A stretch of 34,132 nucleotides of DNA from a virus. Shown piece by piece: positions 1 to 34,132 of the stretch. The stretch spans positions 1-34,132 of IMG/VR virus record IMGVR_UViG_3300029448_000183, one strand, 5' to 3'. Position numbers and translations under genes: made by a program. Position 1 is the first letter of the stretch, and each line of letters opens with the position of its first letter. The notes under the pieces are model-generated. The model did not search any database, was not told the origin of the DNA, and saw nothing but the letters and a program-made list of their open reading frames with translations.

Positions 1-2438
1 TGGGCAGCTAGAAGCTCGTAGACATCTGCGTAGGCAGTCACATCGGTGGGATCAATGTCTGGCTCCAAGAGCGTACCTAGATAGTCTTGCAGGACTGTCA
101 GCTCGTCATAGTCTACTTGGCCTTGGCCCCATGCGCCGCCGTAGAAGCGACCGTCGATCCCACCGCTGAAATAACTATTTCGACTGCTAAACAAAGCAAG
201 ACCTTGCGTATCGCCACTATCATCGTAAGGTGTGATCGCGCCTGCGCTATTAGCTCCATTCGCCCGTCCAGATATGCTATTTGTTCCGGCTTGCTCAACG
301 GTTAAAACATGTAGTGTTGCCGGGTCAAAGTTAATTAAAGTTTCCTGTCCGGTATCAGCTGCATTTCTCCACTTCCATAGATCTGATCCGTCCCTAAGTC
401 CACTCGTCGACGACGCAGTTGTCGCAAAAGCATATTTTCCACCTATATCACTCCGCCAAGCCCCCACATGCCACCACTGCTCGCCAAGGTTCAGCGTAGG
501 TGTCACCTCCATCATGTCATCTGAGCCGTCGGTGTCGAGGTAGTAGGAGCGGGGGATGCTGGCGGGGATTTCTTGGATGGAGACGTTGTCGATGGTTACG
601 GTAGCACTGATTGCTCTAAATCGTATGTTATTACCCTCAGCTAAGAAATAAACCTGATGCCAGCCCGTAGAAGAAATTGTAAGATCATTCGCCGCCACGT
701 TTGCGAATCGACCAAACACTGTGCCACTCACAGCGCTTACATAAAACTTGATTAAGTACCACTTGTTGACGGTCAAAACATCCAAAAGATTGGCATTATT
801 TGCCCCTGAGCCATCACTACTCAAAGTGCCGCCGCCAATAGACCAACTTGAATCTAACCTCCAATTCCCCGTGTCCGTATCGAAGGTGCTGTCGTCACCC
901 GTGACGAGGTTGGGGTAGGGGACTTTCTTGACGGAGATGTTGTCGAACTCGGCGTATTGGCCGATAATGTTATTTCTTGTGCTTATCCGAACATAGGTTG
1001 TAGATGTGACTGCGGTAAATGTCGTCGTTACGGATGCTTGTGAGGCAATAAAACCAGAATCATAAACTTTGTTTTGTGCGCCCGTTGCGTTCGATCCAAT
1101 CCGCACAAGAGCGTCATTATTGCCATGAAACATGTCTGCTTTAAATTCGTATGTTTTGCCTACCTCTAACGTAAGTGCAAGATAAGCATACCCAAAAGAC
1201 GCGGCTCCGTTTTCAACTCTTATTTTCCCACCAACTGAGCTAATAACGCCATTGCTTCCTGTGCTCCAATCTGAAACTTCTGTCCCATCACCTTGAGAAA
1301 CCAACTCCGCCCCACGCTCATCGAACGCGGTGTTGACCCTCTTATAAGACACATTGCTAATTTTATAGCTATGACCGACTCGTGCAATAAAGCGCAATTC
1401 TTTGCGGTTTGAAACGGCTGTTATTGTATGTGTGCCAACGGTCGTATTGATACTAACCCTTCCGGCCTCCGTTTCTATATCGCCTTGGGAACCAGCCTCA
1501 GTTGAGTCCTCTAGAACCGTATATGTAATTTCATATGTTCGCCCAAGGTTTCCCCCTTCTTTGGCTTCATCACTCTTGTACCACCAATGTTGTGAACTGT
1601 CAGAGCTTCTTCTTATGATATATTCACCTTCAGCAAGTCCGGTAGGCAAGGTTCCAGCCTCCGCATGGTACTCTGCGGACATCTCAGTTCTCGTCCCATT
1701 ATCGGTAAGCGCAGCAGCCGTCATGTCGAACTCGTCGTATAAGACAGGTCGGGCATTATCGGCAGGGGCTATCGCGTGGTGGCCGGGGAGTTCTTTGACG
1801 GAGATGTTGTCATACGTTGCACTACCAGCGGAATTGGTTTGAACTGAGAAATTCAAATACGTTGTTGTAGTGGATGCGTAGAATTTATATGTGTACGAAC
1901 CAAGCCCAAGAGTACCCTCGTTTAAATGCTTACCATCCCCTAGAACAACTTCTACGCGAAGCCGTCCGGTGTTGTTATTGAGAGCTGTAACGTCGAACGT
2001 AATCTCGTACAACTTGCCAATTTCTGTTGTGACAGCTTGCGCAGCCCCAACGTAAAATTTGCCGGTACTGCCATCATACGCAGCTTTTAAGCCCCCATTG
2101 TCGGAACTCACGGTAAACCCTGTACTTGCTGTCCACCCACTCGTATCCGTGTCAAAAGTGCCATTAGTCACCAACTCAGGCTGACTAGCCAGATAATCCT
2201 CTGCGGTCTTGCCTCCGAACTGTGAGGTGTCCAGCATTATCCCAACAGGATCGCCCACCACGGGAACTCCACCGGAACCGTCTGTATTTACGCGAAGCGA
2301 AGTCAGATCCGCAGGGTTGTAGAAGACGTTGGTGTTGCCCGCCTCCTCTTCTGTCTGCAGCAGGTTACGAAACGCAGTCGCAACAGAGGCAACCAAACGT
2401 GAATACATATTAGTCCAGACGCCAAGACCAAATAACAT
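1..2438 (-). CDS. Modular tail fibre/lectin-like adhesin, C-terminus cut by window edge
   Basis: The frame is open without a stop from the ATG at 2438 to the left edge, giving at least 812 residues. The start directly follows the TAA of the spike base gene. After an N-terminal part of about 85 residues come beta-rich modules that resemble CBM4/9-type carbohydrate-binding jelly rolls. They begin with motifs such as LVTNGTFDTDTSGW (about residue 88) and NLVTGDDSTFDTDTGNW (about 510). They end with a repeated linker: YDNISVKELP (about 210), FDNISVKKVP (about 502), IDNVSIQEIP (about 615). The last visible 170 residues, from YYLDTDGSDDMMEV, look like a concanavalin A/LamG-type lectin fold. Seen: modular repeats and open frame. 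Known: such proteins sit at the tail tip of marine phages and bind surface glycans. Inferred: this is the receptor-binding fibre resting on the spike base protein encoded just upstream. The true C-terminus is not visible, but the lectin domain looks nearly complete. Confidence 0.8.
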   Translation of the reverse strand, partial: MLFGLGVWTNMYSRLVASVATAFRNLLQTEEEAGNTNVFYNPADLTSLRVNTDGSGGVPVVGDPVGIMLDTSQFGGKTAEDYLASQPELVTNGTFDTDTSGWTASTGFTVSSDNGGLKAAYDGSTGKFYVGAAQAVTTEIGKLYEITFDVTALNNNTGRLRVEVVLGDGKHLNEGTLGLGSYTYKFYASTTTTYLNFSVQTNSAGSATYDNISVKELPGHHAIAPADNARPVLYDEFDMTAAALTDNGTRTEMSAEYHAEAGTLPTGLAEGEYIIRRSSDSSQHWWYKSDEAKEGGNLGRTYEITYTVLEDSTEAGSQGDIETEAGRVSINTTVGTHTITAVSNRKELRFIARVGHSYKISNVSYKRVNTAFDERGAELVSQGDGTEVSDWSTGSNGVISSVGGKIRVENGAASFGYAYLALTLEVGKTYEFKADMFHGNNDALVRIGSNATGAQNKVYDSGFIASQASVTTTFTAVTSTTYVRISTRNNIIGQYAEFDNISVKKVPYPNLVTGDDSTFDTDTGNWRLDSSWSIGGGTLSSDGSGANNANLLDVLTVNKWYLIKFYVSAVSGTVFGRFANVAANDLTISSTGWHQVYFLAEGNNIRFRAISATVTIDNVSIQEIPASIPRSYYLDTDGSDDMMEVTPTLNLGEQWWHVGAWRSDIGGKYAFATTASSTSGLRDGSDLWKWRNAADTGQETLINFDPATLHVLTVEQAGTNSISGRANGANSAGAITPYDDSGDTQGLALFSSRNSYFSGGIDGRFYGGAWGQGQVDYDELTVLQDYLGTLLEPDIDPTDVTAYADVYELLAA

Positions 2439-2708
2439 TTAGCAGAGTCCTATGATTCCAGTCGCTGTTGTACCGGTTGCTTTAATTGTGCGTACCCGGA
2501 TCGGGTAGAACACACCTGCCTGGAGGGCAGGAAGAGTTACGGTGCTGCCATCGTGCATCACTACGGCTACATCCCCCGCAGCAGCAACGCAGATAGCACG
2601 AGTCACATGCGTCAACTCGTTACTGTCGTGTGGTGTAACGCTAAACGCGCTGGTGATAGGCACCACCAAATCCGCAGAGTTCGCGGCGTATTTATCAATT
2701 GCAGCCAT
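2439..2708 (-). CDS. Spike base protein, RCAP_Rcc01079-like family
   Basis: This 89-aa protein has the typical length and pattern of the spike base family named after Rhodobacter capsulatus GTA gene Rcc01079: an N-terminal DLVVPIT segment, THVTRAICVAAAGDVAVV, a TVTLPALQAGVFYPIRVRTI strand and the ending TGTTATGIIGLC. The family forms the small beta-structured base on which a tail spike or fibre is mounted. The large adhesin gene starts immediately after its stop codon, which fits that role. No strong Shine-Dalgarno precedes the ATG. The previous 43-codon gene ends two bases upstream, so translation is probably coupled. The family call is from memory of the pattern and is fairly secure. Confidence 0.8.
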   Translation of the reverse strand: MAAIDKYAANSADLVVPITSAFSVTPHDSNELTHVTRAICVAAAGDVAVVMHDGSTVTLPALQAGVFYPIRVRTIKATGTTATGIIGLC

Positions 2709-2710
2709 TT

Positions 2711-2842
2711 TTAATACCCGTATTTACGTTTTGACTTAGAGGACTTACTCGACGCTTTACCTGTTTTTTTGCCGCCCTTCGAAGTCTTGGGCGAGCTGTT
2801 AGGCTTGGCATTGAGGTAACAGTTCTTTTTACCGTTGTGCAT
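2711..2842 (-). CDS. Tiny Lys/Ser-rich basic protein (43 aa)
   Basis: An ATG at 2842 opens 43 codons. The product starts MHNGKKNCYLNAKPN and ends in a Lys/Ser/Gly-rich tail (KGGKKTGKASSKSSKSKRK) closed by YGY. A clear AAGGAG lies 7 nt before the ATG, inside the last codons of the upstream gene (stop at 2845-2847). The next gene starts two bases after this one's stop. Good ribosome-binding site and tight packing support a real gene. About a third of its residues are Lys or Arg, so it resembles histone-tail-like, nucleic-acid-binding peptides. No family is recognised, and any DNA-binding or virion role is inference. Confidence 0.7.
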   Translation of the reverse strand: MHNGKKNCYLNAKPNSSPKTSKGGKKTGKASSKSSKSKRKYGY

Positions 2843-2844
2843 AG

Positions 2845-3192
2845 CTATGCTCCTTCTTTAGGAAATAAGTCTTTGACGGCCTTTCTATGCATATAGAACT
2901 GACCGGTTTTATCAAGACGGTTGTTTTCAATGTCGTGCCACAGCTTGTCGAGCTGCTCTACGACTGATTGATACTCACCGCCCCGCAACAGGTCGTAGGT
3001 CGGTTGACGCTGTGTGGCTATCTGTACGACAGATGCGACTTGTTCATTGAACTCGTACCTAACATCACTCAGTCGTGGGTGGGTAACCTCGCCAATAATG
3101 ATTAGCGGATACCAATTATCTTCTGCTCCCGGCGTACCTTGAGGCCCTTGGATAATGGTGTTGGTTTCAGAATCCCATTGAACGTACATCAT
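2845..3192 (-). CDS. Small tail-associated protein of unknown function
   Basis: A 115-aa acidic protein. Its ATG overlaps the TAA of the preceding gpJ-like gene by one base. A second in-frame ATG follows at once, so the start could be 3189. The N-terminus (MYVQWDSETNTIIQGPQGTPG) has a short collagen-like GPQGTPG stretch. The middle, NWYPLIIIGEVTHPRLSDVRY, is followed by a Gln/Glu-rich helical region. Position between tail-tip genes suggests a fibre-attachment or assembly role, as for short tail-fibre chaperones, but I do not recognise a family and do not assign one. Confidence 0.75.
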   Translation of the reverse strand: MMYVQWDSETNTIIQGPQGTPGAEDNWYPLIIIGEVTHPRLSDVRYEFNEQVASVVQIATQRQPTYDLLRGGEYQSVVEQLDKLWHDIENNRLDKTGQFYMHRKAVKDLFPKEGA

Positions 3193-5366
3193 TATTTAAC
3201 CCCCAGAATAATTCCGCTGATCTCACCCAAAGTATCCTCGCTTGAACTCGTATCACTATCAGTCCCAGAGCTATTCATTCGCTGCACGGTGACCTTCATC
3301 TGTACATCAGATGTAGTAGAGGCGTTGAGGGAGCCACTCAATGAGAAACTAGCGGCATACTGATTTTCATAACGATCACGAGAACTACCAACAACGGCAT
3401 AAGAAGTCGAACCGGTTGCCGTTACCGAGGAAAAAAGGGAGAACGCGGAGTTTCCAATATATGTAGCGCTAGTAGTGTTAGTGGAGCTGCTGTATGTAGA
3501 CGTTTCAACCAGCTCCGTTTTGGTGCCTTGCGTCATAATCGCGCCGGCAGAGAGGTTTTGTGTCACATCGCCGCTGAAAACGACGAAGTAATAGGTAAGA
3601 CCGTCAGCAACGAAACCTGAACTACTTGAGACGGGTGTCCCGATATTTGCAGAGCCCGGGCTGACGGTGTTCCGCATATACATACGCAACTGATAAACCC
3701 TATCACCCCTTGGATCGAACCACCCAGTGGCCGTTGCAAACGGTCGGTGGCCCTCGGTTAAGTGGCTGGTCGCAGGTAGTGTTAGCTCGATCAACGTGGT
3801 CTCGGAGGTCGACCAAGTCGTGTTTGCTTGATTACGGAAAGGTTGGAACGACGTCACATCACCCAGCAACCTGTTAGCGTAGACGGTTGTGCCCGACATC
3901 ACATTTGTTGCAATTGATCCCGCTGTAATGGCCGATGCGTTAATATCACCAACTTGCAACACCCCATTGTTGGAAGTCAGTGTCGAACCGTCAATGCTCA
4001 GCTTGTTAGCTGTGATAGTACCTGCGCCAATCCTTGCAGCATTGAGTGTGCCGGCTGTAATCGTATCTGCGTTAACGCTACCAATCTGAGCCTCTGTGAT
4101 AGAAGCGTTTTGGATCATTGCATTACGAAGGAAAGTGGTACCGCCATCAATAATGAAAGGCACAATATCAGACGATGGAGAGTTCGTTAGGTTATTGCCG
4201 GTGTCGCTCGGGTCTATAACCGCGAACTTATCTGCACGGACGATAAACGCTGAAGTAGGACCAGCCGTTGTCGTTGTGCTGCTTAATCCAAACCCTGACA
4301 CATGTCCGTTATTATCGATCTTGACGGAGTACTGCCCCTCTAGGCCGTTGATCGACGAAGCGTTTGTCTGGATTGATACAGTGTTCCCGTTAACAGATGT
4401 GTTTAACGAAGCAATATTCTGAGCAGCTGCAGACGAAGAACTAGCATCTATGAAGTTCAACGAAGTGATATCCGATGCGTTACCTGCTACTGCAGCAGAT
4501 AAAGACGTGTAAGCACCAACAAAGGCCCAGTTCGTGTTGTCAGATGTTGTACCTGACGGTTGGTTGTTAGTGTTCGAATTTGTTCTTGAACGGTATAGGT
4601 TACCGCTGTAGGTCACCAATTCATCGATAGCGTAGGTAGTAGATGATGACCACGGGTCAGCCGTTGTCAGCGTGTTGATCTGAGTCTGTAATGACGACAA
4701 TTCAGAAGTCGTGTTTGGGGGCAGATTACCAATCGGCGTGGCCAAAGACGTAGATAGCTCACTTGATGTGATCGCGCCTGTTAAATCATCGAGGAGTTGG
4801 GTCACATTAGACGCTGTAGTGCCGACTGTACCCACAGACGAGTTATATGGGCCTACCACACCCGCAGTCGATACATGGCGTATCCAGTAATAACGTGTCT
4901 GGCTTTGACCAATCGGATCAATGTAAGTCGTCCCCGACGATATGCCCACTAACTGTGCGTCACCGAGGATGTCACTACTATGTCGCCACACCTCTGTATG
5001 GCTATGTCCTCGATACCGAGGGAAGTCCCAAAAAAGATTAACTTGCTCGTAAGCTGCATTGACCGAGAAATTTGCCGGTACATTTGGGTAGTCACTGTCC
5101 GGGAAAGTTGTAGGTGGCAGAAAACCTGTATTTGACCCGTTGTAGTTGTTCGGATCGAAGTTCGCTTGTTTTGTTTCAATAGCGAGGCCTGACGAAAACA
5201 TCTCACGTAAAGTGATGGCACGATCGCGTGGGTCTCCTCTCCGCCCTAACCGCACCTCAACAGCTTCGACTAAGCTCGTAAGGAACTGCCGAACCGAAGG
5301 CGTTACATCCCTTGGTACTGGGGGGATACCCGGGACTTTGGTAGGGGTCGGGCGTCGACTCTTCAT
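3192..5366 (-). CDS. Central tail fibre/tip protein with FnIII domain (gpJ C-terminus-like)
   Basis: The ATG at 5366 is chosen because it overlaps the upstream stop as ATGA. An in-frame start at 5444 would lie deep inside the preceding gene. The product has 724 residues. An N-terminal region with PVPRDVTPSVRQFLTSLVEAVEVRLGRRG is followed by a fibronectin type III-like domain (about 94-185; NLFWDFPRYRGHSHTEVWR, then RYYWIRHVSTAGVVGPYN). A small chitin/cellulose-binding-like module (about 237-284; DPWSSSTTYAIDELVTYSGN) comes next, then alanine/serine-rich stalk and repeats such as NADTITAGTLNAARIGAGTITANK. This architecture matches the C-terminal half of phage lambda gpJ-type tip proteins and related phage fibres. 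The C-terminal 250 residues are Ser/Thr-rich beta structure. Inferred role: trimeric central fibre contacting the host surface. It lacks the baseplate-hub part of full-length gpJ. Confidence 0.78.
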   Translation of the reverse strand: MKSRRPTPTKVPGIPPVPRDVTPSVRQFLTSLVEAVEVRLGRRGDPRDRAITLREMFSSGLAIETKQANFDPNNYNGSNTGFLPPTTFPDSDYPNVPANFSVNAAYEQVNLFWDFPRYRGHSHTEVWRHSSDILGDAQLVGISSGTTYIDPIGQSQTRYYWIRHVSTAGVVGPYNSSVGTVGTTASNVTQLLDDLTGAITSSELSTSLATPIGNLPPNTTSELSSLQTQINTLTTADPWSSSTTYAIDELVTYSGNLYRSRTNSNTNNQPSGTTSDNTNWAFVGAYTSLSAAVAGNASDITSLNFIDASSSSAAAQNIASLNTSVNGNTVSIQTNASSINGLEGQYSVKIDNNGHVSGFGLSSTTTTAGPTSAFIVRADKFAVIDPSDTGNNLTNSPSSDIVPFIIDGGTTFLRNAMIQNASITEAQIGSVNADTITAGTLNAARIGAGTITANKLSIDGSTLTSNNGVLQVGDINASAITAGSIATNVMSGTTVYANRLLGDVTSFQPFRNQANTTWSTSETTLIELTLPATSHLTEGHRPFATATGWFDPRGDRVYQLRMYMRNTVSPGSANIGTPVSSSSGFVADGLTYYFVVFSGDVTQNLSAGAIMTQGTKTELVETSTYSSSTNTTSATYIGNSAFSLFSSVTATGSTSYAVVGSSRDRYENQYAASFSLSGSLNASTTSDVQMKVTVQRMNSSGTDSDTSSSEDTLGEISGIILGVK

Positions 5367-7093
5367 GTGGCGGCAATCTCTTCGATGGAGCCGGCTATAC
5401 ACACTTCGTTTATAGTCACGGCCCCGGACACTTCGACCTCCCACTCCTGACCAACGACAGCTGGTAGCCTCATGATGGGCTCTCGCAATGTTCCGGTTGA
5501 GATCCCACTGGGTACCGTAGTTGTTTGAGTATACACATTATTAGCGTAGCTAATAGAGTAATGCGCTATTAAAGTTCCATCGGCCCATACTTTGACAACC
5601 ACTGGGTACCCTTCTGCATCAACGTGGACCCAACCCATACTTATGGGCTTAGGGGTGACGAACTTCTTAGATTTCCAAGTCAATGTCTGAGGTGTAGAGC
5701 CACCCCGATATTGAATGAGTTTGTTGCCCGAGATCAGATAGAGCTGCCCATCCTTCGGTTTGGTAAACCCACCATTAATTGCATTAGGGAAAGTCAGGGT
5801 CGACACTGCGGCTTCAGGACGTCTGGGGTCGTATACCCAGCCTGTAGTCCCGTTGGTAGCAACATACGTGCCTTCGTATTCAAAAGCCCGAATAGTGGTC
5901 GGATCAAAGTCCGTGTTCCATTGGTCTACTGAGATTATCCCACGAGTTACGATCTGCGCTTCGCCCCCCGTCACCGCAACCAAACCATCTGGCGCTGCAT
6001 AGAGAATATATTCGCCCATATCGACAACCGATCTTGCGTTGACACACGCTTGTGCGATCGGAATCTTAACGGCGGTCATAGCGCTAGGATCTACACCGGT
6101 TACAAAATAAGGTGACCCATTAGTGAGGCAGACTATGCCATTACCTGTAGCACCAATAGCTACGATATCGTCATCTAACGTAAGGCGATATTCGATGGGC
6201 CATGCATGAGGGAGGAATGCCTCTGACAAACACAACCGATTACCAAAAAAACCTGCAAAAACACCGTTAGCTAATGAGGTCAGACCTTTAAGGGCACCAC
6301 TAACAACCTGATTGGTGTTGGGATCAGTATAGCTATACAGCGCTGAGTCATCTGGGGGACCAATCCAGGTTGTGCTTGGGAGGATCTCACCAAGGTTGGC
6401 GGCGTCTGTTGTATCTGTGAAGGCAGTTGTCGCGAAAGGGACTTCCCCAACGAATTGAAACTGTGTGTTATCCGAACCCGTATTCGACCGATAGATACGT
6501 TTGAGGGCTGAAGACCCGAAGTTATAACCGCCTGATAAGGACGGCGTAGGGACCGTAACAGCTACCTGCTCGTCGTCCGTCAACTCAATCACTGTGCTTG
6601 CCGGGCTTGGCGGACCTTCTTCACCGAGATCCGTCACAAGTGTATACACATAAGACACATCATTAGGTGTGTCTGCTTCATTTGCTGTGCCCGATTTAAC
6701 AGTTGTTGGGGCCGCAGTTGGTGCTGGCACGCCCAACCTAAAACCATTAGCGGGGTAGTTGTCCGAAGACCCTGTAATCATCGACTGATAAGTACCGACC
6801 CTTGGATAGTCTTCGCCCGTCCAGTACAAACGTTTGAACTGATCGTTAGCTACAGGCCCTTTTACAGCCTTAACATCCTCCTCATCCCATTGCAGCCAAT
6901 GAGTATCATCGTAAAAAAACGCCGCTCGCCGAGCCGTACTAGCCAATGTAAGTGTGTCTGTTGCCCCATCTATCGGGACTAGGTTGCCAGCCTCAAAGTC
7001 TATGTTCTGAGCAGTTTGGGCAAAGTTATCAGCGAGGAGGCGAGGTGCTACTCCCGGCGCAATGCCACTAAACTCCGTCACCTTGAAGTACAT
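5363..7093 (-). CDS. Putative beta-propeller tail (nozzle-like) protein
   Basis: A 576-aa protein starting MYFKVTEFSGIAPGVAPRLLADNFAQTAQNIDFEAGNL, an opening often seen in structural proteins of marine short-tailed phages. AGGAG lies 7 nt upstream of the ATG. The sequence is a succession of beta segments (PYFVTGVDPSAM, EYILYAAPDGLVAVTGG, GWVYDPRRPEAAV, GQLYLISGNKLIQYRGG), which suggests a propeller. Known: tail nozzles of P22 (gp10) and T7 (gp12) are beta-propeller rings. Inferred: this could be the nozzle or a stabilising ring. It sits among fibre genes rather than beside the portal, so an adhesion-platform role is an alternative. I see no catalytic motif. Confidence 0.65.
   Translation of the reverse strand: MYFKVTEFSGIAPGVAPRLLADNFAQTAQNIDFEAGNLVPIDGATDTLTLASTARRAAFFYDDTHWLQWDEEDVKAVKGPVANDQFKRLYWTGEDYPRVGTYQSMITGSSDNYPANGFRLGVPAPTAAPTTVKSGTANEADTPNDVSYVYTLVTDLGEEGPPSPASTVIELTDDEQVAVTVPTPSLSGGYNFGSSALKRIYRSNTGSDNTQFQFVGEVPFATTAFTDTTDAANLGEILPSTTWIGPPDDSALYSYTDPNTNQVVSGALKGLTSLANGVFAGFFGNRLCLSEAFLPHAWPIEYRLTLDDDIVAIGATGNGIVCLTNGSPYFVTGVDPSAMTAVKIPIAQACVNARSVVDMGEYILYAAPDGLVAVTGGEAQIVTRGIISVDQWNTDFDPTTIRAFEYEGTYVATNGTTGWVYDPRRPEAAVSTLTFPNAINGGFTKPKDGQLYLISGNKLIQYRGGSTPQTLTWKSKKFVTPKPISMGWVHVDAEGYPVVVKVWADGTLIAHYSISYANNVYTQTTTVPSGISTGTLREPIMRLPAVVGQEWEVEVSGAVTINEVCIAGSIEEIAAT
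5539..5555. repeat. 17-bp palindrome, second copy of the motif at the capsid promoter
   Basis: TATTAGCGTAGCTAATA has 7-bp arms and a 3-bp centre. It lies inside the propeller-like gene, where on the coding strand it encodes the Ser-Tyr-Ala-Asn stretch. The same 17 bp occur, inverted, at 26959-26975 in the capsid promoter region. Confidence 0.6.
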
Positions 7094-7102
7094 GCTGCTC
7101 TC

Positions 7103-7306
7103 CTATTTTAGTAACAGCGTGACGATTAGTCCGGCCATTCCACCCATTAACATCAAAGCCACCGTGAATCCTTGTTTAGCCATGTTGTCTAACGTGGCAT
7201 CTATACGATCCAACCGGTTAAATATTGTTTTGCTTCGCTCTTCACACATTGCTTCGTGGGCCTGTATCTTTGCTAATGCTGCTGCGGAGGTTTGATGGGC
7301 ATCCAT
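7103..7306 (-). CDS. Small C-tail-anchored membrane protein, holin/XhlA-like
   Basis: A 67-aa protein with an amphipathic helical N-terminal part (LAKIQAHEAMCEERSKTIFNRLDRIDATLDNMAK) and one C-terminal membrane helix (about 47-66, FTVALMLMGGMAGLIVTLLL) ending in Lys. Coiled coil followed by a terminal helix is the layout of XhlA-type haemolysin proteins and some spanin/holin accessories. A second small membrane protein and the three-helix holin are encoded about 3.5 kb upstream, so this gene is outside the main lysis group. A fibre-anchoring or lysis-timing role is possible. AGGA lies 8 nt upstream of the ATG. Function is inferred from shape only. Confidence 0.65.
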   Translation of the reverse strand: MDAHQTSAAALAKIQAHEAMCEERSKTIFNRLDRIDATLDNMAKQGFTVALMLMGGMAGLIVTLLLK

Positions 7307-7311
7307 GGGCC

Positions 7312-8967
7312 TTATCCTATCTTCTGAATCAGTAGTCTAGATTCGTTGGCATTAAGAATTGATGTGCCAGCAACACCATCTTTGTAAGCCCTAATGTCCA
7401 ATATGTCGTTGGCCGAACAACTCACAAAATCTTCGATATATGCGGTTGAGTCGTCTACACCACCCGCCCCACGGACATAGCTTCCTCGTGCCCTACCAGA
7501 TTCCGAAGTCCCGTTCTTAAAGATCTGAAGCTGCAAAACCATTCTTTGTTCCGTTCCACCTCTGGTGAACGTAACTTGACCGTATATGCGGTAAACTCCG
7601 GCTACGGGGACCGTGATCCGTCCACCGCTTTCCGTGAAAGAACCTTGATTGAGAAGCTGCGAGTTGAAGTCTACCACTGTCGGTGTAAAGCTAGCGTTGT
7701 GATTTGTTGTAGTGTCGGTTGAAGTCGCGGAGTAGTAATAAGCTGTCGCTGAGCCTGAAGCCGCTGATGTCTGGGTTGTGCCGTCAGGGAACTTCACACC
7801 ACCAGTTGTGGCTTCGACCGTATGGGCGACAAAATTACCAACGGTTGTTACTTCACCATTAGCCTGAATTCGTAAGGAGTTGGTAGCGCAACCATCTTCA
7901 AGCGTAAAGGGCGTCGTATTACTACCGTTTGCGTTATAAATAGTAAAAGTGTCATTAGACCCATTAACACCGAACGAGTATTTCTGGGTACCACTCACCT
8001 CGAACCTTAACCGCGTATTACCCCCGGCAGTGTTATTCATTGTAAACGCAGTGTTACTGGTGGTTTGTATAGAAAACAAGCCGTCAGTTCTAATCGAGCC
8101 AACCACATGCAGTTTCTGTGCCGGGTTATTTGTGCCAATGCCGAGATTACCCGTTGCAGAGAGCCGCATCGCCTCCGTCGCGTCTACCTGCCAAGCCACA
8201 GAGTTGCCTGTCTGCCATGTAAACGGCTCGGAGGCGCTATCAGTGTCAGGCGTTTTCAGTCTTAGGGACCTATTATTACTTGTTCCTAGGTCTCCTTGGA
8301 ATGTGGCGAGATAAGTGGCCGTGCTGTCCTCGGTGACATGCAGTTTTGTATCTGGATTGGTTGTACCAATACCGAGATTGCCATTCTCATCCAGCCTCAT
8401 AGTCTCGTCGTCCCGACTGGAGTAGAACGTAAGTGGTGATCCAGTGGCACCGTTTGAGATTTGTAACTTCAATTCGGCGTTGTTCGCGCTAAAGTCTCGG
8501 CTCTTGGTCAGAACAGCAGATCTTGCACTATCGCCTGTATGACCTAACCTGATTGCTCTGTCTGGCCCAGAGTCTGTGTTATCATCAGTTGCAACCGAAA
8601 GCGCAACATCCGGACTAGTGTCACCGATACCTACATTGCCTGTAAGCGTGCCGCCCGAGAGAGGTAAGTAGTCAGCAGGGATATCAGTAAGCGCAGCCGC
8701 AGTGACGCGGAGTTGGATATCATCACCCGACGCAAAGGCGGTGCCGCTCGTACCATCTTGGCCACGAACTACAGTTAAATTGTTACTACTTCGAGTAGTA
8801 ACCTTAACAATCTCAATATTCGACCCATCTGTAATTGTCGCGTAAAAATGCTCCCCCGCCGATAAAGCTGGGAACACTGATCCATCCGTGACTGAGATCG
8901 CCGTGGCCGAATTTGTGATTCCGGCGCTTAACGTGGTCTCTGCATTATTTGAAAATTTGACCGCCAT
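7312..8967 (-). CDS. Tail fibre with GIG-type stalk repeats and C1q/TNF-like head
   Basis: The product has 551 residues, with AAGGAC 5 nt before the ATG. The N-terminal ~95 residues (MAVKFSNNAETTLSAGITNSATAISV ... VVRGQDGTSGTAFASGDDIQLRV) form a beta domain common at the attachment end of phage fibres. Three stalk motifs follow: NVGIGDTSPDVALSV (111), NLGIGTTNPDTKLHV (197) and NLGIGTNNPAQKLHV (274). These are the trimeric beta-stalk units known from phage fibres and S74-type proteins. No S74 chaperone domain follows. After a VKFPDGTTQTSAAS hinge (about 391-404) the last ~140 residues resemble a C1q/TNF-like jelly roll: GGRITVPVAGVYRIYGQVTF, LQIFKNG, SCSANDILDIRAY, ESRLLIQKI. The head is probably the receptor-binding part. 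The fold call is by pattern and needs a structure prediction to confirm. Confidence 0.8.
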   Translation of the reverse strand: MAVKFSNNAETTLSAGITNSATAISVTDGSVFPALSAGEHFYATITDGSNIEIVKVTTRSSNNLTVVRGQDGTSGTAFASGDDIQLRVTAAALTDIPADYLPLSGGTLTGNVGIGDTSPDVALSVATDDNTDSGPDRAIRLGHTGDSARSAVLTKSRDFSANNAELKLQISNGATGSPLTFYSSRDDETMRLDENGNLGIGTTNPDTKLHVTEDSTATYLATFQGDLGTSNNRSLRLKTPDTDSASEPFTWQTGNSVAWQVDATEAMRLSATGNLGIGTNNPAQKLHVVGSIRTDGLFSIQTTSNTAFTMNNTAGGNTRLRFEVSGTQKYSFGVNGSNDTFTIYNANGSNTTPFTLEDGCATNSLRIQANGEVTTVGNFVAHTVEATTGGVKFPDGTTQTSAASGSATAYYYSATSTDTTTNHNASFTPTVVDFNSQLLNQGSFTESGGRITVPVAGVYRIYGQVTFTRGGTEQRMVLQLQIFKNGTSESGRARGSYVRGAGGVDDSTAYIEDFVSCSANDILDIRAYKDGVAGTSILNANESRLLIQKIG

Positions 8968-8976
8968 TGCGTGTCC

Positions 8977-9402
8977 TTAAGATACGGTTACCGTCCAAGT
9001 GATTGTCATGGCATCGTTTGCGCCTTTGTTTACAACGGCGAAAACTGTACGGCACAACATCGTCCCGCCCGAAGAAGCATTAAAGACACCGGCTTCGACA
9101 ATAGACCCGGTGCCAGTACCGGGGGAGAATGTGGCGACGTAAACTATTTGATTGTTAGTTACAGTGGTACTGGTCAGTGCGGCACGCGCAGCTTCTGTCC
9201 CAAGCGCAGTATCTCCTTTGGCTGCCGCTGTAGAACTAGTACCTATCGACATGTGAGACATCACGGTAGCCGTCGCATCTTTCATCCGACTTGCTACGTA
9301 TTCCTTGCCGCTTGTGACAACTAGGTTCGGGACTTCCTTTACGACTTCGCCGTTGATGGCGATCGCAAGGCGACCTCTCATTTCTAGCACATCTGAAAGC
9401 AT
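8977..9402 (-). CDS. Small tail/baseplate structural protein
   Basis: A 141-aa protein of a widespread phage pattern: NLVVTSGKEYVASRMKD, then MSHMSIGTSSTAAAKGDTALGTEAARAAL, then YVATFSPGTGTGSIVEAGVFNASSGGTMLCRTVF and the ending ITWTVTVS. Such proteins are found in tail-fibre operons of many phages and are taken as structural, often fibre-network or baseplate components. AGGAG stands 7 nt before the ATG. It lies between a repeat-rich tail protein and the C1q-headed fibre, so it may link the fibre to the tail. No enzymatic motif is visible. Confidence 0.75.
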   Translation of the reverse strand: MLSDVLEMRGRLAIAINGEVVKEVPNLVVTSGKEYVASRMKDATATVMSHMSIGTSSTAAAKGDTALGTEAARAALTSTTVTNNQIVYVATFSPGTGTGSIVEAGVFNASSGGTMLCRTVFAVVNKGANDAMTITWTVTVS

Positions 9403-9412
9403 TCGTTTGCTC

Positions 9413-10063
9413 CTATGAGTTCAAAGTAAACGTGTTCAGCACGTTCTTGTTGATTACCGAGCGAGCGCCCGATATGAGTTGGATAGACACGCTCTCAGAC
9501 ATTGGTACGAAATCTGTGAGTTGCTTTTCTATGGACATAGCATGAAGTTCGGACACCGAAAAGACGTTTGTCTTGGTGGCTTGGGTATCCTTTATAAACC
9601 CGTCAACATCGACGAAGTCATCTAAAGTAAAGGCATCACCTAGTGACTTGGATATAGTGCTCGCAAGCTGTTCTGTGATTGAAGTGACATCGGACTCGTT
9701 GACAGGTATCGGCGGATATACTTGGGCGGTAAGTTCATCCGACATAGACAGGCTGTCTGAGAATGAACGGTTGTACGTTACTGCCCTAGACAGAACGTCA
9801 GACATACCGAAGCTGTCTGCCAAATATCTATTAAGGGTGTCTGGGTCGAGCTCAGCGAACGCTTCTAATTGAATTGCACTGATTGCCGCCGTCGGAAACA
9901 CTGAGTGGGTAATTGCATTAGCAAACTGGGCCGACACAGATGCTTGAACATCGGCATAGCCAATCGAAGAACGTATGTCCTTTGCTGTAATAGAAACCTG
10001 CAGGTCGGTGCTATCGACCGATGCTGCAACTTCAGCAAATGCTATACGTATCTTCGCCGTCAT
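9413..10063 (-). CDS. Repeat-containing tail protein (SFxMSD-type repeats)
   Basis: A 216-aa acidic, Ser/Asp-rich protein. Degenerate repeats of the form aromatic/Leu-x-Met/Leu-Ser/Asp-Asp/Glu recur from the middle on: DSFGMSDVLSRAV, DSLSMSDELTAQV, DAFTLDDFVDVDG, DFVPMSESVSIQL, each spaced 15-25 residues. Similar repeats occur in tail proteins of marine phages. The ATG overlaps the upstream stop by one base (TAATG), indicating translational coupling with the BppU-like gene. Probably an elongated structural protein of the tail periphery. No closer assignment is supported. Confidence 0.7.
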   Translation of the reverse strand: MTAKIRIAFAEVAASVDSTDLQVSITAKDIRSSIGYADVQASVSAQFANAITHSVFPTAAISAIQLEAFAELDPDTLNRYLADSFGMSDVLSRAVTYNRSFSDSLSMSDELTAQVYPPIPVNESDVTSITEQLASTISKSLGDAFTLDDFVDVDGFIKDTQATKTNVFSVSELHAMSIEKQLTDFVPMSESVSIQLISGARSVINKNVLNTFTLNS

Positions 10064-10437
10064 TAGTCAAAGTCACCTCGTACCTTCAACTTAATGAGGT
10101 CGTAAACAGTCTGGATACCTCCACCAGAAAAGGTGATTTCAATCTCACCTTCATAGGTTCCTTCACTGGCGAGAGTGCCAGTGGGGAAATTAGTTGCGAC
10201 CTGACCAGCGCCGGCGTTCGTTACTGAACATGTAAGGGTGGACGATACAGTTGAAGAGCCTACCTCACGTAAACGCAATCTGACCGTTGCACCTGTCAGA
10301 TCAATAGGTGCCCAAGTGGCGCTATTGTTCTCGTCCAACACCTGACCGCCAGCAGCGGTGTTGCTGTCTTTAAGGGTCAAAGTCAGCTCTGGTAATGTGT
10401 CGCCAGCAACCAATTTAAGTGTTTCGCTGTATGCCAT
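10063..10437 (-). CDS. BppU-like Ig-fold tail protein
   Basis: A 124-aa all-beta protein with the pattern of the N-terminal domain of lactococcal phage baseplate protein BppU: LVAGDTLPELTLTLKDSN, PIDLTGATVRLRLRE, then GAGQVATNFPTGTLASEGTYEGEIEITFSGG. Known: this Ig-like domain attaches receptor-binding proteins to the baseplate. AAAGG lies 7 nt upstream of the ATG. It follows the holin gene by three bases and opens the tail-fibre section. Probably a small adaptor joining fibres to the tail. Family membership is judged by eye. Confidence 0.72.
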   Translation of the reverse strand: MAYSETLKLVAGDTLPELTLTLKDSNTAAGGQVLDENNSATWAPIDLTGATVRLRLREVGSSTVSSTLTCSVTNAGAGQVATNFPTGTLASEGTYEGEIEITFSGGGIQTVYDLIKLKVRGDFD

Positions 10438-10440
10438 GAT

Positions 10441-10878
10441 CTAGCCTTTGTTCTTCACACGATTCTTCATCGTTTCCATAAGACCTCGTCGTGCGAATGC
10501 AAAGCTGACTGCAGCGCCTACAAAGGTCAGATACCAATCTGGTACGTTTTCAAGGTTTTGAAAACCCTCATAGACGTAGTGCGCCATGTTGGGTACAAAC
10601 GCCATGATCAAAGGGATAGACACGATTAAGGTCCAGTACTCGTCTTTCCAACTATCCTTGCTATTCTCAACAAGAATGCGCTCCCAGTTCTGATCATGCT
10701 CTTGAGCAGAGGCTGCCATCTGCACAAGTGCAGTTGCCTTTGCTTCGGCGATACGGGCCTCGGACTGGATCATGGTGAGCTTCATCTGCAGCTCAGCTTT
10801 CTTGATCTCCTGCCTACGCTCCAGGAAACCGCCGATGATGGAGCCGAGTGGGCCAATAAGTGAGTTAAACCAGGCCAT
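10441..10878 (-). CDS. Holin, GTA three-TM type
   Basis: The start is set at the ATG at 10878, which has AAGGA nine bases upstream and begins MAWFNSLIGPLGSIIGGFLERR. An upstream in-frame start would overlap the preceding gene. The product has 145 residues: a hydrophobic N-terminal segment (4-18), a charged, Ala/Glu-rich coiled-coil-like stretch (20-75), then two membrane helices (about 82-98, TLIVSIPLIMAFVPN, and about 116-131, WYLTFVGAAVSFAFAR). The motif KDEYWTLIVSIPLIMAF and the basic C-terminus match the 3TM holin family described for gene transfer agent release. Role: oligomerises in the inner membrane and lets the endolysin reach peptidoglycan. The M15 peptidase and another small membrane protein are encoded just upstream. 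Confidence 0.82.
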   Translation of the reverse strand: MAWFNSLIGPLGSIIGGFLERRQEIKKAELQMKLTMIQSEARIAEAKATALVQMAASAQEHDQNWERILVENSKDSWKDEYWTLIVSIPLIMAFVPNMAHYVYEGFQNLENVPDWYLTFVGAAVSFAFARRGLMETMKNRVKNKG

Positions 10879-10883
10879 GTGAA

Positions 10884-11066
10884 TTAATCCTTTTTGTTGT
10901 TTAGCAGCCAGTCCATATGCTTGTTCCACAATACATAAAGCTGCTCAACCTTCTTCTCTAACTGCGACGTCCTCTCATCCTGAGCCGCGTGTCTCTGCGC
11001 TGTGTAGAACACCAACGCTGTAAACGCTGTTATTTGTGGCCACCAACTCTGGGCAAAGTCTTCCAT
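10884..11066 (-). CDS. Small membrane protein in lysis cassette
   Basis: The start is taken as the ATG at 11066, overlapping the peptidase stop as TGATG, with GGAG 6 nt upstream. A TTG one codon earlier is possible. The 60-aa product has an N-terminal hydrophobic helix (about 9-26, WPQITAFTALVFYTAQRH) and a charged coiled-coil-like C-terminal part (QDERTSQLEKKVEQLYVLWNKHMDW). The N-in, C-out layout with a periplasmic coil resembles an inner-membrane spanin or antiholin. Its place between endolysin and holin supports a lysis role. No second spanin partner or lipobox is visible, so the spanin reading is tentative. Confidence 0.72.
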   Translation of the reverse strand: MEDFAQSWWPQITAFTALVFYTAQRHAAQDERTSQLEKKVEQLYVLWNKHMDWLLNNKKD

Positions 11067-11437
11067 CAATAACTCCAGATAGTTGGCCGATTTGCATCGG
11101 TCGAGATATCCAGGTGGATAAAACGTGAGTCTCCTTTTTGTGCGACACCGATCCCTGTAAAACCTAGCTCAAGTGCTAATGAGATTAGTTTTAGTGCGTC
11201 CGCACCCCGGACGCCGATATCTGCAGCAATACCTTCCGCATGTTTACCGGGCTTCGTTTTGCGTGCCTCGATGGGATGTTCCGGCGATCTATAACCACTA
11301 TTGATAGGCATGGGTTTACCGAACTTATCTCGAAGATCCTGCAGTTTCTGCATGAACTCAGGGCGCATTTTGTTTTCGCCGCTGTGTTTGCAGTCAAACT
11401 CATGAGGTTCGAAATTCTTGTAATCGAGCCAGTTCAC
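11066..11437 (-). CDS. Endolysin: M15-type D-Ala-D-Ala carboxypeptidase/L,D-endopeptidase
   Basis: The 123-aa product has the peptidase M15_3 pattern: SGYRSPEHPIEA (47-58), zinc-ligand motif HAEGIAADI with His66 and Asp73, and RFIHLDIS with the third ligand His108 and nearby Asp110. Length matches single-domain phage enzymes. It cleaves peptide cross-links in peptidoglycan. No signal peptide is present, so release depends on the holin encoded 0.2 kb downstream. The start is GTG at 11437, preceded by a near-perfect AGGAGG 8 nt upstream. The GTG shares its first base with the preceding TAG stop. Confidence 0.9.
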   Translation of the reverse strand: MNWLDYKNFEPHEFDCKHSGENKMRPEFMQKLQDLRDKFGKPMPINSGYRSPEHPIEARKTKPGKHAEGIAADIGVRGADALKLISLALELGFTGIGVAQKGDSRFIHLDISTDANRPTIWSY

Positions 11438-11832
11438 TACCGATACCTCCTAGTCTTTTTCGCTATACGTTTAGGCTGTGACGAAAACTGTTTACCCTTT
11501 TTCATGTCTGCCCGTTTCTTTCTTGTAGTAGCGGCATATTCTTTTTTCGACAATGATTCTCTTGCCTTCTTAGGGAGGTATCTTTCCCCCGTAGCTTTAG
11601 ACCCTTGCGTACTGTTCTTGCCTGATTTTGTGCCCCAATCTTCCTTAGTCCATTTCGAAAGTGATTTCTGCGCTTTCGTCTTGCTACCGCTATAACCGCC
11701 CCCCGACTTTTTATATCGCTGTGTGGCGAGCTGTGCTTTGCGTGCTGACCATTGGCCAGCTTTGCCACCTTTGGAGCCAGCCTTAACAGACGAGACAATA
11801 CGCTTCCATTTAGCTTCGTCAGTACGTGCCAT
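11437..11832 (-). CDS. Very basic small protein, DUF5872/DUF6321-like (KWTKEDW family)
   Basis: A 131-aa protein rich in Lys, Arg, Ser and Gly. The N-terminal motif KWKRIVSSVKAGSKGGKAGQWSARKAQLATQRYKKSGGGY is followed by SLSKWTKEDWGTKSGKN and then by GERYLPKKARESLSKKEYAATTRKKR. This arrangement is familiar from short proteins of unknown function in marine phages and, as I recall, in algal giant viruses. The exact Pfam number is from memory and uncertain. It directly follows the stop of another basic protein. Strong positive charge suggests nucleic-acid binding or DNA condensation in the capsid, but nothing in the sequence proves it. Confidence 0.8.
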   Translation of the reverse strand: MARTDEAKWKRIVSSVKAGSKGGKAGQWSARKAQLATQRYKKSGGGYSGSKTKAQKSLSKWTKEDWGTKSGKNSTQGSKATGERYLPKKARESLSKKEYAATTRKKRADMKKGKQFSSQPKRIAKKTRRYR

Positions 11833-12120
11833 CTACCACTTAACCTTATCTGCCCAGTAGGCCGCTGACATCTTGCCCTTAGCGATGTTGCGCCCGTGGC
11901 GAGCCTTGAAAGACGCACGTTTCTTCTTCATGCGATCCGACTCGCCGGCCTTGGGCTTGCCTGCAGTCTTGGCACCTTGCTCACCAAAGCGTATGGTTTT
12001 CACCTTGTCACCTTCCTTGGCGACAACCACATGTGACTTCTTTGGGTGACTCGGTGTTCGTTTGGGTTTGTTGAAACCGGATACACCTGCACGAGCAAGT
12101 CTAGGATCTTTTTTTCTCAA
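11833..12120 (-). CDS. Basic small protein of marine-phage type
   Basis: A 95-aa Lys/Arg-rich protein containing DPRLARAGVSGFNKPKRTPSHPKKSHVVVAKEGDKVKTIRFGEQG and ending RASFKARHGRNIAKGKMSAAYWADKVKW. This pattern recurs in cyanophages and other marine phages, with unknown function. The KARHxxNIxKGKxSAAYWxxKVKW ending is its signature. The start codon appears to be TTG (12120), followed at once by a run of Lys codons. GGAG lies 6 nt upstream, inside a small inverted repeat (12122-12136). Gene and family pattern are convincing. Function is open: DNA binding or an injected host-takeover role are guesses. Confidence 0.8.
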   Translation of the reverse strand: MRKKDPRLARAGVSGFNKPKRTPSHPKKSHVVVAKEGDKVKTIRFGEQGAKTAGKPKAGESDRMKKKRASFKARHGRNIAKGKMSAAYWADKVKW

Positions 12121-12121
12121 A

Positions 12122-12136
12122 ATTAGCTCCGCTAAT
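12122..12136. promoter_or_regulatory. Inverted repeat enclosing the ribosome-binding site of the 95-aa gene
   Basis: ATTAGC-TCC-GCTAAT on the plus strand. On the minus-strand transcript the centre and first arm base form GGAG, the Shine-Dalgarno for the TTG start at 12120. The 6-bp stem ends two bases before the giant gene's stop codon. A loop-embedded SD could tie translation of this gene to ribosomes clearing the end of the upstream gene. The arms resemble those of the palindromes at 5539 and 26957. Confidence 0.4.
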
Positions 12137-12137
12137 A

Positions 12138-15100
12138 TTACTGGATATTGTTTAGCACAGGAACAACTCTTTTGGCATCCCCATCAAAAACAAAGTCATC
12201 GAACATGTCGAATGCCGGAATGTTCGCTGTGAATGGTGCCGCCAGACCTTCATATGGGATAGCAGCTACGGTACCAACTGCGATCGAAGCGGGACCGAAT
12301 ATCCCTGAGCGATCTAGGATTTCCCAAGTGTATTCGCCACCATCCATATAGTTAGATTTAAATGTATACGGGGTTGCTTCGGAGAACGGTATGACAAGCT
12401 GCATGAGATACTTCTGCAGCTCACGCAGTTCTAATCCCATCATGGTCAGCGGGAACAACGTCGCGCCCAACATTATTGCCGGCATCGCGGCGTCTATCAT
12501 TGAACCGCCCTCAAGCCTCCGGGCTTTAGTTTCGTTGTAAACGCCACTAAGAACCGTTTTACCGAACGCGTATAGGTAAGACTTCAGGTGGAACAGAAGC
12601 TGGAAGTATGGGTTATTTGCCCATGAGGGACGGGTTGATGAATCCGGCCTAACTACTGATTCCTCAGCAAACCGCGCAATACCAGCAGCTACCTTCTTAC
12701 CAGCCTCAGTATCCATGTCCTGGTCAGAGGCTATCCAGTTGTTAACCTCCTCCCGTGTCAGGCCGAGCTCTTCTAGATAACGCTGTTCACGAGCCCCAAA
12801 ACCATCTTTTTGAGCTGTACTAATAATGAACTCGCGGCCCATACCAACTGCGAACGTACGCACAAAACGTGTGTACATAGTTAGGCCGGTATATCGGAAG
12901 AAATACATGTTGGCCCGGCGAGCCCAGCCATCCACCTGATCTTGTTCACCTAGCCCAATAAAGGCGTTTTCCATAGCTTCGCTTTGGACAACACCGACTG
13001 ATTCAGCAAACCTCCGCAACTCTGGTCCTGAGAAAGCCTCTTTTGCGACCGTTAATGCGTTCATTACGTTGCCGAACTCTTTACTCCTCGTAGCAATACC
13101 TGCGAAGTCGGTAGTCGACCCTACAGTTGCTAGCAGGAGTGTGGTGAAAACGGTGCTTACAAGGCCAACACTGTTAGCGCGGCGCATATTCTTACCAACA
13201 GAAACCTTGCCCAACATAGCGTGGATTGTGGTTTCAATTTCTGAATGAAACTCTTCGGGGATGTCCAACATCAACCCGGCGACCCTTGCATACCCACCCC
13301 TACGTTCAAACTCCACTTTGCGAGTTAGCGCATTTATATAGTTAATAAAGGCCACTCTTGGATCTAGGATAAATCCACTATCTCTAAGCGCCTCGGTAGA
13401 TACACCATCCAACGTACGTTGTAGCGATGGACTGCTGCCCGGGCTCAAGCGTGCCTTACGTGAAACAGTGTCCCAGTGTTCTTCTAATTTCGCCTGTATT
13501 GTTTCACTATCTGAACTGCTGTCCATCTCGTACAGCGGCGCGTTCAACAAATTATTCGGATACCTGTCTCGTAGAGCTTGTACCAAGTCTATCAAATCAA
13601 ACCCGTTAGACGGGTCGATAGCAGCCGAAATGATTTCGTTGAACTTATTGCGATCACCTGATTTGGAGGACCTATAATATTTTGCTAAGCCGAGCTGGCC
13701 AAGCGGCGAGTCATCAAACCTTGTATCGGTTATCTCGGGGTCACCGTCTGGTACATCAATCTCCTCAATATTGTTATTGAGGATATTGTCTCGCACATCC
13801 ATAGCGGCTTCTTGTGACATCCCATTGTCGACCAGGAACTGAACAAACTCATCTGGGCGGTCAGCTATCTGGGAGGTATCAATAGAACGAGGGAAGTAAT
13901 CTTTGCGTTTTCTAACTGCATAGATGATCTTGCCATCCTTACCAATTGTGTATGCGTGCGCCTCCTCTAAGAGGGCACGAATGGCTAAAGCATCTTTAGC
14001 AGCCTGTGTTGTTTCACCGCGCAACTGCTCACTTGTAATCAGCTCATTTTCTGCAAGCAAAAATGCATTTACGACACGTTCTGACTCAAACGCTTTATCA
14101 GGCGATGTGGAATCGAGACCAAAAATATCCCCGAACTTTTTTAGAAACTTACTGTTTTCTAAAGTGGCAGCTGTCAGAAATCCGAGCTCCCCGCCAGAGC
14201 CAGTCGTTTTATGGAATAGATCTGCTAGGTTTTTGCCGGCAGGCCCATGCTTCGCGTTCCGAAGGAAATCGTCAGCTGTTAACGCATACTTTGTGAAGGC
14301 CCGAGACGCACCACTATTATTCAAAATACCCTTGGCCGTATTGGTGATGCCGGCGAGAGTTTTTCTCGGCATCTTCTTACTGACATCTGATATGAGATCT
14401 TTTATTACGACCGACTGTAAAACCGTCTCAGTCTTCACAGTGTTGTTTTTATTAGCTTCGACTACGCCATCCATATAAGTCTTAAACACAGCGTTCTCGT
14501 CGAGCCGGTTACCTAGCGCTTTGTTAACTTGTTTAAAAAAGTTTTTAAGTTTTCGAGCAATCGCTTTGAAATAGTCTCGTGCCTCTTTTGATCCTTGCGC
14601 AGTTAACTTAGTGTTTTGAGCGCTTTTATAGACGTTGGCCGCAACTTGGTCGGCATACCATTCTTCAAAGCCGCGCACGTCTAGAGTGTATTGTGATGGA
14701 CTTTGTTCACCCTTCTTTTGTACATCGTCGAGATAGGCTTTCCAAAGTTTGGATTTGAGCCCGGGGTCGGCTTTGATCTTGGCGAACTCTTGTTGGAAAA
14801 GGTGGTGCCCTAATTCGTGAGCAACAATCGCGGCCACCTCTGCATCAGGGAGTTTTCCTGACTCTGATCTACTACCATCACTTATATCAAGGTCACGTAT
14901 AACGATGATGCTTTGCCTGCCGTTCGATACATAACGGCCTTTGACTGGGTTCTTACCCTTTGTCATAGCATCAATGGTTTCACTCAGGTCGCTGACCAAA
15001 CTTGGGTCATAATCTTTTACAGATCTCTTCAACTCCGAAACAGTGATGATCTCAACTGGGCTAACAAGACCCAGTCTTTTGGACGCCATGCCAATGATTC

Positions 15101-18100
15101 TCGAAGTCAGGTTACCAACTGAACCTTTTACGGTGATGGAAACTGGTTCGACCAGACCCCGAGGCCCAACCCCACGTCGAGGTTGGAATTTAGGCGCGGT
15201 ACGTCCTTTAGGCTTTTCAATATCAACCCCACCTTCAATGGACAGACGTGTCCACAAAAACGGAGTGTTATATTCGTCGGGGTCAACTTCCTGATAAACG
15301 GGTTCGAACACAACTTTTCGTGACCCAGGTCCCGCATCTTGTTTAACATTGTATTCTTCTATTGCTTCCCCCATTGGGGCAGTTAAGGATGTTCCGCGTA
15401 ACCGATCTGCTTTTGGAACCGTAACGTTAGTCTTCCGGCTTTTTACAATACGTAAAACTCTTGTATCAGTATCAGAGGGCATATCCTCAATTAAAAAATA
15501 CAACCTGTTTCTAGGCTTAACAGCGTTCTGTCGCTGGACAGCGTGGACCAGCTTAACTAGGCCAGCTATGTTGAGCTCGTCCACATACTCGGTGTAATTA
15601 TCTCGTACCTCTTGTGGGAGAGATTTAGTGAGTTCATCTAGGCGATTGATCAGTCGATTTCGGTGCTCTCTCTGCTCATCGCTAAGTTTGTCCTTGTAAT
15701 CAGGTCTGATATAAAAAGTTCTGCGCCTGTTATAGATCTTCTGCGTAGCTCTCTCTGCGGCCCGGTCATATTGCTCACCGGCCATATCCCCAGCTTTTAT
15801 AGCGGCTTCAGCAGGCTGCCGCAGACCGTCCTCGTCGCCTTCAATCTCCTGTTCAATATCATCAGGATCGACAGTGTTTTGGACATTGTGGTCCTTGTAA
15901 CTTTGCCTAGCTGACCGTTTCAATTCCTGAAGATCTTGGTAGCGGAACTCTTGCGCTAACACTGCGTTAACCTCGCTTGGTGTAGTGCCCTCTTTCTGTA
16001 GCTCTTTCCTCCTCCGGTTCTTATTGCTGTTAAACATATTTTCTGCCCGGGCCTCAGCGTCTTCCATACCCTTAACATCAGAACGTGCTTTTGCATCAGC
16101 CAGATCTGCTGCGGCAGGGCGTGGATCAGGTGTTTCGTAAAATACGTCCCACACAGATAAACCATCAGCAACAATTTCGGTTTTCAAAGCTTTCATGACA
16201 GCCGGCGTAAAGATCGAGGCTGTCGCAAGCTCACTTAGGGCGGCTCCATATTCGGCTTCTGTTATGTCCCCATTTACGAGCTCCTCATACAGAGTGCTTA
16301 TCTCGTAAAAGGCAAGATTTGCTAGGTCGACATCGCCTCTTGGTGTAGCGATCGTTATTTTAAAACCGTCCGCATACAACTCTTTAATAGCTGTAAACAG
16401 CCCCTGTCTTATAACCTGAGCCTGAGTCAGGCCCTCACCGACAAGTGCTTGATCAGTTGCAATGTTTAACTTGCGGCCCTCACCGGCAAGAACCCCCAAA
16501 CCTGTTACGGCTCTCCTGCCGTTTCCTTCTGGCTTACCTGTAAGCCGTTGCTCCATCTTTAGGGGAGTACCCGACTTAGTTTCACCACCATATTGAGCTG
16601 GTATCGTAAGAGTGAATTCACCTTTAGCGTCTGCACGGTTATCCATGCCACGCACTTGAGTCAGAACATTCCGTATAAAGCGTTCAGTCTTCTGAGCGAA
16701 AGTATTATCACTCTCCTCGAACTCCATGATCTCTATACGACCATCGTCTGAAAACCTCAGACTGTAGCTCTTAGTATTATTTTGGGACTCCTCAACAAGT
16801 TCGCGGAAACGCTTCATTGCTGACAACGTCATGAACTCTTTGAAGTCCTCTAAGCTTGCAGACGTCTGATTAAATTCTTCACCTTCCGCTAACTCCTGAT
16901 TATCTAGGATCTGTTTGGTGGTGCGATAGTCCTTATTAAACTGGACCTTCTCTTTAGGCTTGAGGGGATATTGCCCATCATTGATCTGATACGAAGCAGG
17001 TTCACCTTGTGAGGTCTGTGCCACCACAGCTTCTGGCGCATCGAACTCGTTCATACCCATTGATATCTCAGGTTGATCAGCTCTGGTTTCGTCCGCCTCC
17101 ACCCGGTTTTTGGACGCGTTATATTCGTCTACAGCTCCCAACATGGCTGCGCCCATAGCAGTTTCATTGGTTGGAGGTTCAAAGCCTATCGCGACTTCTT
17201 CTTCTACAGATTCCTGAAACGGGCTCGCCGGAAGTGGGGGCTCACTTAAAGGTGTGTCATCTCTTTCAGGTCGGGTTATGGATGGACCCCGTGAAGTTCG
17301 GGCCAAGCGTAATGCACGGTCCTTTTTCCCATCGGGATCAACTGCGTTAAGAACCTTAATCAGTTCCGCTTTGGGGAAGTTAGCTTGGTAATATTGCGCC
17401 TCTGCAATATAGGCTTCTATCCCGGCAATAAGGGTGCGGAAACCTTCAGGGGCATTCTCCTTCTGCTCTAACAGATAGGCTCGCAACCCACGCCCACGCT
17501 CAGAACGATCGTTAAGAAACGTGTTGATTATCGACAACACGTCTGGTGTCAGGTGACGAGTTGGGTCTGGGGCAGGTGTAGGTGTAGGTGCTGGAGTAGG
17601 AGCGGGCGCAGGCGTAGGTTCAGGTGCAGGTGCAGTTTCATTTCTCATATCACGAGTGATATTAGGCGTAGGCGTCTCGGGCTGCTTTGGCTGCTTTGGC
17701 TGCTTTGGCTGCTTTGGCTCTGATTGTTTTTCACTATCAAGCCGCTGTTTACGCCGGCTTAAGACTTCTTCTGGTGAAAACAACTCTATTTGCTGGCCGG
17801 GGAGCGCAACGCTTTGTGCCGCTTGTTCAGCTGCCAACTGCCCAGCCTCATTGGTCACTTCTTCGCTGACTACGCTGCCGTCAGGATTACGAACCTGTAC
17901 AACTCGATCACCATCTACAGGTTTGGTGCCGCTATAACCAAGCACTGTTGTTAAGGATTCGTCGCTAGCGCCGGCAGCAATAACCTCTTCAACAATGTTT
18001 CGGCTTTTGGAAATAATCGTGCCGCGACCGGGGATCATTGCACCCACAATGCCACCGCCTAAATCCACCACCTGGTTAGGTTCGGCATTTTCCATAGCAG

Positions 18101-19859
18101 TAGGAACTGTAGAGCTTCCTTCAGGAACCCAGACACCGGCTTTCGAACTGCGTTGGTCAATCATGTTAGCCATCTGGGCTTCAAGATCGCCTTGGGGCTC
18201 TTCTGTGGGGCCTGCTAGAGACTCATCGGTAACACCAAGATCAGATGAATCTATCTCAGCATTCACATCGGCTTCGGTTTTCCGCTTAAGCATCTCGCCG
18301 GCTTGTTCGCCAATCGAACTTATCGTGTTGCTAACGCCCGAATTGATGGCTGAGTAAGCAGCGGCGGGTGTAGATGCGACACCGCCGAACGCGCCGCCGG
18401 CAAAAAAGCCAGCAAAAGCAGCTTGGCCTAAACGTAGTTGGGCTTCGGCTGCTGTGTATTCGTCGTCGATAGCAAAACGCTGTGCAACCATTGCACCTTC
18501 TTGGATGGCCTCAGTAGCGCCTTCGGTCGCCGCACTGGTGCCAGTCGCTTTAGCGAGGTCTTTGCTGAGGCGAGTGAATACACCCTCCCCAGACTCCCGA
18601 GCCGCTTTCTTCTTAGCCAGCTTTAGTACATTTGAAGCGACAAGCGCCTCACCGCCCACGCCAATTGCGGCTAGCGGGGCACCGGCTAATAAGGACTGCA
18701 GCGCTCTCTCCGGCGTTAGGTCTACACCAGCTTCGTCAAATTCCGAATAAACTGCAGCACTCATCATTGGGTATTCAGTGCTGATCGCACCGGCTGCTGC
18801 ACCGCGTTTAAAGGAAAGATTGTCCCTGACGAGGCGATACATACCGGATAAAGCCTCTTCTTCGACTTCATCCAACGCTTCACCACGTAGCTTTTTCGCT
18901 GCTAAATCTTTACTGAGTCGAGTGACAGCTGCCTTACCTGCAACCGTCAAACCTGTCTTTGCTACTGCGGCTGTACCACCTGTGGCCACTGCAGCAACAA
19001 TAGTCTGTGCAGCCGCCGGGGTTATCTGTCCGACACTGAGAATTACCTGATTAAGAAAACCGTCGAAAGTAGGCTCGGTTAAAAACTCGTCGAACTGTTG
19101 GATACCAGCCGAAAGTGCTGCAGAGGTGGCTTGCTCAACCCGCGCCTTCTCCAGCGCGTAGTTAGCGCCCTCGGTATCACCTAACAGGTTCCTACCAAGC
19201 GACTCAAATAGCGCCATATCTTGACGGAACTGAGTGTCGCCAATTTCGACACCACGTTGGAAAGTTTCGAAAAAACCATCTGGTGCTATGGCAGGAGACT
19301 CTCTCGGGTCTGCCACCTGTGGCACTAGGCCAGCCAGCAGTTCGTCATCAAACTGCCTTTGTGCAGCTGTAATCCGAGACATGTTCTCAAAACTCAGCTC
19401 TTGTGGCTCCTCCTGTGGAGGTGGTGTTTGGCGAGTGGGCTGTGTTTGGCGAACAGGTTGATTGCCCGAGTTAGCTGTGTTGACGCGCTGACGAAGCTCG
19501 CCAGCCGTGATGTTGCGGCCCGACTCCATCTTTGCCATTGCGGCCAGGACAGTCGCCCGCGTGTCTGGGTCAGCCAGATTGATCTGGTCATCTGCGCCAA
19601 TGCCAGTCTGACCGGCCACATAGTTTATATAACCCTCTGTGTCGTTCTCGCTTGGCGGAGCAAATGTGGAAATGGTGTCGCGTAGTGTGTTTATACCGCG
19701 CTCACCATATGAATTTAGAACACGGTCTGCTGCCCTATACCCATAGTTCTCATCACTAAAGCTAGAGAATCCACTGTCTTGGCCTGTCTGCCCTAGCCAA
19801 TTGTTAGATTCGTTGTACCTAACATTGAGAGGGTTATTAGTCCTATCGGCAACGGCCAT
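12138..19859 (-). CDS. Giant internal virion protein: lysozyme-like N-terminus, metallopeptidase motif, membrane segments (T7 gp16-like role)
   Basis: This 2573-aa protein is the largest here. Residues 1-120 (NNPLNVRYNESNNWLGQTG, GINTLRDTISTFAPPSENDTEGYINYVAG) match the lysozyme-like family often annotated 'structural protein P5', a peptidoglycan-cleaving domain. Hydrophobic, Ala/Gly-rich segments follow at about 267-304, 390-412 and 474-504. Disordered repeats follow: PAPTP-type (about 741-762) and four KQP units (about 714-727). Near residue 1680, VAHELGHHLFQQEF is a zinc-metallopeptidase HExxH motif like those of phage polyvalent proteins. Further membrane-like stretches lie at about 2220-2253 and 2457-2483 near the C-terminus. 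It ends a 143-214-199-748-2573 aa series resembling T7 genes 13-16. T7 gp16 (about 1300 aa) also begins with a transglycosylase and is ejected to form a channel. Inferred: ejected, membrane-spanning conduit protein, possibly self-processing. GAGG precedes the ATG. Confidence 0.82.
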   Translation of the reverse strand: MAVADRTNNPLNVRYNESNNWLGQTGQDSGFSSFSDENYGYRAADRVLNSYGERGINTLRDTISTFAPPSENDTEGYINYVAGQTGIGADDQINLADPDTRATVLAAMAKMESGRNITAGELRQRVNTANSGNQPVRQTQPTRQTPPPQEEPQELSFENMSRITAAQRQFDDELLAGLVPQVADPRESPAIAPDGFFETFQRGVEIGDTQFRQDMALFESLGRNLLGDTEGANYALEKARVEQATSAALSAGIQQFDEFLTEPTFDGFLNQVILSVGQITPAAAQTIVAAVATGGTAAVAKTGLTVAGKAAVTRLSKDLAAKKLRGEALDEVEEEALSGMYRLVRDNLSFKRGAAAGAISTEYPMMSAAVYSEFDEAGVDLTPERALQSLLAGAPLAAIGVGGEALVASNVLKLAKKKAARESGEGVFTRLSKDLAKATGTSAATEGATEAIQEGAMVAQRFAIDDEYTAAEAQLRLGQAAFAGFFAGGAFGGVASTPAAAYSAINSGVSNTISSIGEQAGEMLKRKTEADVNAEIDSSDLGVTDESLAGPTEEPQGDLEAQMANMIDQRSSKAGVWVPEGSSTVPTAMENAEPNQVVDLGGGIVGAMIPGRGTIISKSRNIVEEVIAAGASDESLTTVLGYSGTKPVDGDRVVQVRNPDGSVVSEEVTNEAGQLAAEQAAQSVALPGQQIELFSPEEVLSRRKQRLDSEKQSEPKQPKQPKQPKQPETPTPNITRDMRNETAPAPEPTPAPAPTPAPTPTPAPDPTRHLTPDVLSIINTFLNDRSERGRGLRAYLLEQKENAPEGFRTLIAGIEAYIAEAQYYQANFPKAELIKVLNAVDPDGKKDRALRLARTSRGPSITRPERDDTPLSEPPLPASPFQESVEEEVAIGFEPPTNETAMGAAMLGAVDEYNASKNRVEADETRADQPEISMGMNEFDAPEAVVAQTSQGEPASYQINDGQYPLKPKEKVQFNKDYRTTKQILDNQELAEGEEFNQTSASLEDFKEFMTLSAMKRFRELVEESQNNTKSYSLRFSDDGRIEIMEFEESDNTFAQKTERFIRNVLTQVRGMDNRADAKGEFTLTIPAQYGGETKSGTPLKMEQRLTGKPEGNGRRAVTGLGVLAGEGRKLNIATDQALVGEGLTQAQVIRQGLFTAIKELYADGFKITIATPRGDVDLANLAFYEISTLYEELVNGDITEAEYGAALSELATASIFTPAVMKALKTEIVADGLSVWDVFYETPDPRPAAADLADAKARSDVKGMEDAEARAENMFNSNKNRRRKELQKEGTTPSEVNAVLAQEFRYQDLQELKRSARQSYKDHNVQNTVDPDDIEQEIEGDEDGLRQPAEAAIKAGDMAGEQYDRAAERATQKIYNRRRTFYIRPDYKDKLSDEQREHRNRLINRLDELTKSLPQEVRDNYTEYVDELNIAGLVKLVHAVQRQNAVKPRNRLYFLIEDMPSDTDTRVLRIVKSRKTNVTVPKADRLRGTSLTAPMGEAIEEYNVKQDAGPGSRKVVFEPVYQEVDPDEYNTPFLWTRLSIEGGVDIEKPKGRTAPKFQPRRGVGPRGLVEPVSITVKGSVGNLTSRIIGMASKRLGLVSPVEIITVSELKRSVKDYDPSLVSDLSETIDAMTKGKNPVKGRYVSNGRQSIIVIRDLDISDGSRSESGKLPDAEVAAIVAHELGHHLFQQEFAKIKADPGLKSKLWKAYLDDVQKKGEQSPSQYTLDVRGFEEWYADQVAANVYKSAQNTKLTAQGSKEARDYFKAIARKLKNFFKQVNKALGNRLDENAVFKTYMDGVVEANKNNTVKTETVLQSVVIKDLISDVSKKMPRKTLAGITNTAKGILNNSGASRAFTKYALTADDFLRNAKHGPAGKNLADLFHKTTGSGGELGFLTAATLENSKFLKKFGDIFGLDSTSPDKAFESERVVNAFLLAENELITSEQLRGETTQAAKDALAIRALLEEAHAYTIGKDGKIIYAVRKRKDYFPRSIDTSQIADRPDEFVQFLVDNGMSQEAAMDVRDNILNNNIEEIDVPDGDPEITDTRFDDSPLGQLGLAKYYRSSKSGDRNKFNEIISAAIDPSNGFDLIDLVQALRDRYPNNLLNAPLYEMDSSSDSETIQAKLEEHWDTVSRKARLSPGSSPSLQRTLDGVSTEALRDSGFILDPRVAFINYINALTRKVEFERRGGYARVAGLMLDIPEEFHSEIETTIHAMLGKVSVGKNMRRANSVGLVSTVFTTLLLATVGSTTDFAGIATRSKEFGNVMNALTVAKEAFSGPELRRFAESVGVVQSEAMENAFIGLGEQDQVDGWARRANMYFFRYTGLTMYTRFVRTFAVGMGREFIISTAQKDGFGAREQRYLEELGLTREEVNNWIASDQDMDTEAGKKVAAGIARFAEESVVRPDSSTRPSWANNPYFQLLFHLKSYLYAFGKTVLSGVYNETKARRLEGGSMIDAAMPAIMLGATLFPLTMMGLELRELQKYLMQLVIPFSEATPYTFKSNYMDGGEYTWEILDRSGIFGPASIAVGTVAAIPYEGLAAPFTANIPAFDMFDDFVFDGDAKRVVPVLNNIQ
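17574..17636. repeat. Imperfect hexamer repeats encoding a Pro/Ala/Thr linker
   Basis: GGTGYA-like hexamers repeat about ten times. On the minus strand they encode alternating Pro-Ala and Pro-Thr pairs, a flexible linker in the giant virion protein. Confidence 0.75.
17680..17719. repeat. 9-bp tandem repeat encoding KQP units
   Basis: Four identical copies of GGCTGCTTT followed by a partial copy. On the coding strand they give Lys-Gln-Pro repeats in the giant protein's disordered region. Such an array is prone to slippage and likely varies in copy number between relatives. Confidence 0.9.
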
Positions 19860-19868
19860 TTTGAACCT

Positions 19869-22115
19869 CTATCTTTGTAATGCTTCTTGGCCGGCCTCAA
19901 TTGTCTGCGCGAAATATTCGAGCATTTGAGTGCCTAATTCACTGCCCAGTTCCGATGCGGAGATTTCGTTTTCGGTGCGCTGGCCACTAGGCCCCAAGAT
20001 CTCGATTCTTTTGAGCGCTCCTCCTCTATTCCGTATTATCTGGAATCGCTCTGGTCCAAAATCAACGCCGATTCTGGCCCCTTCAGGTTTAAAGAAATCG
20101 GCGAAAAACCCGAAAACGCCATCATTCTCTTTTGATGCCAAGTCAATTACGTATGTCCCGATCGTATCCATAGCAGAATCGAATAGTGCTAACCTTCTTT
20201 CGCTGTCCCTTTCAGATCGAAGGGCCTGTATCTGGCTATCAAGTTTGAACAAAGCTGTATTATGTTCGGGGCTTCCCACCTCGTTATTAGTTAGGCCAGC
20301 TTTAATCTCTACAGAGTTTCCTCTCAAATCAGTTTTGAAAGCTTCATTGTCCGTATCTTGCTTATCAGCAAGCTTAGCTTGGCCCAGGTCCAGGTTCCCT
20401 GCTGCAATTTGATTTCGTGTTGCCGCAGCATTGGCTTGTGCGACATTGGTTGGTGAGGTCGAGAACGACCCGGTTCGCATGTAGTTACCGAAACGGTCGA
20501 GGATGGTTGATTGGACCGCTGGATCGCCCGCATAAATGGCGGCTGTCGCGTACATAATTGCACGTTTGTCAGCATCATCCACTAGACGGGCAACGTCTTC
20601 AGGCGTTCGGACACCTAGCTCTTGTGCCCGACGTGCGCCGTAACTGATATCAGCTTGTGTTGGTTGTGGCTTGTCTTGCAACATGCGGCGCACGTCCGCA
20701 ATCGCAGCATCCATATTAGTATCGGGGGCAGGTGCAGATGGAGCTGATGTCGATACAGCTGTTGTGGTTTCGGGGGCTTCTTCAGGAGGTGGTGACATCA
20801 TACCCACCCGCCCTGTAGTAGGCTGGAAACCAACCCCGAAATTCTCAATAGCGCTCTCGGCGTCCCGTAACCTTCGCTCTGCCGCTCTTAATTGCCTAAC
20901 CCTTCGCTGAGCCGAAACGGTGTTCTGTTCTTCAGTCAAAGCGGCTTGCGCTGCATCACGCTCCTCTACAAGCGCCGCATAAGTCGGGCTGCCCCTCTGC
21001 TGTACATTATTTGAACTAGCCTCAGTCTGAGAAGAACTAGAGCCGGCGCGAAGCCGAGCCAAATCCCGGTCGATTGCCGCTACCAACCTGTTTCGCCTTC
21101 TAGAGTTTGACGTATCCTCTAGTAGTGCTGCCCGCTCCGCTTCTAACCGCGCTATTTCTGACGCTTCTTCAGGAGAGATACTCATTTGCTGGGCTGTAGT
21201 GCTAGCCTCTTCTAATTCGGCTTCAAGCGCATTCTCTCTTTGGATATTGCCACGGTTTTCGGGTAAATCGCGGACACGGGCTAGATCAGCTTCAATGTCT
21301 TCTATTGAACGCCCGGTTGGGGATGGGCCTTCGGGGGCTGCTGTTGTCTGCCCAATGGTCGGCGCTTGGGGAGCAGCTTCCGGTTGACCATACTGTTCAA
21401 AGTGCTGGGTTAAATCGAGTCCCTGCTCTTCAGCCGCTTCGAGCAACTCTGGATAGGTCATGTTAGAGAATGCTTCGTACACGGTGCGCCCTGCATTAGG
21501 ATCTGCATCGGTTATACCATCGAGGTCATCCAGCAGATCTTGACGAAGTCTGCCCAATTTTACCTGTGCATTTACGGCTCTCTGTGTAAGTACCTGCTGA
21601 GAGCCAGGATTGACCTGAACAGCGTTGGCCAACATAGAGTTCAAACGTGACTGAGCCACGTCGTTTATCTCAGCCGCTGAGAATTGCCGCACCGGATCAT
21701 CGGGATCAGACGTTGCATTCTCAGTAATTGGTCTGCCACCTGTTCCTAGAAGTACGTATTGTCCTTTGCTTGGGCTGGCACCAATACCTGCAAATTCAAA
21801 GTCAGGGTTGTTGGGGTTTCTAAAATAATTACTGTCCGACCTAAAAAACGCTTGTTGTTGATCTGGCCGCCAGCTGGTTACATCAGAAACCTGATAACCG
21901 CCGCCCTCTACCGGAGTGATTAGGCCCCGCGACAGTAGATCGTTAAATATCTCAGCGTCTTCCATGTTTCTTATTTCACGGGTTGCAGCCTGATTAGCCA
22001 GTTGCCGCGATCTGGTGACCTGAAGCTGGTCATCACGCTGGAGACGTCGATCTTCACCGCCCATCGCGTAGTCAAGGGCACCCAGTATTGACTGGCCTAC
22101 TGTTGATCGAACCAT
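19869..22115 (-). CDS. Internal virion protein, T7 gp15-like by size and position
   Basis: A 748-aa largely helical protein with AGGAG 6 nt before the ATG. The N-terminus is rich in Gln/Arg (RRLQRDDQLQVTRSRQLANQAATREIRNMEDAEIF). A disordered Pro/Ala/Thr region lies around 240-270, and long charged coiled coils (about 270-430; IEADLARVRDL, ARLEAERAALLED, ERDAAQAALTEEQNTVSAQRRVRQL) are followed by a second Pro-rich spacer (about 435-470). A compact C-terminal part holds TIGTYVIDLASKENDGVFGFFADFF. There is no direct sequence proof of homology to T7 gp15. The argument is length (gp15 is about 747 aa), helical content and position between a gp14-like and a gp16-like gene. Likely role: periplasmic part of the DNA-ejection channel. 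Confidence 0.72.
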   Translation of the reverse strand: MVRSTVGQSILGALDYAMGGEDRRLQRDDQLQVTRSRQLANQAATREIRNMEDAEIFNDLLSRGLITPVEGGGYQVSDVTSWRPDQQQAFFRSDSNYFRNPNNPDFEFAGIGASPSKGQYVLLGTGGRPITENATSDPDDPVRQFSAAEINDVAQSRLNSMLANAVQVNPGSQQVLTQRAVNAQVKLGRLRQDLLDDLDGITDADPNAGRTVYEAFSNMTYPELLEAAEEQGLDLTQHFEQYGQPEAAPQAPTIGQTTAAPEGPSPTGRSIEDIEADLARVRDLPENRGNIQRENALEAELEEASTTAQQMSISPEEASEIARLEAERAALLEDTSNSRRRNRLVAAIDRDLARLRAGSSSSQTEASSNNVQQRGSPTYAALVEERDAAQAALTEEQNTVSAQRRVRQLRAAERRLRDAESAIENFGVGFQPTTGRVGMMSPPPEEAPETTTAVSTSAPSAPAPDTNMDAAIADVRRMLQDKPQPTQADISYGARRAQELGVRTPEDVARLVDDADKRAIMYATAAIYAGDPAVQSTILDRFGNYMRTGSFSTSPTNVAQANAAATRNQIAAGNLDLGQAKLADKQDTDNEAFKTDLRGNSVEIKAGLTNNEVGSPEHNTALFKLDSQIQALRSERDSERRLALFDSAMDTIGTYVIDLASKENDGVFGFFADFFKPEGARIGVDFGPERFQIIRNRGGALKRIEILGPSGQRTENEISASELGSELGTQMLEYFAQTIEAGQEALQR

Positions 22116-22124
22116 CTCTGTCTC

Positions 22125-22724
22125 CTAAATACCGGGGATCGCGAATATGGCAGCTGCGCCTAAGGACCCGAGTGTGGAATAAGTTTGTGCGCGGGATGCA
22201 GCCCGAGCGTCGCGATAAGCCCGGTTACGAGCCGACGCGTTCGCCGCCGACTGCCCCAGTTGGCTTTGGGAAGTAGTGTTCACGTCCTGACCGATGTTTA
22301 TCAGATCCGCCAAGAGGCCTGTATTAGCCTCACGTTGGGCAATACGTGCATCATTAACCGACTGGATACCACCTAGCGTATTGGATTGTGCCAACCGCTG
22401 CTCCATTTGCTGCTGCTGAGCTGGGGTAAGTTGTCCGCCATACCGAGACATATTCCTTTGGGAAATGCCACGAGTGAGTGCAGAGGCAGACGCCACATCT
22501 TCACGTGCCTGATCAACGAGGCTCGTATCAGTTTGAGACTGTGCGATCAGATCATCCTCGAAGCCACCGAAGTTTCGAATGTAATCCATGTACTCGCCGC
22601 GTGTGATGTCAGCGTAAGCTTGGTCTGGGTCACTCACAGTTGGGAGACCGGTGGTTGATCCCGTGTTGAACCTGCGATTATTTAAACCCGCAAAACCTCT
22701 GGCGTTGGGTATATCACCTATCAT
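22125..22724 (-). CDS. Internal virion protein, T7 gp14-like candidate
   Basis: A 199-aa protein. Its ATG overlaps the upstream stop by four bases (ATGA). It is Gln/Ala/Ser-rich and helical in the middle (LTRGISQRNMSRYGGQLTPAQQQQMEQRL, LADLINIGQDVNTTSQSQLGQSAANASARNRAYRD) and ends in a short hydrophobic segment (LGSLGAAAIFAIPGI). T7 gp14 (196 aa) is a small Ala/Gln-rich protein ejected into the outer membrane. Similar size, composition and hydrophobic end fit that role here. Homology is not shown by any motif I can name. Confidence 0.7.
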   Translation of the reverse strand: MIGDIPNARGFAGLNNRRFNTGSTTGLPTVSDPDQAYADITRGEYMDYIRNFGGFEDDLIAQSQTDTSLVDQAREDVASASALTRGISQRNMSRYGGQLTPAQQQQMEQRLAQSNTLGGIQSVNDARIAQREANTGLLADLINIGQDVNTTSQSQLGQSAANASARNRAYRDARAASRAQTYSTLGSLGAAAIFAIPGI

Positions 22725-23365
22725 GAGCTTCCTAACCTCTTAAAGAAATCACCCAATCCAATATTTTCATAAACAGGATTATTGTCTTTGTCGAACCTTG
22801 GATTCCCTTTTGCGTCTCGGGCTACCGTTTGAGATTCCATGACGTTTCCTGTGGATTGATAATTGTCGTAGCCCTTGGCAATACCTGCTGTACCGATTTG
22901 CACGGCTGCATTTAACTTGGCCTGTGCCACATCTTGTTTGTTCTTAGCTCTCGCCAAAGCTTCAGACGTCGAAAGTCGAGAGGCTTGCGCCATCCCTGTC
23001 TGGGCCGCTGACACCTGGCCACGTGCTGTACCCAGCACATTGGTCTTCATAGTGTTCTCAATACCTTTTGCGGCTTTGTTAGCGATGCCAAGCTGCCCTT
23101 GGTAGGCTTGGGCCATATCACCTGCCCCGCTGATATTCTGGGCTTGCTGGTAGCTGGGAGCTGTTAAAGCCTGCATGGTGTCTGCATTCGCTCTCGCACG
23201 AAGCGTTGTCTTAGCCCCATCCCCTGTTGCAGCTTTATCGCGCATCTGCAGGAGCAGGGGTTCATACTTCTGCTTGAAGTACCGGTACTGAGCCATTGCA
23301 ACCGACGCGTTGGTTTTATCTGCCTCGGTAGCTTTGTAATTACTTTTCTTCGGTTTACTGCCCAT
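22721..23365 (-). CDS. Virion/core protein of unknown family
   Basis: A 214-aa protein, basic at the N-terminus (MGSKPKKSNYKATEADKTNASVAMAQYRYFKQKYEPLLLQMRDKA) and Ala/Gln-rich helical afterwards (TARGQVSAAQTGMAQASRLSTSEALARAKNKQDVAQAKLNAAVQIG). It overlaps the upstream gene by 11 bases and the downstream gene by four, so it is tightly coupled in the ejectosome-like block. It may be a second small core protein. The YFKQKYEP motif recurs in hypothetical proteins of other short-tailed phages. No enzyme signature is visible. Confidence 0.7.
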   Translation of the reverse strand: MGSKPKKSNYKATEADKTNASVAMAQYRYFKQKYEPLLLQMRDKAATGDGAKTTLRARANADTMQALTAPSYQQAQNISGAGDMAQAYQGQLGIANKAAKGIENTMKTNVLGTARGQVSAAQTGMAQASRLSTSEALARAKNKQDVAQAKLNAAVQIGTAGIAKGYDNYQSTGNVMESQTVARDAKGNPRFDKDNNPVYENIGLGDFFKRLGSS

Positions 23366-23786
23366 GGACCGGCCTCGTATATATTCTAGTATCTAGACGC
23401 CAGCCCTCACTGCGAAGGTAAGGTTCAAGCCCGTCTACCTGAGTCCACGTCTCCAAAGAAGTGCACTCTAATTCTCTTGCCACATTTTCGAAGAATGGGG
23501 AATACCTAAGAATGTTCCGCGATCCGCGCTCTTTCGCCCACGCTGCCCAGAGGAAGAGCGTCTTCTTCCCGGTGAACTCATCCACTCTAATCGCAGTCAC
23601 AACGAAACCTTCGGGCGCTACGAATAACGCTGCCTCGCCCGATACACAGGCGGCATAAACATCCTCGGGCCGCCAAGTAAGGTGTTTGTTCTCTTCCAGA
23701 ATTTCTTGGAGGCCAATCTTGACCCAACCCCATTCTTCACGAATGTTCGCCAGATCTGGCTCAGAAGAAGGTTCTTCTACCTGCAT
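23355..23786 (-). CDS. GNAT-like small protein, T7 gp13-like by position
   Basis: A 143-aa protein: GWVKIGLQEILEENKHLTWRPEDVYAACVSGEAALFVAPEGFVVTAIRVDEFTGKKTLFLWAAWAKERG, then LECTSLETWTQVDGLEPYLRSEGWRLDTRIYTRPV. The strand-helix order and the GWRLDTRIYTRPV ending are reminiscent of a reduced GNAT acetyltransferase fold, but no clear acetyl-CoA P-loop (Q/RxxGxG/A) is visible. T7 gp13 (about 138 aa) has been described as acetyltransferase-like and stands at the same place before genes 14-16. It overlaps the adaptor gene by 26 bases, and GGAG lies 11 nt before the ATG. Likely a virion assembly factor for the internal core. Enzyme activity is doubtful. Confidence 0.68.
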   Translation of the reverse strand: MQVEEPSSEPDLANIREEWGWVKIGLQEILEENKHLTWRPEDVYAACVSGEAALFVAPEGFVVTAIRVDEFTGKKTLFLWAAWAKERGSRNILRYSPFFENVARELECTSLETWTQVDGLEPYLRSEGWRLDTRIYTRPVHGQ

Positions 23787-24444
23787 ACTTACGTTTGCTC
23801 CTACCTTTGTGGATACCGCCGTAATTTGTTTTCGCCGCTACCGGCATATCCCCACTACGGGCAATTTTTTCGGCCTCTACCAAACCCTGCATATAGAGCG
23901 TGTTGTAGATATTAGCGGCGTTATAATCCGTCCAATCCTGACCCGGCATACGTAAAAGGCGGGTTAACGTCCCGTTAACAATTACGTCGTGGAAGTCATT
24001 CATAATGTAATCATCACACGCTGTAGAAGTGCGGGTGGGTTTCAACACGACGCGGAGGATGATTGCGCTTGCTTGAGTCGCAGAAGGCGTTGGGACCAAC
24101 CAGAACAAGGATTGGCCCTCTTTAATAAAGTACTCAGGAGTGCCGCTATCCGTTCGCCACTTTGGGTTACGTTGCTCAAGCAGCGTACTTGTAGTTGGCT
24201 CCAGCGGGTTGCCGTCGAAGAGCACGTGGCGGATACGATGGACTACGGTGCCTTTAGGTGGTTCAAGGTCATACTCGTGCGTGTTTGCGATGGCCGTTAC
24301 CGGATCTAGCTCGACCTGATAAATATCGGTTTTCTCGCACATGTCGATTACTGCTGACCGAACGTGTCGTTCGATCAATGTGTCGGGGCAACCTGGTGCC
24401 GATGCAATAATCTCAGGGAGAAAGCTCTCATATGTTACTGCCAT
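23761..24444 (-). CDS. Head-tail adaptor/tail tube-like protein
   Basis: A 227-aa protein that begins MAVTYESFLPEIIASAPGCPDTLIERHVRSAVIDMCEKTDIYQVELDPVTAIANTHEYDL. It continues with RIRHVLFDGNPLEPTT and LFWLVPTPS, and ends with a Lys/Arg-rich tail (HKGRSKRKYAGRRTFF). The N-terminal helical opening, central beta part (ASAIILRVVLKPTRTST) and DDYIMNDFHDVIVNGTLTRLLRMPG segment match adaptor proteins placed after the capsid gene in short-tailed phages (T7 gp11/P22 gp4 position). Inferred role: ring between portal and tail. It lies four bases after the other adaptor-like gene. Confidence 0.72.
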   Translation of the reverse strand: MAVTYESFLPEIIASAPGCPDTLIERHVRSAVIDMCEKTDIYQVELDPVTAIANTHEYDLEPPKGTVVHRIRHVLFDGNPLEPTTSTLLEQRNPKWRTDSGTPEYFIKEGQSLFWLVPTPSATQASAIILRVVLKPTRTSTACDDYIMNDFHDVIVNGTLTRLLRMPGQDWTDYNAANIYNTLYMQGLVEAEKIARSGDMPVAAKTNYGGIHKGRSKRKYAGRRTFF

Positions 24445-24448
24445 CTAG

Positions 24449-25129
24449 CTATATCCTGCCTGTATCCCGCTCATAGTTCGGGGTTGTTACCTGATCGACT
24501 TGCGCTTTACCGGTCACCGACTGTATGAACAGTTGGTAATGCTGGCCAGAACGCTGGTTGTTCGCTGCATATTCTGCGTCTTTGGAATACGCCCGATACA
24601 AAACGTAGTCCATGATTGAGTTTGCATATAAGTCAGGAATACTAAGATCGTCCGATGCCGTAACGGTGGTCGGATTCTTCGAGTAAACGATTTCGATGTA
24701 ACTGTTACCGCTCACGCCGGGATAGACGTAGAAGTTACGCGGGTTCTGTTCATCATAAATATAGTGTTTTACGACAGCTGTATGAGCGGCATCGCCAGTT
24801 ACGGCTGGGTCGTGCCAGTTTGGCGCTTGGGCATCGAGTATCTCACTCGCCACAAGGCGAATTGATCGCCCCCCGTTACCGCCTGATGACGACGACATAT
24901 TGCGGATCACGCGGAGCAGTCGATTGCCGTCAGTAGGTATCGACTGTTTGGTGCCGTCTACTAAAGTGATTGTTTCGTTTGCTGCGTTCGCATCTGGTTT
25001 GAATAGAACAATCTCCCTCTGAGCGTCATTAACCCAGAGGACCAGTTCTGATTCTGGCCAGCGTATACCAACCGTATCCTGGATAGTCGCCTGAACCCTA
25101 TCGATAACACTTGCTACGCTGACTGCCAT
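24449..25129 (-). CDS. Phage adaptor protein, DUF6682-like
   Basis: A 226-aa protein starting MAVSVASVIDRVQATIQDTVGIRWPESELVLWVNDAQREIVLFKPDANA. The pattern of an early helix, RWPESELVLWVNDAQREI and then LVDGTKQSIPTDGNRLLRVIRN is that of phage head-completion adaptors (DUF6682-like, family number from memory). The C-terminal part has DLSIPDLYANSIMDYVLYRAYSKDAEYAANNQRSGQHYQLF, also typical. AAGGA lies 9 nt before the ATG. Role: probably binds the portal's clip and seals the packaged head. It and the next gene likely form consecutive connector rings. Confidence 0.78.
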   Translation of the reverse strand: MAVSVASVIDRVQATIQDTVGIRWPESELVLWVNDAQREIVLFKPDANAANETITLVDGTKQSIPTDGNRLLRVIRNMSSSSGGNGGRSIRLVASEILDAQAPNWHDPAVTGDAAHTAVVKHYIYDEQNPRNFYVYPGVSGNSYIEIVYSKNPTTVTASDDLSIPDLYANSIMDYVLYRAYSKDAEYAANNQRSGQHYQLFIQSVTGKAQVDQVTTPNYERDTGRI

Positions 25130-25140
25130 TTATAGCTTCC

Positions 25141-25551
25141 TTAAGAGCGTAGGGCTTCTTCCCACGCCTTTTCACGTTCATCGGCAGGGACAGACTCCCC
25201 AAACTTTCTGGCAACGACCGCTGCTTTGGGGGTGTTGTCAGATATTTTGAAGTCGCCGGGGTTTCCCTCGATGTAAATATCTCTCATGACTGCAACTAAA
25301 CGGTCATGCTTATCTTCGGCAATGAGTCGATCCAACTTATCCTCAACAACATCACTGATTGCGATTTCCTCAACCGGAGTCTCAATCACTTGTTGGGCAA
25401 CTGTTGGCGCATCTTCGACGAGCTTTGCGCCTTGTTGGAGTGCTAAAACGCCGACAAGGCTACCAACCTCGTACTCCACATTTGGTTCGAATACGACAGC
25501 CGCTCCATGCGGTGTTGTAACTCTCAAATACTCGGGGCTGATTAATTTCAT
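25141..25551 (-). CDS. Small head-associated protein of unknown function
   Basis: A 136-aa acidic protein. The N-terminal half (MKLISPEYLRVTTPHGAAVVFEPNVEYEVGSLVGVLALQQGAKLVED) looks like a small beta domain. The middle is Glu/Val-rich (VAQQVIETPVEEIAISDVVEDKL) and the C-terminus helical (KFGESVPADEREKAWEEAL). Similar short proteins directly follow capsid genes in many phages and may be decoration or head-completion proteins. GGAG lies 5 nt upstream of the ATG, overlapping the T-run side of the capsid terminator. Only transcripts that read through, or start nearby, would express it. Confidence 0.75.
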   Translation of the reverse strand: MKLISPEYLRVTTPHGAAVVFEPNVEYEVGSLVGVLALQQGAKLVEDAPTVAQQVIETPVEEIAISDVVEDKLDRLIAEDKHDRLVAVMRDIYIEGNPGDFKISDNTPKAAVVARKFGESVPADEREKAWEEALRS

Positions 25552-25563
25552 TTTTACTCCATT

Positions 25564-25596
25564 AAAAAGGACGGCCCCCCCATGAAGGGGGGGCCG
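25564..25596 (-). terminator. Strong intrinsic terminator after the capsid gene
   Basis: A perfect 10-bp GC stem (25572-25581 with 25587-25596, CGG plus seven C against seven G plus CCG) with a 5-nt loop is followed on the minus strand by TCC and five T. It begins 12 bases after the capsid stop codon. It should cap a short, abundant capsid message while allowing some read-through into the connector genes. Confidence 0.9.
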
Positions 25597-25608
25597 AGGG
25601 GGGGACTC

Positions 25609-26757
25609 TTACTGCGCGGTGTCGAGACAGATCACGCCGAAATCCTGGACGCTTCCAGAGACGTCAGAGTTATACTTAGGCTTACGGAGGCCAAAGATTT
25701 TGCCTACCGAGATACCGGACTGGTTACCATAGTCGAAGGTGTCTTCGACAATTTCAGGTAGACCAATGTCAGCCATCGCCAGAGCCTGAGCGCCACAGAA
25801 GAGGGCACGTGCCCCGTCAACGTCTGCGTTTGCGCCCCACTTGTATCCAGCTTCACCAGCGTTGGAAGAAGTACCAGTTGCTGCGCCAGAAGTGTTAAAC
25901 ACGTGGCGGAACTCATGGACCATAACGCCGTCGACCATCAAGCTAGCAGACCCTGAGAAGAGCGAGTTGGCTTCGCCACGTACGCCTGCGTTACGGACGT
26001 TTGCAAGGAAGTCAGCATCGAGCTTCAAGGCAGCCATTTGCTGAGGAGTAACAAACAGGTGGAAGACTTCTTGGTTGCCTGCACCACGGATACCACGAAT
26101 GTAGTTATCTTTGGCGTAAGCTTTAAGCTCCACGATACAGCGGTAAGAGATCGTATCCGCAGCCTCAATGTTGTTTGTACCACTTGCAACAAGCCCGCTT
26201 GTAGCGTCCCAACGACGGTGACGATCTGCGGTTGGGTCAGACACGTCTGAAGCAAACTCTAGATCTACGAGCTCATGACCGGTAGTCGCAGAAGTCGGAC
26301 GCAGGCCACCGTTGTTTTTGTTCGTGTAGGCAACACCTGACAGGGTCAGGAATGCCAGCTGGTCACAACGGTCTGCCATTGCATAAGCAAGAGCGTCACG
26401 GCTCTGCTCACGGAAGTTTACGACGGTCTTCTGGTCGGCCATCCGGCCTGCGATGCGGTTAGCAAAGCGAAGCTGATCAAGCTCGATGGAGATGTCGTAC
26501 GCGCGGAGGGCTTCTTCGTTGCCTTCCAGAGTATGATCACCAGTGATACCGTCACCAGTCATGTCGGCAAGCAACGTGATGTTTGCTTTTGTGCCTTTAG
26601 CAGACTTAGTCAGCTCAGTGACGCGTTGGACCATTGCGTTTGAGCCGGTTCCTGCGAACTGGTTGATGAAAGATTGGTTACGTGCGACACGCCAAAAGTC
26701 GCGACTCCAAGCCTGAAGCTGGGGGTCGGAAAGCGTGCCAAAATTAGTAAGTGCCAT
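25609..26757 (-). CDS. Major capsid protein, N4-gp56 type
   Basis: A 382-aa protein. MALTNFGTLSDPQLQAWSRDFWRVARNQSFINQFAG, then MVQRVTELTKSAKGTKANITLLADMTGDGITGDHTLEGNEEALRAYDISIELDQLRFANRIAGRMADQKTVVNFREQSRDALAYAMADRCDQLAFLTLSG, is the pattern of the N4 gp56-like capsid family (HK97 fold; DUF4043-type). The C-terminal half contains FHLFVTPQQMAALKLDADF and MVDGVMVHEFRHVF. Length fits the family. AAAAGGAG lies 7 nt before the ATG. It has its own upstream promoter and structured leader and a dedicated terminator, as expected for the most abundant virion protein. It directly follows the scaffold gene. Confidence 0.9.
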   Translation of the reverse strand: MALTNFGTLSDPQLQAWSRDFWRVARNQSFINQFAGTGSNAMVQRVTELTKSAKGTKANITLLADMTGDGITGDHTLEGNEEALRAYDISIELDQLRFANRIAGRMADQKTVVNFREQSRDALAYAMADRCDQLAFLTLSGVAYTNKNNGGLRPTSATTGHELVDLEFASDVSDPTADRHRRWDATSGLVASGTNNIEAADTISYRCIVELKAYAKDNYIRGIRGAGNQEVFHLFVTPQQMAALKLDADFLANVRNAGVRGEANSLFSGSASLMVDGVMVHEFRHVFNTSGAATGTSSNAGEAGYKWGANADVDGARALFCGAQALAMADIGLPEIVEDTFDYGNQSGISVGKIFGLRKPKYNSDVSGSVQDFGVICLDTAQ

Positions 26758-26952
26758 TGCTGGGCTCCTTTTACATGGGCTAAGTTTTCGCAGCCGCGTT
26801 AATGGAGCGGCAAATCCGTTCCCCGTATCGTGAGGCGACGTATTTGCAGTTGCTTTACGAGCAATGACCTCGGCACATTTAACGCCCGTGCAGGCGAAAA
26901 CGGAGTTTTATGTGTCCGACCACAACCTGATATCGCACAGATAAGCGAGATC
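26758..26952 (-). promoter_or_regulatory. Structured 5' leader of the capsid mRNA (predicted)
   Basis: This gene-free stretch can fold, on the minus strand, into: a 5' hairpin (26929-26936 with 26945-26952, 7 of 8 pairs); a three-way junction closed by 26870-26878 with 26910-26919 (nine pairs, one bulge), whose two inner hairpins (26883-26896 and 26897-26909) abut exactly; a hairpin at 26850-26864 (TTGCT/AGCAA); and one at 26793-26811 (GCCGC/GCGGC). The last can be replaced by a pairing of 26778-26781 with 26792-26795 closer to the ribosome-binding site. The 5' hairpin begins at the transcription start expected from the promoter just upstream. Folding is by eye only. Confidence 0.55.
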
Positions 26953-26957
26953 TTTCT

Positions 26958-26986
26958 ATATTAGCTACGCTAATATAAATTGACAA
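26958..26986 (-). promoter_or_regulatory. Sigma70-like capsid promoter overlapped by a palindrome
   Basis: On the minus strand, TTGTCA (26986-26981) and TAATAT (26963-26958) are separated by 17 bases. The expected start is near 26951. The perfect inverted repeat 26957-26977 (9-bp arms, centre TAC) covers the spacer end and the -10 box, the usual place for an operator. It lies between scaffold and capsid genes. Confidence 0.6.
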
Positions 26987-27014
26987 GGGGTATGTGGATA
27001 ACACGCCCCTTGTC
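26982..27014. promoter_or_regulatory. 9-bp inverted repeat with a perfect DnaA box in the loop
   Basis: GACAAGGGG (26982-26990) and CCCCTTGTC (27006-27014) enclose a 15-base loop that contains TGTGGATAA (26993-27001), the complement of the consensus DnaA box TTATCCACA. It lies nine bases after the scaffold stop codon and its inner end overlaps the -35 box of the capsid promoter. As RNA it is a hairpin without a U-run, so it may be a processing or attenuating element rather than a terminator. Confidence 0.5.
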
Positions 27015-27022
27015 GGTAATTC

Positions 27023-28042
27023 CTAGACAATATCGCCCCGCAGACGCTTCAATGTTGCATCAGGTAGCGCGTTGAACTCGTCCTCGCTCATACGCATGAC
27101 ATCAATCGGCACAGTGTCCCGCGTGCGGGTGCCCTCACCCTCTAATGCTGGCGGCTGAGCGTTAGCAGCTTTGATTTTCTTCGATATTGTTGATTTTTTC
27201 TTTACTGCTAGATCAGGATTTGGCGCTGTCTCCAGTGCACTGTCCAAATCGTAGGACTTCACAACAAAACGAACAGCCTTTGACAGGGCTTCGACCGCGT
27301 TATGGCCTTTGGTGATGAAGGCGTCGCGCAGCTCAACCACTTCGTTAGTATATTCTTCGTTGAATTGGTCAGAACTGCGGTCAAAAACTGGGAAGTCGGC
27401 CTCAACAGCGGCGGCGGCTTGCTGCAAAGCGGTGGCAACATGCGAATTTGAGTTCGTTGCCGCCATTTTTTGCGTCATCTCGAACTCTATCTGGGCTTTT
27501 TCTGCCGCCCGGATCTCTTTTCGCAGGGTCATGGCCTTTTGAGGCTCACCGTCTAACACAAATTGCTGGTATTCCAGCTCTTTTGCGTCGAAATCGTACT
27601 CATCTGGTGCTGCTTCCGCCTCTGGTTGGCTAGCTTTTAGGGCATCTAGCTGCTTTTGGAGGGCTTTTTGCTTAGCTAGTACTTCATCCAGCCGGGATTT
27701 GGGGACCATGGGCTGCTTACGTCGCTGCTTTGGTCGCTCTTCGGGCTCGGGTTCAGCGTTTTGTACTTCCTCTGCGCCTTCGGTGAGGGCGGACTCCGCC
27801 TCCTCCGGGGCTTCGTCGTCGGGTTCTGCTTGTTCAGCTTCTGCAGGAGCTGTTTCGGCCTCAACTTCTTCCTCCACTTCTACAGTCTCCTCGACTGCTT
27901 CTGCTTCTACCTCTGTCTCGGACTCCGTTTCAGGTGCAACAGCTTCTACCTCTTCACCCAATCCAAAGTTCAGATCTACACCCTCGGGTGATTCAATTGA
28001 ATCAGAGCCCGGCATACCGTCCATTAGAGCGGTTTCAGACAT
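27023..28042 (-). CDS. Scaffolding protein
   Basis: A 339-aa protein between portal and capsid genes with AAGGAG 5 nt before the ATG. The first ~100 residues are extremely Glu-rich and disordered (EVEAEAVEETVEVEEEVEAETAPAEAEQAEPDDEAP). A basic KQRRKQPMVPKSRLDEVLAKQKALQKQLDAL coil follows at about 103-133, then long helices (KAMTLRKEIRAAEKAQIEFEMTQKM) and a basic/helical C-terminus (VKKKSTISKKIKAA, MRMSEDEFNALPDATLKRLRG). Acidic head, central coils and a C-terminal capsid-binding helix are typical of scaffolds of P22/N4-like heads. It directs procapsid assembly and is lost before packaging ends. No protease motif is visible. Confidence 0.85.
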   Translation of the reverse strand: MSETALMDGMPGSDSIESPEGVDLNFGLGEEVEAVAPETESETEVEAEAVEETVEVEEEVEAETAPAEAEQAEPDDEAPEEAESALTEGAEEVQNAEPEPEERPKQRRKQPMVPKSRLDEVLAKQKALQKQLDALKASQPEAEAAPDEYDFDAKELEYQQFVLDGEPQKAMTLRKEIRAAEKAQIEFEMTQKMAATNSNSHVATALQQAAAAVEADFPVFDRSSDQFNEEYTNEVVELRDAFITKGHNAVEALSKAVRFVVKSYDLDSALETAPNPDLAVKKKSTISKKIKAANAQPPALEGEGTRTRDTVPIDVMRMSEDEFNALPDATLKRLRGDIV

Positions 28043-28051
28043 ATATACTCC

Positions 28052-30163
28052 TTAATTTTTCCTTGCTGCTGAATTCATCGCCGTCGTGGCTAGTTTTGCA
28101 GCAGCCGTAGTTTGTGATTGTTGCTGGCGTGTTTGGTTAGTTAGTGAGGCAAGCTCGCGCCGCAATTCGAGCTCACGCATCTTGATCTCCATCTGCTGTT
28201 GTAATTCTGCAACACGTAGTTGTGGATCAATCTGGGTCATTTCCTGTGCCTTAGACATGTTCACTGCAGCCTCGGACTGAAGTTTCTGGACCTCGGCCTG
28301 TAGCTTCTGGATAGTGAGTTCGAGCTGCATCATCTGTGCCTGCTGCTGCATTTGAGCTGCTTGCATCTGCTCTTCGCTCATCTCGACACCCGTCAGCTGG
28401 CGAATGCGCTTGGCCAGCTCACCCTTACGGGACAAGTGGCTGTACTCAATGATGGCGTCATCAGGGATAGCAACACCGGCCTGTCTAAGTGAGAGGGCCT
28501 CGGCGAACTGCATCTCGTCGAAGCTGTCGCGTGCTGGGGCTGTACCAATAATCACATCGTACTCACCGACGGTCAGGTCGTTGATGATCTCACCTGTGGG
28601 GGTCATCTCATTGATAACAATCTCTTCACGCGGCTTCATTGGATCATCTTCATTAGTGATCTGAATGAGGCGCTCTTCCGTGTAGAACCTTTGTACGAGG
28701 TTTAAAATCTGCTCGGCTAGGTAGTGGCGAGTCTTGGCCAGGTTATCCAACGGAACCTGGATCATGATGGCCCCACGGTTCTGCTTAGCCTGAATCGCTA
28801 CACCAGACACCTCGGCACTATCCGTACCAAGCATGGAGTCATTGATACCTGAGATCGCTTTGATATTGGCCTGAGCCTTAAGAGAGATCCGATCCAGACC
28901 CGTCGGGATCTGGTTAGGCTGGATCTTGGACGGCGGGTTCGAACCACGGTTGTATTCCAGCACTAGGCCGGTCTCGGCACCGTGCTCTTCAAGATCTTCA
29001 GCCCGCATATTGGTAAGTGAACCAGATTCCACCATCCACCCGGAGTTGGCGGTGGTGTTAACAATATGGAGCTCTTGGGAGGCGATCTTGTTGAGCTGCT
29101 CTTGGGGAGACAGCAGGTTACGAACTACGCCGAAGGGGCGTCCGCGCCTGAAATAGGCGAAGAAAGGTACGATCGTAAAGTCATCATATGGCGACCAGTC
29201 GTCGTGGAGGACCACCTTGTCACAGGTGACAGTCCATCGGACTTTACGTTTGGTTTTGGTGATGATGCTCAGCCCGTATTCTTTAGCGAACTTTTTGGCT
29301 TTGGCATCAGACCAGTTGGATGGGACATCCCGCTGATCACCCGTTGCAGGATCTACATAACAATCGACGCGGGTGACCTTACGGTGTTGCCGCTCGATCA
29401 CGCGCAAGGACTTTACGGTGCGGTATTCATCTTCACCTGGAATGGTCGTGCCCAGATAATCATCAACATCGTCGATGTCGCCGTAACGGGTTTCGCTATA
29501 TTCAACGGAGTCACGACCAAAGCTGTTACCATTTTCTGCGATGAACTGCAGTCGGGCCGCTTGCTTCTTCCCATACATCGTCTCGATGTCATCGAGTGTC
29601 ATCCAGCGTGTATAGAAGAACTCGTTCCACGTCTTCGGGTCGTAGTCCTTGGCATCTGGATCAATAAGAACGTCCAGCGGATCAACGGCCTTGATCTTCA
29701 CCTCACCGTCCAGGTGATCTGTGAAATCCATGCGTACGTCGAAGTACCCACGGCCATCCATAATAAGTCCGTCGCTGAAGACCTGTTGTTCGACCCAGTC
29801 CAGCTTATTGTTGTCGGAAATCTGCATCAGGACCTTGGTAAGAACGTCTGCGACGTCCTGAGATCCTGCGCGTCTAGGCTTGAATTTAATATCCGCACGT
29901 CGGGCGGATTGTTCGCCCATTATTGTGTTGATCGTAGGCAGAATGGTGTTAATGGTCAGGGCAGGACGGCCTTCGGCGTCGAGCATGGCTACATCTTCGG
30001 CGTCCCATTGTTCGCCCTGATAGAACGCATCACACTTCTTCGCCAGATCTATGTACTCGACATGCCCGTTGTCACGCGCCCTCGTGTATCTGTCCCACTG
30101 CGTGCGGCTGATTACGTCTTCTTCGCCGGGCTTTATGTTACGGCGTTTTGTATTCTCTTTCAT
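28052..30163 (-). CDS. Portal protein, P22-like
   Basis: The product has about 703 residues. I take the ATG at 30163, one base after the terminase stop; an in-frame GTG at 30172 would add three residues. Diagnostic stretches are DAFYQGEQWDAEDVAMLDAEGRPALTINTILPTINTIMGEQSARRADIKFKP near the N-terminus, then GRGYFDVRMDFTDHLDGEVKIKAVDPLDVLIDPDAKDYDPKTWNEFFYTRWMT. GINDSMLGTDSAEVSGVAIQAKQNRGA (about 450) and the following LAKTRHYLAEQILNLVQRFYTEERL are also characteristic. These match the P22-type portal family. The C-terminal 130 residues are Gln/Glu-rich coiled coil (MQAAQMQQQAQMMQLELTIQKLQAEVQKLQSEAA), which could form the barrel seen in P22. It is the dodecameric DNA gate at one capsid vertex and docks the terminase. 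Confidence 0.92.
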   Translation of the reverse strand: MKENTKRRNIKPGEEDVISRTQWDRYTRARDNGHVEYIDLAKKCDAFYQGEQWDAEDVAMLDAEGRPALTINTILPTINTIMGEQSARRADIKFKPRRAGSQDVADVLTKVLMQISDNNKLDWVEQQVFSDGLIMDGRGYFDVRMDFTDHLDGEVKIKAVDPLDVLIDPDAKDYDPKTWNEFFYTRWMTLDDIETMYGKKQAARLQFIAENGNSFGRDSVEYSETRYGDIDDVDDYLGTTIPGEDEYRTVKSLRVIERQHRKVTRVDCYVDPATGDQRDVPSNWSDAKAKKFAKEYGLSIITKTKRKVRWTVTCDKVVLHDDWSPYDDFTIVPFFAYFRRGRPFGVVRNLLSPQEQLNKIASQELHIVNTTANSGWMVESGSLTNMRAEDLEEHGAETGLVLEYNRGSNPPSKIQPNQIPTGLDRISLKAQANIKAISGINDSMLGTDSAEVSGVAIQAKQNRGAIMIQVPLDNLAKTRHYLAEQILNLVQRFYTEERLIQITNEDDPMKPREEIVINEMTPTGEIINDLTVGEYDVIIGTAPARDSFDEMQFAEALSLRQAGVAIPDDAIIEYSHLSRKGELAKRIRQLTGVEMSEEQMQAAQMQQQAQMMQLELTIQKLQAEVQKLQSEAAVNMSKAQEMTQIDPQLRVAELQQQMEIKMRELELRRELASLTNQTRQQQSQTTAAAKLATTAMNSAARKN

Positions 30164-30164
30164 A

Positions 30165-31817
30165 TCATGCACTCATCGCAGACTTGGACCGTAACTCACG
30201 ACCAAAATATTCAAGTTTGTCGCGCCAAGAGGGCGGACGCTCGATCTTCTCCTGAAAAGTGCCGAACTCAGTCATCATGAGTCCAATCCATGCAAGTGCG
30301 TCGACTTGGTCATCGTGCACACCGTTAGGGAAACGTAACAATTCAGCAACCAAGGGTCCGGTAAAGACCTCGTTACGCGGTAGGTACACCATCCCTTGCT
30401 GCATCCGGCCTTGAATAGCACGTGCCCTAGCTTCCTTATCCCGACGCCCGGTCTTTAAATCCTTGAAATACGCCTCGTAAAGACCCCGTTCACGAACACG
30501 TTTCTCAAGAAATGGACCAAGGGCCATTTCAATGTGTCCTTTTTCAATACCTATAATTGAAGGTTTCCACAACTCATAAAGATCAAGTATGCGTTCGACG
30601 AGTTCAAAGCCGTCGTAACGGCCCCGATCTACATCGACCACAAACAAGTTGTCGTCTTCGTCTACACCTACGGTCAGACCTACGGAATAGTCGTTTCTGT
30701 CCTTCTTACCAATGGCAAGATCCCACGCTGTATAGAACCGCATTCGATCGAGATCAATATCGTCAGGTTCGTAGTACTGAATCATTTCACGGGTAAAATA
30801 ATCACCGTCATCGGCCACGGGGTTCTGCTGATAGAGCGCGGACCAGTCCCGAGGGCCGACGGCTCGTTGTATACGGTTCAGGGCTTCAATGTCATAGCGT
30901 TCCGCATGGAGCGCCTCACCCTGAGACCGGAACTCCTCATCCTGTTCGGCGATCGCCGGGTAGCTGACCACCTCCCACTCGTCACCACCTTCGGTCGATG
31001 CCCGCAGCAGCCGGCCCGCCAGATCGTCATCGTGCCAACGCGTAAGGATGACCAACACACCGCCGCCCGGTGCAAGCCGGGTGTAGGCAGTAGAGGTGTA
31101 CCAGTCATAGGTACTCTCCCGGTTGTTCTGGGACTCGGCGTCTTCCCGGTTTTTAATCGGGTCATCAATCAGGAGAATGTGGGCACCTTTACCGGTGATA
31201 CCACCACCCACACCGGCAGCTACGTAGCCACCACCCGAGGTTGTCAGCCATGCCTCTGCCGACTGACTATCAGGATCTAACCGTGTGTCTTTGAACACGG
31301 ACTTATATGCAGGGTCACGTAACCGTTGCCGGACTTTACGGCTGAAGGTCATGGCCAGCGAACCAGAATACGAACAGGAAATGAGCTCGTGGTTGGGGTT
31401 CTGACCAAGGTGCCATGCAGGGAACTCCACCGATGCAATGGTTGACTTACCGTGCCGGGGCGGCATGAACAACATAAGACGCGGTGACTTCTTATCCGCC
31501 ACATCCTGGCTGAACTTCTCCAACCGCTTACAAATGTCCTTGTGCACCCAACCGGCGAGATAGTCCGGGTTATTCCGTTCGATGAACGGTAACAGTCGTT
31601 TACGGACTAAGATCCGTCGTGCGAGCTCTTTCTTGGCGGCTAACGAGGGAGAGTCCTTTGCCACCGGTTCTTCGGCCTTCACCTCACTAGGATCGGGCAA
31701 CGCATCATGCATGTCGGCAACGCAATACGCGCAGTGGCGGTCGGTCCCCGAGAACAGAGTAATCGGACGCGACATCTTGCAGCGCACACACTCCATTTTG
31801 GCGACACCGTCAGTCAT
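30165..31817 (-). CDS. terL: Terminase large subunit with N-terminal zinc ribbon
   Basis: The start is set at the ATG at 31817, which overlaps the small-terminase stop by eight bases and has GGGAG 10 nt upstream. The product has 550 residues. A zinc-ribbon-like motif comes first (Cys10-x2-Cys13 and Cys29-x2-Cys32). The ATPase follows: Walker A PPRHGKST (119-126) and Walker B HILLIDD (213-219). The RNase H-like nuclease follows with Asp366 in FYTAWDLAIG, Glu425 in SIIGIEKG, and Asp502/503 in GVHDDQVDALAW. The motor pumps DNA through the portal and cuts concatemers. The extra Cys4 knuckle before the ATPase is not part of the usual minimal enzyme. Portal and small terminase flank it. Confidence 0.95.
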   Translation of the reverse strand: MTDGVAKMECVRCKMSRPITLFSGTDRHCAYCVADMHDALPDPSEVKAEEPVAKDSPSLAAKKELARRILVRKRLLPFIERNNPDYLAGWVHKDICKRLEKFSQDVADKKSPRLMLFMPPRHGKSTIASVEFPAWHLGQNPNHELISCSYSGSLAMTFSRKVRQRLRDPAYKSVFKDTRLDPDSQSAEAWLTTSGGGYVAAGVGGGITGKGAHILLIDDPIKNREDAESQNNRESTYDWYTSTAYTRLAPGGGVLVILTRWHDDDLAGRLLRASTEGGDEWEVVSYPAIAEQDEEFRSQGEALHAERYDIEALNRIQRAVGPRDWSALYQQNPVADDGDYFTREMIQYYEPDDIDLDRMRFYTAWDLAIGKKDRNDYSVGLTVGVDEDDNLFVVDVDRGRYDGFELVERILDLYELWKPSIIGIEKGHIEMALGPFLEKRVRERGLYEAYFKDLKTGRRDKEARARAIQGRMQQGMVYLPRNEVFTGPLVAELLRFPNGVHDDQVDALAWIGLMMTEFGTFQEKIERPPSWRDKLEYFGRELRSKSAMSA

Positions 31818-32349
31818 GCGATTTAGTCTCCCGCACCGGTTCAAGATGCAGTTGGTCTTCACCGACTATCGATAGCAGCTCTTCGTCACTCATACGCTCT
31901 AGTTGTTTGATATTTGCAATGTTGACCGTGATCTGTGGACTGTTGTCGGGCTCAACAAGCCGGTGAAGTTTAACCAGGCTGTCGGTCGTGTTCTTCATCT
32001 CGGTGGCCGTGGCCGACGAAGCGTAGGCATCGAGATACATCTTGTGTGCGTTGGCAACGGTGAACTCCACCTTCTCACGCATCTGGTCCCGGAAATACGA
32101 AACCGCCTTCTGAATACTGGGGCGCTTGTGCGCTTCATAAGCCGTCTGGGGAGACTTGTAGCCGACCGCCCTACCAGCTGCGGCAATACTCATACCCGAA
32201 ACAATGTAATAGACAAACTTCTCTTCCTGCACGGACAGTTCTTTTATCCCCACACCTGCATACGGCATGTGTGACTCAAACTCGGCTTGCTCAAAATCCC
32301 CCGACAAAGGGGAGATATCAGTGGAGGGTGAAGTCTTCTTGGTACTCAC
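31810..32349 (-). CDS. terS: Terminase small subunit
   Basis: A 179-aa protein directly upstream of terL. A helix-turn-helix-like region is visible at about 38-75: LSVQEEKFVYYIVSGMSIAAAGRAVGYKSPQTAYEAHKRPSIQKAV. This is the common DNA-recognition part of small terminases. A helical oligomerisation stretch follows (REKVEFTVANAHKMYLDAYASSATATEMKNTTDSLVKLHRLV). The C-terminal DNSPQITVNIANIKQLERMSDEELLSIVG probably contacts TerL. The start appears to be GTG at 32349, inside the end of the preceding gene (32-base overlap). A later in-frame ATG, beginning MPYAGVGI, would also keep the DNA-binding domain. It binds the pac/cos site and loads TerL. Confidence 0.88.
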   Translation of the reverse strand: MSTKKTSPSTDISPLSGDFEQAEFESHMPYAGVGIKELSVQEEKFVYYIVSGMSIAAAGRAVGYKSPQTAYEAHKRPSIQKAVSYFRDQMREKVEFTVANAHKMYLDAYASSATATEMKNTTDSLVKLHRLVEPDNSPQITVNIANIKQLERMSDEELLSIVGEDQLHLEPVRETKSHD

Positions 32350-32593
32350 TTAGTTTTCCGAGGTTAGGATCGAGATGGACAAAGACGGGTTGTTTACTTG
32401 AATCTAGTCTGTTGGCAATAGATTCGATGTACGTCGTTATTTGTTCTTGGTCAAATCCATGGGACAACATGATCTCCAAACTTTTGTCGTAGTCATATGC
32501 CAGTACTTCGTCGCCACTGGCGGTCCACGCTGTTCCAACAACAGCGTCTTCTAGACCTTCTAATGAATACAGGGTTACGTATTTATTAGCCAT
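32318..32593 (-). CDS. Small acidic protein of unknown function
   Basis: A 91-aa acidic protein: MANKYVTLYSLEGLEDAVVGTAWTASGDEVLAYDYDKSLEIMLSHGFDQEQITTYIESIANRLDSSKQPVFVHLDPNLGKL. The central LEIMLSHGFDQEQITTYIESIAN looks like a helical pair. AGGA lies 11 nt before the ATG. It ends 32 bases inside the small-terminase frame. I recognise no family. Its place between HNH nuclease and TerS suggests a packaging accessory, but nothing else supports that. Confidence 0.7.
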   Translation of the reverse strand: MANKYVTLYSLEGLEDAVVGTAWTASGDEVLAYDYDKSLEIMLSHGFDQEQITTYIESIANRLDSSKQPVFVHLDPNLGKLSEYQEDFTLH

Positions 32594-32607
32594 ACTAATA
32601 TTTTTCC

Positions 32608-33084
32608 TCAGCGGTCACAAATATTTTGATAGATGAGCCCAACCCACCACGCCAGTTGTTCTTCCGTCAAAGTGCTTTTCATGTTGTTAACACGCCAAGC
32701 CGCTAGCTGAACATTACCTTCAACGTATCCCTGCTTAGGGTCAATGCGGTCAATAGACATATTCGTATCAGTTTTAGTTTTATCTGACGAGTCGTGCGTT
32801 AGTTCAATACCGGTGATGGCACACCGCCCCTGCTGTGTTTCCCAAAGACTAAGGACGTATTCACGGGTCACCTCGAACGTATGTTTTCCTTGTTTTTTAC
32901 GGATGTGCTTTAGGGCGTTGTACAACCGACCTAGATAAGCCTCGGGGTGCCGGCTCCGATACGCAACTTTTATTTTGTGTTCGCACTTATAACAGGTTCG
33001 GGCGCGTCTCAGATCCGCTTGAACGGTCTCAGGTAGTGGTGTGCCGCACATACGGCACACCTTTATCTTATCCGGCAAGGACAT
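32608..33084 (-). CDS. HNH-type endonuclease, packaging-associated
   Basis: A 158-aa protein. The N-terminal treble-clef-like zinc knuckle has Cys10, Cys13, Cys31 and Cys34. A helical part with YLGRLYNALKHIRKKQGKHTFEVTREYVLSLWETQQGRC follows. The HNH/EndoVII-like core is CAITGIELTHD (89-98) then MSIDRIDPKQGYVEGNVQLAAWRVNNMK (109-136), with Asp112, Asp115, Asn124 and Asn133/134 as probable metal and DNA contacts. HNH proteins encoded beside terminases stimulate cos cleavage in HK97-like phages, so it may be part of the packaging machine. Being free-standing, it could alternatively be a homing-type nuclease. No Shine-Dalgarno stands before the ATG; see the promoter just upstream. Confidence 0.85.
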   Translation of the reverse strand: MSLPDKIKVCRMCGTPLPETVQADLRRARTCYKCEHKIKVAYRSRHPEAYLGRLYNALKHIRKKQGKHTFEVTREYVLSLWETQQGRCAITGIELTHDSSDKTKTDTNMSIDRIDPKQGYVEGNVQLAAWRVNNMKSTLTEEQLAWWVGLIYQNICDR

Positions 33085-33089
33085 ACGGG

Positions 33090-33119
33090 GATATATCCAC
33101 GTGCGGAAAGTTTCCGCAA
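33090..33119 (-). promoter_or_regulatory. Candidate promoter-operator giving a leaderless HNH transcript
   Basis: On the minus strand TTGCGG (33119-33114), an 18-base spacer and TATATC (33095-33090) form a moderate sigma70-like promoter. The perfect palindrome TGCGGAAA-G-TTTCCGCA (33102-33118) overlaps the -35 box and fills most of the spacer. Six bases after the -10 box comes the A of the HNH ATG at 33084, which has no Shine-Dalgarno. A 10-bp palindrome GGATATATCC (33089-33098) covers the -10 box. Confidence 0.5.
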
Positions 33120-33362
33120 GGGCAATCCACAGGTAAAATTTTTACAGAAAAAAAATTTGAAAATTTTTCAGATATTTCGCTCTCGAATTACCTTACTGGC
33201 TCTCAACAACCCACCCCCAACCCGAATTCGCTTTGGAACCTTGATTCCGATTTTTACCGACTGGAACCTTGTCTGGCATAGGGGTCCCTAGCCAGTTCTT
33301 CCCCGCCGCCTTCGGCGTCGTGGTTTTGCATTTTTATTGTGCTTTAACAAAGGAGTATGCAC
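33120..33362. other. Divergent intergenic region with hairpins and short direct repeats
   Basis: No gene is visible. The left part (about 33134-33175) is very A/T-rich with two near copies of AAAATTTTTCAG. TGGAACCTTG occurs twice (33234-33243 and 33262-33271), 28 bases apart. Two plus-strand hairpins follow: 33273-33295 (CTGGC and TAGGG against CCCTA and GCCAG, one bulged A) and 33304-33317 (CGCCG/CGGCG, loop CCTT). AAAGGAG (33349-33355) serves the plus-strand operon. I cannot place a convincing plus-strand promoter. Confidence 0.6.
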
Positions 33363-33560
33363 ATGAAACTTAAATCAGCAATCGCATTCGCAGCATGGCG
33401 CACACAACGCGCCGTCAAAGACGTCCAGCGCTACGCCGAAGAGATCAAGCAAGAGATAGCTGAGATCGAGGAAGCCAAGAAGGACAAGGCCTTAGCACGC
33501 CGCAAAGAACTTCTGGCTGAAATGAAATTGGCAGGCATAAAGGAGAGTGACCTTGTTTAA
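33363..33560 (+). CDS. Small charged helical protein, first gene of plus-strand operon
   Basis: The start at ATG 33363 is preferred over ATG 33357 because AAAGGAG (33349-33355) is then 7 nt away instead of one. The 65-aa product (MKLKSAIAFAAWRTQRAVKDVQRYAEEIKQEIAEIEEAKKDKALARRKELLAEMKLAGIKESDLV) is almost entirely helical and highly charged, with heptad-like spacing suggesting a coiled coil. A weakly hydrophobic N-terminal stretch (IAFAAW) is too short for a membrane helix. It is the first of three small genes on the strand opposite to the structural block, so it probably belongs to the phage's non-structural region. Function unknown. Confidence 0.72.
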   Translation: MKLKSAIAFAAWRTQRAVKDVQRYAEEIKQEIAEIEEAKKDKALARRKELLAEMKLAGIKESDLV

Positions 33561-33717
33561 CGCATTGATCATCACCCACGACGGTGCCTCGTCGTACGAG
33601 TATCGCTACAACTCGGAGGTGGATCTATACTTCCACCTCCACGAGACCAGCGAGCGCCACGCGTTCCACCAACCGGAACCGCACGAACATTATGACGACA
33701 TCATCGTCGTCGAATAA
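33553..33717 (+). CDS. Small acidic His-rich protein with TTG start
   Basis: A 54-aa frame opens at TTG 33553 with AGGAG (33541-33545) 7 nt upstream, the same spacing as the preceding gene. GTG at 33547 in the same frame is only one base from the SD. It overlaps the upstream stop by eight bases. The product reads FNALIITHDGASSYEYRYNSEVDLYFHLHETSERHAFHQPEPHEHYDDIIVVE. It holds eight His and ten acidic residues, giving a possible metal-binding surface (HLHETSERHAFHQPEPHEH). G/C-rich third positions and operon packing support a gene. A competing 83-codon frame over 33584-33835 is rejected. Function unknown. Confidence 0.65.
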   Translation: MFNALIITHDGASSYEYRYNSEVDLYFHLHETSERHAFHQPEPHEHYDDIIVVE

Positions 33718-33728
33718 GGAGTACACCG

Positions 33729-33899
33729 ATGCAAGACCAACACGTACAAGACCAGCTCCGCTACGAGGCGGAGTTCAATGCCTACCTCGACGCGATCGCG
33801 GTACGCCGCAATCGAAAGTTCGAGCGAAACATTAACCTTTGGTTAGCTTTTACCATCGGTTTCATCACAGCCAACCTCGCATGGATCGCGTTAGGTTAA
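33729..33899 (+). CDS. Small single-pass membrane protein
   Basis: The ATG at 33729 has AAGGAG (33717-33722) 6 nt upstream. The 56-aa product starts MQDQHVQDQLRYEAEFNAYLDAIAVRRNRKFERN, a charged helix, and ends in one membrane helix (about 37-54, NLWLAFTIGFITANLAWIAL). The positive cluster RRNRKFER just before the helix predicts the N-terminus inside the cell. It is the last gene before a strong terminator. It could be a superinfection or membrane-remodelling protein, but no family is recognised. Confidence 0.72.
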   Translation: MQDQHVQDQLRYEAEFNAYLDAIAVRRNRKFERNINLWLAFTIGFITANLAWIALG

Positions 33900-33912
33900 T
33901 TTACATATCAGA

Positions 33913-33944
33913 CCCCGGTCACCACGTGTGGCCGGGGTTTTTTT
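33913..33944 (+). terminator. Intrinsic terminator of the plus-strand operon
   Basis: CCCCGG (33913-33918) pairs with CCGGGG (33932-33937), with further CAC/GTG pairing inside, followed directly by seven T (33938-33944). It lies 13 bases after the last stop codon. Confidence 0.92.
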
Positions 33945-33954
33945 GTGCTGGCCA

Positions 33955-34132
33955 ACGGGCAACGGTCCTTCCTTCACGGGCAACGGTCCTTCCCCCTTCA
34001 AACCTGTAACAAACGTGTAACAGGGCCTTCAACCACGGGCAACGGACCTTCATCCATAAATAATGCCCTATTATCAACGGTCTACGGCCTATGATTCACG
34101 GCCCACGGCGCTGCGTCCGTCGCCCGCCGGGC
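33955..34132. repeat. Direct-repeat cluster at the right edge
   Basis: ACGGGCAACGGTCCTTCC occurs at 33955-33972 and 33976-33993 (period 21). A near copy with one substitution lies at 34035-34051. Degenerate CAACGGTCTACGGCC and CACGGCCCACGGC units continue to about 34108. TGTAACA occurs twice between them (34005-34022). No gene is visible; the cluster reaches the window edge. Confidence 0.8.

Follow-up and report, generated by a model that had tools for sequence, protein, structure and literature searches.

Does the long gap in front of the major capsid protein gene of this virus hold a dedicated RNA element, and if so, which fold does it adopt and what could it do? We analyzed the locus in a 34,132 nt stretch of viral DNA (IMGVR_UViG_3300029448_000183, here referred to as the window) and in its relatives. 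The capsid gene (phrog_334 major head protein, E 1.4e-87) is located on the minus strand at 25609-26757, so that the leader RNA is the reverse complement of 26758-26957; all features of the leader described below lie on the minus strand. The gap is unusually long, as stated in the original prediction. It comprises 265 nt between the end of the upstream ORF (27023) and the start codon (26757), approximately 195 nt of which separate the predicted transcription start from the start codon.

A sigma70-like promoter (TTGTCA-17-TAATAT) was found at 26958-26986, and the related leaders carried a promoter at the same distance in all cases (114/114 versus approximately 7 expected after shuffling). From this promoter, transcription is predicted to start near 26951, directly at the first helix. 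Given the constant distance, the transcript is predicted to begin at the first pseudoknot of the leader, here named PK-A. The whole leader element ahead of the capsid gene spans 26951-26758 and includes the Shine-Dalgarno sequence GGAGC at 26764-26768. Behind the gene, an intrinsic terminator is located at 25572-25596, and a terminator-like hairpin was present at this place in 88 of 107 relatives, compared to 3 after shuffling. Based on the conserved promoter and terminator, the capsid gene looks like a short unit of its own, composed of promoter, pseudoknot leader, capsid gene and terminator.

Some further elements were observed around the promoter and elsewhere. The dyad ATTAG-N5-CTAAT occurs in four exact copies in the window (26960-26974, 5540-5554, 12122-12136 and 32585-32599) and in one copy with a single mismatch (19924-19938), the chance expectation with up to one mismatch being 0.8. 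At the capsid promoter the dyad spans the spacer and overlaps the -10 box in an operator-like manner, and 62 of 114 relatives carry it without mismatch. The copy at 32585, which overlaps a start codon, may be coding sequence. The inverted repeat GACAAGGGG..CCCCTTGTC at 26982-27014, just 5' of the promoter, is probably the terminator of the upstream gene in scaffold position, ORF 27023-28042. An ORF of 2573 aa (12138-19859) showed weak similarity to endolysin/tape-measure and virion structural families.

Folding energies of the window alone did not set the leader apart. On the coding strand its minimum free energy was -58.9 kcal/mol compared to a mean of -56.0 kcal/mol for shuffled sequences (z -0.71), and including the start of the capsid gene led to a z of -0.47 against dinucleotide shuffles; the leader was thus no better than shuffled sequence, and judged by the folding-energy test set in the original prediction the claim would fail. 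The plus strand of the region, which is the non-transcribed strand, folded somewhat better (z -1.73).

The structure was judged by comparison with relatives. Searching viral contigs with the capsid protein gave at least 597 related capsid loci in the first scan, among them at least 80 with capsids of 82-90% identity, and further scans added more. After removal of duplicates 114 non-identical leaders of related capsid genes remained, out of which 54 diverse leaders were aligned without structural information (alignment A1). The architecture of the leader was constant although the upstream gene differed between contigs, and all 114 leaders have one core of 165 nt in common, which corresponds to 26789-26951 in the window (covariance model match of 133 bits, the window being part of the seed). 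Capsid relatives of 74-80% identity from genome collections matched the full model as well (L445, L446, L447 and L453; 77-150 bits); the match in L450 was weak (E 2.4e-5) and those in L449 and L452 were borderline.

Seven nested helices were found within the core. The hairpin P2 (26942-26938 / 26929-26925; in total 26925-26942) carries (A/G)CGAUA in its loop and showed double changes in 6/6 pairs. It is directly followed by the hairpin P3 (26924-26921 / 26914-26911), which was paired in 100% and had double changes in 3/4 pairs. The hairpins P4 (26896-26892 / 26887-26883) and P5 (26872-26869 / 26861-26858) belong to the same covarying set. P6 (26846-26838 / 26819-26811; 26811-26846) encloses the inner hairpin P6a (26835-26832 / 26824-26821) with the loop ACGAUAC and double changes in 3/3 pairs. 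The last hairpin, P7 (26811-26807 / 26797-26793; 26793-26811), had a core that was 99.4% paired. The 35 pairs of these helices were paired in 95.9% of A1. Double changes affected 22 of the 35 pairs and amounted to 240 cells versus a mean of 73 after shuffling, and the covariation score was 0.376 versus 0.149 for shuffled alignments and at most 0.08 when the strands were slid by 1-3 columns. Using a tree-based null, in which the substitutions of each column were re-placed on the tree, the strongest pairs of P2 and P3 exceeded every simulated pair, and P6a reached an E of 0.025. Between P7 and the Shine-Dalgarno sequence many relatives (e.g. L015 and L410) had a variable additional hairpin, here named P8, whose differences look compensatory. 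P8 is absent from the window (26776-26788), and in most relatives no clean U tract follows it.

The loops of these hairpins pair with flanking single strands, resulting in at least four H-type pseudoknots, PK-A to PK-D. In PK-A (26933-26948) UCGC at 26948-26945 pairs with GCGA in the P2 loop (26936-26933). Over the relatives, pairing of the first UCGY with RCGA of this loop was found as UA 92, CG 13 and UG 9 (tree-based p 0.0025, the lowest obtainable). The hairpin originally placed at +1 is thus present as letters and four of its pairs, UCGC/GCGA, are real, but they belong to a pseudoknot as its second stem. PK-A also took the place of P1, a closing helix of two pairs (CG/CG) considered for the first module; the third pair of PK-A covaries. 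PK-B (with P3: 26901-26924) joins the loop CGGA (26918-26915) to UCCG (26904-26901) across UAAAAC. Here the majority of leaders carried CGU/ACG, the window CGGA/UCCG and L029 CGAU/AUCG, the strand following UAAAA; the third pair had a p of 0.0012 in a phylogeny-aware test after structural extraction. In PK-C (with P4: 26873-26896) the loop GCAC (26891-26888) pairs with GUGC (26876-26873), the strand just 5' of P5, across UUAAAU, and the third pair varied as GC 68, AU 29 and GU 16 (p 0.0025, the lowest obtainable). In PK-D (with P5: 26850-26872) the P5 loop pairs with GCG after UUAAU; variants included CGUU/AACG, and the window probably uses UUG (26864-26862) with CAA (26852-26850), a register that is uncertain. 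Over the relatives PK-D was paired in 95.7% of cells with a p of 0.0025, again the lowest obtainable. The four pseudoknots alone were paired in 91.8%, compared to 11-44% when slid. Nested helices and pseudoknots together (47 pairs) reached 94.8% with 274 double-change cells versus 83 after shuffling. Additionally, 26840-26838 can pair with the loop at 26831-26829 in a PK-A-like manner; this UCGU/P6a-loop pairing is in competition with P6, and a pseudoknot form of P6 is not proven.

This fold differs from the one initially proposed, a compact three-way junction closed by a nine-pair stem. In the window the stem can be drawn when one A is left bulged (TCGG-A-CACAT / ATGTGCCGA), but it is not conserved in the relatives. 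Within the 54 diverse leaders it was at chance level (56.6% of cells paired versus 58.2% after shuffling; covariation 0.039 versus 0.048), and it competes with the strongly kept helices P3 and P5. The junction is therefore unsupported; what covaries is a tandem array of H-type pseudoknots.

The pairs also indicate on which strand and in which form the element is selected. Within the nested helices 135 G-U pairs were found versus 10 A-C combinations. Since G-U corresponds to an A-C mismatch on the other strand, it is the RNA of mRNA sense that is under pairing selection. The core lengths of the relatives were spread over all three frames, and the core is therefore not coding. Several unpaired letters were kept in A1 without being required by pairing, namely AUA of the loops, the UWAAA linkers and CUCC of the P7 loop. 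Wherever a conserved 15-mer of the leader and the capsid gene were located on one contig, the 15-mer was on the same strand and 70-99 nt before the start codon (224/224). Among 16 pattern hits without a capsid gene, six were true copies on contigs ending there and ten had no model match. Exactly one copy of the motif was present in each of 12 viral records (12/12) of up to 59 kb. That the leader of the capsid mRNA holds a dedicated RNA element is thus borne out by conservation, compensatory changes, strand-specific G-U pairs, the conserved promoter at the first helix and the exclusive linkage to the capsid gene.

P3, P4 and P5 with their tails represent three copies of one unit, consisting of a CG-stem[loop]stem-CG hairpin, U(U/A)AA(A) and a loop-pairing strand of 3-4 nt. 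A descriptor of this unit recognized 73/73 dissimilar leaders of the group of the window, usually with three units per leader, and additionally 52/68 AP1-like and 15/25 KLEP18-like capsid leaders. At least three Watson-Crick pairs between loop and tail were formed by 66% of the units in the group of the window, 88% in AP1-like and 82% in KLEP18-like leaders, compared to 26%, 46% and 38%, respectively, when tails were exchanged between sequences. For at least four pairs the two distant groups reached 38% and 53% versus 11% and 13% with exchanged tails. Among named phages, AP1 (Paracidovorax oryzae) and KLEP18-1 (Paracoccus marcusii) carry the unit before the capsid gene, and in KPP25, the nearest named phage by capsid (53%), the descriptor found no unit. 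The full-length model R1 gave no significant match in AP1-like and KLEP18-like capsid loci; the pseudoknot unit is therefore common to them, whereas the whole 165-nt architecture is not.

Two observations concern the distant leaders themselves. AP1-like leaders (L166-L245) carry a long covarying hairpin with the loop CACCC, TCACC or CGCCC approximately 100-200 nt 5' of the capsid start, and the complementary GGGTG, GGTGA or GGGCG is located just downstream, which suggests another pseudoknot at the 5' end; the permutation support was marginal (61% versus 37%). In KLEP18-1 an HNH endonuclease gene (L086, 2208-2786) directly precedes the capsid leader in opposite orientation.

To our analysis the leader is a previously undescribed RNA. 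The Rfam 15 covariance models gave no match at the curated gathering score in the window or in 14 relatives and only weak chance-like matches at relaxed thresholds, and a DNA blast of the leader against phage records gave no match. A literature search on pseudoknots, structured RNAs and capsid leaders in phages, with most subscription-journal papers outside its scope, revealed no description. Rows of H-type pseudoknots within one RNA occur in tmRNA, in TMV-like 3' UTRs and in FMDV 5' UTRs. These belong to other organisms and other places in the RNA, and no sequence relation to them was found; the present array lies in a phage mRNA leader. Capsid leaders of phages such as that of T7 gene 10 carry simple 5' hairpins on the most abundant phage mRNA, with a terminator behind the gene. 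The present leader is alike in being a structured leader on the most abundant phage mRNA with a terminator behind the gene, but differs from these simple hairpins in being a conserved covarying pseudoknot array. We regard it as a structured phage mRNA leader of a known sort but of a new family, a tandem pseudoknot array on a capsid gene.

The closest precedent in function is the leader of T4 gene 32, in which a pseudoknot followed by UUAA(A) repeats serves as autogenous translational operator: gp32 docks on the pseudoknot, spreads over the repeats and blocks its own translation (PMC3014915, PMC535899). A T4 review describes it as perhaps the sole viral pseudoknot that serves translational autoregulation (PMC3014915). 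Both leaders have an H-type pseudoknot in the 5' leader of a dsDNA-phage mRNA upstream of the ribosome-binding site (PMC3014915, PMC535899). Runs of the UUAA(A)/UAAA kind stand 3' of the pseudoknot in T4, between it and the start codon and overlapping the ribosome-binding site; in the capsid leader UWAAA follows each unit hairpin but inside the array, as linkers in the pseudoknots. The capsid leader also differs in having at least four tandem pseudoknots starting at the predicted 5' end, and it precedes a major head protein gene (phrog_334) instead of the gene of a single-strand-binding protein.

Our preferred interpretation is that the leader acts in cis as a post-transcriptional control element of the capsid mRNA, most likely as a protein-bound translational operator, to which we give a probability of roughly 40%. 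The array begins at the predicted 5' end of the capsid transcript and is followed by P7, whose loop is complementary to the Shine-Dalgarno sequence. The pseudoknots would act as docking site for a putative RNA-binding factor, most likely a phage protein that reports the need for capsid. Candidates are unassembled, free capsid protein and, by analogy with T4 gene 32, a protein of the single-strand-binding kind. Docking would shift the P6/P7 end between two states, with the Shine-Dalgarno sequence either masked by the P7 loop or free, and the fold would at the same time protect the 5' end of the capsid mRNA. In the window GCUCC of the P7 loop (26808-26804) is complementary to GGAGC (26768-26764), and the CC/GG complementarity (CUCC versus GGAG) was present in 112/112 scorable relatives. 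Covariation in the flanking positions was unconvincing in these 112 relatives (mean run 5.46 versus 5.29 after shuffling), and masking of the ribosome-binding site by the P7 loop appears plausible. P6 and P7 overlap in one to three nucleotides, for which they compete, and the pairs of either helix have tree-based support, so that a small switch is possible; with so few shared nucleotides the switch may be trivial. One might also expect a capsid mRNA to call for activation and protection instead of repression, which speaks against an operator.

A second reading is a stabilizer and enhancer that acts without ligand. Here the 5' array would block 5'-end-dependent decay (RppH, RNase E) and hold the ribosome-binding site open, leading to a long-lived and heavily translated capsid mRNA, in keeping with the need for large capsid amounts. 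The predicted start of transcription at PK-A, the terminator after the gene in most relatives and an A/U-rich stretch before the Shine-Dalgarno sequence in many of them (short in the window) are consistent with this role, which we regard as a serious but minority possibility. A simple hairpin would do for it, however, and the kept loop and linker letters and the three like pseudoknot units over diverged phages ask for more than stability. Of the two readings, we favour the operator. An effect on transcription is improbable. A leader attenuator, or an RNA that modifies the polymerase for processive antitermination as HK022 put or EAR do, would be well placed at the transcript start, ahead of a terminator and of approximately 23 kb of co-oriented late genes, and P8 near the start codon of many relatives could be counted in its favour. 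On the other hand, the conserved terminator right after the capsid gene argues for a unit ending there, P8 is missing in the window and mostly lacks a clean U tract in relatives, and no Rfam family matched.

Even less probable is a trans-acting RNA, either a processed small RNA or a packaging or assembly RNA like phi29 pRNA, which merely happens to be transcribed ahead of the capsid gene. The leader is highly folded, similar to pRNA in size and linked to a structural gene, but in the window neither a conserved terminator nor a processing site separates the RNA from the start codon, the terminase looks like an ordinary large subunit, and the strict placement before the start codon suggests action in cis. 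The preQ1-I riboswitch is an H-type pseudoknot with a short stem, a short loop-derived second stem and an A-rich third loop. The units share the short stem, the loop-derived second stem and the A-rich third loop, and the array ends near a potential anti-Shine-Dalgarno hairpin. A small-molecule riboswitch of preQ1-I-like mini pseudoknots is nevertheless quite unlikely, as the units are tandem copies whose loops differ in both length and sequence and show no obvious invariant binding pocket, and as no Rfam riboswitch model, that of the preQ1-I aptamer included, matched even at E up to 10. The least credible reading is an element at the DNA level, such as a packaging or recombination site or a hairpin promoter, with dyads that only resemble RNA. 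Hairpins can exist in single-stranded DNA too, but the strand asymmetry of G-U and A-C in the helices largely refutes this reading, and a double-stranded promoter is located just upstream.

With the operator as preferred reading, a wider proposal can be made, although we consider it rather doubtful: tandem H-type pseudoknots before the major capsid gene would form a new RNA family spread widely among the tailed phages that have this type of capsid, and would act as a capsid-level sensor, by which unassembled capsid protein, or some other protein related to the virion, adjusts how its own mRNA is translated. If true, no earlier case of RNA-mediated feedback on the supply of capsid would be known from dsDNA phages. 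The leader is common, as seen from the number of related capsid loci, it is found in a large group of mostly marine phages and it is tied to the most abundant virion protein. The covariance model can be used as a marker of these phages, and the conserved fold lends itself well to RNA structure determination. Since the unit also precedes the capsid gene of the cultivable phages AP1 and KLEP18-1, the general question of how dsDNA phages adjust the supply of capsid to assembly at the post-transcriptional level can be tested directly.
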